Source: Paraburkholderia phytofirmans OLGA172 (GTDB lineage Bacteria > Pseudomonadota > Gammaproteobacteria > Burkholderiales > Burkholderiaceae). Taken from it: a stretch of 64,000 bases of DNA. Location: positions 372,001 to 436,000 of the forward strand of contig NZ_CP014578.1 in assembly GCF_001634365.1 (NCBI RefSeq), written 5' to 3'. A program made the translations under genes and the position numbers. This document shows, in pieces, positions 1 to 64,000 of the stretch. How positions within the stretch are numbered: the stretch's first letter is position 1; each line of letters opens with the position of its first letter. The notes beneath the pieces are model-generated. The model searched no databases. It was given only the letters and a program-made list of their open reading frames with translations, and was not told where the DNA came from.

Positions 1-60
1 CATGATTGCGTAGGTCCATCTGGCCCGGGCGCCGAATGCGGCCAAGCCGAAAAAAAACCG

Positions 61-92
61 AAAAAAAACCCGCCGGGGCGAACCTCGGCGGG
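61..92 (-). terminator. Rho-independent terminator after rplY
   Basis: A perfect 7-bp stem (69-75 with 86-92, CCCGCCG/CGGCGGG) lies next to eight A on the plus strand at 61-68. Read on the minus strand this is a GC-rich hairpin followed by a T run, 55 bases after the rplY stop. A second, tract-less hairpin (102-108 with 112-118) lies between the two. Confidence 0.85.
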
Positions 93-146
93 TCACATCG
101 ACCGTTTCATTGAAACGGCTCGAGAGGATTGTTCGCTCAGTGCAGC

Positions 147-767
147 TTAAGCAGCCGGCTTTTCGCCTTCGCCTGCAGCAGCAGCGTCGCCTTCAGCGAT
201 TGCGCCAGCCGGGATCGTTGCCAATGCGACGACCGGGTTTTCTGCTTCGACGTGAGCAACCAGTGCCACGCCTGCCGGCAGCGCGATGTCCTTAGCGTGC
301 AGCGAGTGGCCAGCTTCGATCTTCACCAGGTCGACTTCGAGGAATTCCGGCAGTGCCGACGGCAGGCACTCGATTTCGATTTCGTTGAGGACGTGCGAGA
401 TCACCGCGCCCGACAGCTTCACTGCCGGGTTGGTTTCCTGGTTCATGAAGTGCAGCGGCACCTTGGTGTGCAACTTCTTCTTCGCGTCGACACGTTGGAA
501 GTCCACGTGCAGCACGAGCTGACGGAACGGGTGGTATTGCACGTCGCGCAGCAGAACCTGTTGCGACTTACCTGCCACTTCCAGTTCGAGGATCGACGAG
601 TGGAAAACTTCTTTCTTCAGCGCGTGCCAGAGTGCGTTGTGGTCCAGTTCGACCAATTGCGTTTCAGCACCAGCGCCATATACGATGCCCGGGGTCTTAC
701 CCGAGATACGCAGGCGGCGGCTCGCACCCGTACCTTGCAAGGAACGCTCGAAAGCGACTACTTTCAT
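147..767 (-). CDS. rplY: 50S ribosomal protein L25/general stress protein Ctc
   Basis: Binds 5S rRNA in the large ribosomal subunit. The 206-residue length is that of the long TL5/CTC form: an N-terminal L25 beta-barrel (about residues 1-95, opening MKVVAFERS) plus a C-terminal beta domain, ending in an Ala/Glu-rich tail. The start was set at 767, not at an in-frame ATG six codons upstream, because a GGAGATT ribosome site sits just before it and the protein then begins as the family does. It lies downstream of prs on the same strand, separated by a prs terminator, so it probably has its own promoter in 768-800. Burkholderiales usually have pth next, which would lie left of the window. Confidence 0.95.
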
Positions 768-802
768 ATTGAATCTCCAATGCACTGCCCGCGACCAGGC
801 AG

Positions 803-840
803 TAAAAACGGGGCCTCCAAGCCATTACGGCTGAGGCCCC
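803..840 (-). terminator. Rho-independent terminator after prs
   Basis: An 8-bp perfect outer stem (810-817 with 833-840, GGGGCCTC/GAGGCCCC) has an inner 4-bp stem (820-823 with 829-832). On the minus strand it is followed by GTTTTTA. It lies about 90 bases beyond the prs stop. Confidence 0.85.
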
Positions 841-931
841 AGAGCGATGGCACGAACCTTCGTTCGTTCATGCCAATTGTGCAAAAGCGCAGTGCGCGGT
901 ACTGCAATACGCGCTGCGCCTTCGCAAATAC

Positions 932-1888
932 TTAACTTTCAGCGAACAGCGACATCACCGAATCGCCGCGGCGAATCCGCGAGAACGTTTCGGCGAGCAG
1001 GCCGGCGCTGGTCAGCGAACGGATCTTGGCGCACGAGCGGGCTTCTTCGCCGAGCGGAATCGTATCGGTGACAACGAGTTCGTCGAGTGCCGAAGCTGCA
1101 ATACGCTCGCCCGCACCGCCCGACAAAACCGGGTGGGTGGCGTAAGCGAACACCTGCTTCGCACCGCGTTCCTTCAAAACCTGAGCCGCCTTGCAAAGCG
1201 TGCCTGCGGTGTCGACCATGTCGTCCATGATCACGCAGGTGCGGCCTTCGACTTCACCGATGATGTTCATCACTTCGGCAACGTTCGCCTTCGGGCGGCG
1301 TTTGTCGATGATCGCGAGATCGCAATTCAGTTGCTTGGCCAATGCACGGGCACGCACCACGCCGCCGACGTCCGGCGAAACGACCAGCAGGTTCTCGTAG
1401 TTCTGCTTGCGCAGATCGCCGAGCAGCACGGGCGTAGCGTAGATATTGTCGACCGGGATGTCGAAGAAGCCTTGAATCTGGTCGGCGTGCAGATCCATCG
1501 TAATGATCCGCTCGACACCGGCGATTTCCAGCATGTTCGCCACGATCTTCGCCGAGATGGCGACGCGCGCCGAACGCGGGCGTCGATCTTGACGGGCATA
1601 GCCAAAGTAGGGGATGGCTGCGGTGATCCGACCGGCTGATGCGCGCTTGAGCGCATCGACCATGATCATCAGTTCCATTAGATTGTCGTTCGCCGGTGCG
1701 CACGTGGATTGCAGGACGAAGACATCCTTGCCACGCACGTTTTCCTGAATCTCGACTTGGATTTCACCGTCCGAGAAACGGCTGACCATTGCTTTGCCGA
1801 GGGGAATACCGAGGATTTTGACGACTTCCTGTGCAAGCGCGGGATTTGCGTTGCCAGTAAAAACCATCAGGCCGTCATGGCTGCTCAT
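932..1888 (-). CDS. prs: Ribose-phosphate pyrophosphokinase (PRPP synthetase)
   Basis: Makes PRPP from ribose 5-phosphate and ATP for purine, pyrimidine, His, Trp and NAD synthesis. The 318-residue protein shows the class I features: the ATP-binding loop near [13 protein letters not shown] (about residues 94-106), the metal-binding stretch [12 protein letters not shown] (about 128-139) and the PRPP-binding loop [12 protein letters not shown] (about 217-228). Two ATGs are adjacent; the second (1888) was chosen because an AGTAGGTG ribosome site is too close to the first. The tRNA-Gln gene lies 45 bases upstream on the same strand, so tRNA and prs may share a transcript. A terminator follows. 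Confidence 0.97.
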
Positions 1889-1933
1889 CATGCACCTACT
1901 TCAGGCTGGGGGCGAGGGAAATGCGAGAATTTT

Positions 1934-2010
1934 TGGCAGGGGAGGAAGGAGTCGAACCTTCGAATGCCGGAATCAAAATCCGGTGCCTTAACCAACTTGG
2001 CGACTCCCCT
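1934..2010 (-). tRNA. tRNA-Gln (anticodon TTG)
   Basis: The minus strand folds as a full cloverleaf: acceptor AGGGGAG pairs with CTCCCCT; the anticodon arm is CCGGA-TTTTGAT-TCCGG with anticodon TTG; the T arm contains GGTTCGACTCC; and an encoded CCA follows discriminator G. Length is 77 nt. It sits between ispE and prs, the usual Burkholderiales arrangement. Confidence 0.96.
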
Positions 2011-2060
2011 ACACTAACTTTGAGCTTCACCGAACGAGGGAACGTTCGACGAGGCAAAAC

Positions 2061-2942
2061 TTATGACGCGAAAGCAAAGAGTGGATGCTGATCGAGACTT
2101 GCAGTCACCGCGCTGTTCCATTCGCCCGGCAGTTTGGCTTGCGCCGCTTCTGCTTCAGCTTTACTACGAAACGCTGCAAATACACTTGCACCTGATCCAG
2201 ACATCCGCGCGGGTGCGATGGTTTCAAACCACCGCAGCACTTGCGCTACTTCCGCGTATTTTCCCACGACAACCTGCTGCATGTCATTCCGGCCGAAACT
2301 TTCTGGCCATTCAGTGTTGCAGCTAAGTTCTGCAGGAAAGTCCGTAATTATGAGGGGTTTCGAATCTCTTGTCAACGCTTTTTCGGAGAAAATCGCTGCA
2401 GTCGGAACGTGAACCCTCGGCGTAACTACTAGGAAATGACGCGGCGGCAATTGTACAACGTCCAAAGCTTCTCCGACACCCTGTGCGAACGCATTTTTTC
2501 CAAAAATAAAAAATGGCACGTCCGCACCGAGTTTCAACGCCAGCGCCTGCAACTCCAGTCGCGGCAAATCGAGTTTCCAGAGACGGTTCAGCGCGAGCAG
2601 CGTGGTGGCCGCATCGGAGCTGCCGCCGCCGAGACCCGCGCCCATCGGCAGGCGCTTTTCGATTTCGATATCGACACCCTCGGGAGAGCCCGCATGCGCC
2701 TTCAGGAGTTTTGCTGCGCGCACGGTGAGGTCGTGTTCCGGCGGCACGTCGGCGATTTCGGTGCTGCGCGTGATGAGGCCGTCGTCGCGCCGCTTGAAGT
2801 GCAGGGTGTCGCCCCAGTCGAGCAACTGGAAGACGGTTTGCAGCGTGTGATAGCCATCCGGCCGGCGGCCGGTGATGTGCAGGAAGAGGTTGAGTTTCGC
2901 TGGCGCGAGGCAATCGCGTAGCGAATCGGTCGTTTCAATCAT
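2061..2942 (-). CDS. ispE: 4-diphosphocytidyl-2-C-methyl-D-erythritol kinase
   Basis: Phosphorylates CDP-methylerythritol in the non-mevalonate (MEP) isoprenoid pathway. This is a 293-residue GHMP kinase: the N-terminal substrate region [15 protein letters not shown] (about 14-28), the glycine-rich ATP loop [14 protein letters not shown] (about 99-112) and the C-terminal GHMP motif [12 protein letters not shown] (about 248-259) are all visible. It lies 65 bases downstream of lolB, and probably in one operon with it and the TPR gene. The region around 2460-2520 is AT-richer than its surroundings, but the frame stays open. Confidence 0.97.
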
Positions 2943-3007
2943 GAGTCAGGGCTACATGCGCCATAGCGGCGCGCAAGAGGCGGCAAGGGTTACGCGAACA
3001 GGCGCGA

Positions 3008-3640
3008 CTATTGATCCAGCACGAGCTTGATGTCGAGCGGCGGTTCCGAGCGGCTCAGGTTCAAGCGCTTCACGCCGGTGGCCGGCGCGTCGGCATACGC
3101 CAGGTAATCGATCGTCCAGCCGTCCTGCGTGATCTGTTTCAGGCGCGACGGCTGCTCCGGATCATTCTCGGTCCTGGCGCGTGACGTCGGCGCCGGCGAA
3201 GGCTGCAGCCAGTAGCGCAGCCCTTCGACCGGGAGCGCGAAGCCGAGCGCGTTCTGCATCAGCGTGGAGACGTTGTCGGCGGTGAGCGGTTGACGGTTCG
3301 GCAGCTCGAGCGTGGCAGACGCCGGCGACGAAGTTACGATCGCCAGTGTCTGGCCGAGCGGATTGCGCAATTGCAGGGTGACCGTGTCACCCGTTTCCTG
3401 CCAGGTGAAGTTGCCATAGGCATTGCGCTGCTGGCCGTTCTGATCGTTGTACTGGACTGCGAAACGGCCTTGATAAGCGCGCGTGGTCTGCGCCGTGACG
3501 GATGTCGCCGCATTCGACGTGGACGGCCCCAGCGGCTTCACCGATGCACAACCGGCCAATGCGACAACCGCTGCCGCTACGAATCCGAGCGCCGCGCCAC
3601 GCGGCGCCCGGGGATAGGAGATCAAGCGGGAAAGACGCAT
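3008..3640 (-). CDS. lolB: Outer-membrane lipoprotein receptor LolB
   Basis: Accepts lipoproteins from LolA and inserts them into the outer membrane. The 210-residue protein has a lipoprotein signal peptide with the lipobox VVALAGC at about residues 24-30, so the mature protein starts at Cys30. The following beta domain (YQGRFAVQY, FTWQETGDTV, LEGLRYWL-like strand) fits LolB. The start at 3640 was chosen over an upstream in-frame ATG because it places the signal peptide at the N terminus. The ATG overlaps the stop of the upstream TPR gene as TGATG, which suggests translational coupling. Confidence 0.92.
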   Translation of the reverse strand: MRLSRLISYPRAPRGAALGFVAAAVVALAGCASVKPLGPSTSNAATSVTAQTTRAYQGRFAVQYNDQNGQQRNAYGNFTWQETGDTVTLQLRNPLGQTLAIVTSSPASATLELPNRQPLTADNVSTLMQNALGFALPVEGLRYWLQPSPAPTSRARTENDPEQPSRLKQITQDGWTIDYLAYADAPATGVKRLNLSRSEPPLDIKLVLDQ

Positions 3641-5481
3641 CAAAGATCGTTCACCTGAAGACGTTGCAGCGTTTTGACCAGCGTGTCGTTGTCCGGTTCG
3701 AGCTTGCGCGCGTCGCGGAAAGCGGCGCGAGCCTGATCCTGCGCGCCGGTTTTCCACAACACTTCGCCGAGGTGCGCGCCGATTTCGGCGTTCGGCTGGA
3801 GCTCGTAAGCTTTGCGCAACAGCTTGATTGCGTCCGACGTATCGCCCATCCGGTACTTGACCCAGCCGACGCTGTCCATGATGAAGGCGTCGTTCGGCGC
3901 CAGCGACGAGGCCTTCTCGACCAGCTTATCCGCTTCCGACAGGCGCTGATTGCGATCGGCCAGCGAATAGCCCAGCGCGTTGTACGCCTGCGGGTTGTCT
4001 GGTTGCGTCTGGATCAGCTTGCGCAGTTGCGCTTCCATGACATCGTAGTGGCCGGTTTTTTCGGCGGCCATGGCGTAGTCGTAGGTGAGATCGGGATCGT
4101 CAGGGAAGTCGGCCGTTGCTTGTTGCAGGCGAGTTTCTGCCTCCGGGTAGCGCTTCGCGTCGAACAGGATGGCCGCGTCAGTACGTGCAATCAGCGCCTG
4201 GTCGCGCGGATCGGGGGCCGGAAGGCCGGCCAGCAGTTTGCGCGCGTCTTCAGTCTTGCCCTGCTTGGCGAGTAATTGGGCGCGCGTAATCTGCGCCGGC
4301 ACGAATTGCTGGCTCGACGGGGAAATCTTGTTGAGCCAGTCGCTCGCCGCCGCTTCGTTCTTCTGTTCGAGCGACAGTTGCGCAAGATAGATATACGCCT
4401 GGCCCGGATCGGCACCCGGTGTTTTTTCAGCCTGCTGCGCGTACTGTCTCAGGTAGGTCTGCGCGTCGTTGAAATTCTTCTGCTGGATCTTGATCAGCGC
4501 GAGCGCCATCATTGGCGTGAGGTCGGCCGCGTTGTTCTTGTGCATGATCTCGAACTGCTTCTGCGCGTCGTCCAGACGGTCGCTCGCGAGATACATCTGC
4601 GCGAGCGCGAGACGTGCGTCATGCGATTTCGGATTCTGCTGCACATACCTTTCGAGCGACGCGATCCCTTCCTTACGCTCCTCCGGGCCCATCTGCGACA
4701 GTGTCAGCGCAGCCGGCAAATAGTCCGGCTTGAGCGTGAGCGCCTGTTCGAGCGACTTGCGCGCGCCCGGCGCGTCGTCGGAAACGAGTTGCTGGCGTGC
4801 GATGGCCAGTTGCGCCTCCGGCCGGTTCAGGTCGTTTTTCAGCAAGTCTTGCAGTACATGCAAGCCGCCGATCCGGTTCGGACCGCGCGAGAGCAGCAGT
4901 TGCAACGCCAGAATCGCGCTGCCGCGATTGTCGGCGGGAACCTTCGCGAGTTCACCGGCGAGGATCGGCGCGGCGTCATCAGGCTTGCCGGACAACACGA
5001 GTAGTGACGCGTCGAGTTGCGCGGCGCGTTCCGAATTCGGCGCATACTGCTGCCACAATTGCGCGGCGGCCAAAGCGTCCGACGGGCTTTGCGCGGCCAG
5101 CGCGATTTCCGTGGCGCGCTGCGCCATGCGCGGATCGTGCGTATCGCGCGCGAGCGCGAGGTAGGTCTGGTAGGCGGGTGCGGGCTGGTCGCGTTGCAGC
5201 GCGACTTCAGCGGCGAGCACCTGGAATACGATCTGGCTGGACAGCGGCACGCTCGGCAGAGACTTCTGGTCTTCTGCCGTCGCCGGGCCGAGCGGGTCCG
5301 GCAGGGTGACGGACGTGTCATCCGAGTCTGGCGAAGGATCCTGCGCGTGCGCGGGCACGGCCGCCAGCGCCCAGACGGCGAGCGCGGCAGCGCCGAGCAT
5401 ACGTCGAGCGGACACGGCGTGCGGCGCGCAGGATGCGCTAGCCGGGCGCTTCGAAAACAGCTTCACGAAGGACAGGTTCAT
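3640..5481 (-). CDS. Exported tetratricopeptide-repeat protein
   Basis: A 613-residue protein with a signal peptide (hydrophobic [18 protein letters not shown], cleavage after AHA near residue 46). The rest is helical and built of many degenerate TPR units (for example [22 protein letters not shown] and the strong pair [12 protein letters not shown] / [17 protein letters not shown]). Such proteins are periplasmic protein-protein scaffolds. It is always found upstream of lolB in this group, which suggests an envelope role, but the specific partner is unknown. Start 5481 (MNLSFVKLF) was preferred over an ATG 23 codons upstream, which would bury the signal peptide and overlap the promoter region shared with divergent mutM. 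Confidence 0.88.
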
Positions 5482-5568
5482 GGAAATCCGTTCAATGTTT
5501 CGGACGATTGTAACGCGCTCGCTACAATAAGCGCACAACCACTCACGCAAGTTGCAGACCAGTTAGAC

Positions 5569-6399
5569 ATGCCAGAGTTGCCAGAAGTTGAGGTTACCCG
5601 AAGGGGAATCGAACCGTATGTGTCCGGGCGCAAGGTTGAACGCGTCGATGTGCGTACGCCCGCATTGCGTTGGCCGATTCCGGCAGACCTTGCGAAAACC
5701 TTGCGTGGCAGCGTGGTGCGCAAGGTCGAGCGGCGCGGCAAGTATCTTCTGTTCGAAATCGACGCCGGCTGGTTCATTGTGCATCTGGGCATGACCGGCA
5801 CGCTGCGTGTGCTGCGCCATGTGCCGCATCCGCCCGCCGCGGCGAAACACGATCACGTCGACTGGATTTTCGACGAATTCATTTTGCGCTATCGCGACCC
5901 GAGGCGCTTCGGCGCGGTGCTGTGGCACCCGCGCGAAGCCGGCGACGTTCTCGAACATCCGCTGCTCGCGGGTCTTGGTGTCGAACCGTTTTCGCCGGTG
6001 TTTTCCGGCGCGTTGATGCACCGGCTCACACGTGGGCGCAAGGTGTCGGTGAAGCAGGCGTTGCTGGCAGGGGAGATCGTGGTCGGCGTGGGTAATATCT
6101 ACGCATCCGAAAGCCTCTTCCGCGCCGGTATCCGGCCCACCACCGCAGCGGGCCGCGTGTCGCTCGTGCGCTACGAGCTGCTGGCGGACGCGGTGCGCGT
6201 CACGCTCGCCGCAGCGATCGAGAAGGGCGGCAGCACGCTGCGCGATTTCGTCGGCAGCGATGGCGAAAGCGGTTACTTCCAGCTCGACTATTTCGTCTAT
6301 GATCGCGCGGGGCTGCCATGCCGCGTATGTGGAACGCCGATCAAACAGATCGTGCAGGGGCAGCGTTCTACGTATTTCTGTCCCACCTGCCAGCGCTAA
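5569..6399 (+). CDS. mutM: Formamidopyrimidine-DNA glycosylase
   Basis: Excises 8-oxoguanine and formamidopyrimidines and nicks the abasic site (bifunctional beta,delta-lyase). The 276-residue protein begins [13 protein letters not shown], giving the catalytic Pro2 and Glu3. The helix-two-turn-helix region holds GVGNIYASE (about 169-177). The C-terminal zinc finger is CRVC...CPTC (about 248-274). It is divergent from the TPR gene with an 87-base shared promoter region, and mutY starts 7 bases after its stop, so the two GO-repair genes are probably cotranscribed. Confidence 0.97.
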
Positions 6400-6406
6400 A
6401 TTTTCA

Positions 6407-7522
6407 ATGCCATCTCGTTTAAGTCCGTCCGCCCCGTCCGCTGCGCCTACTTTTCCGGTTATGTCTGATTTTTCCGCGCGGCTGATTGCATGGCAGCGCC
6501 AGCATGGCCGTCATGACCTGCCATGGCAGAACACGCGCGATCCATACCGTATCTGGCTGTCTGAAATCATGCTGCAGCAGACCCAGGTATCGACGGTGAT
6601 TCCGTACTACGCAAGGTTCCTTGCGCGTTGTCCGGATGTCGCCTCGCTCGCCGCCGCGCCGGCAGACGACGTGATGGCGTTGTGGGCCGGCCTTGGCTAT
6701 TACTCGCGTGCGCGCAATCTGCATCGCTGCGCGCAGGTGGTCGTCGAGCAGCATGGCGGTGCGTTTCCTGCATCGGCCGACGAACTCGCTGAATTGCCGG
6801 GCATCGGCCGCTCGACGGCGGCGGCGATCGCCTCTTTCGCATTCGGCGCACGCGCGACGATTCTCGACGGCAACGTGAAGCGCGTGTTGGCGCGCGTATT
6901 CGGTGTCGAAGGCTTTCCGGGTGAAAAGAAAGTCGAGAATGCGATGTGGACGCTGGCGGAATCGCTGTTGCCGTCCAACGCATCGAACGACGATGTCAGT
7001 GCGTACACGCAAGGCTTGATGGACCTCGGCGCAACGTTGTGTGTGCGCGGTAAGCCGGACTGCCTGCGCTGCCCGTTCGCCGCCGACTGCGTGGCCAACG
7101 TGACCGGACGTCAGCGTGAACTACCCACGGCACGACCGAAGAAAGCTGTGCCGACGCGCCGCACGTGGATGCTGGTGCTACGCGACGGTAACGCCGTGAT
7201 GCTGGAAAAGCGTCCGCCGTCAGGCATCTGGGGCGGCTTGTGGAGCCTGCCCGAAGCCGCCGACGAAGCCGAGCTCGCCGAGCGTGCGCGCGCCTTCGGT
7301 GGCGACGGAGCGGTCGCGCCACTCGCGCCGCTTACGCACGTCTTCACGCATTTCAAGCTGAATATCGAGCCGCGGCTCGCTGAACTGGATCGCGGTGTGG
7401 GCGCATTGGCTGTGCTTAACGACGCGGACACCGCATGGGTCGCGTTAAGCGATCTCGACTCGTTTGGTGTGCCCGCGCCGGTGCGCAAACTGCTGGATGG
7501 CTTGCAGGGCTCGTTGATCTAA
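6407..7522 (+). CDS. mutY: A/G-specific adenine glycosylase
   Basis: Removes adenine mispaired with 8-oxoguanine, the partner activity to MutM. It has the HhH-GPD fold: SEIMLQQTQVSTVIPYY (catalytic Glu of the SEIMLQQT motif), the LPGIGRSTAAAI hairpin and catalytic Asp (ILDGNVKRVL), then the iron-sulfur cluster cysteines (C-x6-C-x2-C-x5-C, CVRGKPDCLRCPFAADC). A C-terminal Nudix-like domain (about residues 250-365) recognises 8-oxoG. Two starts are possible: 6407, used here, and 6461 (MSDFSARL), which removes a non-conserved 18-residue Pro/Ser/Ala leader. Neither has a strong ribosome site. Confidence 0.95.
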   Translation: MPSRLSPSAPSAAPTFPVMSDFSARLIAWQRQHGRHDLPWQNTRDPYRIWLSEIMLQQTQVSTVIPYYARFLARCPDVASLAAAPADDVMALWAGLGYYSRARNLHRCAQVVVEQHGGAFPASADELAELPGIGRSTAAAIASFAFGARATILDGNVKRVLARVFGVEGFPGEKKVENAMWTLAESLLPSNASNDDVSAYTQGLMDLGATLCVRGKPDCLRCPFAADCVANVTGRQRELPTARPKKAVPTRRTWMLVLRDGNAVMLEKRPPSGIWGGLWSLPEAADEAELAERARAFGGDGAVAPLAPLTHVFTHFKLNIEPRLAELDRGVGALAVLNDADTAWVALSDLDSFGVPAPVRKLLDGLQGSLI

Positions 7523-7545
7523 GCAATCCGCTAAAGCGCGGGCAC

Positions 7546-8181
7546 TTAAAGCAACTGATGCTGCTGCATATAGTGATGAACCACGTCGATTCGCGCGCCG
7601 GCGTCCTGCAATTCCATTAGCTTTTGTCTCGCGCGAAGGGCGACCGGCAACACTTCCGCGAGCCGGTTCGATACCCACGACGGATCTTCCAGCCTGAACG
7701 GCTCCGCGAACGGCAAGCTTTCCGGATCGCGTTCGCGGATCGTTGCGATGATCCGTTCGAGCACTTCCGCGCACGCGCCGAATTTGGCCAGTTGCTCATT
7801 GCCCTCGAGCGGGATGTCTTCTCCGAGCGGCTCCGCCATGCCGACCAGCAAGCCGCTCGTCTCCACGCGATGCGACAGCAGGCGAAATCGCCGCGTGCCG
7901 CGCGCCCGAATCAGCAGCATGCCGAAGGCTTCGACATCGCACTCTTCGATTTCGGCGAGACAGCCAATGGCTTCAGGCACCGAAGGCTCTTCGGCGCGCG
8001 CCACTTCGGCGCCGCTTTTCAGCAGACACACGCCGAACGGCGTTTTGTCACGCAGACAGTCGCGCGCCATATCGAGGTAGCGCGCCTCGAAGATTTTCAG
8101 GGGCAGCAGCCCGTCAGGGAACAGCACCGTATGCAGCGGAAACAGCGGCACATCGGCAAGCACAGTAGACGTAGAAGGCAT
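7546..8181 (-). CDS. LON peptidase substrate-binding domain protein
   Basis: A 211-residue stand-alone Lon N-terminal (PUA-like) domain without ATPase or protease parts. The family signature LADVPLFPLHTVLFPDGLLPLKIFEARY is present in the first 40 residues, followed by a helical half. Function in bacteria is not settled; such proteins are annotated as peptidase S16. It is the last gene of the rpoN-hpf-ptsN-hprK-rapZ run, 39 bases after rapZ, and converges with mutY across 23 bases. Confidence 0.9.
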   Translation of the reverse strand: MPSTSTVLADVPLFPLHTVLFPDGLLPLKIFEARYLDMARDCLRDKTPFGVCLLKSGAEVARAEEPSVPEAIGCLAEIEECDVEAFGMLLIRARGTRRFRLLSHRVETSGLLVGMAEPLGEDIPLEGNEQLAKFGACAEVLERIIATIRERDPESLPFAEPFRLEDPSWVSNRLAEVLPVALRARQKLMELQDAGARIDVVHHYMQQHQLL

Positions 8182-8220
8182 GGCGCAACGCTTCGAGTTG
8201 AGGCCGCGCGATACGGCCGG

Positions 8221-9114
8221 TTAAGCCACTAACTTCGATGATTCGCCGATCTCGACCGGCGCATCGCGGTGCCGCACAATGACATTTGCCGAACTTGCGA
8301 GACGCGCGGCGAGCGTCTCCGCAATGAACACCGAGCGGTGTTGGCCGCCCGTGCAGCCGATCGCGACCGTCAGATAACTGCGATTGTCGTCACGGAAATG
8401 GGGTAGCCATTTGACGAGAAACTTTTCGATGTCGTCGATCATTTCATGCACGACCGGCAGCGCGTCGAGAAAATCAATCACCGGTTTGTCGAGGCCCGTG
8501 AGCGGCCGCAATTCATGATCGTAATACGGGTTCGGCAGCGTGCGTACGTCGAAAACGAAATCGGCGTCGAGCGGCACGCCGCGTTTAAAGCCGAAGGACT
8601 CGAACATCAGCACGAGCCCCGCATGTTCCTGCTCGATGAAGCGTTTGACCCATGCGCGCAACACGTTCGCGCGCAGATTGCTGGTGTCGATCTGATGGCC
8701 GAATTCGGCCAGGCCCGCTACGAGTTCGCGTTCGCGTTCAATCGCTTCGGCAAGCGACGTCAACAAGCCGACGTCCGCATCATGCGCGGTGGAACCGGAC
8801 AGCGGATGGCGGCGGCGCGTTTCGGAGAAGCGTTGAATCAGCGACTGCGTGCTGGCGTTCAGGAAGAGCACGCGCACGTCGTGGGCGCGCGACAGGTCGC
8901 GGATCATCGCTGGCATTTCGTCGAGCGAAGCGCTCGAACGCGCGTCGATGGCAACCGCGAGGCGTTCTTGGCCGTCGTCGGCGAGATAGTTGGCCAGTTG
9001 CGGCAAAAAACGCGGCGGCAGATTGTCGACGCAGTAATAGCCTGCGTCTTCAAGCGCGTTCAGGGCAACTGATTTGCCGGAGCCGGAAATACCGGTGATC
9101 AGGATTATGCGCAT
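8221..9114 (-). CDS. rapZ: RNase adapter protein RapZ (nucleotide-binding YvcJ family)
   Basis: In enterobacteria RapZ hands the GlmZ sRNA to RNase E and so controls glucosamine-6-phosphate synthase. That exact role is not proven in Burkholderiales. The 297-residue protein has a P-loop TGISGSGKS at residues 7-15, the YYCVDNLPP motif after it, and the C-terminal conserved [12 protein letters not shown] motif (about 258-269). It sits directly downstream of hprK in the PTS-Ntr cluster. Confidence 0.95.
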
Positions 9115-9222
9115 GGAGTCGTGAAATCCGTACAGTTCATCATAGCATCTGGTCCCCGTGCGCGTGCCACCGCGGCGCCTGCCGCTGGCTGCGGATGTTA
9201 CATGCCGCGGGGTGTCGCGGAT

Positions 9223-10191
9223 TCAGATCAATTTGCCGGGAAACTGGCTGTCCGGGTCCTGCATGGCCAGGCGTTGGCGATCCATGAAGTCGCGTAGCGT
9301 ATCGATACCGCGCAGTTGCAGGATCGTGTTGCGCACGGCCGCTTCGACCAGAACCGCGAGGTTGCGGCCGGCCGCCACCTGAATCGTGACTTTGCTGATC
9401 GGCAGGCCGAGCACGTCGACGGTTTGGCTTTCCAGCGGCAACCGCTGGAATTCGCCGTCGGGCCGGCGCACCAGTTGCACGATCAGTTTCAGCTTCATTT
9501 TGCGGCGCACCGCGGTTTCACCGAAGATCGTCTTGATGTCGAGCAGGCCGAGACCGCGCACTTCGAGCAGGTTTTGCAGCAGCGGCGGGCAGCGCCCTTC
9601 GACAAAATCCGGGCCGAGGCGCACGAAATCCACCGCGTCGTCCGCCACGAGGCCGTGGCCGCGGCTGATCAGTTCCAGCCCGAGTTCGCTCTTGCCAAGG
9701 CCGGAATCGCCGGTGAGCAGCACACCCATGCCGAGAATGTCGAGAAACACGCCGTGCAGCGTGGCGCGCGGCGCGAGAATGCGCGACATGTACAGGCGCA
9801 GGCTGTCGATCACCGCGGCGGCGGACATTGGCGTCGTGAAGAGCGGCGTGGACGAACGCGTGCAGCGCAGGACCAGTTCCGGCGGCGCGGCGACGCCTCC
9901 CGCCACCACCAGAAATGGCGGTTCCAACGCGATCAGCTCGGCCATGTGGCGCGAGCGGTCTTCGTCGGTTTGGCGTTTGTAGTAGTCGATTTCGGCGTCG
10001 CCGAGCACCTGGATCCGGTTTGGGTGGATCAGGTTCAAGTGGCCGACGAGGTCGGCGCTCGACGTGGCATTGGCGACGGATTCCGAAGAAAAACCGCGCT
10101 CCCAGCCTTCATGCCCCGTCAGCCAGCTCAACTTCAGCATGGCGGCGTTGTCGTCGAAAATGCTCTGGGCGTTGATGCTGGACGTATCCAT
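9223..10191 (-). CDS. hprK: HPr kinase/phosphorylase
   Basis: Phosphorylates and dephosphorylates a seryl residue of HPr-type phosphocarriers. The 322-residue protein has the N-terminal DRTGG-like half (residues 1-130) and the kinase half with P-loop [15 protein letters not shown] (about 153-167). It also has the HPrK signature [15 protein letters not shown] (about 204-218). It lies between ptsN and rapZ on the same strand, which points to a regulatory PTS rather than sugar uptake. Start at 10191 gives the usual family length. Confidence 0.96.
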
Positions 10192-10274
10192 GAGTCGGTG
10201 ACTCCCGTGTGGACCGCTTGCTTGGGAAAGGATGCGGCCTCGTTAACGCGGACCGCGCACCTCGCCTGGCTGTA

Positions 10275-10290
10275 CCCGCCTGCAGGCGGG
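10275..10290. repeat. Perfect 16-bp palindrome between ptsN and hprK
   Basis: CCCGCCTGCAGGCGGG reads the same on both strands. It lies in the 140-base gap between ptsN and hprK and has no T run on either side, so it is not an evident intrinsic terminator. It could be an attenuating hairpin or an intergenic repeat. Confidence 0.6.
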
Positions 10291-10331
10291 AAGCCGGGTG
10301 AATAAGCGACGTGCGGATAACCGCCGATGCA

Positions 10332-10787
10332 TCAAGGTTGCCACTGAGTGAGCAGGCGATGCAACGATTCGCGGTCTTCTTCCGTGTGCAGGCGCTCGCG
10401 GGCCTCGCGATCGGACAGCAACTGGGCGATTTCCGAAAGGATTTCGAGGTGCTGCTGGGTGGCCTGCTCGGGCACGAGCAGGAAGATCAGCAGCGAGACC
10501 GGTTGGCCGTCGGGCGATTCGAAGGGGATAGGTTCGGCGAGGCGGACGAACGCGGCGAGCGGCTGCTTCAAGCCTTTGATCCGGCCATGCGGAATCGCGA
10601 CGCCTTCGCCGAGCCCCGTCGATCCGAGGCGCTCGCGCGCAAACAGATTGTCAGTGACCGTGCTACGGGCGATGCCGTTCTGGTTCTCGAAAATCAGGCC
10701 CGCTTGCTCGAACACGCGCTTCTTGCTGGTGACCGATAGTCCGACGACGACGTTCTCGAGGGGAAGAAATTTGGCTAAACGATTCAT
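10332..10787 (-). CDS. ptsN: PTS IIA-like nitrogen-regulatory protein PtsN (EIIA-Ntr)
   Basis: Phospho-acceptor end of the nitrogen PTS, regulating potassium transport and other systems by its phosphorylation state. The 151-residue EIIA fold has the active His in GVAIPHGRIKG (about residue 71-72). Start at 10787 (MNRLAKFLPLENVV) gives the family length. An in-frame ATG 25 codons upstream would add an unrelated basic leader. It is next to rpoN, hpf and hprK as in other proteobacteria. Confidence 0.95.
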   Translation of the reverse strand: MNRLAKFLPLENVVVGLSVTSKKRVFEQAGLIFENQNGIARSTVTDNLFARERLGSTGLGEGVAIPHGRIKGLKQPLAAFVRLAEPIPFESPDGQPVSLLIFLLVPEQATQQHLEILSEIAQLLSDREARERLHTEEDRESLHRLLTQWQP

Positions 10788-11059
10788 GTTGACAGGCGAA
10801 AACGTGGCCTGGGTTCTCCTCGCTGGGGCGTTTGAGTGACGTTCCATTCGTTTGACGCTCACGGCGACGTGCGTTGGAGTCCGAAAGCGCAGGACTCCGG
10901 CCGACCGATTTCCGTTTGAGCTAACTTGACCCCGATGGTAACCGGAACATTATAGAACAGGGTAGCCACGGATGGTGCGGCGCGCCATCTATGCATCATG
11001 GGTTTCTTTGCAGGGTTGATCCGATCCGCGCCGTTGACGGAGAACGGCGGCCAGAAACG
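10788..11059. other. Non-coding stretch upstream of ptsN
   Basis: The gap between hpf and ptsN is 377 bases. Its right part holds the hpf terminator. The rest must hold the ptsN promoter on the minus strand, but I see no confident -35/-10 pair and no convincing small gene. Confidence 0.5.
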
Positions 11060-11085
11060 AAAAACCGCCCGGTCTCGGGCGGTTT
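11060..11085 (-). terminator. Rho-independent terminator after hpf
   Basis: A perfect 7-bp stem (11065-11071 with 11076-11082, CCGCCCG/CGGGCGG) with a 4-base loop is followed on the minus strand by TTTT, about 80 bases past the hpf stop. It separates hpf from ptsN. Confidence 0.85.
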
Positions 11086-11164
11086 GGCTGGGTATACGCA
11101 GATGCGGGCAAATGCGGACGAATGAGGAAATACGAAGGAAAGTAAAGAAACCTCCTAATCTTCC

Positions 11165-11521
11165 TTATTGCGGCGGCACATCCAGTAGCGGCGCCGGCTG
11201 GTACTTGATCGCATCGTGCTGATGGCCTTGCAGGCGATCCTTATGGCGTATCACTTGCCGGTCGAGCTTGTCGATCATCAGATCGATCGCAGCGTAAAGA
11301 TCGCTGTCACAGCTCTCGACGAAGATATCTTTGCCCTTGAGATGCAGGTTGATTTCAACCTTTTGACGCTTTTCCTTTTCCTTATGGTTGTCGACCGAGA
11401 GGACCACACTGCCGTCGATGACCTGATCGAAATGTCTTAGCACCCTATCCAGTTTGGTGATCACGTATTCGCGCAACGCAGGCGTTACTTCGAGGTGGTG
11501 TCCACTGATCTGCAGATTCAT
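11165..11521 (-). CDS. hpf: Ribosome hibernation promoting factor (short form)
   Basis: Binds the 30S decoding region and drives formation of inactive 100S ribosomes in stationary phase. The 118-residue protein is the S30AE domain ([20 protein letters not shown] at the N terminus, then [15 protein letters not shown] and [13 protein letters not shown]). It lacks the long-form C-terminal dimerisation domain, so it is the short HPF type. The start at 11521 has a good GGAGAAG ribosome site 6-7 bases upstream; the longer open frame upstream has none. It lies immediately downstream of rpoN. Confidence 0.95.
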
Positions 11522-11692
11522 AGTGCTTCTCCAAGCTAGAGGCCGCTTGTTCCGCACGATGACGAAGGTCCGGTCGATCTGTCGGCTTGCCTGAGTCGCC
11601 CCCCCGGTGACTGACTTCTGGCAGGTCGCATCGGCCGGCCTGTCCGCCAACTGCGGAGCGGCCGGTAAATGCCCGACGCGGGAGGCGACGGG

Positions 11693-13210
11693 CTACAGAG
11701 ACTTGCGCAGGTTGACTGCCGGAATCTTGAGCGCTTCGCGATACTTCGCAACGGTACGCCGTGCGACCACGAAGCCCTGTTCCGCCAGCAGTTCGGCTAT
11801 GCGGCTGTCTGAAAGAGGAGATTTCGGGTTTTCCGCTCCTATCAGTTGCTTGATGAGCGCGCGAATCGCCGTGGAAGAGGCCGCGCCGCCCGTGTCAGTC
11901 GAAACGTGTGATCCGAAGAAGTACTTAAATTCAAGCGTCCCGAATGGGGTCAGCATGTATTTACCGGTTGTCACACGGGAGACAGTTGACTCGTGTAGGC
12001 CCAGCGTATCAGCAATTTCTCGCAAAACCAAGGGGCGCATGGCAATTTCGCCATGCACAAAAAAGCTCTTTTGACGCTCGACAATAGCTTGCGCGACCCG
12101 GAGGATGGTCTCGAAGCGCTGCTGGATATTTTTGATCAGCCAGCGTGCTTCCTGCAGTTGCTGGCGCAACGATCCGCTGCCCGGATCGCCCCGGTTATTG
12201 CGCAGAATATTGGCGTACAGATGGTTGATGCGCAGCTTTGGCACCACTTCCGGGTTGAGCTCCGCCTGCCAGCCCTGTGCGGTTTTGCGCACCATGATGT
12301 CCGGCACGACATAGTCCGCTTCCGCCTTGCCATAAGCGGCGCCGGGAAACGGCTCGAGCGAGCGGATCAGAATATGCGCATCCCGCAAATCGTCGTCGTT
12401 CGCCTTCAGATGCTTGCGCAGGCGCGTGAAGTCGCGTGCCGCGAGCAGTTCCAGATGATGCGCGACGATGTCGAGCGCAAGCGTGCGTGTAGGCGACCGT
12501 TCGAGCCGCAGCAATTGCAGCTTGAGACATTCCGATGCGGAGCGCGCGCCGACCCCCGCCGGGTCGAAGCTATGCAGCAGCGCGAGCGCGGCGTTCATTT
12601 CGTCGAGATCGACTTCGAGCTCTTCGGGCAGGTCGGCCAGCACTTCTTCGAGCGTGGCGGCGAGGTAACCGTCGTCGTCGAGCGATTCGATCAGGAAGGT
12701 GATCAGCGCGCGGTCGCGCTGGCTCGCCTGGGTGACGCGAAGCTGCGCCATCAGGTGATCGCGCAGCGAGGTGCTCGATTCGTGGATTTGCAGCGGTGGC
12801 AGGTCGTCGTCGTCCGAGGCATTGCCGGAGCGGCCGTAATCGCCGAGATCCCATTGCGACGCGTCGCCGTTGCCGTCGCTCGCGAGGCCGTTGTATTCGT
12901 CGACACCCTGCGGCTCGCCGTTCTCGGCGCGCTCGCTGCTGCTGGTGGACGAAGACGACGTATTGCCGCCCATCTGGTCGGGCGGTGCGGAGGAGTTGGG
13001 CGACTGGGCGATCAGCGAACCGTCGGCCGCCACGCGCAGGGGACTCGCGATCCAGTCGTCCTCGTTCTCGAGGAGCGGATTCTGCGAGATCGCCATGGCG
13101 ACTTCCTGCTGCAGTTCGAGCGTGGACAGCTGAAGCAGCCGGATGGACTGCTGCAGTTGCGGGGTCAGCGCAAGATGCTGCGATAGGCGGAGTTGGAGGC
13201 TGGCTTTCAT
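11693..13210 (-). CDS. rpoN: RNA polymerase sigma-54 factor
   Basis: Directs enhancer-dependent transcription of nitrogen, motility and other genes. The 505-residue protein has region I ([26 protein letters not shown], Gln/Leu-rich activator-contact region), an acidic region II (about 60-130, Ser/Asp/Gly-rich), the core-binding domain and the C-terminal DNA-binding domain. The RpoN box [10 protein letters not shown] lies near residue 487. Start at 13210 matches the conserved N terminus; the open frame upstream adds 46 unrelated residues. The order lptB-rpoN-hpf is typical. Confidence 0.97.
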
Positions 13211-13395
13211 GGCAAGTTGAGATTCATTGTAGAGAGTTTGCCACGACCGCGATACATTGCGACATTCGCAATTACGCGTGCGCCCGTTTTCGGCGGCGCT
13301 GGGCGCGGGACGGCCCAGGTCAAAAATGCTGATGTGCAGATGCCGCAAAGGGGCCGGCGGATGCGCGCTCGCACCGCCGGCAGTCCCTTGGGCAC

Positions 13396-14181
13396 TTACA
13401 TGCGGAAGTGTTCGCCCAGATAGACGCGCCGCACGCTTTCGTTTTCGATGATGTCGCTCGGCGCCCCGGCGGCCAGCACGCTGCCGTCGCTGATGATGTA
13501 GGCGTGGTCACAAATGCCGAGGGTTTCGCGCACGTTGTGGTCGGTGATCAGCACGCCGATATTGCGCTGCTTCAGAAATTTGACGATCTTCTGGATTTCC
13601 AGCACCGCGATCGGATCGACGCCCGCGAACGGTTCGTCGAGCAGAATGAAGCTCGGATTGGTGGCCAGCGCACGCGCAATTTCCACCCGCCGGCGCTCGC
13701 CGCCAGACAGCGACAGCGCCGGATTCTCACGCAGGTGGGCGATCTGCAGTTCGTCGAGCAAGGCCTCGGTGCGGTTGGTGATGGTGTCCTTGCTGAGCCG
13801 CTTGCCGTTGTCTTCGTGCTGCAATTCCAGCACCGCACGAATGTTTTCCTCGACAGTGAGCTTGCGGAACACTGACGCTTCCTGCGGGAGATATGACAAG
13901 CCCAGCGACGCGCGCTTGTGAATCGGCAGCAGGCTGATCGACTTGCCGTCCAGATCGATTTCGCCCGCATCGAGCGGCACGAGGCCGACGATCATATAGA
14001 ACGAGGTGGTCTTGCCGGCGCCATTCGGGCCGAGCAGACCGACCACTTCGCCGCTTTTCACGTCGAGCGAAACGTCTTTGACGACCGTGCGCGAGCCATA
14101 ACGCTTTTTCAGGTTGCGGACCACCAGCGAACTGCTGGTGCCGGCCGGTTTGCGATTGGGGAGGGACGCGGAGGAACTCAC
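13396..14181 (-). CDS. lptB: LPS export ABC transporter ATPase LptB
   Basis: Cytoplasmic ATPase that powers LPS extraction by LptFG. The 261-residue protein has Walker [10 protein letters not shown] (about 53-61), the Q-loop in [14 protein letters not shown], the ABC signature [15 protein letters not shown] (about 155-169), Walker [14 protein letters not shown] (about 175-187) and the H-loop [10 protein letters not shown]. Its ATG overlaps the lptA stop by 4 bases, so the two are coupled. Confidence 0.97.
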
Positions 14182-14849
14182 TGGTTCGGTGCTCCCTGGA
14201 TCGTGGTGGACGGCGCGAGCGTAGCCGACGCGCCGTTCAGCGGCGCGGCGCCGCCATTGCGCGGCGCCAGCATCGCGCGCACGCGGCCGGTCGGGTTGCC
14301 CGGACCAGCGACGTCCTTACCTGCCTTCGCGGTGTAGAAGTCGCTCTGGCCGTCATAGGTAATGACGCTGCCGTGCACCTGGTCCATCACCGTCGAGAGG
14401 CCTTGCAGGCGCTTGACGGTGGCGTTGGTGGTGAGCGTGGTCAGATCCTGCTTGCCGTCGTAGTCGATACGAATGGCCGTGCCTTCGATGTATTCATCAA
14501 GGCCTTCGCGCTTCTGGCGGAAATACGACAGATTGCCGCCGCTCGACGTGCCGGTGGCGTACTGATAGCCCTGCGGATCTTGGGTCACTTCGACCCGATC
14601 GGCCTTGATCACGATCGTGCCTTTAGTGGCGACCACGTGGCCGGTGAAGATGTTGACCTGTTTGAGGTCGTCGTAAGTCATGTTGTCCGCTTCGATGTTC
14701 AGCGGCTTGTCCTTGTCGGCGCGGTCGGCGTGCGCAAGCGGCGCGAAGCCGGCAAGCGGCAACGCGACAATCAGCGCAGCGAGCCCGGCGCGGCACGCGG
14801 ACAGGGTGCGCGAGCGGCCGGTATCAAAACGGGGGAACGATTCGTTCAT
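14178..14849 (-). CDS. lptA: LPS transport periplasmic protein LptA
   Basis: Periplasmic bridge protein that carries LPS from LptC to LptDE. The 223-residue protein has a signal peptide (LAALIVALPLAGFAPLAHA, cleavage near residue 41) followed by the OstA-like beta-jellyroll (INIEADNMTYDDLKQVNIFTG, KADRVEVTQ, YDGKQDLTTLT). The C-terminal 45 residues are Pro/Ala/Gly-rich and not typical of the fold. It lies 20 bases after lptC and overlaps lptB. Confidence 0.93.
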   Translation of the reverse strand: MNESFPRFDTGRSRTLSACRAGLAALIVALPLAGFAPLAHADRADKDKPLNIEADNMTYDDLKQVNIFTGHVVATKGTIVIKADRVEVTQDPQGYQYATGTSSGGNLSYFRQKREGLDEYIEGTAIRIDYDGKQDLTTLTTNATVKRLQGLSTVMDQVHGSVITYDGQSDFYTAKAGKDVAGPGNPTGRVRAMLAPRNGGAAPLNGASATLAPSTTIQGAPNQ

Positions 14850-14869
14850 GCAGTCACGCCTGGAATGGA

Positions 14870-15478
14870 TTACCCGGGTTGCTTGGGCGAGCTGACGGAG
14901 CCTTCGGACGCGGCAATCGCGCCCTTCACATTGCCGAACAGCTGCATCACCCGGGTGACGTTGTTGTAGTTCATGCCGCTGGCAGTCATCACAGACATGC
15001 CGCGTTGAAGTTTAACCGGCTTTTCGGTCTCGATCACATCGTCGTTGACCAGCACCCTAAAATGCTGCGAATCCGCTTGCATCTGTGGATCGCCGTTGCC
15101 GGCGGCCCGCAGGATGCGCGCGTTGTCGTACAGATCGACGATCGAGGCGTCGCCGTTCACTTTGCCGGTGTCGCCGGTCGCCGTGACGATCGGCTTGCCG
15201 GGCTGGAAGGCGCGCATGGCCGGCTTGACCAGGTCGCTCAGCTCGTCATCCTCGTAATGGATCAGGGACTTGGCGGTCAGACGGTATTGCGTCGAGCCCG
15301 CCTGATCGAGTTCGGAAACCGAGAAATTGTCTGCGAAGTAGTCGGGCGTGTGCTCCTTGGGGCGCGCCACGCTTTCATTCGGCCGCGGCAGCGTGGCTTG
15401 CAGCAGCCACCACGTAATGCCGGCGAGCGCCGCCATCGCGGCGAGCGGAATCAGCGAGGTCCAGCGGAACTGATTCAT
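14870..15478 (-). CDS. lptC: LPS export system protein LptC
   Basis: Single-span inner-membrane protein that passes LPS from LptBFG to LptA. The 202-residue protein has one N-terminal transmembrane segment (SLIPLAAMAALAGITWWLLQA, about 8-28), then a periplasmic jellyroll (DYFADNFSVSELDQAGSTQYRL-like opening strand). It overlaps the kdsC end by 4 bases and precedes lptA, the usual kdsD-kdsC-lptC-lptA-lptB order. Confidence 0.93.
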   Translation of the reverse strand: MNQFRWTSLIPLAAMAALAGITWWLLQATLPRPNESVARPKEHTPDYFADNFSVSELDQAGSTQYRLTAKSLIHYEDDELSDLVKPAMRAFQPGKPIVTATGDTGKVNGDASIVDLYDNARILRAAGNGDPQMQADSQHFRVLVNDDVIETEKPVKLQRGMSVMTASGMNYNNVTRVMQLFGNVKGAIAASEGSVSSPKQPG

Positions 15479-16035
15479 CCGACGAGGCCCCGCTGTTCGC
15501 CGCTACAGGCGGCCGCAAGCAGCGCCTCATACTTGTGCTGCGCGCGCAGCAGGGCGTCGCAGACTTCGCGCGCCGCGCCGTGGCCGCCGCGCGCCTCGCT
15601 GACCCAATGGGCGCGCGCGATCACTTCAGGGTGCGAATTGGCCGGCGCCGCCGCGAAGCCGACCTTCAGCATCACGCCGAGGTCGACCCAGTCGTCGCCC
15701 ATATAGCCGCATTCTTCCGCCGTCAAGCCGGTTTGCTCGAGCAGGTCGGCGAACGCCTGGGGTTTGTCTTGCACGCCCTGATAGACGTGGGCGATATTCA
15801 TTTCCTTCGCCCGCACCGCGACGATGCCCGACTTGCGCCCGGTGATGATCGCCGTTTCGATGCCGGCCTCGCGCAGCAGCTTCATGCCGTGGCCGTCCAT
15901 CGAATTGAACGCTTTCATCGTGTCGCCTTCCGCCGTAAACAGCAGGCCGCCGTCGGTCAGCACGCCGTCGACGTCGAAAATCATCAGCTTGACGCGGCTT
16001 GCGCGTTCAGTGGCGGTAAGGGGGGCGACGGGCAT
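15475..16035 (-). CDS. kdsC: 3-deoxy-D-manno-octulosonate 8-phosphate phosphatase
   Basis: HAD-superfamily enzyme that dephosphorylates Kdo 8-phosphate for the LPS inner core. The 186-residue protein has HAD motif I KLMIFDVDGVLTDG (nucleophile Asp about 20, acid Asp about 22), motif II around TAIITGRKS, and motif III/IV GYMGDDWVDL. The open frame continues far upstream inside kdsD, but the ATG at 16035, overlapping the kdsD stop as TGATG, gives the family length and a normal N terminus. Confidence 0.96.
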   Translation of the reverse strand: MPVAPLTATERASRVKLMIFDVDGVLTDGGLLFTAEGDTMKAFNSMDGHGMKLLREAGIETAIITGRKSGIVAVRAKEMNIAHVYQGVQDKPQAFADLLEQTGLTAEECGYMGDDWVDLGVMLKVGFAAAPANSHPEVIARAHWVSEARGGHGAAREVCDALLRAQHKYEALLAAACSGEQRGLVG

Positions 16036-17018
16036 CAGATCACCTTCTTCGAGAACAGGTCGTGCATGTTGAGTGCGCCGATCAGCTTGCCTGCCTCGTC
16101 GACGACCAGCATTTGATTGATGCGGTGGCGCTCCATCAGTTCCACGGCTTCGACCGCAAGGTGATCCGGACCAATGGTGCGCGGGCCGGCGGTCATCACC
16201 GAGGCAATCGACAGTTCGCGGAAATCGCCATCGCGTTCGAGCACGCGGCGCAGGTCGCCGTCGGTGAAGATGCCGGTTACGTGATCGTTGTGATCGACGA
16301 TCGCCGTCATGCCCATGCGCTTGGCGGTCAACTGGAACAGCGCGTCGCGCACGGTCGCGTCGGGCGTCACCTTCGGCACCTGGTCGCCGGTGCGCATCAC
16401 GTCGCGGACATAAGTGAGCAGGCGCCGGCCGAGCGCGCCGCCCGGATGCGAGCGGGCGAAGTCGTCCGGGCCAAAACCGCGCGCGTCCAGCACCGCGACC
16501 GCAAGCGCATCGCCGAGCGCGAGCGCGGCGGTGGTGCTGGCGGTCGGCGCAAGATTCATCGGACAAGCTTCTTTCGACACGCCGGAATTCAGATGCACGT
16601 CGGCCAGTTGTGCGAGACTCGACGACGGACGCCCCGTCATCGCAATCAGTTTCGCGCCGATCCGCTTGATGAGCGGCAGGATCGCCACGAGTTCTTCAGT
16701 TTCCCCGGAATTGGACAGCGCGAGGAACACGTCGTCTGCCGTGACCATGCCGAGGTCGCCATGGCTGGCTTCCGCCGGGTGAACGAAGAACGCCGGTGTG
16801 CCGGTGCTGGCGAGCGTGGCCGCGAGCTTGCGGGCCACGTGGCCGGATTTGCCGATGCCGGAAACGACGACGCGTCCACGGCAACCCAGGATGAAGTCGA
16901 CCGCCCCGACGAAACCATCGTCGAGTTGATCGCGAAGCGCGCGCACGGCGTCCGCTTCGATGTCGAGCACGTCGCGAGCGAGCGTGAGTGCCCGGTCGCC
17001 ATTGATTTTCGCTATCAT
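16035..17018 (-). CDS. kdsD: D-arabinose-5-phosphate isomerase (KpsF/GutQ family)
   Basis: Converts ribulose 5-phosphate to arabinose 5-phosphate, the first step to Kdo. The 327-residue protein has an N-terminal SIS domain (GRVVVSGIGKSGHVARK, HPAEASHGDLG with the catalytic His region, LSNSGETEE) and two C-terminal CBS domains (from about residue 205: DVMRTGDQVPKV... and SVMTAGPRTIG...). It heads the kdsD-kdsC-lptCAB operon and is divergent from the antiporter gene across 161 bases. Confidence 0.96.
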   Translation of the reverse strand: MIAKINGDRALTLARDVLDIEADAVRALRDQLDDGFVGAVDFILGCRGRVVVSGIGKSGHVARKLAATLASTGTPAFFVHPAEASHGDLGMVTADDVFLALSNSGETEELVAILPLIKRIGAKLIAMTGRPSSSLAQLADVHLNSGVSKEACPMNLAPTASTTAALALGDALAVAVLDARGFGPDDFARSHPGGALGRRLLTYVRDVMRTGDQVPKVTPDATVRDALFQLTAKRMGMTAIVDHNDHVTGIFTDGDLRRVLERDGDFRELSIASVMTAGPRTIGPDHLAVEAVELMERHRINQMLVVDEAGKLIGALNMHDLFSKKVI

Positions 17019-17179
17019 TCGCGGAGTATAGCAAAGGCGCTTGTTCGCCGCGCCGGGCCTGCTGTGTCAAGCCGCTGCCTTTACCGCTGTTTTTAACGGC
17101 CCCACAACCTTGTTGCACGGCGTTTCGCGTGCGCGGTTCCGCTGACGAACGAGGACGCTTTACCGATGCGTTTTTGCCG

Positions 17180-19183
17180 ATGATTTCCCCGCTCGAAATG
17201 ACGCTATTCCTGCTGCTGGCATCAGTGGCCGGAGTGGTGGTCTTTCGCTTTCTGAATCTGCCACCGATGCTGGGCTATCTGACGGTCGGCATCGTCGTCG
17301 GGCCGCACGCGTTCGGTCTGATTCCCGATTCGGCGGGTGCGCAGAATCTCGCGGAATTCGGCGTCGTGTTTCTGATGTTTTCGATCGGGCTGGAGTTTTC
17401 GCTTTCCAAACTGCGCTCAATGCGCCGGCTCGTGTTCGGTCTCGGCCTGCTGCAGGTGATCGGGACGATTGCCGTCGCGGTCACGCTCGGTTTCGTGCTG
17501 GAGCGCTGGGTGCATATCACCTGGCAAGCGAGCGTGGCGCTGGGCGGTGCGCTGGCGATGTCGTCGACGGCAATCGTCAGCAAGATGCTGGCGGAGCGGC
17601 TCGAGATCGAAACCGAGCATGGCCGCAATATCTTCGGCGTGCTGCTGTTCCAGGATCTGGCGGTGGTGCCGCTCTTGATCGTCATTGCGGCGCTGGGCGG
17701 CGATTCGAACAATCTCGTCAGCGCGCTCGGGGTGGCGGCCATCAAGATCGTCGTGGCGTTGGCCCTATTATTGATAGTGGGTCAGCGGTTCATGACGCGC
17801 TGGTTCAACGTGGTGGCGCGGCGCCGTTCGCAGGAGCTGTTTATCCTTAATCTGCTGCTGGTGACGCTCGGCGCGGCGTTCATCACGGACAAGTTCGGCC
17901 TGTCGCTCGCGCTCGGCGCGTTCATCGCCGGCATGTTGATCGCCGAAACGCCTTACCGGCATCAGGTGGAAGAGGACATCAAGCCGTTTCGCGACGTACT
18001 GCTGGGCCTCTTCTTCGTCACGACCGGCATGCTGCTGAACCCGCGTGTGATCTGGGAGCACCCGTTCATCGTGCTCGGCTTCCTGGTTGGCCCGATTCTG
18101 CTGAAGGCGGTGATGGTGACCGGGCTCTCGCGGCTGTTCGGTGCGTCGCCGGGCGTCGCGATGCGCACCGGTATCGGCCTCGCGCAAGCCGGCGAGTTCG
18201 GCTTCGTGCTGCTGAACCTGATTCTCGACAAGCATCTCGTCGACGCCACCCTGTTGCAGGCGATTCTCGCGGCGATGCTGCTCTCGATGCTGGCCGCGCC
18301 GTTCCTGATCCAGAACGCGGATCGAATCGTGCTGCGGCTGTCATCGACTGAATGGATGATGCAGTCCTTGCAGATGACGCGCATTGCGACGCAGAGCCTG
18401 AAGCAAAGCGGCCACGTGATCATTTGCGGTTATGGGCGGGCTGGGCAGAATCTGGCGCGCATGCTGGAGCACGAAGGTTTGTCGTACGTCGCTTTGGATC
18501 TGGACCCCGATCGCGTGCAGGCCGCGGCGGCGGCGGGTGAGTCCGTGGTGTTCGGCGATGCGGGGCGGCGTGAATCGCTGCTGGCCGCCGGTATCCATCG
18601 CGCCGCGGCGATTGCGATTACCTATGCGAACACGCCGTCGGCATTGCGCGTGCTCCACAATATTCACGAACTGGAACCCACGCTGCCGGTGATCGTTCGC
18701 ACCGTCGACGACGCCGATCTGGAAAAGCTGCTGGCCGCCGGCGCGACCGAGGTGATTCCTGAAATCGTCGAAGGCAGCCTGATGCTGGCTTCGCATACGC
18801 TGGTGCTGATGGGCGTGCCGATGCGGCGCGTGGTGCGGCGAGTCGAGGAAATGCGTGACGAGCGCTATGCGCTGCTGCGCGGCTATTTCCACGGCGCGGA
18901 CGACGTTGAAGACGACGACGGCCACGAACAGGTGCGGCTACAATCGGTGCCGGTCGACGAAAACTCGGACGCGGTGGGCCGAACGCTGGCGGAACTGGGC
19001 CTGTTCGATCTGGGCGTCGAAGTGACGGCAATTCGCCGGCACGGCATTCGCGGCGTCGAGCCGGATCCGTCCACCAAGCTGCGCGCGAGCGACATCGTGG
19101 TGTTGCGCGGTCTGCCCGAACAATTGGCCGAAGCCGAAGAGCGGCTCTCGAAGCATCGCCGCGCGGGCGCCGCCGCGGCCTAG
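17180..19183 (+). CDS. CPA2-family monovalent cation:proton antiporter (KefB/KefC-like)
   Basis: Inner-membrane K+ or Na+/H+ antiporter. The 667-residue protein has about 12 hydrophobic spans in residues 1-390 (with LNLPPMLGYLTVGIVVGP near the N terminus and FQDLAVVPLL in the core). These are followed by a TrkA-N/RCK Rossmann domain (HVIICGYGRAGQNLARML, GxGxxG, near residue 414) and a TrkA-C domain (residues about 585-660). Start at 17180 (MISPLEMTLF) places the first transmembrane helix at the N terminus. Whether it is glutathione-gated like KefC cannot be told from the sequence. Confidence 0.93.
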   Translation: MISPLEMTLFLLLASVAGVVVFRFLNLPPMLGYLTVGIVVGPHAFGLIPDSAGAQNLAEFGVVFLMFSIGLEFSLSKLRSMRRLVFGLGLLQVIGTIAVAVTLGFVLERWVHITWQASVALGGALAMSSTAIVSKMLAERLEIETEHGRNIFGVLLFQDLAVVPLLIVIAALGGDSNNLVSALGVAAIKIVVALALLLIVGQRFMTRWFNVVARRRSQELFILNLLLVTLGAAFITDKFGLSLALGAFIAGMLIAETPYRHQVEEDIKPFRDVLLGLFFVTTGMLLNPRVIWEHPFIVLGFLVGPILLKAVMVTGLSRLFGASPGVAMRTGIGLAQAGEFGFVLLNLILDKHLVDATLLQAILAAMLLSMLAAPFLIQNADRIVLRLSSTEWMMQSLQMTRIATQSLKQSGHVIICGYGRAGQNLARMLEHEGLSYVALDLDPDRVQAAAAAGESVVFGDAGRRESLLAAGIHRAAAIAITYANTPSALRVLHNIHELEPTLPVIVRTVDDADLEKLLAAGATEVIPEIVEGSLMLASHTLVLMGVPMRRVVRRVEEMRDERYALLRGYFHGADDVEDDDGHEQVRLQSVPVDENSDAVGRTLAELGLFDLGVEVTAIRRHGIRGVEPDPSTKLRASDIVVLRGLPEQLAEAEERLSKHRRAGAAAA

Positions 19184-19225
19184 CGTGTGTGGTCGGCGTG
19201 GCATGATCTCGCCGGGTCGGCGTCG

Positions 19226-19266
19226 CCGGCCGCACCTAGCCGGCCGAACCTAGCCGGCCGCACCTG
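19226..19266. repeat. Three tandem copies of a 14-bp unit
   Basis: CCGGCCGCACCTAG, CCGGCCGAACCTAG and CCGGCCGCACCTGA follow one another in the gap upstream of apt. There is one internal mismatch and a diverged last two bases. Each unit begins with the CCGG/GGCC self-complementary core. Probably a small slipped-strand repeat. Confidence 0.7.
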
Positions 19267-19310
19267 ATTTAGCATTTCATCGGGCCTGTCGAGGTCCATC
19301 TGGAGACATC

Positions 19311-19877
19311 ATGTCCAACGCGCTTGCGAGCGCGCCGCTCGATGCGGCCAATTACATCAAAAGCCACATCCGCACGGTGCCTGACTGGCCGCAGCCGGGC
19401 GTGCAGTTTCGCGACATCACGCCGCTCCTGCAGGAGCCGAAGTCGCTGCGCGTGCTGATCGACCTGTTCGTCCAGCGCTATATCGACGCGAAGCTCGACT
19501 ACGTCGCCGGGCTGGACGCGCGCGGTTTCATCATCGGGCCGATTCTGGCTTACGAACTGAACCTCGGCTTCATCCCGATCCGCAAGCAGGGCAAGCTGCC
19601 GTACAAGCGGGTCGCGCAATCCTATGAGCTCGAATACGGCACCGCGACCGTCGAGATTCACGAGGACGCCTGCAAGCCAGGCGACCGTGTCGTGATCATC
19701 GACGATCTGATCGCCACCGGCGGCACGATGATGGCCGGCAAGATTCTGCTCGAGCGGCTCGGCGCGGTGGTGGTCGAAGGTGCCGCGATTATCGATCTGC
19801 CTGAACTCGGCGGTTCGGCCCTGCTGCGTGAAGCGGGCCTGCCGCTCTATACGGTGACTGAATTCGGCGGCCATTGA
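19311..19877 (+). CDS. apt: Adenine phosphoribosyltransferase
   Basis: Salvages adenine to AMP with PRPP. The 188-residue protein has the type I PRT fold: [11 protein letters not shown] near residue 35, [16 protein letters not shown] (about 70-85), and the PRPP-binding motif [17 protein letters not shown] (about 126-142). It is followed 55 bases later by a LysE-type exporter gene with its own ribosome site. Confidence 0.97.
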
Positions 19878-19932
19878 GCGCTGGAATCGCTGGATGCGAG
19901 CTTCTTCCTGTACACAAGGACGGTAAGAAAAA

Positions 19933-20547
19933 ATGCCCAACTTCCTGCTGTTCCTCGCGACCTCCATCGCCATCACGATGGCACCCGGTCCCGACAATCT
20001 GCAAGTGCTGGCGCGCGGCATCTCGCAGGGCCGTGCGGCGGGCCTCGTCGCCGCGCTCGGCTTTGCGGCCGGCATCACCTTCCACACCACCCTGGCCGCG
20101 CTTGGGGTGGCTGCGTTGCTGCGTTCGTCGCCGGTTGCGTTTGAAGTGATCAAGCTGGCCGGCGCCGCGTATCTGATCTGGATCGGCATCAAGGCGCTGC
20201 GCAGCCAGGGCCTCGCCACCGCGCACGAGCGCGCGCCGCAACCGTTGATGGCGGTGTTTCGTCAGAGCGTGCTTGGCAATCTGATGAATCCGAAAGTGAC
20301 GCTGTTCTTCGTCGTGTTCCTGCCGCAATTCGTGCAGCCGCATGGCACACAAAGCGTCACGGTGCAGATGCTCGAACTCGGCGTGTTGTTCATGTTGCAG
20401 ACCGTGGTGGTGTTTTCGCTGTTTGGCGTGTGCGCGGGAATGATCGGCGGTTGGCTGAAGCGGCGGCCGCGCGTGGGCGTGTGGCTCGACCGGCTCGCCG
20501 GCGCGACGTTCATCGCGATTGGGATTCGCGTCGCCTTGCGTGATTGA
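19933..20547 (+). CDS. LysE/RhtB-family amino-acid exporter
   Basis: A 204-residue inner-membrane protein with about six hydrophobic spans and the family opening (FLLFLATSIAITMAPGPDNLQVLARG, including the PGPD motif at about 17-20). The second conserved block is FRQSVLGNLMNPKV with the N-P pair. Family members export Lys, Arg, Thr or homoserine lactone, and the substrate here is unknown. A clear AAGGA site precedes the ATG at 19933. Confidence 0.92.
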   Translation: MPNFLLFLATSIAITMAPGPDNLQVLARGISQGRAAGLVAALGFAAGITFHTTLAALGVAALLRSSPVAFEVIKLAGAAYLIWIGIKALRSQGLATAHERAPQPLMAVFRQSVLGNLMNPKVTLFFVVFLPQFVQPHGTQSVTVQMLELGVLFMLQTVVVFSLFGVCAGMIGGWLKRRPRVGVWLDRLAGATFIAIGIRVALRD

Positions 20548-20619
20548 CCGAGAGACCGCTGAAGCGACTGAGCGAGCGCCGGCACCCGGGTGCGCCACAA
20601 GAACAGTTTGGAGCTTTGA

Positions 20620-21492
20620 ATGACTTTGCCTTGCATCACCGCCGCGCGCCGCTTCGATGTTCACGCGCATCTGCCGTTCTGGATCGACGCCGAACAGGTC
20701 GGCTGGATTCGCTCGACCGATGTGCCCTTGCTCGCGCGCTGGCCCGATGTGTTCGAAATCGACGGTGTTGAACACATGCGAGTGACGCTCGCACCTGTGT
20801 TCAACACGGTCGATCTGCGCAGTGCGGCGCTCGGTTCCGTGATCGGTGCGCTTGCCGCCGAGGGCCGCATTCCCGGCTGGCGCAACGAGACTTACGCGAT
20901 CCGCAACGCGTTCGATGCGCCGCCGCTCGCGTACATCGAACGCGCGGCGTCGCGCTTCTTCGGCACGATGACCTACGCGGTGCATCTGAACGGCGTCGTA
21001 GAATACGCGGATGGCGCCCCGCGGATGGCCGCCCCGCAACTATGGATCGCGCGCCGCAGCGACACCAAGGCGACCGACCCGGGCATGCTCGACAATGTCG
21101 TGGCAGGCGGGATCGGTTGGGGCTTCGGCATCGAGGCGACAATCATCAAGGAGTGCTGGGAAGAAGCCGGCATTCCTGAGGAGATCGCCGCGCGCGCCAC
21201 GGCCGGCCGCATTGCGCATGTGCTGCAATCGTTGCCGGAAGGCACGCAGGCCGAACAGATTTTTATCTACGATCTCGCGCTGCCGGCCGATTTCGCGCCG
21301 CGCAACCAGGACGGCGAAGTGGGCGAACACCGGCTCGCGCGCATCGACGAAGTGGCGCGCTGGATCGAAGAAGGCGCGATGACCGTGGATGCGAGTCTCG
21401 CCACGCTGGATTGCCTGCTGCGCCGCCGCTGGATCGACGAAGACGCGTGCGCGGGCATCGAGGCATTGTTCGCGCCGCCGGCGCTTGTATAG
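20620..21492 (+). CDS. DUF4743 / Nudix hydrolase-family protein
   Basis: A 290-residue protein with an N-terminal DUF4743-like region (about 1-120) and a C-terminal Nudix fold (about 121-280). The Nudix box is degenerate but legible: GGIGWGFGIEATIIKECWEEAGI, with K in place of the first Arg of REUxEE, and the metal-binding Glu pair kept (about residues 178-179). The arrangement resembles the fungal/plant thiamine-diphosphate-related Nudix proteins (YJR142W type), so a thiamine-derivative substrate is a guess. The family call is firm and the substrate is not. Confidence 0.85.
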   Translation: MTLPCITAARRFDVHAHLPFWIDAEQVGWIRSTDVPLLARWPDVFEIDGVEHMRVTLAPVFNTVDLRSAALGSVIGALAAEGRIPGWRNETYAIRNAFDAPPLAYIERAASRFFGTMTYAVHLNGVVEYADGAPRMAAPQLWIARRSDTKATDPGMLDNVVAGGIGWGFGIEATIIKECWEEAGIPEEIAARATAGRIAHVLQSLPEGTQAEQIFIYDLALPADFAPRNQDGEVGEHRLARIDEVARWIEEGAMTVDASLATLDCLLRRRWIDEDACAGIEALFAPPALV

Positions 21493-21602
21493 GCACTAGC
21501 CAGGTGCCGGTGCGGCGAACACGCCGGGTCACGCCCTGGCACGCTGCATCGAGCAGGACACACCGAAGAAACTACGCACTGAAGAAGGGAGTCACCCAGG
21601 TC

Positions 21603-22472
21603 ATGTCGACCGATCACAGCTTTATCCTCAAACTGTCGTGCGCCGACCGGCCCGGCATCGTCCACGCGGTTTCGGGCTTTCTGTTCGAGCGTGGCAGCAA
21701 TATTCTCGACTCCGCACAGTTCGGCGACAGCCGCACCGGCGAGTTCTTCATGCGCGTGCATTTCCAGCAGGTGGGCGGCGATCCGGGCCTGAACCTGTTG
21801 CGTACGTCGTTCGCGACGCTTGCTGAGCAGTTCAGCATGCGCTGGGAACTGCACGATGCGTCGGTGAAGCCGCGCGTCGTCATCATGGTGTCGAAGATCG
21901 GCCATTGCCTGAACGACCTGCTGTTCCGCTATCGCACCGGTCAATTGGGGATCGAGATTCCGGCGATCATCTCGAACCACAAGGAGTTCTATCAGCTCGC
22001 GGCCAGCTACGACATTCCGTTCCATCACTTCCCGCTGATGGGCGGCACGCCCGACGCGAAGGCCGCGCAGGAAGCGCGCGTGCTCGAAGTGATCGACGAG
22101 CATCAAGCCGACCTGGTGGTGCTCGCGCGCTACATGCAGATTCTGTCGCCGCAGCTGTGCGAATCCCTTGCCGGCCGCGCGATCAATATTCACCATTCGT
22201 TCCTGCCGAGCTTCAAGGGTGCGAAGCCGTATTACCAGGCGTTCGACCGCGGCGTGAAGCTGATCGGCGCAACCGCGCACTACGTAACGACGGATCTCGA
22301 CGAAGGTCCGATCATCGAGCAGGACGTCGAGCGGGTCGACCACAGCATGACGCCGGAGCAACTGACGGCGATCGGCCGTGACGTCGAATGCGTGACGCTC
22401 GCGCGTGCGGTGAAGTGGCACGTCGAGCATCGCGTTGTGTTGAACGGCAGCAAAACGGTGGTGTTTCGTTAA
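21603..22472 (+). CDS. purU: Formyltetrahydrofolate deformylase
   Basis: Hydrolyses 10-formyl-THF to formate and THF, balancing one-carbon pools and feeding formate to PurT. The 289-residue protein has an N-terminal ACT domain (FILKLSCADRPGIVHAVSGF, about 6-25) and a C-terminal formyl-transferase catalytic domain. The Asn-His-Asp triad is recognisable in the IEIPAIISNHKEF region, NIHHSFLPSF (His of the catalytic HHS) and the TTDLDEGPIIEQD motif. Start 21603 was chosen from the conserved MSTDHSFILKL opening; the frame upstream overlaps the Nudix gene. Confidence 0.97.
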   Translation: MSTDHSFILKLSCADRPGIVHAVSGFLFERGSNILDSAQFGDSRTGEFFMRVHFQQVGGDPGLNLLRTSFATLAEQFSMRWELHDASVKPRVVIMVSKIGHCLNDLLFRYRTGQLGIEIPAIISNHKEFYQLAASYDIPFHHFPLMGGTPDAKAAQEARVLEVIDEHQADLVVLARYMQILSPQLCESLAGRAINIHHSFLPSFKGAKPYYQAFDRGVKLIGATAHYVTTDLDEGPIIEQDVERVDHSMTPEQLTAIGRDVECVTLARAVKWHVEHRVVLNGSKTVVFR

Positions 22473-22497
22473 GCGTAGTGGATGCGCTTGCGGTGGG

Positions 22498-22517
22498 TGC
22501 GGCCAACTCTGGCCGCA
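22498..22517. repeat. Hairpin between convergent purU and the AI-2E permease gene
   Basis: TGCGGCC at 22498-22504 pairs perfectly with GGCCGCA at 22511-22517 around a 6-base loop. There is no T run on either side. Its position between two convergent genes suggests a shared transcript end, but it is not a textbook intrinsic terminator. Confidence 0.5.
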
Positions 22518-22581
22518 TCGCGCCACCACCGGTGAACGGCAATTGCAGCTAAGCCCGCATCGCAGTCTGGCTGACTGACGC

Positions 22582-23667
22582 TCACACCAGCCGCAAATAG
22601 ATCAATTCCCGCTTGATGTACGCATAGAAGATCGGCGCCGCGACCACGCCGGGGATGCCGAACGCGGCTTCCATCACGAGCATCGCGATCAGCAATTCCC
22701 AGGCGCGCGCCTCGATCTGACCACCGACGATGCGCGCATTCAGGAAGTACTCGAGCTTGTGAATCAGGATCAGGAATACCAGCGACATGACCGCCGCCGG
22801 AAAGCTCACCGAGAGCGCCACCGCGACGATGATCGTGTTCGAGATCAGATTGCCGATCACCGGCAGCAAGCCGACGATAAACGTCACCAGCACCAGTGTT
22901 TTGGAGAGCGGCAGCGTGTCGTGAAAGATCGGCAGGATCACCAGCAGGAAGATGCCGGTGAAGCCCGCATTGATCGCGGAAATCTTGACCTGAGCGAAGA
23001 CGATGCGGCGGAAGGCGTCGGCGAAACGGGTTACGCGCGTGACGAACGCGGTGGACAGCGGCAGCCGTTGCATATGCTTCTGCGCCCCGACCGCGATGAT
23101 CGCGCCGATGATCATGCCGATCAGGATGTGCGTGAAGCCGCGCGCCGCGGTCTTGCCGCTTTGCTGCAGCATGTTCGCGTTCTTCTGCATCAACTCGGCC
23201 GCCCTGGCCTTCATCTGCTCGGTATCGACCGGCAGATAGTTGGCGACGAAATGCGGAATCCGGCCGCGTGCCTGGTCGATCAGCTGCATTGCCTGGTCGA
23301 GCAGTTTCTGCACGCTCGGCACGTCGTTCTCGAAATGTTCGATGATGCCGAGCGTCAGTCCCGTCAGCGCGCCGACTATCACCACCGAGAGGATCACCAC
23401 CGCGAGCCAGCGCGCGCGCTGACTTGACATATGCCGTTCGATGCGCGGCGCGATAGTGTGCACGAGTTGAAAGACGAGCAGCCCGGCCAGCAAGGCGCCG
23501 AGCAGCCTCAGGTCGATGACCGCCCACATGCCGATCAGCATCAGCAGGTAACTGCCGATTTCGACCGCCGACAGCTTCGGCAGGCTCATGTCGCTAGTCA
23601 GCCTGACCGGGCGTGGGCGTAGGTCCTGCACTTGCCCGTCGTCGCGCGCCTGATTCCGCTTGGCCAT
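22582..23667 (-). CDS. AI-2E (PerM) family transporter
   Basis: A 361-residue inner-membrane protein with the family layout: two N-terminal spans (IGSYLLMLIGMWAVIDLRLLGALLAGLLVF, then WLAVVILSVVIVGALTGLTLG), a long soluble helical insert (about residues 95-165), then several C-terminal spans ending in GIPGVVAAPIFYAYIKREL. Substrates vary in the family (AI-2, Na+(Li+)/H+ or unknown). It is transcribed from the same strand as uvrA, 34 bases downstream of it, so they may be cotranscribed. Confidence 0.9.
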   Translation of the reverse strand: MAKRNQARDDGQVQDLRPRPVRLTSDMSLPKLSAVEIGSYLLMLIGMWAVIDLRLLGALLAGLLVFQLVHTIAPRIERHMSSQRARWLAVVILSVVIVGALTGLTLGIIEHFENDVPSVQKLLDQAMQLIDQARGRIPHFVANYLPVDTEQMKARAAELMQKNANMLQQSGKTAARGFTHILIGMIIGAIIAVGAQKHMQRLPLSTAFVTRVTRFADAFRRIVFAQVKISAINAGFTGIFLLVILPIFHDTLPLSKTLVLVTFIVGLLPVIGNLISNTIIVAVALSVSFPAAVMSLVFLILIHKLEYFLNARIVGGQIEARAWELLIAMLVMEAAFGIPGVVAAPIFYAYIKRELIYLRLV

Positions 23668-23701
23668 GGCTTATTCCGTCTCCAACCCGAGTTGTGCAGC
23701 G

Positions 23702-26575
<2,874 letters not shown>

Positions 26576-26944
26576 GCGTTATTCCAAGACTTGGCCCGTG
26601 ACCTGGCGGAAAGAGGCGGAGGCTAAACCTGCTACTATAACGACTTTTCAAGACCGCCGTTACGGCTTCCTGACAGCCCGAAGAAGGTGCAAGGCAAGCT
26701 GTAAGGCAGGGGTCCAGCGCCGCAGGAAAGAGGTCTAACTGGGGCCACTTTCCGCGAGTACAAGGCGCCGCGAGGCTCCGGACGGGCGTGTAGCAAGGCC
26801 GCCGGCCCGAATGCCGCGCTGCAGCTTGCCGCCGTCCGGCTGTCCCGTGGTAAGCCGCCTGGTGGTGGCCGTCCTGCGGGGAAGGCCCGCCCGCGGTGTG
26901 CCGCCCAGCGGTAGGCCGCCCCGCTCATTCAAAGAACGCTCCCG
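26576..26944. other. Divergent promoter region uvrA / MFS gene
   Basis: A 369-base GC-rich non-coding region. It must hold the uvrA promoter (minus strand) and the MFS promoter (plus strand). AT-rich sequence at about 26625-26645 (CTATAACGACTTTTC) is the best place for the uvrA promoter. I see no CTGT-N8-ACAG LexA box, no RNA gene and no supportable ORF. Confidence 0.5.
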
Positions 26945-28135
26945 ATGTCCAATCCGTCCGCTACATCCTCACGCATGAGCGCGCCTGAAATGCGCGCGAC
27001 CGTGTCGCTTGCCGCCATCTTCGCGCTGCGCATGCTCGGTCTCTTCATGATCATGCCGGTGTTCTCGATCTACGCGAAGACCATTCCCGGCGGCGACAAC
27101 GTGCTGCTGGTGGGTATCGCGCTCGGTGCGTACGGCGTGACGCAGTCGATGCTGTACATCTTCTACGGCTGGGTCTCCGACAAGGTCGGCCGCAAACCGG
27201 TCATTGCGACCGGGTTGTTGATCTTCGCGCTCGGCAGCTTCGTCGCGGCGGGCGCGCACGACATGACGTGGATCATCGTCGGCCGGGTAATTCAGGGCAT
27301 GGGCGCCGTGTCGTCCGCGGTGATCGCGTTTATCGCCGACCTCACCGCCGAAGAGCATCGTACCAAGGCGATGGCGATGGTCGGCGGGAGTATTGGCGTT
27401 TCGTTCGCGGTGGCGATCGTCGGTGCGCCGATCGTGTTTCAGTGGGTCGGCATGAGCGGCTTATTCACGCTGGTCGGCATCTTCTCGATTCTGGCGATCG
27501 GCCTGGTGCTGTGGGTCGTGCCGGATGCGCCCAAGCCGGTGCACGTGCGTGCGCCGTTCGCCGAGGTGCTGCATAACGTCGAACTGCTGCGCCTGAACTT
27601 CGGCGTGCTTGTGCTGCACGCCACGCAAACCGCGTTGTTCCTCGTCGTGCCTCGTATTCTCGAAGCCGGCGGCCTGCCGGTCGCGTCGCACTGGAAGGTG
27701 TATTTGCCGGTGATGGGCCTCTCGTTCGTGATGATGGTCCCGGCGATCATCGCCGCGGAAAAACGCGGAAAAATGAAAATCGTGCTGCTGTCCGCGATCG
27801 GTCTTATCCTGATCGGACAGTTGTTGTTGGGCGTCGCACCGCATACGATTCTGAGTGTGGCGGCGATCCTCTTTATCTACTTTCTCGGCTTCAATATCCT
27901 TGAAGCGTCGCAGCCTTCGCTGGTGTCGAAACTGGCGCCGGGAACCCGCAAGGGTGCGGCGGCCGGCGTGTACAACACCACACAGTCGATCGGTCTTGCT
28001 CTGGGCGGCGTGGTCGGCGGCTGGCTGCTCAAGGTGGACGGTCAGAGCGCAGTCTTTTTCACTTGCTCTGGGCTGGTGTTTTGCTGGCTTATAATCGCGG
28101 CAAATATGAAACAGCCGCCGCGCAAGAAGGCGTAA
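26945..28135 (+). CDS. MFS transporter, YajR/multidrug-type
   Basis: A 396-residue inner-membrane protein with about 12 transmembrane spans. MFS motif A is seen between spans 2 and 3 as GWVSDKVGRKPVI (about 79-91), followed by IIVGRVIQGMGAVSSAV (motif B-like). The protein ends in a short basic tail (KQPPRKKA), without the C-terminal soluble domain found in YajR itself. The substrate is unknown. It is divergent from uvrA and upstream of ssb, a common Burkholderiales order. Confidence 0.9.
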   Translation: MSNPSATSSRMSAPEMRATVSLAAIFALRMLGLFMIMPVFSIYAKTIPGGDNVLLVGIALGAYGVTQSMLYIFYGWVSDKVGRKPVIATGLLIFALGSFVAAGAHDMTWIIVGRVIQGMGAVSSAVIAFIADLTAEEHRTKAMAMVGGSIGVSFAVAIVGAPIVFQWVGMSGLFTLVGIFSILAIGLVLWVVPDAPKPVHVRAPFAEVLHNVELLRLNFGVLVLHATQTALFLVVPRILEAGGLPVASHWKVYLPVMGLSFVMMVPAIIAAEKRGKMKIVLLSAIGLILIGQLLLGVAPHTILSVAAILFIYFLGFNILEASQPSLVSKLAPGTRKGAAAGVYNTTQSIGLALGGVVGGWLLKVDGQSAVFFTCSGLVFCWLIIAANMKQPPRKKA

Positions 28136-28148
28136 GAGCGCCCCCAAC

Positions 28149-28195
28149 CCTGGCGCTCGCGCCAGGCCCCCCCGAGGGGATCAAGCAAACTCGGG
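28149..28195. repeat. Two hairpins between the MFS gene and ssb
   Basis: CCTGGCGC (28149-28156) pairs with GCGCCAGG (28159-28166), and just downstream CCCCGAG pairs with CTCGGGG across a 13-base loop. Neither has a T run. They may end the MFS transcript weakly or be an intergenic repeat. Confidence 0.5.
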
Positions 28196-28327
28196 GCGGC
28201 CCGGCGTTTTCTTGACAGAACTCACCCGGCGGCGGGCTGAGGCGCAGTTCCGATCTCCGGCCCGCTGGCTTGAGACGTGAATCGTGTGTTGCCGCGCCGC
28301 CCGTAACAGAATCAACAGGAGAAACTC

Positions 28328-28867
28328 ATGGCATCCGTGAACAAGGTCATTCTCGTCGGCAATCTCGGAGCCGATCCGGAAGTCCGTTATCTTCCGAGCG
28401 GCGACGCAGTGGCGAACATCCGCCTTGCGACGACGGATCGGTACAAGGACAAAGCGTCCGGCGAAATGAAGGAAGCAACCGAATGGCACCGCGTGTCGTT
28501 CTTCGGCCGGCTCGCTGAAATCGTGTCCGAATATCTGAAGAAGGGCTCGTCGGTGTACCTGGAAGGGCGCATCCGCACCCGCAAGTGGCAGGCTCAGGAC
28601 GGCACCGACCGTTACTCGACCGAAATCGTTGCCGAGCAGATGCAAATGCTGGGTGGCCGTGGCGGCTCGATGGGCGGTGGCGGTGGCGACGAAGGTGGTT
28701 ATAGCCGCGGTGAGCCGTCGGAGCGTAGCGGCGGTGGCGGTGGTCGCGCGGTCGCGGGCGGCGCCGCTTCGCGTGGCGGTAGCGGTGGCGGCGGTGGTGG
28801 TTCGAGCCGTCCGAGCGCGCCGGCCGGCGGTGGGTTTGATGAGATGGACGACGATATTCCGTTCTAG
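28328..28867 (+). CDS. ssb: Single-stranded DNA-binding protein
   Basis: Essential ssDNA-binding protein for replication, repair and recombination. The 179-residue protein has the OB fold ([20 protein letters not shown] at the N terminus, [16 protein letters not shown] in the middle; about 1-110). A Gly-rich linker (about 115-165) and the conserved acidic tip DDDIPF follow. A CAGGAG ribosome site precedes the ATG. The 3' end is the insertion site of the mobile element. The last codons CCG-TTC-TAG lie inside an 8-bp direct repeat, so the C-terminal IPF tip, which binds partner proteins, is preserved after insertion. Confidence 0.98.
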
Positions 28868-28904
28868 AAGCTACTAAGGTAGATTTTTGTTGATTAGAGC
28901 CCGC
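28859..28904 (+). repeat. Left attachment-site copy (attL)
   Basis: Begins with CCGTTCTA inside the final ssb codons and runs to the terminator stem base GCCCGC. Aligned without gaps to 37245-37290 it matches 33 of 46 positions, and the first 8 are perfect. Upstream of CCGTTCTA the two loci are unrelated, which places the crossover there. Confidence 0.75.
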
Positions 28905-28929
28905 GTGCCCTCAGCACGCGGGCTTTTTC
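28898..28929 (+). terminator. Rho-independent terminator after ssb (element-supplied copy)
   Basis: An 11-bp perfect stem (28898-28908 with 28914-28924, AGCCCGCGTGC/GCACGCGGGCT) and a 5-base loop are followed by TTTTTCTTT. By the insertion model this terminator came with the element, and the chromosome's own ssb terminator now lies at 37284-37317. Confidence 0.9.
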
Positions 28930-29000
28930 TTTACCCACACTTTGTTTTATGTTCTAGTAGCGTCTTTACTCAACTACTACTTGGCAAAAACGGTGGGTAG

Positions 29001-30257
29001 ATGACGAGATTTGTCGCAAAGCGCATCAGGTTCCGGAACGGAGAGCATCACTCTGTGCTGAGTAGGCCCGGAGGCCTTCCGGTCCACGAAGCGACCCTGT
29101 ACTTGAACAAGTACCGCAAGCGCGGTCGAGCCGCCAACACGATTCATGGCATTTGCATGGTGTTGGCTTTGCTATACAGAGAGCTGGCTAAGCACAAAAT
29201 CGATTTGCTCGAACGATTGCGGGTCGGTCAGTTCCTGACGATACCTCAGCTCAACCGATTAGCCGATGCTGCTCAGTATCGAGTGGATGACCTGTCCTAC
29301 GAAGACGCAGAGGAACCAGGTACATCAAAAGTCATTGATATCCGACGAATCCGCATGCGTCGCAAAGCGGCAGTCGAGCAGGCCAAGGCGGTCAGCGTAG
29401 CTACCCAAGCCTCCCGACTTCGGTACATGGCGGATTTCCTGGAGTTCTTGGCGATGTATGTGGGTGCGACGCTGCCGGCGCCCCTGCGAAAGGAATTGGC
29501 GATTGAAAGCGCTCACGCGCTCAAAGCATTTCTGGCTCAAGTGCCCAAAGTCCCCAAGCGTGCCAAGCTCGGTGCCCGGGAGGGACTTTCTAAGGAGGAC
29601 CAGGACCGGCTCCTCGCTGTGGTTCGCCTAGACTCGCCCGACAACCCGTGGCAGCAAGGTTATGTCCGCTACCGGAATTGGCTGATGGTTGTGCTCTTGC
29701 TCGCGACCGGCATGCGTCGCGGCGAGTTGCTGGGCATTCAGCTTAAAGACCTCCATCAAAGCCTGCCCAAGCTGCGCATCATCCGGCGGGCCGATGCAAG
29801 TGAAGACCCCCGTCGCATTCAGCCGAATACCAAGACCAACGACCGAGAGGTGGAGGTGCGGCCGGAAATTATGCGGGCCGTCTGGAACTACATTAGGCGT
29901 CACAGAAAGAAAATCAAGGCCGCTCGCAAGCACCCGCAGCTCATCGTTACAGACGATGGCTACCCGTTGTCATTGGGTAGCGTCGACAAGATATTCCGGC
30001 AGCTTCGCGAGGCTTGCCCAGGCTTGCCCGTCACGCTGACGAGCCATGTGATGCGCCACACCTGGAATGAACGCTTCTCCGAGCAGGCTGAACTGCTGGG
30101 GCTGACGGATGCCGTCGAAGAGAAAGCCCGGAATGAACAGCAAGGGTGGACCGATAACTCGAAGTCCGCTGCAACCTATACCCGTCGTCACGCGAGCCGT
30201 AAAGGACGGGAAGTCTCCCTGAAACTACAAGAACAGCTCGATGTTACAGACAAATGA
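29001..30257 (+). CDS. Tyrosine-type site-specific recombinase 1 of the trio
   Basis: A 418-residue integrase, the first gene of the element and nearest to the left attachment site. The N-terminal 190 residues are a helical SAM-like/core-binding region, and the catalytic domain follows. Visible active-site residues are Arg239 in ATGMRRGELLG, His349 and Arg352 in SHVMRHTW, Trp383 in QQGWTD (at the second His/Trp position) and the nucleophile Tyr393 in ATYTRRH. All key residues are present, so it looks active. It overlaps the next gene by 17 bases. It converges in function with two further, quite different recombinases downstream, as in recombinase-trio and Tn554-like elements. Of the three it is the most ordinary integrase. 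Confidence 0.9.
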   Translation: MTRFVAKRIRFRNGEHHSVLSRPGGLPVHEATLYLNKYRKRGRAANTIHGICMVLALLYRELAKHKIDLLERLRVGQFLTIPQLNRLADAAQYRVDDLSYEDAEEPGTSKVIDIRRIRMRRKAAVEQAKAVSVATQASRLRYMADFLEFLAMYVGATLPAPLRKELAIESAHALKAFLAQVPKVPKRAKLGAREGLSKEDQDRLLAVVRLDSPDNPWQQGYVRYRNWLMVVLLLATGMRRGELLGIQLKDLHQSLPKLRIIRRADASEDPRRIQPNTKTNDREVEVRPEIMRAVWNYIRRHRKKIKAARKHPQLIVTDDGYPLSLGSVDKIFRQLREACPGLPVTLTSHVMRHTWNERFSEQAELLGLTDAVEEKARNEQQGWTDNSKSAATYTRRHASRKGREVSLKLQEQLDVTDK

Positions 30258-31779
30258 ACTGCGTTCCTCCACCGCTCTTGTTATTACTTTGCCCAAGCGT
30301 GTATTCACGCGCAGCAAGAGCAGCTTCGACCCAAACGACGACGTCTGGGAGTGGGCGGATGGCCCGGCGGACGCGTACATTGACTTTCGACGTTACAACA
30401 ACGGCTTCGAAGCGTTCGTTCCGTGGCTCAAGCATGCCCTGCTTCCGTTCGTCAAGGGGCACTCATCTGCGCATGTCATGAACCTGAATGGGGCGTTCAC
30501 CCATTTCGTAGACGCCATGCCGACATGCCCGGAAGGGGCCATTGGCGCGCAGCATATCTCCAACTACGCAGCCAAGCTGGGTGCTCACGAAATCGGGCGG
30601 CTCGGGACCCTCAACGGTCTGCTACAAAAGTGGGTGAACCTCGGTCTGCCCGGCGTCGAGCCGGAGTGTGCCACGTACTTGCTCGAGCGCAAGAAGCCCG
30701 GCAATGAGAAGGGCAAGGCGGTCAGGACGCGTGACCCAGTCGCAGGACCGCTGAGCGAGGAGGAATACACCGCGCTGTACTCGGCGGTCAACGCTGCCTA
30801 TGGTCGCGGTGAGTTACCGTTGTGGACGCTTCTGCTCACCAGACTACTCTTGGCGTGCGGCGGTCGTATCTCTCAATATGCTTCACTCAAACTCTGTGAC
30901 TTTGACAGCACGACGTTAGTGCTTAGCCTTCCTCAGGCCAAAACGGGCTTGGAGCACGCGCGAATCAGCTTCCTCGCGTTTGACATCAGTCCACAAACGG
31001 GACGGCTCATCGCAGACTATATAAGTGGTTTGCGCGAGGAGGAATACGACGACAACTCCGCCTTCTTCCCACAAGCCCTGGTCATGCCTCGGGGACCTCG
31101 CAAACAACGTCGGGCCATTGACGACCTGTTCTACGGGCATTGCACTCCGGAAACACTGTCGGCGTGGTTCAGTACCCTTATGACGGAAATTGCACCGCCA
31201 ACTTCCCGGCTCGACTTCGCGCCGACGCCTCTGACGGCACAGAGATTCCGGTACACCTTCGGCACCCGGCTAGCCGAGGAAGGTGCAAGCAAGGTAATCA
31301 TCGCGAACCGGATGGGCCATGCAGACCTCCAGCAGGTTGACGTCTATGTCGCAGCCTCTCCAAAGATTGTTGAAAACATCGACCGGGCTATGGGGGCTAT
31401 GCTTGCTCCGCTCGCCCAGGCTTTTAAAGGGCAGCTCGTGCTGGATGAGGAGCACACGACCCACAAGGGCGCTCCCGGGAGCCGTATCATTGACTTCCGG
31501 GTCTCAAAGGACCCGGTGGGTAGCTGCGCGGGACAAGGCAAAAGCTGTGCCTTCAACAAGCCGGTCGCCTGCTACGGATGCTTCCGGTTCGAGCCGTGGC
31601 TCGACGCTCCGCACGAGAAGGTGCTTGAGCGCCTGGAGTCTGAGCGGGAAAACTGGTCGGCGGACGACCGAATGGCGGCGGTGAATGATGAGCCCATCCG
31701 GGCAGTCAAGGAGGTCATCGCGCTTTGCGCCCAGGTTTGGCAGCAGCGTGCCGAACAGGAATCGGAGGCGGTGTCATGA
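30241..31779 (+). CDS. Tyrosine-type recombinase 2 of the trio, with Cys-rich tail
   Basis: A 512-residue integrase-like protein. Catalytic candidates are Arg209 (CGGRISQYASL), Arg337 in AQRFRYTF, His360 (RMGHADL) and Tyr369 (VDVYVAAS). The first His of the usual HxxR is Gln334 here, a notable departure. The C-terminal part after the catalytic domain has a Cys/His cluster (CAGQGKSCAF, then ACYGC and a downstream His, about residues 423-455) that looks like a zinc-binding module. It is of the kind seen at the end of Tn554-type TnpA/TnpB proteins. It overlaps recombinase 1 by 17 bases and recombinase 3 by ATGA, so translation is coupled. Confidence 0.88.
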   Translation: MLQTNELRSSTALVITLPKRVFTRSKSSFDPNDDVWEWADGPADAYIDFRRYNNGFEAFVPWLKHALLPFVKGHSSAHVMNLNGAFTHFVDAMPTCPEGAIGAQHISNYAAKLGAHEIGRLGTLNGLLQKWVNLGLPGVEPECATYLLERKKPGNEKGKAVRTRDPVAGPLSEEEYTALYSAVNAAYGRGELPLWTLLLTRLLLACGGRISQYASLKLCDFDSTTLVLSLPQAKTGLEHARISFLAFDISPQTGRLIADYISGLREEEYDDNSAFFPQALVMPRGPRKQRRAIDDLFYGHCTPETLSAWFSTLMTEIAPPTSRLDFAPTPLTAQRFRYTFGTRLAEEGASKVIIANRMGHADLQQVDVYVAASPKIVENIDRAMGAMLAPLAQAFKGQLVLDEEHTTHKGAPGSRIIDFRVSKDPVGSCAGQGKSCAFNKPVACYGCFRFEPWLDAPHEKVLERLESERENWSADDRMAAVNDEPIRAVKEVIALCAQVWQQRAEQESEAVS

Positions 31780-33809
31780 AAGCCCCAACTCCAGTACTCA
31801 ACTTTACGCCTCGGGCCGAATTAGCGCCCCTGGCCAACATCGAGGCCTTCGTGGCCCTCTGTAGGGACTCGGACGTGCTGGGTGCGCGGGGGCAGTTCGA
31901 CATAAACGTCTGGACGCTCGGATACTTCAAAGGACAGAACAAGGTGAACCGGGTGGTGTTCAGCACCCTTGCGGCGTCCCGCGAAGACAAGCCCGAGCCG
32001 AGTCTGCCGCATCCGTTCCTGGACTTTGCGAAAGCGACGCTTGTCTACCTTCACGACAAGAAGCCGGTAGAGTCGCAGGCGCCGCGCATTGCGGCGCTTC
32101 GATGCCTTGAAGCCGCCTTGCGCGAGTCAGGCAAAGGCTCGCGGCCGACGGCTGTCGACGAAGATGTGCTGGATAGCGCGGTCTTACTTGCTAGGGCGGT
32201 GGTAAATGGCAGGAAGGTTTCGCCGGCGGTGGCTTACCGGACCGCCGGTCAACTTCAATCTATCGCTGAGCTCATGCGCTCCAAGGGGTTTATCCACCTC
32301 CGTCAACGCTGGACGCATGGCCTCAAAAAGCCCGACGAAAGAGGGTCTCGTATCTCGCAGGAGGCCCTGACGGCTCGGCAGGAGAAGCTGCCTTCCGCCG
32401 CCACGCTCCGTGCGCTCGGAGCCATCTTCCATGATGCCATCGAGCCTCCCGATGTCATGGTGTCGAGCGTCACCGGCCTGTTGCTCTGTGCGCCGGAGCG
32501 CATCAACGAAGTGATTCGGCTTCGCCGCAACTGCCTGGTTGAGGGCGACGGCGAATATCGTGGGAAGCTGGGGCTACGGTGGTCCGGGTCAAAGGGGGCA
32601 GAGGACACCACGAAGTGGCTCCCCACGGAAATGGTGCCCATCGCACGCAAGGCGGTCGCAAACATCATCGAGGTGACGACACCGGCCCAGAAGTTGGCGG
32701 CCTGGTACACGGAGAACCCTGAGAAGCTGTACCTCCACGAGGGGGCTGTGCATCTTCGCGACAAGAAGGTCCTGACGTTGGAGGGAATCGGTCTCATCCT
32801 GTGGGGTGATGCGACGGCGAGCGGACCGGCCAACACCTGGGCTCAAAACAAAAACAGGCGACTGCCCAAGCAGCCGCTCGGCGGACGCAGTATTGGCTAT
32901 CTCTTTGAGGATGTCGAGCGGGCTGTCGTTGCCCTGCTGCCCGAGACCTTCCCTTACGTACCGGGCGCCTCCGACCGGCTGTGCCGTGAGTCCATGTCCA
33001 TCATGCTCATGAACGAAATGCATTCGCAGAAGGCGACATACCTTTGCATGTTCAGTTGCGTTGACACCGACACTATCACCAACCACTACGGGGCGCGCAA
33101 GGGTCGAGTCTCCATCTTCAAACGCTTCCATTACACCGAGGACGACGGCTCGCCTATCGAGCTTCAAAGTCACAGCTTGCGCCATTACCTGAACATGTTG
33201 GCGCAGACCGGCGGCTTGAGCAGCACCGAAATTGCCATCTTCTCCGGTCGGAAGGACGTGAAGCAGAACCGCGCCTACGACCATATGACCTCGGATGAGG
33301 TGCAGGCGCCCATCAGTAAGGCATTGAAGGACGGGTTCACCTCAGAATTGGAACCGGTCTTCACCAGGCGTGACCTAGTTACGCGCGGCGAGTTCAAAGG
33401 CCTGGGGCTGACGGCGGCACATACGACCCAATACGGCTGGTGCGAACACGACTTCGCGAGCGAGCCGTGTCAGATGTACCGCGACTGCGTTAACTGCGAG
33501 GAGCAGGAGTGCATCAAGGGAGAGACGCAGAAGGAAGCGAACCTTCGCATGCTCAAGAGCGAGACCGAGTACCTGTTAAAGCAGGCCAAGGAAGCCTTGA
33601 GCGAAGAAGAGTACGGTGCCGATACCTGGGTCAAGCACCAGACGCTGACGCTCGAACGAGTCAACGCCCTCCTGTCGATTCTCGAGGACCCGGCGGTACC
33701 CGCTGGAGCGCGGATTCGTCTGGACGTGGACAACGCTCCGCTCATCACAACCGACAATGTTCACCCTGTCAGGTTTGTCCGGACTACGCGGCGAAAGGTA
33801 CTTGCATGA
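31776..33809 (+). CDS. Tyrosine-type recombinase 3 of the trio, large, with Cys-rich tail
   Basis: A 677-residue protein, twice the length of a simple integrase. Catalytic candidates are Arg242 (CAPERINEVI), His466 and Arg469 in SHSLRHYL, and Tyr501 (NRAYDHM). The usual second His is replaced by Arg492 (FSGRKDV). A Cys cluster follows (WCEHDFASEPC and CVNCEEQEC, about residues 560-590), then a helical tail. Start 31776 was chosen because its ATG overlaps the previous stop (ATGA), and the open frame upstream is inside gene 2. It is of the general kind found as the large integrase of multi-integrase elements (TnpB of Tn554, GmtZ-like). That placement is from pattern memory, not from a search. 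Confidence 0.85.
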   Translation: MKAPTPVLNFTPRAELAPLANIEAFVALCRDSDVLGARGQFDINVWTLGYFKGQNKVNRVVFSTLAASREDKPEPSLPHPFLDFAKATLVYLHDKKPVESQAPRIAALRCLEAALRESGKGSRPTAVDEDVLDSAVLLARAVVNGRKVSPAVAYRTAGQLQSIAELMRSKGFIHLRQRWTHGLKKPDERGSRISQEALTARQEKLPSAATLRALGAIFHDAIEPPDVMVSSVTGLLLCAPERINEVIRLRRNCLVEGDGEYRGKLGLRWSGSKGAEDTTKWLPTEMVPIARKAVANIIEVTTPAQKLAAWYTENPEKLYLHEGAVHLRDKKVLTLEGIGLILWGDATASGPANTWAQNKNRRLPKQPLGGRSIGYLFEDVERAVVALLPETFPYVPGASDRLCRESMSIMLMNEMHSQKATYLCMFSCVDTDTITNHYGARKGRVSIFKRFHYTEDDGSPIELQSHSLRHYLNMLAQTGGLSSTEIAIFSGRKDVKQNRAYDHMTSDEVQAPISKALKDGFTSELEPVFTRRDLVTRGEFKGLGLTAAHTTQYGWCEHDFASEPCQMYRDCVNCEEQECIKGETQKEANLRMLKSETEYLLKQAKEALSEEEYGADTWVKHQTLTLERVNALLSILEDPAVPAGARIRLDVDNAPLITTDNVHPVRFVRTTRRKVLA

Positions 33810-34240
33810 AAAAGAACCGGGCACCAGACCTAACCGACGAGCGCATTGCAAAAATCCTTGAAACGTTGGACACATGGAAAGGCAAGCTTACGTGGGAGCT
33901 CTTGCTGGATGCGGTCCAGGCGGCGACCGGCTACCGATACTCGCGATTTACGTTCGCGGAATACCCTCAAATTGCGAATGCGTTCTCGCTCAAGAAGGAC
34001 GTGTTGCGCGGTACTTTGCCACATGAACGAGGCGAGCCTCGGGATGAACGGGTTCGTGCGGCTCTCGAGCAGGTCTCCCGCTATAAAGCGAAAGCCGAAC
34101 GGCTGGAAGCAGAGAACCAGCTCCTGAACGAGCAGTTCCTGACGTGGGCGACTAACGCCGAGCGCAAGGGCGTCACGATGGACATGTTGAATGCCCCGCT
34201 CCCGAAGCCGGAGCGCGACCGTTCGAAAGGAGCCAAGTGA
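33806..34240 (+). CDS. Small element protein with C-terminal coiled coil
   Basis: A 144-residue protein. The first 70 residues look like a compact helical, possibly winged-helix, DNA-binding region (LTWELLLDAVQAATGYRYSR). Residues about 85-115 form a coiled coil (VSRYKAKAERLEAENQLLNEQ). The C terminus is basic and Pro-rich. The start overlaps the recombinase 3 stop as ATGA. Position and design are like the small TnpC-type accessory proteins of Tn554-like elements, which influence transposition frequency and orientation. The function here is inferred from position only. Confidence 0.75.
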   Translation: MKKNRAPDLTDERIAKILETLDTWKGKLTWELLLDAVQAATGYRYSRFTFAEYPQIANAFSLKKDVLRGTLPHERGEPRDERVRAALEQVSRYKAKAERLEAENQLLNEQFLTWATNAERKGVTMDMLNAPLPKPERDRSKGAK

Positions 34241-34677
34241 TGGCAAGCGGACAGCAGGTCGCCGAGGAGAATGTGCGTCGGTTCACGACCTGGGCGGCAT
34301 CGAGGACCGACGAGGACTTCCGGAACATGGTGACGCGAGGCGTCCTGTCGCGCACGGAAATCGCGGCAGAGTGTGGGTTTGCGAAATCGGCGCTCGCGCA
34401 GAATCCACGGATTCGGGATGCGCTCAAGAACCTGGAGGCGGACCTGCGCGAGCGTGGCGTGCTTCCGCAGCTTGTGTCGGGAGACGAGCCGGAAGCGTCG
34501 CCGCTCAGACTCCGAGCCGCTGAGTCACCTCGCGCGGCTCAGGATGCTGAGCGCCTTTCTCGCCTGGAGCAGGAGAACGCGAGCCTGAAGGCGGAGAATG
34601 CCGAGCTCAAGCGCATGTTAGGCCGTTACGCGGTGCTTCAGGAGGTCCTCGCGGAAACGGGGAGGCTTCCTCGGTGA
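34240..34677 (+). CDS. Small element protein, DNA-binding-like with leucine-zipper tail
   Basis: A 145-residue protein. The first half (FTTWAASRTDEDFRNMV...LSRTEIAAECGFAKSALAQNP) contains a plausible helix-turn-helix (LSRTEIAAECGFAKSAL). The C-terminal third is a coiled coil (ERLSRLEQENASLKAENAELK). A GTG at 34237 could also start it; the ATG at 34240 has AAGGAG at good spacing and overlaps the previous stop by one base. It resembles what I remember of the VPA1267-type proteins found with multi-integrase elements, an uncertain recollection. It is probably an accessory or regulator of recombination. Confidence 0.72.
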   Translation: MASGQQVAEENVRRFTTWAASRTDEDFRNMVTRGVLSRTEIAAECGFAKSALAQNPRIRDALKNLEADLRERGVLPQLVSGDEPEASPLRLRAAESPRAAQDAERLSRLEQENASLKAENAELKRMLGRYAVLQEVLAETGRLPR

Positions 34678-36920
34678 GCGACCCTACGAACGTCACGCTG
34701 CGTGTGACGGGGGTCAGGTCTCAGAACCCTCGAGGCTTCGGCGGAGCCATCTTCACCGGGGTTCCCGTCGATGCTACTGGGTCTGTCCTTGACGCGTGCA
34801 CTTATGTCGTCGTCAAGGCGACCCGGGCTACCCTTGGCGGAACAAAGGTCGAGCGAGGCCAATGGTGGACGGTTGCAGGACAGCTGGTTGAGCGCCGGTC
34901 CGTGGTTGACGGCTTCGAGCTGGTTGAGCAGCAGGTCGATGCGGAGGTCGCGTATCTCGCCCGCCCGACCGGCGAGCATCTCGTCACGTTCATTGCCGAG
35001 AACCCCGCCTTCGAGGGACTCGGAACAGTCAAAGCCAGACGGCTCTGGGAGCGCTTCGGCGAGCAGTTGTATCAATTGCTGGACGCGGCCGACCCGTCGC
35101 CGTTCGCCGACGTCCTCTCTGCTGCGGCAGCTCAGCGTCTGGTTGAGGCCTGGGCTTGTCACGGCGAGTCCCGCACCCTTCAGTGGCTTCAGGCCGCTGG
35201 CTTCGACATCGGACTGGGACGGAAGGTGCTGCGGTACTTCGGTGGTGAAGCGCAAGCTCGCATTGAGGAAGACCCCTATCGCCTGCTATCGTTTGCCGGC
35301 AAATGGTCGACCGTCGACCTGATGGCACAAACGCAGTTCGGCGTTCAGTCCGACGACCCTCGCCGGCTGCGGGGAGCCGGCGAGGAGGCGTGCTATCGGA
35401 TGTTCGCCGCCGGCCACACGGCAATGCTGTCGGCGGACCTGGTCGAGCAGGTCGCCCCGCTGCTGGGACGACCGCCAGTCGGCGTTCAATGGCGAGATTT
35501 GCTCGCGACCGCCGTGTCGGAGGGCCTCAAAAGCGGCCACATCGTTCAGACGCAGCACGGCCTGCAACCGCTGGGCGCTCTGGTTATGGAGCGTCAGGTA
35601 GCCAAGGCTATCCAGGAGCGTTTGACCGGCGGCATCGAGCGACTGCTTCCTGGTCATCGGGTCGAGCGAATCATCACGGCTTGCGAAGCTGAAGACGGCA
35701 TTGAGCTGAACCCGGAGCAGCGGAATGCTATCAGGATGGCCGACGAGTACGCGTTTGCCTGCATCACCGGTGGGGCTGGCGTGGGCAAGACGACCGTGCT
35801 CAGGTCGTTGTGTCGGCTGTATCAGGACGCAGGAACCAAAGTGCTACAGGTGGCACTTGCAGGACGCGCAGCGAAGCGGATGCAGGAAGCCACTGGTCTG
35901 CCCGCATTCACGATTGCCAGCTTCCTTAAGAGCGTCAACAACCTGACCTTCGATGGTCCCACGGTGTTGGTCATCGATGAGGCGAGCATGGTTGACATCG
36001 TCTCGATGAGCCGCCTGTGCCAGGCGCTACTTCCTCACGTACGACTCGTTCTCGTTGGTGACCCCTACCAGCTCATGCCGGTCGGGCCTGGTCTCGTCCT
36101 TCACTGTGTCATGAGGGTGCCACGCATTCCCTCGACCGAGCTCAAGACCGTGAAGCGCTATGGAGGGGAGATTGCCGCCGTGGCTTCGGCCGTGCGGGAG
36201 GGGGTGTGGCCGAGCATCTCTGCCGACGAGACGGCGTCCGTTGCCTTCATCCATTGTGATGACCGGCAAATCGCGGAAAGAGTGGCGGACCTTTATGCCG
36301 TCGATACCGCTGGCACGCAGGTCCTTGCGCCGCTGCGAAACGGCCCGGCAGGGACCAAGGTACTCAACCAGGTCTGCCAGCAGCGATTCACCGGCGACGG
36401 GCCAACTGTGACTCGGTGGAACGACGAGTTCGACAGGCCTGAGTACTGTGGTTTCAACCTTGGAGATGTCGTTCTCTGCACTCGCAACCTCTGGGACAAA
36501 GGACTGCAGAACGGGTCAATGGGTCGGGTTGTGGAGGTCGAATCCCTCGCTACCAAGCCCAGCGATGACGCTGAACGGGTGCTGGCCTGGGTCGAGTGGG
36601 ACGATGGCGTTTGCCGGGAGCTCACGTCCGAGATGCTTGAGGATGTCGAGCTCGGGTTCGCGGCGACGGTTCACAAGGCCCAAGGCTCTCAGTGGCGCCG
36701 CGTCATCATCCCGGTCACCAGGTCAAGGCTGCTGGACCGAACGCTGTTATACACAGCCCTCACTCGTGCCCAGGTTCAGGTCATCCTGGTCGGAGACGTC
36801 GAGGCCGCCCAAAAGGCAGTGGAAGCCCCGCCGAAGGCACACAGTCGAAAGGTAGCGTTGGACCTAGCCTTGATGCATTACCTCATGCAAGCCGACGATA
36901 ATGTCCTTCTGCCGGCCTGA
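34674..36920 (+). CDS. RecD2-like superfamily 1B DNA helicase
   Basis: A 748-residue 5'-3' helicase of RecD2 type. The N-terminal region has helix-hairpin-helix-like elements (EGLGTVKARRLWERFG, about 112-127, then the IEEDPYRLL motif near 200). The motor shows Walker A CITGGAGVGKTTVL (about 363-376), Walker B VLVIDEASMVDI (about 431-442), motif III LVLVGDPYQLMPVGPG and motif VI LYTALTRAQVQVI (about 691-703), preceded by ATVHKAQGSQW. The GTG start has GGGGAGG upstream and overlaps the preceding stop (GTGA). Coupling to the recombinase genes suggests a part in excision or insertion, or in replication of the free element. It could instead be cargo such as an anti-phage helicase, but no partner gene is present. 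Confidence 0.9.
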   Translation: MSDPTNVTLRVTGVRSQNPRGFGGAIFTGVPVDATGSVLDACTYVVVKATRATLGGTKVERGQWWTVAGQLVERRSVVDGFELVEQQVDAEVAYLARPTGEHLVTFIAENPAFEGLGTVKARRLWERFGEQLYQLLDAADPSPFADVLSAAAAQRLVEAWACHGESRTLQWLQAAGFDIGLGRKVLRYFGGEAQARIEEDPYRLLSFAGKWSTVDLMAQTQFGVQSDDPRRLRGAGEEACYRMFAAGHTAMLSADLVEQVAPLLGRPPVGVQWRDLLATAVSEGLKSGHIVQTQHGLQPLGALVMERQVAKAIQERLTGGIERLLPGHRVERIITACEAEDGIELNPEQRNAIRMADEYAFACITGGAGVGKTTVLRSLCRLYQDAGTKVLQVALAGRAAKRMQEATGLPAFTIASFLKSVNNLTFDGPTVLVIDEASMVDIVSMSRLCQALLPHVRLVLVGDPYQLMPVGPGLVLHCVMRVPRIPSTELKTVKRYGGEIAAVASAVREGVWPSISADETASVAFIHCDDRQIAERVADLYAVDTAGTQVLAPLRNGPAGTKVLNQVCQQRFTGDGPTVTRWNDEFDRPEYCGFNLGDVVLCTRNLWDKGLQNGSMGRVVEVESLATKPSDDAERVLAWVEWDDGVCRELTSEMLEDVELGFAATVHKAQGSQWRRVIIPVTRSRLLDRTLLYTALTRAQVQVILVGDVEAAQKAVEAPPKAHSRKVALDLALMHYLMQADDNVLLPA

Positions 36921-37244
36921 CCGGTGCGACGACACATGACGAGTCAAGGGCGGGCGCCAGCCCGGCGAAGCGAACCCTTGACCGCTGATGGTTTGCCACG
37001 CTGTGGCTGGGTTGGAAGCTCGGCATTCTCGTGCTTCCAACCATGCCATACCGCAGCGCTGTTCGCTATGATTACGCAAAGTCGTCCCTTGAGCGCGTAC
37101 CCACAAATTCAGGTCAGAAGGCGGTTTCCACGAGAATTTGGGGCGTTGTGGGCACATTACCAACAACTGTGTGAAACACAAACCTCCGAAAGGCCGGCAC
37201 TCACTCACATCCAGCGCGCTATCAACACTTTTTAGTAACCATAA
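36921..37244. other. Non-coding right end of the element, rich in inverted repeats
   Basis: About 320 bases from the helicase stop to the right attachment site. GTCAAGGG (36943-36950) pairs with CCCTTGAC (36975-36982). GGTTGGAAGC (37010-37019) pairs with GCTTCCAACC (37033-37042), extendable to 14 of 16 pairs over 37004-37048. Neither has a T run. This could be a recombinase-binding or transfer site, or a structured RNA. An open frame on the plus strand (36924-37235) has no ribosome site and crosses both inverted repeats, so I do not call it. Confidence 0.6.
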
Positions 37245-37290
37245 CCGTTCTAAATCTGACTAAAGCAGTTTTTCGTTGGTAGAAGCCCGC
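37245..37290 (+). repeat. Right attachment-site copy (attR)
   Basis: CCGTTCTAAATC repeats the end of ssb (Pro-Phe-stop, here with TAA). Followed without gaps by sequence similar to that after ssb, it ends in the terminator stem base. By the model this is the original chromosomal ssb 3' flank. TTTAGT (37231-37236) and ACTAAA (37259-37264) form an inverted pair centred on the core, as core-type recombinase sites do. Confidence 0.75.
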
Positions 37291-37317
37291 CCTCCCATAG
37301 AGAGCGGGCTTTTTTGT
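37284..37317 (+). terminator. Rho-independent terminator, probably the original ssb terminator
   Basis: AGCCCGC (37284-37290) pairs with GCGGGCT (37304-37310), followed by TTTTTT. It lies at the same distance from CCGTTCTA as the terminator behind ssb does on the left. It now ends transcription from the element. Confidence 0.85.
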
Positions 37318-37352
37318 TCACATCCCGACTTTTCTCGTCACCAAAAACCCCG

Positions 37353-38153
37353 TCACCGGCGAAGATGCTCCAGCGCGTCTCTCATCGGCAAACTGGACAC
37401 GACAATCGGCCCGGTGAATGGTGTATCCAGATCGACAATCACATAGATAGCGGAAGCAATCGATACTGCTCCGATGGAGATAGTCACCAACGCCAACGCA
37501 TTGCGCGGCGCGATCAATCCGAAGCTGAGAAAAATCACGCACAACCAGAACGTCAGCGTCATCAAAAAAGGCATAGAAATTGAGCTGTGCGCTTCCTCGA
37601 TGATCTTCCATCGAGCGTCCACCGTTCGCCGATATTGAGTCAAGGCATCATCGAGCGCGCGCTGTTGTAATGGGTCGTGCGCTCGCAGTTGCCGCAACTG
37701 CCTGCCCACCGCGGTCAGCATATCGCCGAGCCGTACGTTCTCCAGTTTCTGCGAGTCGTCCTGGGTTCCGATGTTCCTCGGATAGTCACCGGCTGGAGCC
37801 GGCTCGCCCGGCCATGTCGATGCAATCGCCGCTGCGGTGTACACGCGCAGCAGGTTACGAGCCTCATCGGTATCGCTGCCATATTCCCGCAAGGTCGTGT
37901 CGAACTCGATCAGATCGGCCGCATAGGTGCGTAAATCATTCGATTCGGTATCGAAGCTGGATTTCGCGGACGCCGTCATCAACCCGAGCACCAAAGCGGC
38001 AAACGTCACCAGCATGCCGATAACCAGCTGGATGAGTTGTACGGTTTCGTGTGCCTTGTGCTCCTCTGGCAGCAAGGGGCGCACCCACACGCCAAAGCCG
38101 GTTCCGACAAGCAATAAAGCGAAAACCAGCAGGGCCGAGCCTATTTCTGACAT
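37353..38153 (-). CDS. DUF4239 (bestrophin-like) membrane protein
   Basis: A 266-residue inner-membrane protein with a span at the N terminus (about 6-25), a second (IQLVIGMLVTFAALVLGLMTA, about 41-61), a long soluble region with helices (65-195), and two C-terminal spans (LMTLTFWLCVIFLSFGLIA and ALVTISIGAVSIASAIYVIVDL). The layout and the D-LDTPF-G motif near the end are those of DUF4239 proteins, which show remote likeness to bestrophin channels. The function is not known. It converges with the mobile element across the native ssb terminator and is divergent from the chemoreceptor gene. Confidence 0.82.
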   Translation of the reverse strand: MSEIGSALLVFALLLVGTGFGVWVRPLLPEEHKAHETVQLIQLVIGMLVTFAALVLGLMTASAKSSFDTESNDLRTYAADLIEFDTTLREYGSDTDEARNLLRVYTAAAIASTWPGEPAPAGDYPRNIGTQDDSQKLENVRLGDMLTAVGRQLRQLRAHDPLQQRALDDALTQYRRTVDARWKIIEEAHSSISMPFLMTLTFWLCVIFLSFGLIAPRNALALVTISIGAVSIASAIYVIVDLDTPFTGPIVVSSLPMRDALEHLRR

Positions 38154-38300
38154 AGAAATGCTCCGGAGATGTGCGCCTCGTCACTTTCTACCAGCCGCCG
38201 CTTGCCGACCACCCGGGTAGTCCCGCAAATGCCCCTGCTCAAACAGCGGCCGACTTCCGCTCGTATGTTGATGTATCGCAAACGTATGCGCCATCAACCA

Positions 38301-38327
38301 TAAAGTTTTCTGTAGTCCCGCCGTAGA
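38301..38327 (+). promoter_or_regulatory. Candidate sigma-28 (FliA) promoter of the chemoreceptor gene
   Basis: TAAAGTTT (38301-38308), an 11-base spacer and GCCG at the start of GCCGTAGA (38320-38327) match the FliA consensus TAAAGTTT-N11-GCCGATAA at 13 of 16 positions. It lies 132 bases before the chemoreceptor ATG, within the 305-base divergent gap 38154-38458, which otherwise shows no gene. Confidence 0.6.
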
Positions 38328-38458
38328 CCATCTATGTGGCGTTCGCTTAAATTTTGATCAAAGGTTGCGGACCTGGCCATATGGGCTTGGGCGCAGCACG
38401 CGTGACCGAGACCAGTTTTCTGAACATTCGGTCAGGCAGCCCAACGGAGACAAGCCTG

Positions 38459-40099
38459 ATGCTGAAAAATCTGTCGATTCGAACCCGCCTTACCCTGATG
38501 ATCGTGTTCTTCGGCGTGGTGCTGCTGTTCGGCGCCGCCGCCGGACTGTTGTCTTTGCGTTCGAGCAACGCGTCGCTGCAACAGATGTACACCGTGGACA
38601 CGCCCGCAGTCGCCGACCTCGAAGGTAGCGCTGGACAACTGCTGCGCCTGCGTCTGGCGCTGGCGACTTACGCATCGTTGGTCGACCTGAACGATCAGGA
38701 CGGCGCGAACGCGGTGCTCATGCGCTTTGATCAGTATCAGAAAGCATCGAATGATCGCCTTGCCCATTATGTGAGCCGTGCGAGCACGGATGCTGACGAA
38801 CAGCGCCTGATCAAGGACATGCAGGACAAGCGCGACACCTTCCTGCACGAGGGCGTCGATCCGGCGCTGGCCGCGCTCAAGTCCGGCGACAAGACGGCAT
38901 TCGAACAGCTGCAGGCGCACAAGCTGCCGTCGCTCTATAGCGCCTACGAAAAGGCCATGCTCACGCTCGAGCAATTGCAACTCGATCACGGCGCCCAGCG
39001 CTATCAGGATGCACAGGATCTGTTCTACGCGATCTGCATTGCAGTGGCGATCGGCATGGGGCTGTCGCTGCTGGGCGCCTTGATCGGACGGGCGGTCATG
39101 GTGCGGGCTATTGTCAGTCCGGTCGACGCGACCATTGCGCAGTTTCAGCGGATTGCCAATGGCGATCTGACCCGCCAGGTCGACGTGACGAGCAATAACG
39201 AAATGGGCCGTCTCGCCGCGGCATTGCGCAAGATGCAGGACTCGCTGATCGAGACGGTGAGCGCCGTGCGTCACGGCACGGAATCCATCGATACGGGCGT
39301 GAGCGAGATTGCGGCCGGTAATGCCGATCTGTCGCAACGGACCGAGGAGCAAGCCGCATCGCTCGAAGAAACGGCGGCCAGCATCGAAGAGCTGACCTCG
39401 ACGGTCAAGCAGACGGCGGACAACGCGAAGCAGGCGAGCTCGCTGGCGCAGGGTGCGTCAAGCCTGGCTGCGCAGGGCGGCGATCTGACGGAGCAGGTGG
39501 TGGGCACGATGCATGGCATCGTCGACGACTCGCGGCGGATTGCCGACATTGTCGGCGTGATCGAAGGCATTGCTTTCCAGACCAATATTCTCGCGCTGAA
39601 CGCAGCGGTCGAGGCGGCGCGTGCGGGCGAGCAAGGGCGTGGGTTTGCGGTGGTGGCGAGCGAAGTGCGGTCGTTGGCACAGCGAAGCGCCGCGGCGGCC
39701 AAGGAGATCAAGGGGTTGATCGATGCATCGACGGCGCGAGTGCAGGCGGGGTCGCAGCTGGTCGAGCGCTCGGGGTCGACGATGACCGAGATTGTCGATT
39801 CGATTTCGCGCGTGAGTTCGATCATGAGCGAAATCGCGGCTGCGGCGCTTGAGCAGAGCACCGGGATCGATCAGGTGAACCTGGCTGTCGCTCAGATGGA
39901 TGAGGTAACGCAGCAGAATGCCGCGCTGGTTGAGCAGGCCGCTGCTGCGGCTAGTTCGCTGGAGGAGCAGGCTCGAAGGTTGACTTCGGCGGTGGCTGTG
40001 TTTCAGACAGGGAGCGGGGTTTCTACTTTTGGCGGTTGGCGAAGTGGTTCTGCTGTTGGGGTGGGAAAGGTCGACGCGGGTGAGTTTGTAGCAGTTTGA
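38459..40099 (+). CDS. Methyl-accepting chemotaxis protein
   Basis: Transmembrane chemoreceptor feeding CheA/CheW. The 546-residue protein has TM1 ([21 protein letters not shown], about 11-31), a periplasmic four-helix-bundle ligand domain (about 32-188), TM2 (about 189-213), a HAMP domain (about 214-268) and a cytoplasmic signalling domain. The hairpin tip [20 protein letters not shown] lies near residues 365-384. It lacks a clear CheR-docking pentapeptide; the end is Gly/Val-rich. Start 38459 ([11 protein letters not shown]) has a CGGAGA site. The ligand is unknown. Confidence 0.95.
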
Positions 40100-40258
40100 T
40101 GTTGAGTTGCCTTCGCGGTGCTTATTGCCTGTGCACCGTGGCCGTTACCCTAATTTCGATCATTTTTAATAGGTGCATTAACGACGGTGCGATACGCGGC
40201 GGCGAATCCTTCAATCAGGACGACCTTGTGCGCGCATCAAGCACCGCAACCCAACCCC

Positions 40259-41068
40259 TCACTGCATAGCAGCGTAATACTTAGCCACGCTATCAATCTC
40301 CGCCGAGGTCATCTGCCGAGCCACATTCCGCATCTGCTCATTAATATCGTTATGCCGGGCGCCGGAAGCAAACGCCCGCATCTGCGCAGCGAGATAAATG
40401 GACGACTGCCCTCCAAGCCAGGGCGCCGCCCCCTTACGATCCAGCTGTCCATGACAGGCCGCACAGGGCGCAATATTCCGCTGCGGATCGCCCTGCATGG
40501 CAAGCCTCACGGCATTCGCATCCGGTCCAACACCTGTGGGCAAAACCTCGGCCGCCGGCGCGCGAGACAGCGAAGCATAATAAGCCGCCAGATCGTGCAG
40601 ATCCTGATCGCTGCGAGCCGCGATAATCGGCTGCATTACCGCGTTCTGCCGCACGCCGCTCTGATAGTCGCGCAATTCTTTATAGACCACGTCGGCATAC
40701 TGCCCGGCCAACGCGGGCGCTGTCACCTGCACCGTGCCCAGCACGCCATGACACATCGAGCAATTCTGCGTCGCAATCGTCGCGCCGCGGCCAATCGAAT
40801 TCGTGTCAGCACGCGCCCGCCGCAAAGGCGGCAAGACCACCACCTCGCTCGGCGCCGGGCCGGCAATATTGGCGCCGCCGTACCAACTCGACGGCGCACC
40901 CGCGGCGCTGCAAATCGTCGCCCATAAGCCACGCTCGCTGAATCCGCTATTGGCTGAAGGCAACCAGATGAAGCCAATCAGTATCGCCGCAATGGCAATC
41001 GCTACGGTACCGCCCAGGCTCACCGTGAACCACGGGTTGCGCAAGCTGAAGACGCGTTCCTGACTCAT
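40259..41068 (-). CDS. Membrane-anchored dihaem cytochrome c (c4-like)
   Basis: A 269-residue protein with one N-terminal span (VSLGGTVAIAIAAILIGFIWL, about 17-37) and two class I cytochrome c domains. The haem sites are CSMCH (about 103-107) and CAACH (about 204-208), each with downstream Met ligand candidates. Start 41068 (MSQERVF) overlaps the oxidase subunit I stop by ATGA. As the last gene of the oxidase operon it probably delivers electrons to the CuA site of subunit II, or serves as a membrane-bound subunit of the complex. Confidence 0.9.
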   Translation of the reverse strand: MSQERVFSLRNPWFTVSLGGTVAIAIAAILIGFIWLPSANSGFSERGLWATICSAAGAPSSWYGGANIAGPAPSEVVVLPPLRRARADTNSIGRGATIATQNCSMCHGVLGTVQVTAPALAGQYADVVYKELRDYQSGVRQNAVMQPIIAARSDQDLHDLAAYYASLSRAPAAEVLPTGVGPDANAVRLAMQGDPQRNIAPCAACHGQLDRKGAAPWLGGQSSIYLAAQMRAFASGARHNDINEQMRNVARQMTSAEIDSVAKYYAAMQ

Positions 41069-42690
41069 CGCTGCGCTCCGACGACAACTGCCGGCACCGA
41101 CGTCTGCGGCAATCTGAGCAACTGAACGATCGGCACACTGTAGTTGACAACCGTCAGCCCGATCATCAACGCCACCCACAAGCCGAAACTATTGAGCGCG
41201 GCAGGCACGCGCTCCACCGGTTGCACCGCACTCGCAAAACGGAAACTCTGCTGCTCTGCCTGCGGTCCGAATTGCGACTTCGCGAGGATGTAGATGAACA
41301 GCACGCCGGACACCGCCAGAATTAGTCCACCCACCGCCGACATGCCCACCCAGAACGCCTGCGATTCCATCCCAGGCATGTTGTAGTCGTAGTAGGCCAT
41401 GCGGCGCGGCGCACCGAGCAAGCCGACGTAGTGCCACGGCAGCGTCACCACCATCATGCCGATGAACCACAGCCACAGTTGCGTGCGCACCAGCTTCACC
41501 GACGCAATCGCGCGGCCGGTCAGTTGCGGCCACAGTTCGTACGCGATCGCGAAGTACATGATGACGATCGCCCCGCCGAAAATCAGATGGAAGTGTCCGG
41601 TCACCCACTGCGTGTTGTGCACCGTCGAGTTCAACTGGTAACTCATGTTGATCAGGCCACCCGCACCGCCAAGACCCAGCATCACGAACGAAAACGCGAT
41701 CACCAGCATCATCGGGTTCTGCCACGGCAACGCGGTCAACCAGCCGAACGCGCCCTTGCCGCCGCGCAACCGTCCGGCGATTTCCACGGACGCGCAGATG
41801 GTGAACACCGTCAGCAACGTCGGCACCGACACCATGCCGGTAAATACCGCATGCAGGAATTTGAACCCTGAGCCGACCTGTGGATCGGCGAACAGGTGGT
41901 GAATGCCGATCGGCATCGCGAACACGAGGAACAGGATGAACGACACGCGCGCCATCGAATCGCTATAGAGCCGGCCGCCGATCGCGCGCGGCACCAGTGT
42001 GTAGTACGCGATGTAAGCCGGGATCAGCCAGAAGTAGACGATCGCATGCAGCGTCCACGAAAACAGGATGCGTGAAAGACCCGCGTCGATCGTGTTGGTG
42101 AGGCCGAAGGCCACCGGCAAGATCTGGAACAGGATTTCGAGCGCCGCGCCGACCGCAGTCCATGCCCACAGATACGCGCCGGCCACATTGGCGAACATCG
42201 CGAGCGGTACGGGCTTGCCGGGATTGGCGCGTTTCCAGATCCGCAGATTCACGTGCATCAGCGCGACCCAGATCCATGAGCCGACCACCACCAGCACGAC
42301 GCCGAGATAATAGAACGGACTGCCGATCATCGGCGGGTAAAACGTGTAGAGCACGGAGGCCCTGCCGAGCGCGACCGGCACCACCGCCATCACCGCGCCG
42401 ACTGCCAGCATCACGAGCGCGGCCCACGCCCATTTGAGGCCGACCAGCCGTTGCGCGAGCGCGAGTTCGACGATTGCGTAGCCGAAGCCCATCGATACCA
42501 AGGTAGGCAGCACGTAAGCCATCACCGTACCGTGCGCGGTCACCGATCGATAGTAGAGTTCGGGGTCGCCGACCCATGGCAGCAGCGGGCTGCGTACCAG
42601 CATTTGCCAGGCGCCCAGCAGCAGCGCGATCAGAAACGCGATGAAGGCTAGCCAGAAATGCGCGAGAACAAGTCGCTTAGCGTGAAACAC
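41065..42690 (-). CDS. Type-B (ba3-like) cytochrome c oxidase subunit I
   Basis: Haem-copper oxygen reductase core in the inner membrane, reducing O2 to water and pumping protons. The 541-residue protein has about 13 spans. Ligands are visible: the low-spin haem His in TAHGTVMAYV (about 53), the CuB/Tyr motif LHAIVYFWLIPAY with the His-x3-Tyr spacing of B-type oxidases (about 226-230), the CuB pair IHHLF (about 275-276), and the haem pair GHFH (about 362-364). The His-x3-Tyr spacing and lack of an A-type K-channel signature place it in family B. Its start overlaps the subunit II end by 14 bases. Confidence 0.93.
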   Translation of the reverse strand: MFHAKRLVLAHFWLAFIAFLIALLLGAWQMLVRSPLLPWVGDPELYYRSVTAHGTVMAYVLPTLVSMGFGYAIVELALAQRLVGLKWAWAALVMLAVGAVMAVVPVALGRASVLYTFYPPMIGSPFYYLGVVLVVVGSWIWVALMHVNLRIWKRANPGKPVPLAMFANVAGAYLWAWTAVGAALEILFQILPVAFGLTNTIDAGLSRILFSWTLHAIVYFWLIPAYIAYYTLVPRAIGGRLYSDSMARVSFILFLVFAMPIGIHHLFADPQVGSGFKFLHAVFTGMVSVPTLLTVFTICASVEIAGRLRGGKGAFGWLTALPWQNPMMLVIAFSFVMLGLGGAGGLINMSYQLNSTVHNTQWVTGHFHLIFGGAIVIMYFAIAYELWPQLTGRAIASVKLVRTQLWLWFIGMMVVTLPWHYVGLLGAPRRMAYYDYNMPGMESQAFWVGMSAVGGLILAVSGVLFIYILAKSQFGPQAEQQSFRFASAVQPVERVPAALNSFGLWVALMIGLTVVNYSVPIVQLLRLPQTSVPAVVVGAQR

Positions 42691-43249
42691 AGCTGAGCCT
42701 CCGTGATTGTCGGGCTTGCTCGAAGAATGCGGCTTTGTCGATCACCTTCACGTGTGCCCACATGGTCTGGTGGCCGAAGCCGCAGAACTCGTGACACGGC
42801 ATCAGGTGATCGGCAGGTTTGTCGAAGCGGGTGTTCAGCGTGGCGACGTAGCCCGGCACGACCATCGTGTTGATGTTGGTGTCGGTGACGAGCAAACCGT
42901 GCACGACATCGGCGCTGGTGGTGCGGATCGTGATCGGCGTATCGGCGGGCACCAGCAGGCATTGCGGCGTGAACGAATACTGCTGCGCAATGAAGCGCAC
43001 AACCACCGAGCCATCCGGTTCGACGGCGCTGCCGAGGTTGTCCTCGACGAATTCGCCGGACAGTTGCAGGCGCGAAGGGTCAATCGTCTCGACCCGCGAC
43101 GGCGGCATCATCGCCCAATGCAGTCCCGAGAACACGATGACGGCGAGCATCAAAACGATCAGCGCTGTGGCAAAAATCGCCCAGCGGCGCTCGGCGCGTA
43201 AGGCGACTTCGTGGCCGCTGCCCGGTTGGTGATTGGAATCAGTCGACAT
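42677..43249 (-). CDS. Cytochrome c oxidase subunit II (CuA), ba3-like
   Basis: A 190-residue protein with one N-terminal span (WAIFATALIVLMLAVIVFSGLHW, about 23-45) and a periplasmic cupredoxin domain with the binuclear CuA site: the upstream His in VVHGLLVTDTN (about 115) and the loop PCHEFCGFGHQTMW (about 151-164), giving Cys, Cys, His and Met ligands. The short form with one span is that of B-type oxidases. It lies 2 bases after the subunit IIa-like gene. Confidence 0.93.
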   Translation of the reverse strand: MSTDSNHQPGSGHEVALRAERRWAIFATALIVLMLAVIVFSGLHWAMMPPSRVETIDPSRLQLSGEFVEDNLGSAVEPDGSVVVRFIAQQYSFTPQCLLVPADTPITIRTTSADVVHGLLVTDTNINTMVVPGYVATLNTRFDKPADHLMPCHEFCGFGHQTMWAHVKVIDKAAFFEQARQSRRLSCVSR

Positions 43250-43251
43250 AG

Positions 43252-43428
43252 TCAGTGGATGACGCCGCGCGGCAGAAAGACAAGAAAGTAGAAGCCGAAC
43301 CAGATCGCCATGACGATCAGCGTGGCGACACCGGCCACGGCAATCGCACCATGCGGACCGGCCGCGACGACGCGTTCCACTTCTTCATCCGTCGGCGGGG
43401 CCGCGCTGCGGGTATCGTTCGCTTCCAT
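43252..43428 (-). CDS. Small membrane protein, cytochrome oxidase subunit IIa-like
   Basis: A 58-residue reading frame too short for usual length cut-offs. It begins MEANDTRSAAPPTDEEVERV, followed by a single hydrophobic helix (about residues 28-52, AIAVAGVATLIVMAIWFGFYFLVF read in two parts) and ends LPRGVIH. One helix directly upstream of, and 2 bases from, a B-type subunit II gene is the signature of subunit IIa of ba3 oxidases, which fills the place of a lost helix of subunit II. It fits tightly in the operon and no other frame competes. Confidence 0.85.
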   Translation of the reverse strand: MEANDTRSAAPPTDEEVERVVAAGPHGAIAVAGVATLIVMAIWFGFYFLVFLPRGVIH

Positions 43429-43452
43429 CTAAAGATTCTCCAGTGCAGCAGT

Positions 43453-44835
43453 TCAATGCAGCGGCGCCTTGCGCAACTCGTTGACCTCGCGGGACGTCAC
43501 CGGCTGGCCATGATTACCCCACGCAGTGCGGATATACGTGACGACGGCGGCGGCATCGGTGTCGTTCAGTTCCTGCCCGAAAGGCGGCATGCCGTATGGC
43601 TCGGGATTGCGCATGGTGCCGGGCGGGAAGCCACCATTCAGCACGATGCGGATCGGATTGACCGCGGAGTCCATTTCGATCGACTCGTTACGTGCGAGCG
43701 GCGGGTAATGCTGCAACTGGCCCTCGCCGTTCGCGCCGTGGCACAGGGCGCACTTGTCGGCGTAGATCTTTTCGCCAAGCGCGAACACGTTGGTATTGGT
43801 TGGCGCGGACGGCCCCGACTTGCGGCCTTGATTGTTCGGCAGCGTCTTCAAGTAGACGGCCATCGCCTTGACGTCTTCTTCTGTCATGTACTGAAGGCTG
43901 TGATAGGTGACTTCGCCCATCGGCCCGTACACGGCGCCGCGATCGGAAATGCCGGCCTGCAGCAGATCGACAATGTCCTTGATGCTCCAGTCGCCGAGAC
44001 CGCCGTCCTTATCTGAGGTGAGCGATGGTGCGTACCAGTTTTGCACTGGAATCAGACCGCCGGCGAACTGCTCGCTTTGCGACGAGCCGCCGAGCATGTT
44101 GATCTTGGTGTGGCACATCGTGCAGTGCCCGAGCCCTTCGACCAGATACGCGCCGCGATTCCATTCGACCGATTTGGTCGGGTCCGGCTGGAACTCGCCT
44201 TCGCGGAAATACAGCGTGCGCCAGCCGTATAGCAGCTTGCGCTGGTTGAACGGGAAACTCAGCGCGTGCTTGTGATTCTGCTCGCGCACCGGTGTCACGG
44301 ACTTCAGATAGGCGAAGATCGCGTTCGAGTCTTCACGGGTGACCTTGGTGTACTGAGCGATTGGCATCGCGGGGTAGATCATGGTGCCGTCCGGTGCGAG
44401 GCCGGTGCGCATCATCTTGAAGAACGCTTCCTCGCTCCATGTACCGATGCCGTACTGCGCATCCGGCGTGATGTTCGGCGAATACAGCGTGCCGAACGGC
44501 GTCTCCATGGCGAGGCCGCCGGCGAACAGCTTGCCGCGCGGCGCGGTATGGCAGGCTACGCAGTCGCCGGCCCGCGCCAGATACTCGCCGCGTTTGACGA
44601 TGTCGGGTCGGGTGTCGGCCTTGTCGCCAGTGGCCTTTGTGGTCGCGGCCGTGGGCGTGGTTTCGGCGGCGCTTGCTTCGGCGATCGGTAACGCACGCGG
44701 CGCGCCGGAAAGCGCGGCGCTGGCGGCGGTGATCAAGCCGGCGATCAGCAAGCCTGATACGAGCGACACAGCAGTGCAACGGCGCTTCGTCATGGCATAC
44801 GAAACAGGGCGGATCGGGCGGAGGGTCGGCTTCAT
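43453..44835 (-). CDS. Trihaem cytochrome c (alcohol-dehydrogenase subunit-like)
   Basis: A 460-residue exported protein with a signal or anchor segment (VSLVSGLLIAGLITAASAAL, about 22-41) and three class I cytochrome c domains. The haem sites are CVACH (about 91-95), CTMCH (about 238-242) and CALCH (about 361-365). This is the layout of the membrane cytochrome subunit of acetic-acid-bacterial alcohol or gluconate dehydrogenases. No dehydrogenase gene is adjacent, so here it more likely links quinol or another cytochrome to the oxidase. Start 44835 overlaps the upstream stop as ATGA; an ATG 6 codons earlier is also possible. Confidence 0.9.
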   Translation of the reverse strand: MKPTLRPIRPVSYAMTKRRCTAVSLVSGLLIAGLITAASAALSGAPRALPIAEASAAETTPTAATTKATGDKADTRPDIVKRGEYLARAGDCVACHTAPRGKLFAGGLAMETPFGTLYSPNITPDAQYGIGTWSEEAFFKMMRTGLAPDGTMIYPAMPIAQYTKVTREDSNAIFAYLKSVTPVREQNHKHALSFPFNQRKLLYGWRTLYFREGEFQPDPTKSVEWNRGAYLVEGLGHCTMCHTKINMLGGSSQSEQFAGGLIPVQNWYAPSLTSDKDGGLGDWSIKDIVDLLQAGISDRGAVYGPMGEVTYHSLQYMTEEDVKAMAVYLKTLPNNQGRKSGPSAPTNTNVFALGEKIYADKCALCHGANGEGQLQHYPPLARNESIEMDSAVNPIRIVLNGGFPPGTMRNPEPYGMPPFGQELNDTDAAAVVTYIRTAWGNHGQPVTSREVNELRKAPLH

Positions 44836-45548
44836 TGCGGTTGGCTCCCGCATGCGAGAGGCAGCCGTTCAGCGGACGCCGGCGCAGGTCGCGGATCGGC
44901 GGGGCGCGGTTGGCGTGCGAGCCAGCTCGATACCGCGGTGATGTCCTTGTCGGTCAGCCTGACGGCAATCGAATGCATACAGTCCGGAGCGAGCGCGTGA
45001 CGCGTGCCCGAGCGCCACGTGCCCATCTGTCCGGCGATGTAGCTCGCATGCAGGCCGAGCAGGCCTGGAATGCCAGGTTGCGCACCCGTCATGCGTGCTC
45101 CATGACAAGCGATGCACGCCGGAATTTTGCGCGCCGGGTCGCCTTGGGTGACGAGCCGCTGTCCGGCTGCGAGCACGGCCGGTGCGACATCGGTGTGATC
45201 GGAATTGGGGTAGGGCGGTTGCAGGTCGGCGAAATACTGGCTGATCTTGCGCAGATAGTCGTCGGGCAGAAAGGCGAGCAGATAGCCCATTGGCGGATAA
45301 GTACGGCCGCCGTCGCGAAATGAGGTTAACTGATTAAACAGATAGTCGGCCGGTTTGCCCGCGATACGCGGGAAGTAATCGTTGTTCAGGCCTTGACCTT
45401 GCACGCCATGACACGAGGTGCAGGCGCGTACGCGCTCGTCCATGGCCGAGGGCATCGCGCCTGGTGCGTCAGTGGCTGCGAGCGCCGCACCACGCCACAT
45501 GACGTAAAACACCAACAGGATCGAAAATCCGATAGTTCTACGATGCAC
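44832..45548 (-). CDS. Periplasmic dihaem cytochrome c4-like protein
   Basis: A 238-residue protein with a signal peptide (IGFSILLVFYVMWRGAALA, cleavage near residue 24) and two haem sites, CTSCH (about 43-47) and CIACH (about 146-150). It is the first gene of the six-gene oxidase operon, so the promoter lies to its right in 45549-45900. C4-type cytochromes donate electrons to haem-copper oxidases. The C-terminal 25 residues are Pro/Ala-rich. Confidence 0.9.
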   Translation of the reverse strand: MHRRTIGFSILLVFYVMWRGAALAATDAPGAMPSAMDERVRACTSCHGVQGQGLNNDYFPRIAGKPADYLFNQLTSFRDGGRTYPPMGYLLAFLPDDYLRKISQYFADLQPPYPNSDHTDVAPAVLAAGQRLVTQGDPARKIPACIACHGARMTGAQPGIPGLLGLHASYIAGQMGTWRSGTRHALAPDCMHSIAVRLTDKDITAVSSWLARQPRPADPRPAPASAERLPLACGSQPQ

Positions 45549-46042
45549 GCCAAGCCTCGTTGGGGGAACGGTTATTTTCGCTATTTGTTTCTCACGCGTT
45601 CGCCCACGAATTCACTAATGGATTCGATGAACGATGCATGACAAGCCTGTTAATTCTTCTTTTATAACGACTGCATGGGCAGCGAATCGAAACGGATTTA
45701 TTAAAAAGACGCGGTATTGAAGAGACGTGGCAATGCAATTGCTTTGCAAAACAGTGGGCCGCCTGAATGCGCCGATGAGAAGGGGCTTTCGGGCTGCGCT
45801 AATAACGCTTGATGTGTTTGGCAGACGCGTATCAGGTTGCAGGAATTTATTCGATACGTCAATAAAATTTGAGGGGCCAATCGTCGGTGTATTTGATTAG
45901 CATAGGCGTCGATCGGCGCGCCTTCAATATTTATTCCGCGTCTGGTTTGAGTGCCGGATTCTTCGTCGAATGCGCTCGATGCACTGCTCTACATGTCTGC
46001 CGGGATTCATGAGTCGCGAAGCGTGCATTGACGCCGAGCGCA
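45549..46042. other. AT-richer non-coding region upstream of the oxidase operon
   Basis: About 490 bases with lower GC than the flanks. It must hold the oxidase operon promoter (minus strand). The best-looking motif is on the plus strand: TGGCAATGCAATTGCT at 45728-45743 has the GG/GC spacing of a sigma-54 promoter, but no gene follows it. I found no RNA gene. A 41-codon frame at 45775-45900 lacks a ribosome site and is not called. Confidence 0.5.
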
Positions 46043-46729
46043 TCAACTGAAGAGACGCATCAATGCCGTGCGCACCGGCCGCGGACTGGCATCGGCCGCG
46101 CAGACCCATAGAAGTTTCTCTCGGCGCACCACCGTGCTTTGCGCACCGGCTCCGGCGCGCCGGCTGGAGGAGCGCGTGTTCCCGGTGACGAGCCGCAACG
46201 AGAGGCCGATGTCGTACGACGCATCGTCGCCCGCGCCGCTGTCGATCACGGCACTCGGCAGTACGGTGACGTGCAGCTTCAGGCGCGGGTGCTGTTCCGA
46301 AAACGTCTTGAGAATGCGCGCGATATCGAGAAGACGATAGTAGTCCGTAATGGCGATGCGCAGTTCGCCGTCGAGCGAGCGGCCTTGCAGGTCTTCGAAA
46401 GCCGCCTCGCTCATTGCAACGATACGACGCGCGTGGTCAAGCAGGCGGTTGCCGGCCGGCGTGGCAGACCCCCCCTGCTTGCTGCGCACGAAGAGCGGCT
46501 GGTCGGCGCGCTCTTCGAGTTTCTTCAACTGCTCGCTCACCGACGACTGCGCCAGGAACACGCGCTCCGCGCCCGCCGAGACGCTGCCCGATTCGGCGAC
46601 GGCGACGAAGGTGCGCAGTTGCGTCAGGTCAAATTCGCGTTGACTAACGATTCGGCATATCCGATGGAAGTTATCTAAATTTCCGGATTTTCCGATGGTT
46701 GCCCCAGCCGTAGGACACCTCCAATTCAT
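46043..46729 (-). pseudogene. LysR-type regulator, truncated and probably decayed
   Basis: The N-terminal winged helix-turn-helix is intact (FDLTQLRTFVAVAESGSVSAGAERVFLAQSSVSEQLKKLE). The effector domain stops about 70-100 residues short of the normal 300. The end (LWVCAADASPRPVRTALMRLFS) breaks off after what is normally the middle of the domain, and there is no normal start codon near the conserved N terminus. The first in-frame ATG (46729) is 30 residues too early and nearly touches the divergent gene. With the equally broken MFS neighbour this looks like a dead regulator-transporter pair. Confidence 0.75.
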
Positions 46730-46746
46730 TCATTGCAGAGGCTGTC

Positions 46747-47199
46747 GTGGGAAACGATTCGATTGCTGCCGTGCCGGTAGCGGGTGAGCGTGCAGCGAGC
46801 CACCGGTGGAAGGTGCTGGGGGTCGGCTTTGCGGCGAACGCGAGTTTTTCGGCTGCCTTCTCAGGGATTCCGACCACAGCCATCTTTTCGCGTTCGGATT
46901 ATCACCTCGGTAACGAAGGGCTGGGGTTGGTGCCAGGTATGCCCGGTTTGGGCATTGCGGTCAGCGAGCTGCCATGGGGACTCCTGACCGACCGCTGGGG
47001 CGACCGCCGCATGCTGCCGCTCGAACTTCTTTCGACTGCCGCGGCGCTGGCCGGGCCGGCATTGTTCGTGGTGCCATCCGGCGCGCACGTGCCGAACGTG
47101 GCGACGCTCGCAGGGACGAGCCGCGCAGGCACCGCACTCGCGATCGGCAACACCTGCGTCTTTCTCACACTGTTCCTGACGTATATTCGATTCGCATAA
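46747..47199 (+). pseudogene. MFS transporter remnant with internal deletion
   Basis: A 150-residue frame. Residues 20-105 look like the first three spans of an MFS permease, including the motif A-like GLLTDRWGDRRML. Residues 120-150 (SRAGTALAIGNTCVFLTLFLT) look like a segment near the C-terminal half, joined directly after a jump of some 200 missing residues, and the frame then ends. It starts with GTG, 17 bases from the divergent LysR remnant. It is unlikely to be functional. Confidence 0.75.
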
Positions 47200-47409
47200 T
47201 TACGTATTCCTACTCTGATAGCGCCGCAACGGACTATCAAATTGTCTGCCGGTTTCGGAACGCTCCGATTTTCTCCCGGTTATGGCGATGGTTCTATGGC
47301 CACCCTTGGCACATCATCCCAAGCAGGGAGGACGTCAAGGCAAGTGTGAAGCGAGTGGGATTTTCCCCTGCTTGTTCGCCGAATACACCTACACCAACCG
47401 AGAGAAATC

Positions 47410-48066
47410 ATGGTGCAACTTCGAGTCATTCTGGCGGACGATCATCCTTTCGTTCTGCTCGGCATTCGGGCTGCGCTGGAAAGGCGTGCCGGTGTCACCA
47501 TTGTCGGCGAAGCGGCTACACCTCGTTCATTGATCAAACTTTTGCAGAGCACGCCTTGCGACGTGCTCGTCACCGACCTGACGATGCCGGAGGCGTCTGG
47601 CGCGGTTGAAGACGGCCTGGATCTTGTCAGGCGAATCCGATGTGCATGGCCATCGTTGCGCATCGTCGTAATGACAGCTCTGACGAACGCCGCGATTCTG
47701 CGCGCCATCGTGTCGGATGTGGTAGTCAGTGCGCTCAGCAAAATGGAAACAACGGACGAGCTTTGGCAAGCGATCGAGGCGAGCGGCAGGGGCGAGGTTT
47801 ACGTCGGCCGTTCTATCATCGAAGCGCTTGCCCGGCCCCGGGACGAAGCGAGCGATCCGCCGCCGGTTTCACGTTTGTCCCGCAGGCAGGCGGAAGTGAT
47901 AAGAATGGTTGTGCGTGGTCAATCGATCTCCGAGATCGCGGTAGCGCTCGGATGTCATCGCCGAACCGTCAGCCGCCAAAAACGCGAAGCGATGGCTAAA
48001 CTCGGCGTCACCAACGATCCCGGTCTGTTTGCTTATATCCGTGCGCATGGAGTTTATGAAAGTTAA
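47410..48066 (+). CDS. NarL/FixJ-type response regulator 1
   Basis: A 218-residue two-domain regulator. The receiver (about 1-120) has acidic pocket DD (ADDHPF, 10-11), phospho-acceptor Asp in VTDLTMP (about 56), Thr in VVMTAL and Lys in ALSKMET. The LuxR-type helix-turn-helix (about 155-215) is SRLSRRQAEVIRMVV...ALGCHRRTVSRQKREAMAKLG. Its recognition helix (CHRRTVSRQ) differs from those of the two following regulators. A GAGAG ribosome site precedes the ATG. It is first of three regulators lined up ahead of the hybrid sensor kinase. Confidence 0.93.
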   Translation: MVQLRVILADDHPFVLLGIRAALERRAGVTIVGEAATPRSLIKLLQSTPCDVLVTDLTMPEASGAVEDGLDLVRRIRCAWPSLRIVVMTALTNAAILRAIVSDVVVSALSKMETTDELWQAIEASGRGEVYVGRSIIEALARPRDEASDPPPVSRLSRRQAEVIRMVVRGQSISEIAVALGCHRRTVSRQKREAMAKLGVTNDPGLFAYIRAHGVYES

Positions 48067-48217
48067 ATCGTATAGCTAATCAAATTGGATGAGAGGTTCA
48101 TCGAGCCATTTCAGAGCGATCTTATTTCTATCTCCAGAAATGTGTTTAATGATCGCGACAGGGCCAGTTGCTCCGGAGAGAGCGACAGGTAATTCAGGTA
48201 CGGGGGAGAACAAAACG

Positions 48218-48910
48218 ATGAACGACAACGCCGACTCAAGCTCACCTGTTCGAACCATCATCGCAGACGATCATCCACTGGTTTTGTTGGCGATCGAGAA
48301 TCTGATGGCGGGTTATCCGAATATGCAAATCGTCGGCCGTGCTGCCGACGCCACGGAACTCTTCAAGGAAGTGGATCGTATTCCATGCGACCTCGTTCTC
48401 ATGGACCTCTACATGCCCGGCGGCTTCTACGGCGACGGACTGGAAGCCGTCAGGCAGTTCAAGGCCCGCTATCCCGATGTCGCACTTGTCGTACTCACCA
48501 TGGAAACCGAAGCTACCGCGCTGAAAAGGGTCATCGCGCTCGGTGTCGATGGGTTGATCAGCAAACGCGACCGGATCGATCTGATTCATGTGGCGGTCGT
48601 CACGGCGCTGGCTCGTGAGTGCTATCTCGGGCCGGCGGTGCGATTGCTGATTGCCGACGCAACCGTCGCGCAGCGGCTCGATTTTGTCCGGGAAATGTTG
48701 TCGCGCCGCGAACTGGAGGTGTTCAAGCAATACGCTTCCGGGCTTGGTGTAACGGAGATCGCCGCTCGTCTTGGGCGTAGTGTCAAGACAATCAGTGCCC
48801 AGAAATGTACGGCGATGCGCAAGCTCGGCTTGCACAGCGACGCGGAGTTGTTCCGCTTCGCCGTCGAGCACGGCGTGATCTCTGAAGATTGCGTGCCAAA
48901 CCGGCGCTAA
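48218..48910 (+). CDS. NarL/FixJ-type response regulator 2
   Basis: A 230-residue regulator. Receiver residues: DD in IIADDHPL (about 18-19), Asp in LMDLYMPGG (about 66), Thr in VVLTMET, Lys in LISKRDR. The C-terminal LuxR helix-turn-helix is LSRRELEVFKQYA...RLGRSVKTISAQKCTAMRKLG. Start 48218 has GGGGGAG 8 bases upstream, and the frame before it has no such site. It is close to regulator 3 in its DNA-binding helix, so their targets may overlap. BvgA/EvgA-like by context. Confidence 0.93.
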   Translation: MNDNADSSSPVRTIIADDHPLVLLAIENLMAGYPNMQIVGRAADATELFKEVDRIPCDLVLMDLYMPGGFYGDGLEAVRQFKARYPDVALVVLTMETEATALKRVIALGVDGLISKRDRIDLIHVAVVTALARECYLGPAVRLLIADATVAQRLDFVREMLSRRELEVFKQYASGLGVTEIAARLGRSVKTISAQKCTAMRKLGLHSDAELFRFAVEHGVISEDCVPNRR

Positions 48911-49021
48911 GCCGACGAGACGTCATGCCGGTCCGGTGGCATGGCGAACATAAGATGTACTTGGCCCATCCCGGGGAGGCACGTCGCGTGCAGGGAGTGC
49001 CAGTCGATAAGACAATACAAA

Positions 49022-49666
49022 ATGACACAAAAGATCCGCGTCATTGTGGCCGACGATCACGATTGCGTTCGTGTTGGCGTGATGCGCCTGCTGCGGACGG
49101 CACCCCATATCGAGATAGTCGGCGAGGCACCTGATACCCGGGCGCTGGCCGAGTTGCTCGACACCTACGCGTGCGACGTCGTCGTGTCGGATATTGGCAT
49201 GCCGGGCATTGACGGTGCCAGCAACGTCGTGTCGTTCCTGCGTCGCCTGTTCCGGGCCCGGCCGCATCCCTGCGTCGTTGTGCTGACGATGATTTGCCAC
49301 GCGCACATGCTTTCTGGATTGTTGCACCTCGGCGTGGCCGGAATTGTGGACAAACGCGACACTGCCACGTCGTTGATCGACGCGATCGAGGCGGCGGTGA
49401 GCGGCCGTGTTTACCTATCGGATCAGGTACGCGTCGCGATAGACACATCCGACGCGCCACCGCAACCGCGCGCGGGCGTGCTGAGCGCACGCGAATGGGA
49501 GGTCTTCCAGCTGTATGTGCAGGGTCTGGCAGTCCACGAAATTGCTGCACGTCTGCAGCGCAGCGGCAAGACCATCAGCACGCAGAAGCGGAGCGCGATG
49601 CGCAAGCTCGGTCTCGAGACAGAAAACGACCTCATCGACTATGCGAGACAGATAGGGTTGGCCTGA
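49022..49666 (+). CDS. NarL/FixJ-type response regulator 3
   Basis: A 214-residue regulator. Receiver residues: DD in IVADDHDC (about 10-11), Asp in VVSDIGMPG (about 57), Thr in VVLTMIC, Lys in IVDKRDT. Helix-turn-helix: LSAREWEVFQLYV...RLQRSGKTISTQKRSAMRKLG. The start at 49022 (MTQKIRVIVADD) gives a normal N terminus. An ATG 27 codons upstream would add a Cys-rich leader foreign to the family. It is followed by a 244-base gap with a candidate regulator site, then the aquaporin and sensor genes. Confidence 0.93.
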   Translation: MTQKIRVIVADDHDCVRVGVMRLLRTAPHIEIVGEAPDTRALAELLDTYACDVVVSDIGMPGIDGASNVVSFLRRLFRARPHPCVVVLTMICHAHMLSGLLHLGVAGIVDKRDTATSLIDAIEAAVSGRVYLSDQVRVAIDTSDAPPQPRAGVLSAREWEVFQLYVQGLAVHEIAARLQRSGKTISTQKRSAMRKLGLETENDLIDYARQIGLA

Positions 49667-49704
49667 CAGTAGTGTGAGAGAACTGATCCCGACCATTCGA
49701 TTGT

Positions 49705-49720
49705 TCCTAGGACTTTAGGA
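49705..49720. promoter_or_regulatory. Candidate NarL/BvgA-type operator upstream of the aquaporin-sensor pair
   Basis: TCCTAGGACTTTAGGA is an inverted repeat (TCCTA, 6 bases, TAGGA), and the fuller TTCCTA half-site resembles the heptamers bound by BvgA-class regulators. It lies about 190 bases before the aquaporin ATG. Assigned by look and position only. Confidence 0.35.
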
Positions 49721-49910
49721 GTCTTCTGATTGGTTGGGTGACGTTGCCGCTTCATAGTTCTGAATTAGCTGAGGCTCGACTTCCAACGCCCGCTTGACGA
49801 AAGCAGTCATTTCGCCATGCAGTGCACTGCCGAGCCTGGAACATTCAGGCGGATTGTTAGCGGCTCGCGTGCGGCGCCGTCTGCCATTTGCACAAACACT
49901 GGGAGGCGGG

Positions 49911-50657
49911 ATGATAGCGCTAGGCAAGCGGTTATTGGTCGAGGGGGTCGGGACGGCCTGGGTGGTGTTCATCGGCTGCGGCAGCATCGTATTGAATACC
50001 GGCGCGGTCCAGCAAGGCTACGGCGTGCTCGAGGTGTCCATTGCGTTCGGTCTCGCGCTCGTCACGGCGAGCTACGCATTCGGCACCGTCTCCGGCGCGC
50101 ACTTCAATCCGGCAGTCACGATAGGCTTCACGGTCGCGCACCGTTTCCCGGTTCGGGATCTGCTGCCCTATATTGCCGCCCAGATTCTCGGGGCCATCGC
50201 AGCCGCTGCACTGCTCGCTTATGTCGCGAGCGGCCGCCCCGGCTTCGAACTGGCCGCGAGCGAATTCGCGGCGAACGGTTTCGGCGACCATTCTCCGGCC
50301 GACTATCAACTTCATTCCGCGCTCGTCGTCGAGCTTGCACTGTCGTTCGCTTTCGTCATGGTGAGTCTGATGGCGGCTTGCCGGCGAAGGTTGAGGCCGT
50401 TCGCGCCTCTGGTCACCGGCGCGTGTCTGATGATCGCGTACATGGTGTCGATTCCGGTTACCAACGGCTCGATCAATCCTGCGCGTTCTACCGGTCAGGC
50501 GTTGTTTGTCGGCGACTGGGCGCTCGACCAGCTTTGGCTGTTCTGGGCTGCGCCATTGCTGGGCGGTGTCGCTGCCGGTGCGCTGTTTTCATTTCTGTGC
50601 GGCAAGTCCGGCCGGCATGCTGCGTCGTTCGCTCACGGGCAGGGTGAGGTCGCGTGA
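49911..50657 (+). CDS. Aquaporin / MIP-family channel (AqpZ-like)
   Basis: A 248-residue inner-membrane channel with six spans and two NPA half-helices: HFNPAVTIGF (about 64-73) and INPARSTGQAL (about 190-200). Spacing and length fit the water-selective AqpZ group rather than the longer glycerol facilitators, but the selectivity filter was not modelled. A GGGAGG site precedes ATG 49911. The stop overlaps the GTG of the sensor kinase gene (GTGA), so channel and sensor are probably translated together. Confidence 0.9.
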   Translation: MIALGKRLLVEGVGTAWVVFIGCGSIVLNTGAVQQGYGVLEVSIAFGLALVTASYAFGTVSGAHFNPAVTIGFTVAHRFPVRDLLPYIAAQILGAIAAAALLAYVASGRPGFELAASEFAANGFGDHSPADYQLHSALVVELALSFAFVMVSLMAACRRRLRPFAPLVTGACLMIAYMVSIPVTNGSINPARSTGQALFVGDWALDQLWLFWAAPLLGGVAAGALFSFLCGKSGRHAASFAHGQGEVA

Positions 50658-53600
50658 GCGCTGCCTGGTCTTATTTCATGGTGTCCTCTATGAAACGCCC
50701 GAGCGGTGTCGTGATGAGGCAGCTACTGCGACGTGTAGTGCAGTGCCTGTTTGCAATGTTCGTGTTTGTCGTCATGCAGATGCAGCCGGCAGTAGCCCAG
50801 CCGTTCACCGGTCAATCGCATCCGTCAGTCGGCGGCGCCTTTCCTGCCACGTTGACCGTCGGCGTTCTGGCTAGCGGGTGGTTGCCTTTCGACGAGCTTC
50901 AGGACGGTCAGCTAACCGGCTTGAGTGCCGACTATCTGCGCGCACTGGTTGGGCCGAACGTCGTGATCGAGCCGAAAGTGTTTCCTGACATGCCGCAACT
51001 GCTGGCCGCGGCCTGCGCCGGCAACGTCGATCTGGTCATGAGCCTCGCTCGCACGCCCGAGCGGGAACGCTGCTTCAGCTTCACCGCGCCGTACTTTCGG
51101 GCGTCCGCAGCGGTGGCGGTGCGCCGCGACGGTGACGGGTACGCGAGCGCTGCTGAGCTTGCCGGCGCGCGCCTCGCGGTAGAGAAAGGGTTTGCGCTGG
51201 AACGCTCGTTGCGCGAGCGCTTCCCACGCGCCCAGCTTCAAACCTTCGCCAGTACGCACGCGGCGCTCCAGGCAGTCCTGCAGGGCGATGCCGACGCCTA
51301 TCTCGGCTTTACTCCCGCCGTTCAGTACGCGCTGAACACTGAGGAGTTCCGCGGACTGCGCGTCGCCTTCGAGGAAAGCGGCAGACTCGCTGACTTGCGC
51401 TTTGCCGTGCCGCGCAGCCGAGTGGCGTTGCGTAACCAGCTCGATCGCGCGCTCGCGTCAATGAATCCGGCCGACGACACGGCGATCCGCGTGCGCTGGC
51501 TATCCGGCAGCTTCGATGCACAGGCGGCGTCCACTGCACGGCGCCTCGTGCTGACGCCGCAGGAGCAAGCCTGGCTACGTTCGCTGCCGCCGTTGCAGGT
51601 GGGTTTCGATAGCGGCTGGCCGCCTTTCAGTTTTGTCGACGAGTCCGGCCATCCCGCCGGCATTGCCGCCGAATATCTGGACTATCTGAGCCGTGCGTTG
51701 GGTATCGTGTTCAACCGTGCCCACACGGCCGACTGGCCCGCGACCATCGAAGCGTTTCAGCACGGCGATCTGGCGATTCTGGCCACCTCTTCCAGTAACG
51801 ATCCACGTCTGAAGAACGCGCTGCACACCCGTGCATACGAAAGCTATCCGCTAGTGATCGTCGGGCGTGAAGACGAACCGGCCGCGCGCGCGCTCAACGA
51901 TTTCGCCTCGCGGCGGATTGTGGTCTCGTCGCATATCGCCGGCTCGATTCCGCTCGCGATCGACAGTATTCCGGCGGCCAACATCACCGTCGCGCCCAGT
52001 CTGGACGACGCCCTCAAGATGGTCGAGAACGGCCAGGCAGACGTACTGGTTGGCAACGTAGCCGCCGTTGATATCGTCCTCAAGCAACGTTACGCCGGTG
52101 TGCTCAAGATCCTCGGTACGGTCGGCGAATCCGACGCGCTCGGCTTTGCGGTGCGCTCTGATCTGAGCCCGCTCGCCGGTTTGATCGACCGTGCGTTGCT
52201 GGCCATGCCGCCGGCCGAGAAGCAGCGCATCCGGCAAAAGTGGGTGACCGGCGGTGCAGGAGAGTCGGGAACATGGAGCGTTACCGCGGTGCGTCTTCTG
52301 CCGTTGCTCATCGTCATCGGTATCGTATTGCTGGTCACGCTGCGCGCTTATCTGCTGCTGCAACGTGAAGTCAGATTGCGCAAGCAGACTGAACGCGAAC
52401 TGGCGCAACAGCTGAACTTTCAGGAAACCATGATGGAGATGGTTCCCTATCCGCTCGTCGCCAAGGATCTGGATGGGCGCTACATCGCGATTAACCGGGC
52501 GTATGAAGAAGCGTGTGGTTTGCGCCGCGAAGCCGTGATCGGGCGCACGGCCGCGGACGTAGAGGCGTGGGGCGAAGCCAACAGCCGCGTTCTGGAAGAA
52601 CTCACACGCAAGATGCTGATAGACGGCGAGCCAGCACAGGCGGAACTTCAGTTTGAACGCGGCACAGGCGACCTGCGGCACGGCCTGTTCTGGACGCGGA
52701 TCTGTCACAGCAGCGACGGCACGCCGAGCTGTGTGCTCGGAACGATGGTCGACATTACCGATATCCGGCGTGCTGAAATGCTCGCTCGCGAAACCGAGCT
52801 GCGCCTTTTCGACGTCACGCGCTCATTGCCGGCCGTCGTATTTCAACTGCGCCGCACCGCGGAAGGCGCGTATTCGTTTCCGTATATCGGCGGCGACACT
52901 CGACATCTGCTGGGTGGCGGCCGTAGCTCGTCGATGAGCCGCGAAGAAATCGATTTTGGACGCGTATGCGAAGAAGACCGACCCTTCGTGCTGGCCGAGC
53001 TGGAACGATCGGCTGGTTGCGAAGCTCCGGTGAATATGGAGTTTCGTTTCGAAGCCGAGTGTGAACTCAGGTGGGCGCGCGCGGAACTGGTGCCGCGCCG
53101 CGAGAAGGATGGCAGCGTTGTGTGGAGCGGCTATTGGGTGGACGCGAGCGTTGAGCACGCCAGGTCCGAGGAGCTCGCGCGAGCGCGCGACGCGGCCGAA
53201 GCCGCCTCGCGCGCAAAAGATGACTTCGTCGCGATGATGAGCCACGAAATCCGTACGCCGATGAACGGCGTGCTCGGCCTCGTCGAAGTGCTGGAGCGGA
53301 GCCCGCTCAATGCGGATCAAGCGGAAATGCTGAGCATGATCCACGAGTCGGCGGGTGCATTGCTCCAGATCCTGGACGATCTGCTCGACTATTCGAAGAT
53401 CGAAGCGGGACGGCTGACTATCGAAGCCGAACCCATCGACATGCGCGAGCTGGTCGACAACGCCGTCGGTTTGCTCGCGGGTCGTGCCCACGAAAAGGGG
53501 TTGAAAGTACGCGTGGACATCGCGCCCGAAGTTGCGGCTACGCTACGTGGCGACAGCGTGCGAGTGCGGCAAATTCTCTTCAATTTGCTCGGCAATGCCA

Positions 53601-55144
53601 TCAAGTTCACGCCGGAGGGCGAGGTCGACGTGCAGGTTGCGGTCGTCGATCAGACCGGCAACGCTCAGACGCTCGAGATGATGGTCGAGGACACCGGCAT
53701 CGGCATCGCACCGGAGGTGCAGGCGCGGCTGTTCGAGCCGTTCGTGCAGGCGGAGACGTCTACCACTCGCCGCTTCGGCGGTACCGGTCTTGGCCTGACG
53801 ATCTGCCGCAAGCTGATCGATCTGATGAACGGCACCCTCGAATTGCGTAGCGAACCTGGGGTCGGTACGCGTATGACCGTGCGCCTCACCATGCCTGTGG
53901 AATCGCAGCGCTATTCCGTGAGCGGCTTGCGTGGGAGGCGCGGCGTCGTGGCGACGGGTGACGCACGGGTCGCGCAGGCGCTGATGCATTTCGGTCAGGC
54001 TCTCGGGCTCGAGTTGCGCCACGTGTCGCCTGATGCAGCCGAACTTGGCGATCCAGCCGCCCTGGCGGGCGTAGATATGATTTTCGTGACTGAAGATGTG
54101 GCGCTGCCAGCGAGCGCCGAGCCCGGTTCGCGGATCATCTGCCTGACCGAGAAGCCGAAGCCGACCGGCTACCGCATCCTCGAGAACAAGGTGCGCGTCA
54201 GTATCAATCCCATCTCGTGGCGTGGCCTCGGCGCGGCGTGCGCTGCGGCGATGACGGGGCTGCCTTCGGTGGCGCCGCGTGCAGCCGGCATGCCGCGCAT
54301 GACTGAAGGCGCCAATGTGCCGCCGGACCGCGAACGGGCAATTGCCAGCGGACGGCTGATTCTGGTTGCGGAAGACCATCCGGTCAATCAGGAGCTGATC
54401 CGTCATCAACTGGCCTTGCTCGGTTTTGCCTGCGACGTGGCGAACGACGGCGTGGAGGCACTGGCCGCGCTCGAACAAACCAGCTACGGATGCCTGATCA
54501 CGGACTGCCACATGCCGAACCTGTCCGGCTACGAGCTGGCGCGGCGTATCCGGGAGCGGGAACAGAATGGCGCGCACCATCTGCCGATCCTGGGGATTAC
54601 CGCGAACACCGCGCCGGAAGACCTGAAGCTATGTCGTGACGCGGGCATGGATGACTGCCTTGTCAAGCCGACGCGGCTTGCCACGCTGCGCGACTATCTG
54701 AGCCGCTGGTTTGGCACTGACAGCGCATGGCAAGCCGTACCCGCAGACACTGTCAGCGCGCCGCCGATTGCCGGGCCGAATGCGGGCGGCGGCCCCGAGC
54801 CATTCGTTCCGGTCGACCTGGATCACATGACGCGGTTGTGGGGGAGCGAATCGACCGTGAAGGCATTGCTCGATTCGTTCGTTTCTTCTGTGCGCGAAGA
54901 CGTGCAGGCATTGTCGCCGCTACTCGAGCGCATTGAGGTCGAGCGTCTGCGCGAATGGCACCATCGCGTGGCAGGGGCGGTGAGCGTATTGCAGTATCCG
55001 CCACTGCTCAGCGCGTTGGAAGATTACCGCCGGGACATCACCGTCAAGACGCCGGAACGCTTGCGCAGCGACGGCTTGGCGTTGGCGCGCAAGTGTAATG
55101 CGATGCTGGATGGAATTGAGGAGCAGGCCGCATTGCTCGCATGA
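50654..55144 (+). CDS. BvgS/EvgS-like hybrid sensor histidine kinase
   Basis: A 1,496-residue unorthodox phosphorelay sensor. In order: signal/anchor segment (about 22-48); two periplasmic solute-binding (SBP_bac_3, venus-flytrap) domains (about 52-280 and 300-530); one transmembrane span (about 540-562); one or two PAS domains (about 580-830); HisKA with the phospho-His in MMSHEIRTPMNG (His864); HATPase (GNAIKFTPEG, DTGIGI, GGTGLGLTI); a degenerate receiver-like region (about 1090-1200); a receiver with Asp1284 in LITDCHMPN; and an HPt domain with His1437 in HHRVAGAV. The GTG start is the one coupled to the aquaporin; ATGs at 50678, 50690 and 50714 are alternatives, the last giving the neatest signal peptide. 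Its likely partners are the three regulators upstream. Confidence 0.93.
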   Translation: MSAAWSYFMVSSMKRPSGVVMRQLLRRVVQCLFAMFVFVVMQMQPAVAQPFTGQSHPSVGGAFPATLTVGVLASGWLPFDELQDGQLTGLSADYLRALVGPNVVIEPKVFPDMPQLLAAACAGNVDLVMSLARTPERERCFSFTAPYFRASAAVAVRRDGDGYASAAELAGARLAVEKGFALERSLRERFPRAQLQTFASTHAALQAVLQGDADAYLGFTPAVQYALNTEEFRGLRVAFEESGRLADLRFAVPRSRVALRNQLDRALASMNPADDTAIRVRWLSGSFDAQAASTARRLVLTPQEQAWLRSLPPLQVGFDSGWPPFSFVDESGHPAGIAAEYLDYLSRALGIVFNRAHTADWPATIEAFQHGDLAILATSSSNDPRLKNALHTRAYESYPLVIVGREDEPAARALNDFASRRIVVSSHIAGSIPLAIDSIPAANITVAPSLDDALKMVENGQADVLVGNVAAVDIVLKQRYAGVLKILGTVGESDALGFAVRSDLSPLAGLIDRALLAMPPAEKQRIRQKWVTGGAGESGTWSVTAVRLLPLLIVIGIVLLVTLRAYLLLQREVRLRKQTERELAQQLNFQETMMEMVPYPLVAKDLDGRYIAINRAYEEACGLRREAVIGRTAADVEAWGEANSRVLEELTRKMLIDGEPAQAELQFERGTGDLRHGLFWTRICHSSDGTPSCVLGTMVDITDIRRAEMLARETELRLFDVTRSLPAVVFQLRRTAEGAYSFPYIGGDTRHLLGGGRSSSMSREEIDFGRVCEEDRPFVLAELERSAGCEAPVNMEFRFEAECELRWARAELVPRREKDGSVVWSGYWVDASVEHARSEELARARDAAEAASRAKDDFVAMMSHEIRTPMNGVLGLVEVLERSPLNADQAEMLSMIHESAGALLQILDDLLDYSKIEAGRLTIEAEPIDMRELVDNAVGLLAGRAHEKGLKVRVDIAPEVAATLRGDSVRVRQILFNLLGNAIKFTPEGEVDVQVAVVDQTGNAQTLEMMVEDTGIGIAPEVQARLFEPFVQAETSTTRRFGGTGLGLTICRKLIDLMNGTLELRSEPGVGTRMTVRLTMPVESQRYSVSGLRGRRGVVATGDARVAQALMHFGQALGLELRHVSPDAAELGDPAALAGVDMIFVTEDVALPASAEPGSRIICLTEKPKPTGYRILENKVRVSINPISWRGLGAACAAAMTGLPSVAPRAAGMPRMTEGANVPPDRERAIASGRLILVAEDHPVNQELIRHQLALLGFACDVANDGVEALAALEQTSYGCLITDCHMPNLSGYELARRIREREQNGAHHLPILGITANTAPEDLKLCRDAGMDDCLVKPTRLATLRDYLSRWFGTDSAWQAVPADTVSAPPIAGPNAGGGPEPFVPVDLDHMTRLWGSESTVKALLDSFVSSVREDVQALSPLLERIEVERLREWHHRVAGAVSVLQYPPLLSALEDYRRDITVKTPERLRSDGLALARKCNAMLDGIEEQAALLA

Positions 55145-55576
55145 CGCTGCTTCGCACGTCGGCGAGGTGGGGCCGCAGCGCCTCGGCTGAGCGATCGCAT
55201 TGGCGCGCGCGAAAAAGTGAGTCTGCGCGGCGAATTGGGCGGGCGAAAAAAAACGCGGCCGAAGCCGCGTTAAAGATTTGGAGACATCCCTCGATGAAGG
55301 AGTCACTTCTCGCAGGCCGAAGCATAACCGGGATGGCGCAAAAGATTCATTACAAAATTTGAAATTAACTGTTTGCAAAATTCGATGAAAGCATCGCCCC
55401 CGCGCTGTTTCGAGAATAGTCGACGGTGAATTCTACCGACGAGTGCTGCCTGGCGAAGACCCCCTTGTCATATGGCCCCTGACGCAAACAGGTTCGAAGG
55501 ATTTGCACTAGTATGTGCTTGCTTCGCACGTGGCCGAAATGTCGGTGCGGCGGTGCATCAAAGTCCGGAGAAGACC
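55145..55576. other. Non-coding region after the sensor kinase gene
   Basis: About 430 bases. It holds the hairpin at 55244-55271 and an AT-richer part (55335-55450) that may contain the CHRD gene promoter. I see no RNA gene and no ORF with a ribosome site. Confidence 0.5.
55244..55271 (-). terminator. Strong hairpin with T run facing the minus strand
   Basis: AACGCGGC (55252-55259) pairs perfectly with GCCGCGTT (55264-55271). Eight A precede it on the plus strand (55246-55253), so read on the minus strand it is an 8-bp stem with a TTCG tetraloop closed by C-G and followed by T8. On the plus strand it could end the sensor transcript only weakly, because TTAAAG follows. No minus-strand gene is seen upstream of it. 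Confidence 0.65.
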
Positions 55577-56011
55577 ATGACCGCGCTTCGAAAACTGAAA
55601 TTCGCTGTGGTGCTGTGGGCATTGGCGTCGGGCGTCGCCTTTGCGGATAGGGTGGCGTTGAAGGCCGATCTCGAACCGTCGAGCGAAGTGCCGCCGCGCG
55701 TGAGTCACGGGCACGGCATGCTGAACGCCACGTTCGATACGTCGACCAAGGCCCTGCAATGGACGATCACCTATGAAGGGCTGAGTGGCCCGGCAACCGC
55801 CGCACATTTCCACGGTCCCGCGCCGGTCGGGCAGAACGCCAGGATCCAGGTGCCGATCGGGAAGGACGCGCTCGCGAGTCCGATCAAAGGATCGGCGGCG
55901 CTCACCGAACAGCAGGTGACGGACCTCATGGCGGGGCAGTGGTACTTCAATGTCTATACCGCGCAGAATCCAACGGGCGAGATTCGCGGGCAGGTTTTGC
56001 CGGCGAACTAA
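55577..56011 (+). CDS. Exported CHRD-domain protein
   Basis: A 144-residue protein with a signal peptide (FAVVLWALASGVAFA, cleavage near residue 23) and one CHRD domain. The chordin-like features are ADLEPSSEVPP at the start, TAAHFHGPA in the centre and TGEIRGQVLP at the end. The family occurs in bacteria as secreted, immunoglobulin-like modules of unknown role; some chordin domains bind metals or other proteins. Start 55577 has a CGGAGAAG site. Confidence 0.9.
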   Translation: MTALRKLKFAVVLWALASGVAFADRVALKADLEPSSEVPPRVSHGHGMLNATFDTSTKALQWTITYEGLSGPATAAHFHGPAPVGQNARIQVPIGKDALASPIKGSAALTEQQVTDLMAGQWYFNVYTAQNPTGEIRGQVLPAN

Positions 56012-56130
56012 GCAAGAGGAAAGCGGTGCCCGGTGGCGCGGGCGCTTTTTCAGGATTAGAAGCCGTCGTCCACCGGCGCAGCGGCGAACCCACGTACCAT
56101 GACGGGACACTATCCAGGGAGCGCGTCCCA

Positions 56131-57105
56131 ATGAGCTGGCAAAGTGCATTCGCGTGCTGGTATCTGCGCAGGCAGTTTCGACCGCAAACCCTGAAGCCGG
56201 GCGTCGATGTCGAGAGAGCGCGTGCGCTGACGGCCAAACGTGCATGGTCGCCGCGCGTGCCAGGCGGCTGGCGTCTGCGCGAATTGTACGGACCGGGCGA
56301 TCGGCCGATGCAGGGTGAGTGGATCGAGCGCGCCGATGGCGCATCGAGCTTCGCGAGCAGCTCTACCGTGCTGTATTGCCATGGCGGCGGCTACTACTTC
56401 TGTTCGCCGCGCACACATCGTTCTGTCGTATTCGGTTTGGCCACACGTGCGAATGCACCGGTCTTTTCCCTCGATTACCGGCTCGCACCGGAGCACCGTT
56501 TTCCGGCCGCACTCGACGACGCGGCCGCGGCCTACCGTCAACTGGTCGCGAATGGCACGCCGCCAGAGTCGATCGTGATCGCGGGCGATTCAGCGGGCGG
56601 TGGCCTTGCGCTCGCTGCGCTGGTCGCCTTGCGCGACGCCGGCGATCCGTTGCCCGCGGGCTGCCTGCTGTTCTCGCCGTGGACCGATCTGGCCGCGACA
56701 GGCGCCACCATCCGTACCAACGACGGACTCGATCCCATGTTCAGCGGTCCCGCTATTGGGCCGGCAGCGAGGATTTATCTCGGCGAAACGCCCGCGACGC
56801 ACCCCTACGCTTCGCCGGTCTATGCCGATCTGCACGGCTTGCCGCCGCTCTTCATCATGGCAGGCAGCACCGAGGTATTGCTCGACGATTCGCAACGCGT
56901 TGCCGACAAGGCGCGCGCGGCGGGCGTCGACTGCGAATTCGAAGTGTGGAAGAACATGCCGCACGTCTGGCCATTGTTCACACCGTTCATCCCCGAAGGC
57001 GGTCGCGCGCTCGATCGCGCCGCGGCATTCGTGCGGCGCGTGACGAGTGCAACGAGCGCGCGCGGCACGGCTGCTCAGCCATCCAGCGTGACGTCCATCG
57101 CCTGA
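56131..57105 (+). CDS. Alpha/beta-hydrolase, hormone-sensitive-lipase type esterase
   Basis: A 324-residue cytoplasmic esterase of family IV. It has the oxyanion-hole motif CHGGGYYF (about 84-91), the nucleophile elbow AGDSAGGG (Ser about 155), the acid Asp in the TEVLLDDSQ region, and the catalytic His in MPHVWPLF (about 282). Start 56131 (MSWQSAFACWY) follows a CAGGGAGCG site. The 3' end overlaps the convergent EcsC gene by 31 bases. The natural substrate is unknown. Confidence 0.92.
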   Translation: MSWQSAFACWYLRRQFRPQTLKPGVDVERARALTAKRAWSPRVPGGWRLRELYGPGDRPMQGEWIERADGASSFASSSTVLYCHGGGYYFCSPRTHRSVVFGLATRANAPVFSLDYRLAPEHRFPAALDDAAAAYRQLVANGTPPESIVIAGDSAGGGLALAALVALRDAGDPLPAGCLLFSPWTDLAATGATIRTNDGLDPMFSGPAIGPAARIYLGETPATHPYASPVYADLHGLPPLFIMAGSTEVLLDDSQRVADKARAAGVDCEFEVWKNMPHVWPLFTPFIPEGGRALDRAAAFVRRVTSATSARGTAAQPSSVTSIA

Positions 57106-57917
57106 TAGGCGGCCTCGACCGTTTCCTGGCCGTATTTCCGTTCCAGCCGCCGCACGGTGAAGTGGCCGTGCGCGACCTGCTGGAAATGATCGATGAACAC
57201 TGTATTGACCATCGCGCCGAGCACCGCGCCAATCGCCGGAATCGACTTGGCGGCGATCTGCTCGCTCACCTGCACCGAAAAGCGCGCGGCAATCGTGTTG
57301 AGCAGGCGCAGCAAGGCCGCGGAGCCATGCGCGGTGAAGCCTTTGGTCGCGATTTCGGATGAAGCCTTCGACACCGCCTGCGCCAGCGCGCCGCGCATGA
57401 TGAAGTAGCCGAAGTCGGCGTCGTCCTGGGCTTTCGAAGTGCCGCCCATGCCGAGCACCGTCAGGCATTGCAACTGCGTGTCGATCGACGTCAGATCCTC
57501 GCCCTCGCTGCGCGCGATGTCGCAGATCGAGCGAAACATCAGCGTGGTCGTGACCGGCAGCTCGACGGGCAGCGCGAACAGACCAAATGCACCGCCGGCC
57601 GCGCCGGTGGTCGCCACAGCGAACTTGTGCAGCAGGTTGCTCGGCTTGTCGGGCACGATCAGGGGGGAGGCGCCGGCCTGCCGTCCAAGCGTGCGCAGCG
57701 CAATCGAGAGGCACTTGCGCAACGCCAGCTCCGTCGCATCCGTGACCTTTTCGTTAGCAAAAGCCGGCATGCGCGAGAGCAGCTTCTCGAGCGGCGCGCC
57801 GACTATGCTGGCCAGTTTCATCGCCAGCGCGGGGCTCTCCAGTTCGTGTTTCGCGCGTCGCAGCGCGCTCACGTCGTCGTCCGATAATGATTGTGCTGCG
57901 AGCGAACTCGGCTCCAT
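57075..57917 (-). CDS. EcsC-family protein
   Basis: A 280-residue protein with the EcsC core: the Gly-rich hydrophobic stretch ATTGAAGGAFGLFALPVELPVTT (about 103-125, seen in pieces), FRSICDIARSEGEDL, and a later hydrophobic helical hairpin (AKSIPAIGAVLGAMVNTVFIDHF). EcsC takes its name from the Bacillus ecs operon, and its molecular function is unclear. It is convergent and overlapping with the esterase gene. Confidence 0.88.
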   Translation of the reverse strand: MEPSSLAAQSLSDDDVSALRRAKHELESPALAMKLASIVGAPLEKLLSRMPAFANEKVTDATELALRKCLSIALRTLGRQAGASPLIVPDKPSNLLHKFAVATTGAAGGAFGLFALPVELPVTTTLMFRSICDIARSEGEDLTSIDTQLQCLTVLGMGGTSKAQDDADFGYFIMRGALAQAVSKASSEIATKGFTAHGSAALLRLLNTIAARFSVQVSEQIAAKSIPAIGAVLGAMVNTVFIDHFQQVAHGHFTVRRLERKYGQETVEAAYQAMDVTLDG

Positions 57918-58028
57918 GTGCCTCCCTGGCGTCAGGTGTGGTCCATTCTTCAGTCGATTGCCGGCGCAGTGAACCGTACCGGCGGGTTCCAGCTTAGAGC
58001 CTCACTGCGTGCTATGATTCCCAATCGT

Positions 58029-58040
58029 TTGACTGGTCAA
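58029..58040. promoter_or_regulatory. Candidate MarR operator before the DHA2 exporter
   Basis: TTGACTGGTCAA is a perfect 5-bp inverted repeat with a 2-base centre, 17 bases before the exporter ATG, where a MarR-type repressor encoded downstream could bind. Confidence 0.45.
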
Positions 58041-58057
58041 CTGTTGCGCTATCAAAA

Positions 58058-59653
58058 ATGGCTGTCCATACCGCGGCCCACCACTCGAGTGGGCAAGTTT
58101 TACCTTTCCGCGAATCGCTACTGGCGATGCTCGGCATCTCCTTCGTCACGATGCTGGTGGCCCTCGACCAAACGGTGGTCGGTACCGCATTGCCCACTAT
58201 CGTTTCGGAACTGAAGGGGTTCGAGCTTTACGCGTGGGTCGCCACGTCGTATCTGCTGACCTCGGTGATTACCGTGCCGATCTTTGGCCGGCTCGGCGAT
58301 TACTACGGGCGCAAGCCATTCGTGATCGCATCGATCGTCGTGTTCACGGGGGCTTCGGTGTTATGCGGCGCCGCCAACAACATGCTGTTCCTCGTGCTCG
58401 CGCGCGGCTTGCAGGGCATCGGCGGCGGCATGCTGGTCGGCACCGCCTTCGCGTGCATTCCTGATCTTTTCCCCGACTCAGTTGTGCGACTGCGCTGGCA
58501 GGTAATGATGAGTTCGGCGTTCGGGATTGCGAACGCGGTGGGGCCGTCGCTCGGCGGCTTTCTCACGCAGTACTATGGCTGGCGCTCGGTGTTTTATGTG
58601 AATCTGCCGGTCGGCTTGTTGTCGCTGTTTTTCGTCTGGCGCTTCCTGCCGCATCTGCGGCACGTCGAGCACGAGGGCAAGATGCGGCTCGATTGGCCGG
58701 GTGCGCTGCTAATCGCGGTAGCGCTCGGCTCGCTGCAACTGTTCGTCGAGATGCTGCCGAAGCACGGCATCACCTTGAGCGCCTTCGCGCTGCTCGCACT
58801 GAGCGTCGCCTCGGCATACGGGTTGTGGCAGTGGGAAAAGCGTTGCTCGACGGCGATTCTGCCGGTGGATATGTTTCGTAATCGCAGTCTGGCGGCGCTC
58901 TTCACGCTTGCCGTGCTGGGCGGCTTCACGATGTTCTCGTTGCTGTTCTATGCGCCGTTGCTGTTCCAGGGCGGCTTCGGGATGTCGCCGAAAGAAGCGG
59001 GGCTCGTCATTACGCCGCTCGTCGTGTTCATCACGATCGGCAGTATTGCCAACGGCCGTATCGTCTCGCGTGTGCGCAATCCGAATCTGATGCTGTACAT
59101 CGGCTTCGCGCTGGTGGCGCTGGCCTGTCTCGGCGTGGTCGTCGCGACGCGTTCCATGCCGCAATGGCTGCTGATGTCGTTCATGGTGCTCGGTGGCCTC
59201 GGTCTCGGTTTCGTGATGCCGAATCTGACGATCTTCGCGCAGCAGACAGCCGGCCGCGAACATCTTGGCATTGCCACCGCGTTGCTGCAGTCGCTGCGGA
59301 TGATCGGCGGGATGATCGGCACGGCGCTGACCGGCACCCTGATTAGCCATATGTACGCGAGCGGCGTGCGCCGCGCGCTGGAGAACGATCACGCGTCGCA
59401 GTGGTTCTCCGATCTCGGCGACCCGCAAATCCTGATCAATCGCGACGCGCAAACCACCTTGCTTGGCCAGCTGACGCATGCAGGCCACAACGGTGCGATG
59501 CTGCTCGAGAGCGCGCGCGAGGCGCTCGTCGCCGCGATTCATCTGGGTCTCGCGCTGGCGGCGATCATCGCCGTGGTGTCCGTGTGGCAAAGCCGCCGTG
59601 TGCCGCCGATCAAGCTCCAGCGCAAGCTCGAGCCGGTGATTCACGCGGATTGA
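58058..59653 (+). CDS. DHA2-family MFS multidrug exporter
   Basis: A 531-residue drug:H+ antiporter with about 14 transmembrane spans. The DHA2 motif C-like LDQTVVGTALPTIV (about 36-49) is in span 1, motif A GRLGDYYGRKPFV (about 76-88) is between spans 2 and 3, and ARGLQGIGGGML is in span 4. The C-terminal loop near HASQWFSDLGDPQ is soluble. The marR gene starts 32 bases after its stop, so it forms an exporter-repressor operon. It is divergent from the EcsC gene. Confidence 0.94.
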   Translation: MAVHTAAHHSSGQVLPFRESLLAMLGISFVTMLVALDQTVVGTALPTIVSELKGFELYAWVATSYLLTSVITVPIFGRLGDYYGRKPFVIASIVVFTGASVLCGAANNMLFLVLARGLQGIGGGMLVGTAFACIPDLFPDSVVRLRWQVMMSSAFGIANAVGPSLGGFLTQYYGWRSVFYVNLPVGLLSLFFVWRFLPHLRHVEHEGKMRLDWPGALLIAVALGSLQLFVEMLPKHGITLSAFALLALSVASAYGLWQWEKRCSTAILPVDMFRNRSLAALFTLAVLGGFTMFSLLFYAPLLFQGGFGMSPKEAGLVITPLVVFITIGSIANGRIVSRVRNPNLMLYIGFALVALACLGVVVATRSMPQWLLMSFMVLGGLGLGFVMPNLTIFAQQTAGREHLGIATALLQSLRMIGGMIGTALTGTLISHMYASGVRRALENDHASQWFSDLGDPQILINRDAQTTLLGQLTHAGHNGAMLLESAREALVAAIHLGLALAAIIAVVSVWQSRRVPPIKLQRKLEPVIHAD

Positions 59654-59685
59654 TTTTTTTAGCCTTATCGTTTTACTGACAGATC

Positions 59686-60228
59686 ATGGAAGAACAGGAC
59701 CGCGTCGCCGTCATGCAGCAATTCGGCCGCACTTATCGGGCGTTCATGTCGGCGTTCGAGGCCCACGTTGGCCAGCCGTTGCCGCGCTGGCGCATTCTGC
59801 TCGCGCTGCACGAGCAGGCTGGCGAGTCGTCGCAGAAGCGGCTGGTCGAGCGCTTGCGCGTCGATCCGGGCGCGCTTACGCGGCAGTTGAAAACGCTCGA
59901 GGGTTTAGGCTGGATTGCTCGCAGCATGGATACGCGCGATAACCGAGTGACCAATGTGCGTTTGACCGAAGTGGGGCGGTCGGTGACTGAAGCCAGCCTG
60001 CCGCGCCGCAACGCGTTTTTGCACGACACGATGGCGGCATTGCCGGACGATGCGCTGGGTGCGCTGTCGGGGGCTTTGAAGATGCTGGAAGCGCGGATCG
60101 GCGATGTTGCGGCGACGGCTAATGCTGCAGGCGCGGCCTCTGCCGCTTCGCCGCAAGCGCCCGACGCGCCCGACGCGGCTGGCACGGCTGGCACGGCTGG
60201 CACGGCTGGCGCTGTCCCGGCAGGTTAG
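59686..60228 (+). CDS. MarR-family transcriptional regulator
   Basis: A 180-residue regulator. The winged helix-turn-helix occupies about residues 30-110 (LPRWRILLALHEQAG, LVERLRVDPGALTRQLKTLE, the recognition helix, and the wing MDTRDNRVTNVRLTE). The C-terminal 45 residues are Ala/Pro/Gly-rich and end in repeats of Gly-Thr-Ala coded by a 9-bp tandem repeat, so the tail length may vary among strains. It probably represses the exporter upstream, releasing it when ligand binds. The ligand is unknown. Confidence 0.93.
   Translation: MEEQDRVAVMQQFGRTYRAFMSAFEAHVGQPLPRWRILLALHEQAGESSQKRLVERLRVDPGALTRQLKTLEGLGWIARSMDTRDNRVTNVRLTEVGRSVTEASLPRRNAFLHDTMAALPDDALGALSGALKMLEARIGDVAATANAAGAASAASPQAPDAPDAAGTAGTAGTAGAVPAG
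60181..60207 (+). repeat. Three perfect tandem copies of a 9-bp unit in marR
   Basis: GGCACGGCT is repeated at 60181, 60190 and 60199 with a diverged partial copy on each side. It encodes Gly-Thr-Ala repeats in the disordered C-terminal tail. In-frame slippage would change only the tail length. Confidence 0.8.
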
Positions 60229-60363
60229 ACCTCAGACACGAAAGCGCAGCCGATTCAGCGCCGCAGCCTCCGTGAACGGCACGACCTGAATCGAGGTCAT
60301 GAACCTCATGAGCGTCACGAATGGCGCGCCACTTCACCGTGAAGCGCGCCGTTTGCATCAAGA

Positions 60364-61641
60364 TCAGAAGAACGTTTCGATCACTTCCGTGACGCGGTAG
60401 GACGGATCGACCACCAGCACCTGACGCCACTTGTCGAACGTCAGACATGGGTGCGAGATGTCGAACGCGATCATGTCGCCCACTTTCAGATCGGTGCCGG
60501 CGGGAATCCGCAGATACGCGTGCTGATCCATCAGGCCGAAAATCTCCCAGCCTTCGCTCGCCGCGATATCGCGCGGCGCTTCGGTGCCCGGACGATAGTG
60601 GCGCGACGGTTCAGGCATGCCCGCATCGAAAGCGGAATCGCGTTTGCCGAGGCCGATGATCGCGCGATCCGGCTCCGGAATCGACTGCACGTACGCCCAT
60701 AGTTGCAGCGCCGGCAACAAGCCTTCGCCCATTTTCTTCGCGACCGGATTGCGCGCGAAGACGTCTGTTTGCGCTTTGCGGTAGATGCCGACGTCATGCG
60801 TCAGATAGCAGCCGGGCCGCAGCACGACTTCGACCTTGCCGGTCTCCGAGGCCTTCACGAATTCTTCCGCGACCACGTCGTACCATGCCGAGCCGGCGCC
60901 TGACAAAACGGCGGGCGTGCGAGCAAAACGTCCCTCCTCGACAAGCGCGCGCGTCACAGCGACGGCGCTTTGCAGGAACTCGCGCACTTCGTGCTCTTCC
61001 TTTAGCACGCCTTCATACAACTCGACGCCCGCCAGCTTCAACACATTCGGATAGCGTGCGATTGCCTCGAGCACTGCGTTGCGCTGCGCTTCGTCGCGCA
61101 CGCCGGTGCGGCCGCCGGGCACGCCGAGTTCGAGCAATACTTGCAGCGGCTTGCGTACCGAAGTGAAAAACTGACCCAGTTGCTCGACGCCTTCGGCGGA
61201 ATCGACGAGGCAGAAGAATTCGAAATCAGGATCGCTCAGCAACTCGGCGACCATCATCATGTTGCGGCGGCCAACCAGCTGGTTGGCCATCAGAATTCTC
61301 GATACGCCGCCGTGATACGCCGCGCGCACCTGATGCGCGGTGGCGAGCGTGATGCCCCATGCGCCGGTTTCGAGCTGACGGCGAAACAGCTGCGGCGCCA
61401 TGGTGGTTTTGCCGTGCGGCGCGAGCTTGACGCCGTATTCCGCGACGAACGCCTGCATCCACTTCAGATTGTGTTCCACCCGATCCGAGTACAGCACAGC
61501 GGCGGGCAGGCTCACGTCTTCGTTCAGCAGGTTCCACTCGAGGCGCGTGGCATCCGTGAGTTGGATACTGGTGCCCGGAACCATGCCCAAGCCCTTGCTA
61601 TAAGGATCAATCGTCGCGCCATGATAGTTTGTAACTTTCAT
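60364..61641 (-). CDS. PLP-dependent D-amino-acid deaminase/aldolase (DSD1 / D-threonine aldolase-like)
   Basis: A 425-residue fold-type III (alanine-racemase-like) enzyme. The PLP-lysine lies in KLAPHGKTTMAP (about 70, Lys of HGKT), the C-terminal beta domain begins near residue 290, and HPC near the end (ISHPCLTF) gives the zinc ligands typical of eukaryotic-type D-serine dehydratase and D-threonine aldolase. It acts on a D-amino acid, giving keto acid plus ammonia or an aldehyde plus glycine; which one is not decided. Start 61641 (MKVTNYHGA) follows CAGGGAG; an ATG 12 codons upstream is possible. It is divergent from the RpiR and D-aminoacylase genes, which fits a D-amino-acid catabolic unit. 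Confidence 0.88.
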   Translation of the reverse strand: MKVTNYHGATIDPYSKGLGMVPGTSIQLTDATRLEWNLLNEDVSLPAAVLYSDRVEHNLKWMQAFVAEYGVKLAPHGKTTMAPQLFRRQLETGAWGITLATAHQVRAAYHGGVSRILMANQLVGRRNMMMVAELLSDPDFEFFCLVDSAEGVEQLGQFFTSVRKPLQVLLELGVPGGRTGVRDEAQRNAVLEAIARYPNVLKLAGVELYEGVLKEEHEVREFLQSAVAVTRALVEEGRFARTPAVLSGAGSAWYDVVAEEFVKASETGKVEVVLRPGCYLTHDVGIYRKAQTDVFARNPVAKKMGEGLLPALQLWAYVQSIPEPDRAIIGLGKRDSAFDAGMPEPSRHYRPGTEAPRDIAASEGWEIFGLMDQHAYLRIPAGTDLKVGDMIAFDISHPCLTFDKWRQVLVVDPSYRVTEVIETFF

Positions 61642-61787
61642 GTCTCCCTGCTCCATCGTCCAGTTAAATTGAATCAAAGTTGACTTTACTATGTTACCGA
61701 AAGTACGATGGTTGAAGAAATGTTATTTAGTACCAAAACTTGCCGGAGGCTCTTTGTAAGCCTTCGCGGGACACCCCACAGTCTGCA

Positions 61788-62678
61788 ATGAATTCAACCG
61801 CCGAACCGCTGGCTTTCGATATCGTCGCGCGCATTGCCGAGTGCGCGCCGGAACTGCGTTCGGCCGAACGCAAGGTTGCGGCACTGATTCTCGATGATCT
61901 GACTGGCGCCTCGCGCGCCAGCATTGGCGCGCTCGCCCAGCAGGCAGAGGTGAGCGTCGCCACCGTGACCCGTTTTGCCAAGGCGGTGGGTTGCCGCGAC
62001 GTGCGGGAGTTGAAGCTGCGACTCGCGCAGGCTGCAGCGGTGGGCCAGCGCTTCCTGCAAGTGGGTGGACCCACCGATGCCCCCGAGCCGATCGCCACCC
62101 GCGTATTCGACGAACTGCAAACTGCGCTTGCGCATAACCATCAGCTTCTTCGTCAGGCGCCTTTAGCCGAAGCGGCCGCCGCCTTGCGCGCCGCGCGAAT
62201 GATTTACGTATTCGGCATGGGTGGCGGATCGACCGCATTGGCCGACGAGATGCGCTTCAGACTCGTGCGCCTTGGCCGCCCCGTCGCGACCTATCAGGAC
62301 GGGTTGTTGCAGCGCATGGTGGCGAGTACCGTATCGCGCGAGTGTGTCGTGATCGCACTGTCCACTACCGGGCGCGTGCCTGAGATGGTCGAGAACTGCA
62401 AGATCGCGCGCAGCTACGGTGCGATTGTGATTGCGCTGACCGCGCCGGCTTCGCCTTTGGCCAAACTGGCCGATTGGGTGATCCCGATCGTCGCCTTTGA
62501 AACCGATTTCATCTACAAGCCGTCGTCGTCGCGCTACGCGATGATGATGGCGCTCGATGTGCTCGTCACCGAACTCGCCGTCAGCCAGGGTGACGAGAGC
62601 CGCGAATTGCTGCGCCGCATGAAGCACGCGCTCGACGCGCACCGTGGCGGCGGCGATCGACAACCGTTAGGAGACTGA
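61788..62678 (+). CDS. RpiR/HexR-family regulator (HTH + SIS)
   Basis: A 296-residue regulator with an N-terminal HTH_6 domain (about 8-85; ASIGALAQQAEVSVATVTRFAKAVGC as the helix-turn-helix, read in two parts) and a C-terminal SIS domain (about 125-265; YVFGMGGGSTALADEM, VIALSTTGRVPEM). SIS domains of this family sense sugar phosphates, although D-amino-acid clusters commonly carry such a regulator too. Start 61788 was chosen; a TTG at 61740 would add 16 residues. The deacylase ATG follows 3 bases after the stop. It likely controls that gene and the divergent deaminase gene. Confidence 0.88.
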   Translation: MNSTAEPLAFDIVARIAECAPELRSAERKVAALILDDLTGASRASIGALAQQAEVSVATVTRFAKAVGCRDVRELKLRLAQAAAVGQRFLQVGGPTDAPEPIATRVFDELQTALAHNHQLLRQAPLAEAAAALRAARMIYVFGMGGGSTALADEMRFRLVRLGRPVATYQDGLLQRMVASTVSRECVVIALSTTGRVPEMVENCKIARSYGAIVIALTAPASPLAKLADWVIPIVAFETDFIYKPSSSRYAMMMALDVLVTELAVSQGDESRELLRRMKHALDAHRGGGDRQPLGD

Positions 62679-62681
62679 TCC

Positions 62682-64000
62682 ATGCATTCGCATCCCGAAG
62701 CCGCCGATACGCTGATCGTCGGCGCGCAACTGTACGACGGCACGGGCGCGCCGCCGGTTGAACGCGACGTCGCGATCCGCGACGGCCGCATCGTCGCGAT
62801 CGGCAATCTGTCGAACTGGCTCGCCGAAGAGGTGATCGAGGCCAATGGCCGCGCGCTGGCGCCGGGCTTCATCGACGTTCATACGCATGACGACACGCAC
62901 GTGATCCAGTCGCCGCAAATGCTGCCGAAGATCACCCAGGGCGTGACGACGGTGATCGTCGGCAATTGCGGGATCAGCGCGTCGCCGGTTTCGTTGAAGG
63001 GCGATCCGCCCGATCCGATGAACCTGCTCGGCGAGCGTGATGCGTTCCAGTACCCGACTTTCGCTGCGTATGTGAAAGCGGTGAACGCGGCGCGTCCCGC
63101 GGTGAATGTCGGCGCGCTGATTGGGCACACGGCGTTGCGCAGCAATCAGATGGACCGGCTCGATCGCGCGGCGACGGCCGAGGAAATCGACGGCATGCGC
63201 GCGCAACTCGAAGAGGCGTTGTCGAACGGGGCCTTGGGTCTGAGTTCGGGACTCGCGTACAGCTCGGCTTTTTCGGCGCCGACCGAAGAAGTGATGGCGC
63301 TGGCCGAGCCGCTCGCCGCCGCCGGCGCGCTTTACACGACGCACATGCGTACCGAGTTCGACGCGATTCTCGACGCGATGGACGAAGCGTATCGGGTGGG
63401 CCGTCACGCGCAAGTACCGGTGGTGATTTCGCATCTGAAGTGTGCGGGGCCGTCGAACTGGGGGCGTAGTGAGGAGGTGCTGAAGTCGCTGGAAGGCGCG
63501 CGTCGTTTGCAGCCGATCGGCTGCGATTGCTATCCGTACAACCGCAGTTCGTCGACGCTCGATCTGAAGCAGGTGACGGGCGACATCGACATCACGATTA
63601 CGTGGTCGGAGTCGCATCCCGAGATGGCGGGCAAGCTGGTGAAGGAGATTGCCGCCGAGTGGGGCGTCACGCAGCAGGAGGCGGGCAAGCGTTTGCAGCC
63701 GGCGGGCGCGGTGTATCACAACATGTCCGAGGACGACGTGCGGCGGATTCTGTCGCATCCCGCCACGATGGTCGGCTCGGATGGTTTGCCGAACGATCCG
63801 CTGCCGCACCCGCGGTTGTGGGGCGCGTTTCCGCGCGTGCTCGGCCACTACGCGCGCGACGCGAAGCTGCTGCCGCTCGAAGAGGCGGTGCGCAAGATGA
63901 CCAGCCTGTCGGCGCACCGGTTTGGTTTGGCGCAGCGGGGCGAGGTGCATATCGGTTATCACGCGGATCTGGTGTTGTTCGACCCGGCCCGGGTGCGCGA
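62682..64000 (+). CDS. N-acyl-D-amino-acid deacylase (D-aminoacylase), cut by the window end
   Basis: The reading frame is open from ATG 62682 to base 64000 without a stop, so at least 439 residues of a protein usually about 480-500 long are present. It is an amidohydrolase: metal-binding HxH in FIDVHTHDDTH (about residues 67-75), the Cys ligand in IVGNCGIS (about 97-99), His in TTHMRTE and SHLKCAG, and the catalytic Asp in MVGSDGLPND (about 366). It releases D-amino acids from N-acyl-D-amino acids. A TAGGAG site precedes the ATG. The long open frame on the opposite strand (62667-63962) is a shadow. Confidence 0.93.
   Translation, partial: MHSHPEAADTLIVGAQLYDGTGAPPVERDVAIRDGRIVAIGNLSNWLAEEVIEANGRALAPGFIDVHTHDDTHVIQSPQMLPKITQGVTTVIVGNCGISASPVSLKGDPPDPMNLLGERDAFQYPTFAAYVKAVNAARPAVNVGALIGHTALRSNQMDRLDRAATAEEIDGMRAQLEEALSNGALGLSSGLAYSSAFSAPTEEVMALAEPLAAAGALYTTHMRTEFDAILDAMDEAYRVGRHAQVPVVISHLKCAGPSNWGRSEEVLKSLEGARRLQPIGCDCYPYNRSSSTLDLKQVTGDIDITITWSESHPEMAGKLVKEIAAEWGVTQQEAGKRLQPAGAVYHNMSEDDVRRILSHPATMVGSDGLPNDPLPHPRLWGAFPRVLGHYARDAKLLPLEEAVRKMTSLSAHRFGLAQRGEVHIGYHADLVLFDPARVR

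Follow-up and report, generated by a model that had tools for sequence, protein, structure and literature searches.

Why an integrated element should occupy the last codons of ssb, what it recognises there and what it leaves behind are the questions raised by one locus in the window analysed here, a 64,000-nucleotide stretch of the Paraburkholderia phytofirmans OLGA172 genome. The first-pass annotation proposed a mobile element with three recombinases that restores ssb from a copy that it brings, and the element itself is borne out. An 8,386-bp unit (28859-37252 counting both cores) lies inside the end of ssb, between two copies of CCGTTCTA spaced by that distance, the left copy comprising the Pro-Phe codons of ssb and the TA of its stop (Table 1). 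On its own the 8-mer says little, as the window holds three on the forward strand and one on the reverse, with 0.83 expected per strand. The 46 bases starting at each copy, however, agree at 33 positions (25 of 38 beyond the core), as annotated, and none of 100,000 shuffles reached that value (maximum 32); elsewhere in the window, the best ungapped match to 28867-28904 is at 37253 (25/38), the runner-up scoring 21. A terminator is visible at an equal offset after both cores. A second copy elsewhere in the genome, which agrees at 8,394 of 8,394 bases, sets the ends independently: the shared sequence begins at 28859, extending 0 bp beyond the left core, and runs 1 bp past the right core. The exact repeat therein is 8-9 bases within the 33/46 match, and the ends are the same in both copies. 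GC content falls to 46% in the last 100 bp of the element, compared with 60% overall, and is similarly low (45%) in the left end (28867-29000). The sequence also supports the proposal that ssb keeps its IPF tip while receiving a new TAG stop codon and a new terminator.

Table 1. Positions of the target gene, the element and its flanks in the window
Feature	Position	Strand	Details
ssb, target gene	28328-28867	+	179 aa, ends DDDIPF; stop TAG from element; Pfam SSB 5.6e-40; NF005406 327.5 bits
Left attachment core (attL)	28859-28866	+	CCGTTCTA; identity with second copy starts here
Left end of element	28867-28930	+	arm TACTAA (28872-28877); intrinsic terminator (about 28900-28929)
ginA, tyrosine recombinase	29001-30257	+	418 aa; Phage_integrase 2.4e-11
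ginB, tyrosine recombinase	30241-31779	+	512 aa; Phage_integrase 1.7e-12; NF041502 354 bits (cut-off 350)
ginC, diverged recombinase-like protein	31776-33809	+	677 aa
ginD candidate	33806-34240	+	144 aa; placed after ginC
VPA1267-family protein	34240-34677	+	145 aa; NF040697 200 bits (cut-off 90)
RecD2-like SF1B helicase	34674-36920	+	748 aa; AAA_30 7.4e-40; HHH_RecD2 6.5e-11
Structured noncoding region	36937-37053	+	two strong hairpins
Right end of element	37198-37244	+	CACTCACTCACATCC ... TTAGTA (37232-37237) ... CATAA; signature recurs in other elements
Right attachment core (attR)	37245-37252	+	CCGTTCTA; direct repeat of attL core
Probable fossil left end (terminator), older GInt of another subtype	37253-37315	+	matches left ends elsewhere
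Chromosomal flank gene, outside element	37353-38153	-	266 aa

The six genes of the 8.4-kb element overlap, and it carries no larger cargo. GinA has the residues R239, H349, R352, W383 and Y393, which are invariant in an alignment of 12 sequences except for H349, which is nearly so. GinC matches no Pfam or NCBIfam family at E values up to 0.1, but R242, H466, R469 and Y501 are invariant among 16 aligned sequences, and a weak profile match to GinB pairs R242 with GinB R209. Homologues of the ginD candidate follow ginC in related operons as judged by tblastn, which detected none at two loci, L104 and L105. The helicase scores 354 bits against TIGR01448, under the cut-off of 500; the VPA1267-RecD2 pair recurs with its 3' hairpin elsewhere in this genome, at a gamma-mobile-trio-like locus, and, on this comparison, the helicase is part of a gene pair common to another element type. 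The noncoding region resembles three other places in the genome and folds with a z-score of -4.21 (36930-37060).

By its organisation and its ssb targeting, we assign the element to the GInts, a class (Tn6571 family) described by Bardaji et al. in 2017 (PMC5385486). As in that description, three recombinase genes and one small gene stand in order beside the left attachment site, direct repeats flank the unit and insertion at the end of ssb leaves the product unchanged, which was reported there for six of the eleven operons analysed. An integrase trio targeting ssb is therefore already published, contradicting the annotation's view of an undescribed system, and the finding as first stated is not new. 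The same account gives imperfect direct repeats of 10-17 nt, a short AT-rich 3' end, a GinC without the first catalytic arginine, a requirement for all four gin genes in excision and integration, and a circular intermediate. Unlike the GInts described there, the window element is just 8.4 kb with six overlapping genes, its GinC has R, H, R and Y in positions like those of recombinases, its second copy sits in a non-SSB gene, and its right-end motif is recurrent, whereas that account reports no 3' feature shared among its elements.

The ginA-D order and overlaps of the window element are accompanied by the same gene order in related loci, and the right-end motif and compact six-gene form (8.2-8.4 kb) recur among elements. 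In 49 of the 63 related operons, ginA is closely preceded by the end of a gene with an SSB-type tip, with a distance from stop codon to ginA of 130-160 bp in 43 of these 49 (about 137 bp in the window element). This count required a 60-codon open frame, for which the upstream sequence of L154, L197 and L200 is too short. Among the 14 operons with no tip gene upstream, which include these three, two are downstream tandem units, one has ssb 954 bp away and at least two lie at other gene ends, the remainder being unexplained. Tandem elements occur in genome G030 and in Tepidimonas.

What the element recognises is suggested by its second copy, which sits at the last codons of a non-SSB gene that also ends in Asp-Ile-Pro-Phe-stop (...VDIPF-stop). 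Because identical copies occupy ssb and an unrelated gene with the same SSB-like tail, the element seems to recognise the DNA of that tail, a claim that stands as a correlation. The 8.57-Mb genome holds GAYATHCCNTTYTRR three times and the reversed pattern once. It has three sites encoding Asp-Ile-Pro-Phe-stop, of which both with CCGTTCTA are occupied and the third (CCTTTCTGA), which reads CCTTTC, is empty; since the attL of G030 is itself CCTTTC, the CCG codon is not essential. The right flank of the second site (ACTCGTC...) continues to match the ssb flank for a single base, so recognition need not extend beyond the tip side. The second gene belongs to an uncharacterised, all-helical family of about 370 aa without a Pfam family. 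Comparison of homologues indicates that its tip is older than the insertion, because relatives at 68-81% end in VDIPF, including three genomes at 69% in which the same tip is written in other codons (GACATTCCCTTC) and the 130 bases that follow the stop hold no element. Within the species itself we found no empty counterpart of the second site, which is known only in its occupied state.

The gene ending might instead be meaningless, the second insertion having met an SSB-like tip by chance because the recombinase needs only CCGTTCTA and a loose flank. At least two related elements at poorer endings (L185, ...DQDLPC; L204, ...NRLTF) would fit this, but occupation of both genomic tip-pattern sites with CCGTTCTA speaks against it, as does the tip itself, with C-terminal PF in 75 of the 120 family members listed compared with 0.3% of internal positions; we regard chance as unlikely.

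The proposal that an element-borne copy restores the gene holds for the stop codon and terminator and probably fails for Pro-Phe. Where both ends were read, left and right cores differ in five of six elements and are equal only in the window element; for this reason the Pro-Phe codons at ssb are probably the host's own, in which case the element would bring a stop and 3' untranslated region, not a copy of the gene end.

The terminator on the right had been read as the native 3' end of ssb. We correct this: 37253-37315 is probably a fossil, the left end of an earlier GInt, because the same sequence precedes ginA elsewhere, in G006 and G039, and shares 93% identity across 67 bases with the left end of G030's second element. 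Against 37254-37314, eight of 122 3' regions from the genus reach scores of at least 72 (no shuffle exceeding 22), with ginA 137 bp downstream in two and absent there in six. The case covers about 60 bases, and scores slide from 92 without a sharp gap (G131, 53; G135, 46). The DNA at 37253-37900 is matched in 108 of 144 genus genomes, in some only over the first 62 bases or in pieces. Alternatively, this terminator could be the native ssb 3' end of the lineage, captured by GInts as a left end, in which case the annotation's simple model would hold, a single element separating ssb from its own terminator. The continuous junction that this model predicted exists in G055 (ssb DNA 95% identical), in which ssb, CCGTTCTAATTCTGACTAAAA, a similar terminator and the flank gene follow one another with no element between, and G131 has a weaker version continuous with the flank, also without ginA. 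Yet the sequence lies between another GInt's core and ginA both in G006 and G039 and at the second element of G030, where a different terminator (by eye, of a type common in the genus) comes after that element's right end; G054 matches at 90% here despite ssb coding DNA only 80% identical; and G018 joins an unrelated terminator to a downstream flank resembling that of G055 (by eye). We consider native origin improbable and retain the fossil left end.

Cellular duplication or gene conversion without movement of the element would also yield identity at every base, but beyond the element ends the identity is lost and the flanks differ, making this origin very improbable. Separately, the identity of the copies may also mean that the element arrived a second time recently, or may be an effect of assembly.

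Two other classes resemble the element in part. Strand-biased circularizing integrative elements (SEs), as presented in PMC10214605, likewise have a four-gene recombination core, apparently keep the host spacer at attL and the element spacer at attR, and may move by copy-out; their order is intA-tfp-intB-srap, whereas the gene product lacking an integrase domain comes third in the window element instead of second. That report places SE and GInt proteins in different clusters, and we set the classes apart by description. Gamma-mobile-trio (GMT) islands, two identical examples of which are noted at different places in one isolate (PMC12039261), have several recombinases as well, and at this genome's GMT-like locus the VPA1267-family protein and RecD2-like helicase are likewise neighbours, but GmtX, GmtY and GmtZ were undetected in the window element by profile search. 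That the element is a GMT or RIT rather than a GInt is extremely unlikely despite the gene pair common to the GMT-like locus: the GmtY model NF040693 gives GinB 16 bits (cut-off 340), no GmtX or GmtZ match is listed for the element proteins up to E 0.1, the recombinases (418, 512 and 677 aa) are larger than those of the RIT archetype, given as 315-410 aa with 34-bp inverted terminal repeats (PMC10214605), and no long inverted terminal repeat is seen, the terminal arms matching at 3 of 18 positions unshifted.

The best explanation, which we hold with considerable confidence, is a compact GInt that joins its circular junction to SSB-tip codons. The boundaries, both insertions, tip conservation, fossil match, operon and right-end motif can be read from the DNA, and from these we infer that GinA-D are the recombination agents and the tip codons the recognised half-site. 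The machinery would join a junction of arm TTAGTA, core CCGTTCTA and arm TACTAA to the chromosomal half-site GAT-ATY-CCG-TTC-TA, which encodes the SSB C-terminal tip. Crossover would fall inside the 8-base core, so that the host would retain Asp-Ile-Pro-Phe and gain the element's stop codon and terminator. Movement would proceed through a circle, by copy-out or cut-and-paste. Because selection on the tip of the SSB protein is strong, the underlying DNA would be a dependable target across species; any other gene with the same tip could serve, such as the mimic-family gene holding the second copy, and repeated visits at ssb would build tandems and leave fossil left ends.

What is new here is a naturally occurring pair of identical, full-length GInts within one genome, GInt transposition at full length having still been called undemonstrated in 2023 (PMC10214605); a target explained as protein-tip codons, not one particular gene; a route to finding SSB-tip-mimic proteins; and a recombinase system with ends and target compact enough for a two-plasmid assay. 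The broader claim, that the element addresses SSB C-terminal tip codons wherever they are present, both exact sites (GATATYCCGTTCTA) being filled, has in our judgement an even chance of being right together with its corollaries for the mimic family and the 3' end of ssb. If true, the element would mark an unrecognised protein family with an SSB-tip mimic, presumably docking on SSB partner proteins, and the stop and terminator of ssb would be rewritten at each visit, so that in some members of the genus an essential gene would have a 3' end pieced together from GInt left ends.

The strongest evidence for the element is a second copy, lying outside the window on another stretch of the same genome (Table): the two agree at 8,394 of 8,394 bases, with identity ending 0 bp past the left core and 1 bp past the right. 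The window element is real and has recently moved. The first-pass annotation had delimited it by two copies of the attachment core CCGTTCTA spaced 8,386 bp apart, a 33/46 match and two terminators, all of which are as described; in 100,000 shuffles of the 38 bases that follow the right-hand core, the match was never reached, and the position in the rest of the window that best matches 28867–28904 is 37253.

Six overlapping genes lie 3′ of ssb. The first two encode Phage_integrase proteins of 418 and 512 aa; the products of the other four are a 677-aa protein that belongs to no family, one of 144 aa, a member of the VPA1267 family and a RecD2-like helicase. By gene organization and insertion site, the element is a member of the published class GInt, in which three recombinase genes and a small gene beside the left site are likewise inserted at the end of ssb. 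PMC5385486 places 6 of 11 GInts within ssb, with an attL that overlaps the gene end and leaves the product unchanged, and reports every one of the four genes ginA–D to be required; PMC10121019 classes GInt as a Tn6571-family transposon. The earlier suggestion of an undescribed system thus gives way to a class already published, ssb insertion included.

All 12 GinA sequences have R239, R352, W383 and Y393, and H349 is nearly invariant. In GinB, R209, R337 and H360 are kept and Y369 nearly so (residues assigned by eye); the first histidine of the usual box is, by eye, not conserved in the alignment. The two GInt papers describe GinC as being without one or more catalytic residues; the GinC proteins aligned here have R242, H466, R469 and Y501 in 16 of 16, the arginines and tyrosine aligning with GinB R209, R337 and Y369 in a profile comparison (a weak match, probability 23%).

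The gene that the second copy follows in frame is 370 aa long and ends ...KDMVDIPF-stop. An Asp-Ile-Pro-Phe-stop pattern occurs at three sites in the 8.57-Mb genome (backward control pattern, one), of which ssb and the 370-aa gene are occupied; the third is empty and its core differs (CCTTTCTGA). Its 365-aa product, another possible SSB-tip mimic, is encoded beside a C5 cytosine DNA methylase. Because the right flanks of the two occupied sites agree for one base only, the recognized half-site would most simply be the tip codons plus TA.

No Pfam family reached its cut-off for the 370-aa protein; DUF4145 came to E 0.06. Of the protein's 347 homologues 120 were listed, and among these a PF end is seen in 75, an I/L/V-PF end in 66 and an IPF end in 38; after 70% clustering, a PF end is found in 50 of 83 representatives, and internal PF occupies 0.3% of positions. 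The tip therefore looks to be under selection at the protein level. It also predates the insertion, as three genomes with 69% identity to the protein keep VDIPF with other codons (GACATTCCCTTC) and have no element in the 130 bases 3′ of the stop.

Coordinates of features in and beyond the window (G000, source genome, with contigs C1 and C2; L-numbers, individual stretches)
Feature	Location	Strand	Description
Second element copy	G000:C1:1310541-1318938	other strand	
370-aa tip-mimic gene	L140:31-1143, G000:C1:1318933-1320042	(-) in L140	uncharacterized, all-helical family, ~370 aa; most listed members have an SSB-like tip
AbiU2/HEPN gene	L140:3137-3937		~2 kb from the 370-aa gene
Third tip site	L231:6738-7835, G000:C2 near 286.7 kb	(-)	365-aa protein ending WADDIPF; no Pfam family
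GMT-like locus	L312:6843-14906, G000:C1 ~500.8-508.9 kb	(-)	GmtY-, GmtZ-, GmtX-like, then VPA1267-family, RecD2-like
Repeated structured noncoding sequence	window 36937-37053; L313:6236-6353; L312:6791-6836; L314:5965-6052		near several mobile loci

Scanning a collection described as holding genomes of 84,980 species with the 16-sequence GinC alignment yielded 79 loci, the best among 202 stretches that were confirmed. Of the 63 loci with a ginA and 250 bp or more of upstream sequence, a gene with an SSB-type tip preceded ginA in 49 (41 DDDIPF), at 130–160 bp in 43 of the 49, with stop codons TAG (28), TAA (11) and TGA (10). Among the other 14, L154, L197 and L200 have too short an upstream sequence for the 60-codon rule, L167 and L177 are each the downstream unit of a tandem, L199 lies 954 bp from ssb, and L185 (...DQDLPC) and L204 (...NRLTF) sit at the ends of other genes; the remainder are unexplained.

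Of 71 loci with sufficient downstream sequence, 22 have both VPA1267 and RecD2 genes. The six elements with both ends read measure 8,276 and 8,192 (the L099 tandem), 8,358 (L101), 8,411 (L106), 8,358 (L117) and 8,386 bp (window); L155, L161 and L187 are estimated at ~8.2–8.4 kb, and L160, L163, L169, L170, L182 and L186 span ~9.7–13 kb. Whereas PMC5385486 detected no shared feature in the 3′ ends of GInts, 12 of 25 recD-bearing loci have, next to their right core, a signature CACTCACTCACA ... TTTTTAGT ... ATAACC (with variation). Three of the 12 (L152, L153 and L167) are the same elements as L101, L106 and the second L099 unit above. In five of the six elements with both ends read, the left core is not the same as the right, which fits a staggered exchange leaving the host Pro-Phe codons at ssb; the window element's circle junction would carry the core between TTAGTA and TACTAA.

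The window probably holds one GInt inserted ahead of the remnant of another, since the flank to the right of the element (37253–37315) resembles the left ends of other GInts and many genus genomes have other terminators there. The flank matches the related genome G030 at 93% over 67 bases, between two tandem elements and ahead of the second ginA, and G006 (89%) and G039 (87%), in both of which 137 bp separate the stop from ginA. In G030, one common terminator type lies, by eye, 3′ of the right end of the second element. Of 144 genus genomes, 122 were examined, and in 14 of these ginA lies no more than 400 bp from ssb. Eight of the 122 score at least 72 for the flank (shuffles, maximum 22); two of the eight have ginA and the other six do not, and below them the scores are graded (G131 53, G028 50, G135 46). 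In G054, identity is 90% in this noncoding stretch against 80% in ssb coding DNA. A native ssb terminator would, however, be expected to occur without an element, as the sequence does in G055 and G131. Tandem GInts stand at ssb in G030 (L099, a pair of different subtypes) and Tepidimonas fonticaldi (L175/L177). In many genus genomes the interval from ssb to the flanking gene runs from ~0.1 to >80 kb, often with other insertions in which no gin genes are detectable.

The same genome carries a locus resembling the gamma-mobile-trio (GMT), with all three proteins below the curated cut-offs (GmtY 212.8 bits against 340, GmtZ 301.9 against 600, GmtX 36.2 against 40) and a VPA1267-family protein above its own (162.6; cut-off 90). 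Because VPA1267 then RecD2-like genes occur in both this locus and the window GInt, the pair appears to be a portable module that serves two kinds of multi-recombinase element, perhaps with a role in replication of the intermediate. The strongly folding noncoding sequence (z −4.21) recurs in part 3′ of the GMT-like locus's helicase gene and at two further places; in L314 it lies 3′ of two 626-aa ORFs, recombinase-like by eye, that no NCBIfam model matched. Four points are new: the second target with its tip mimic, a right-end motif in a compact subfamily, terminators that are probably fossils, and a gene pair that GMT also has.
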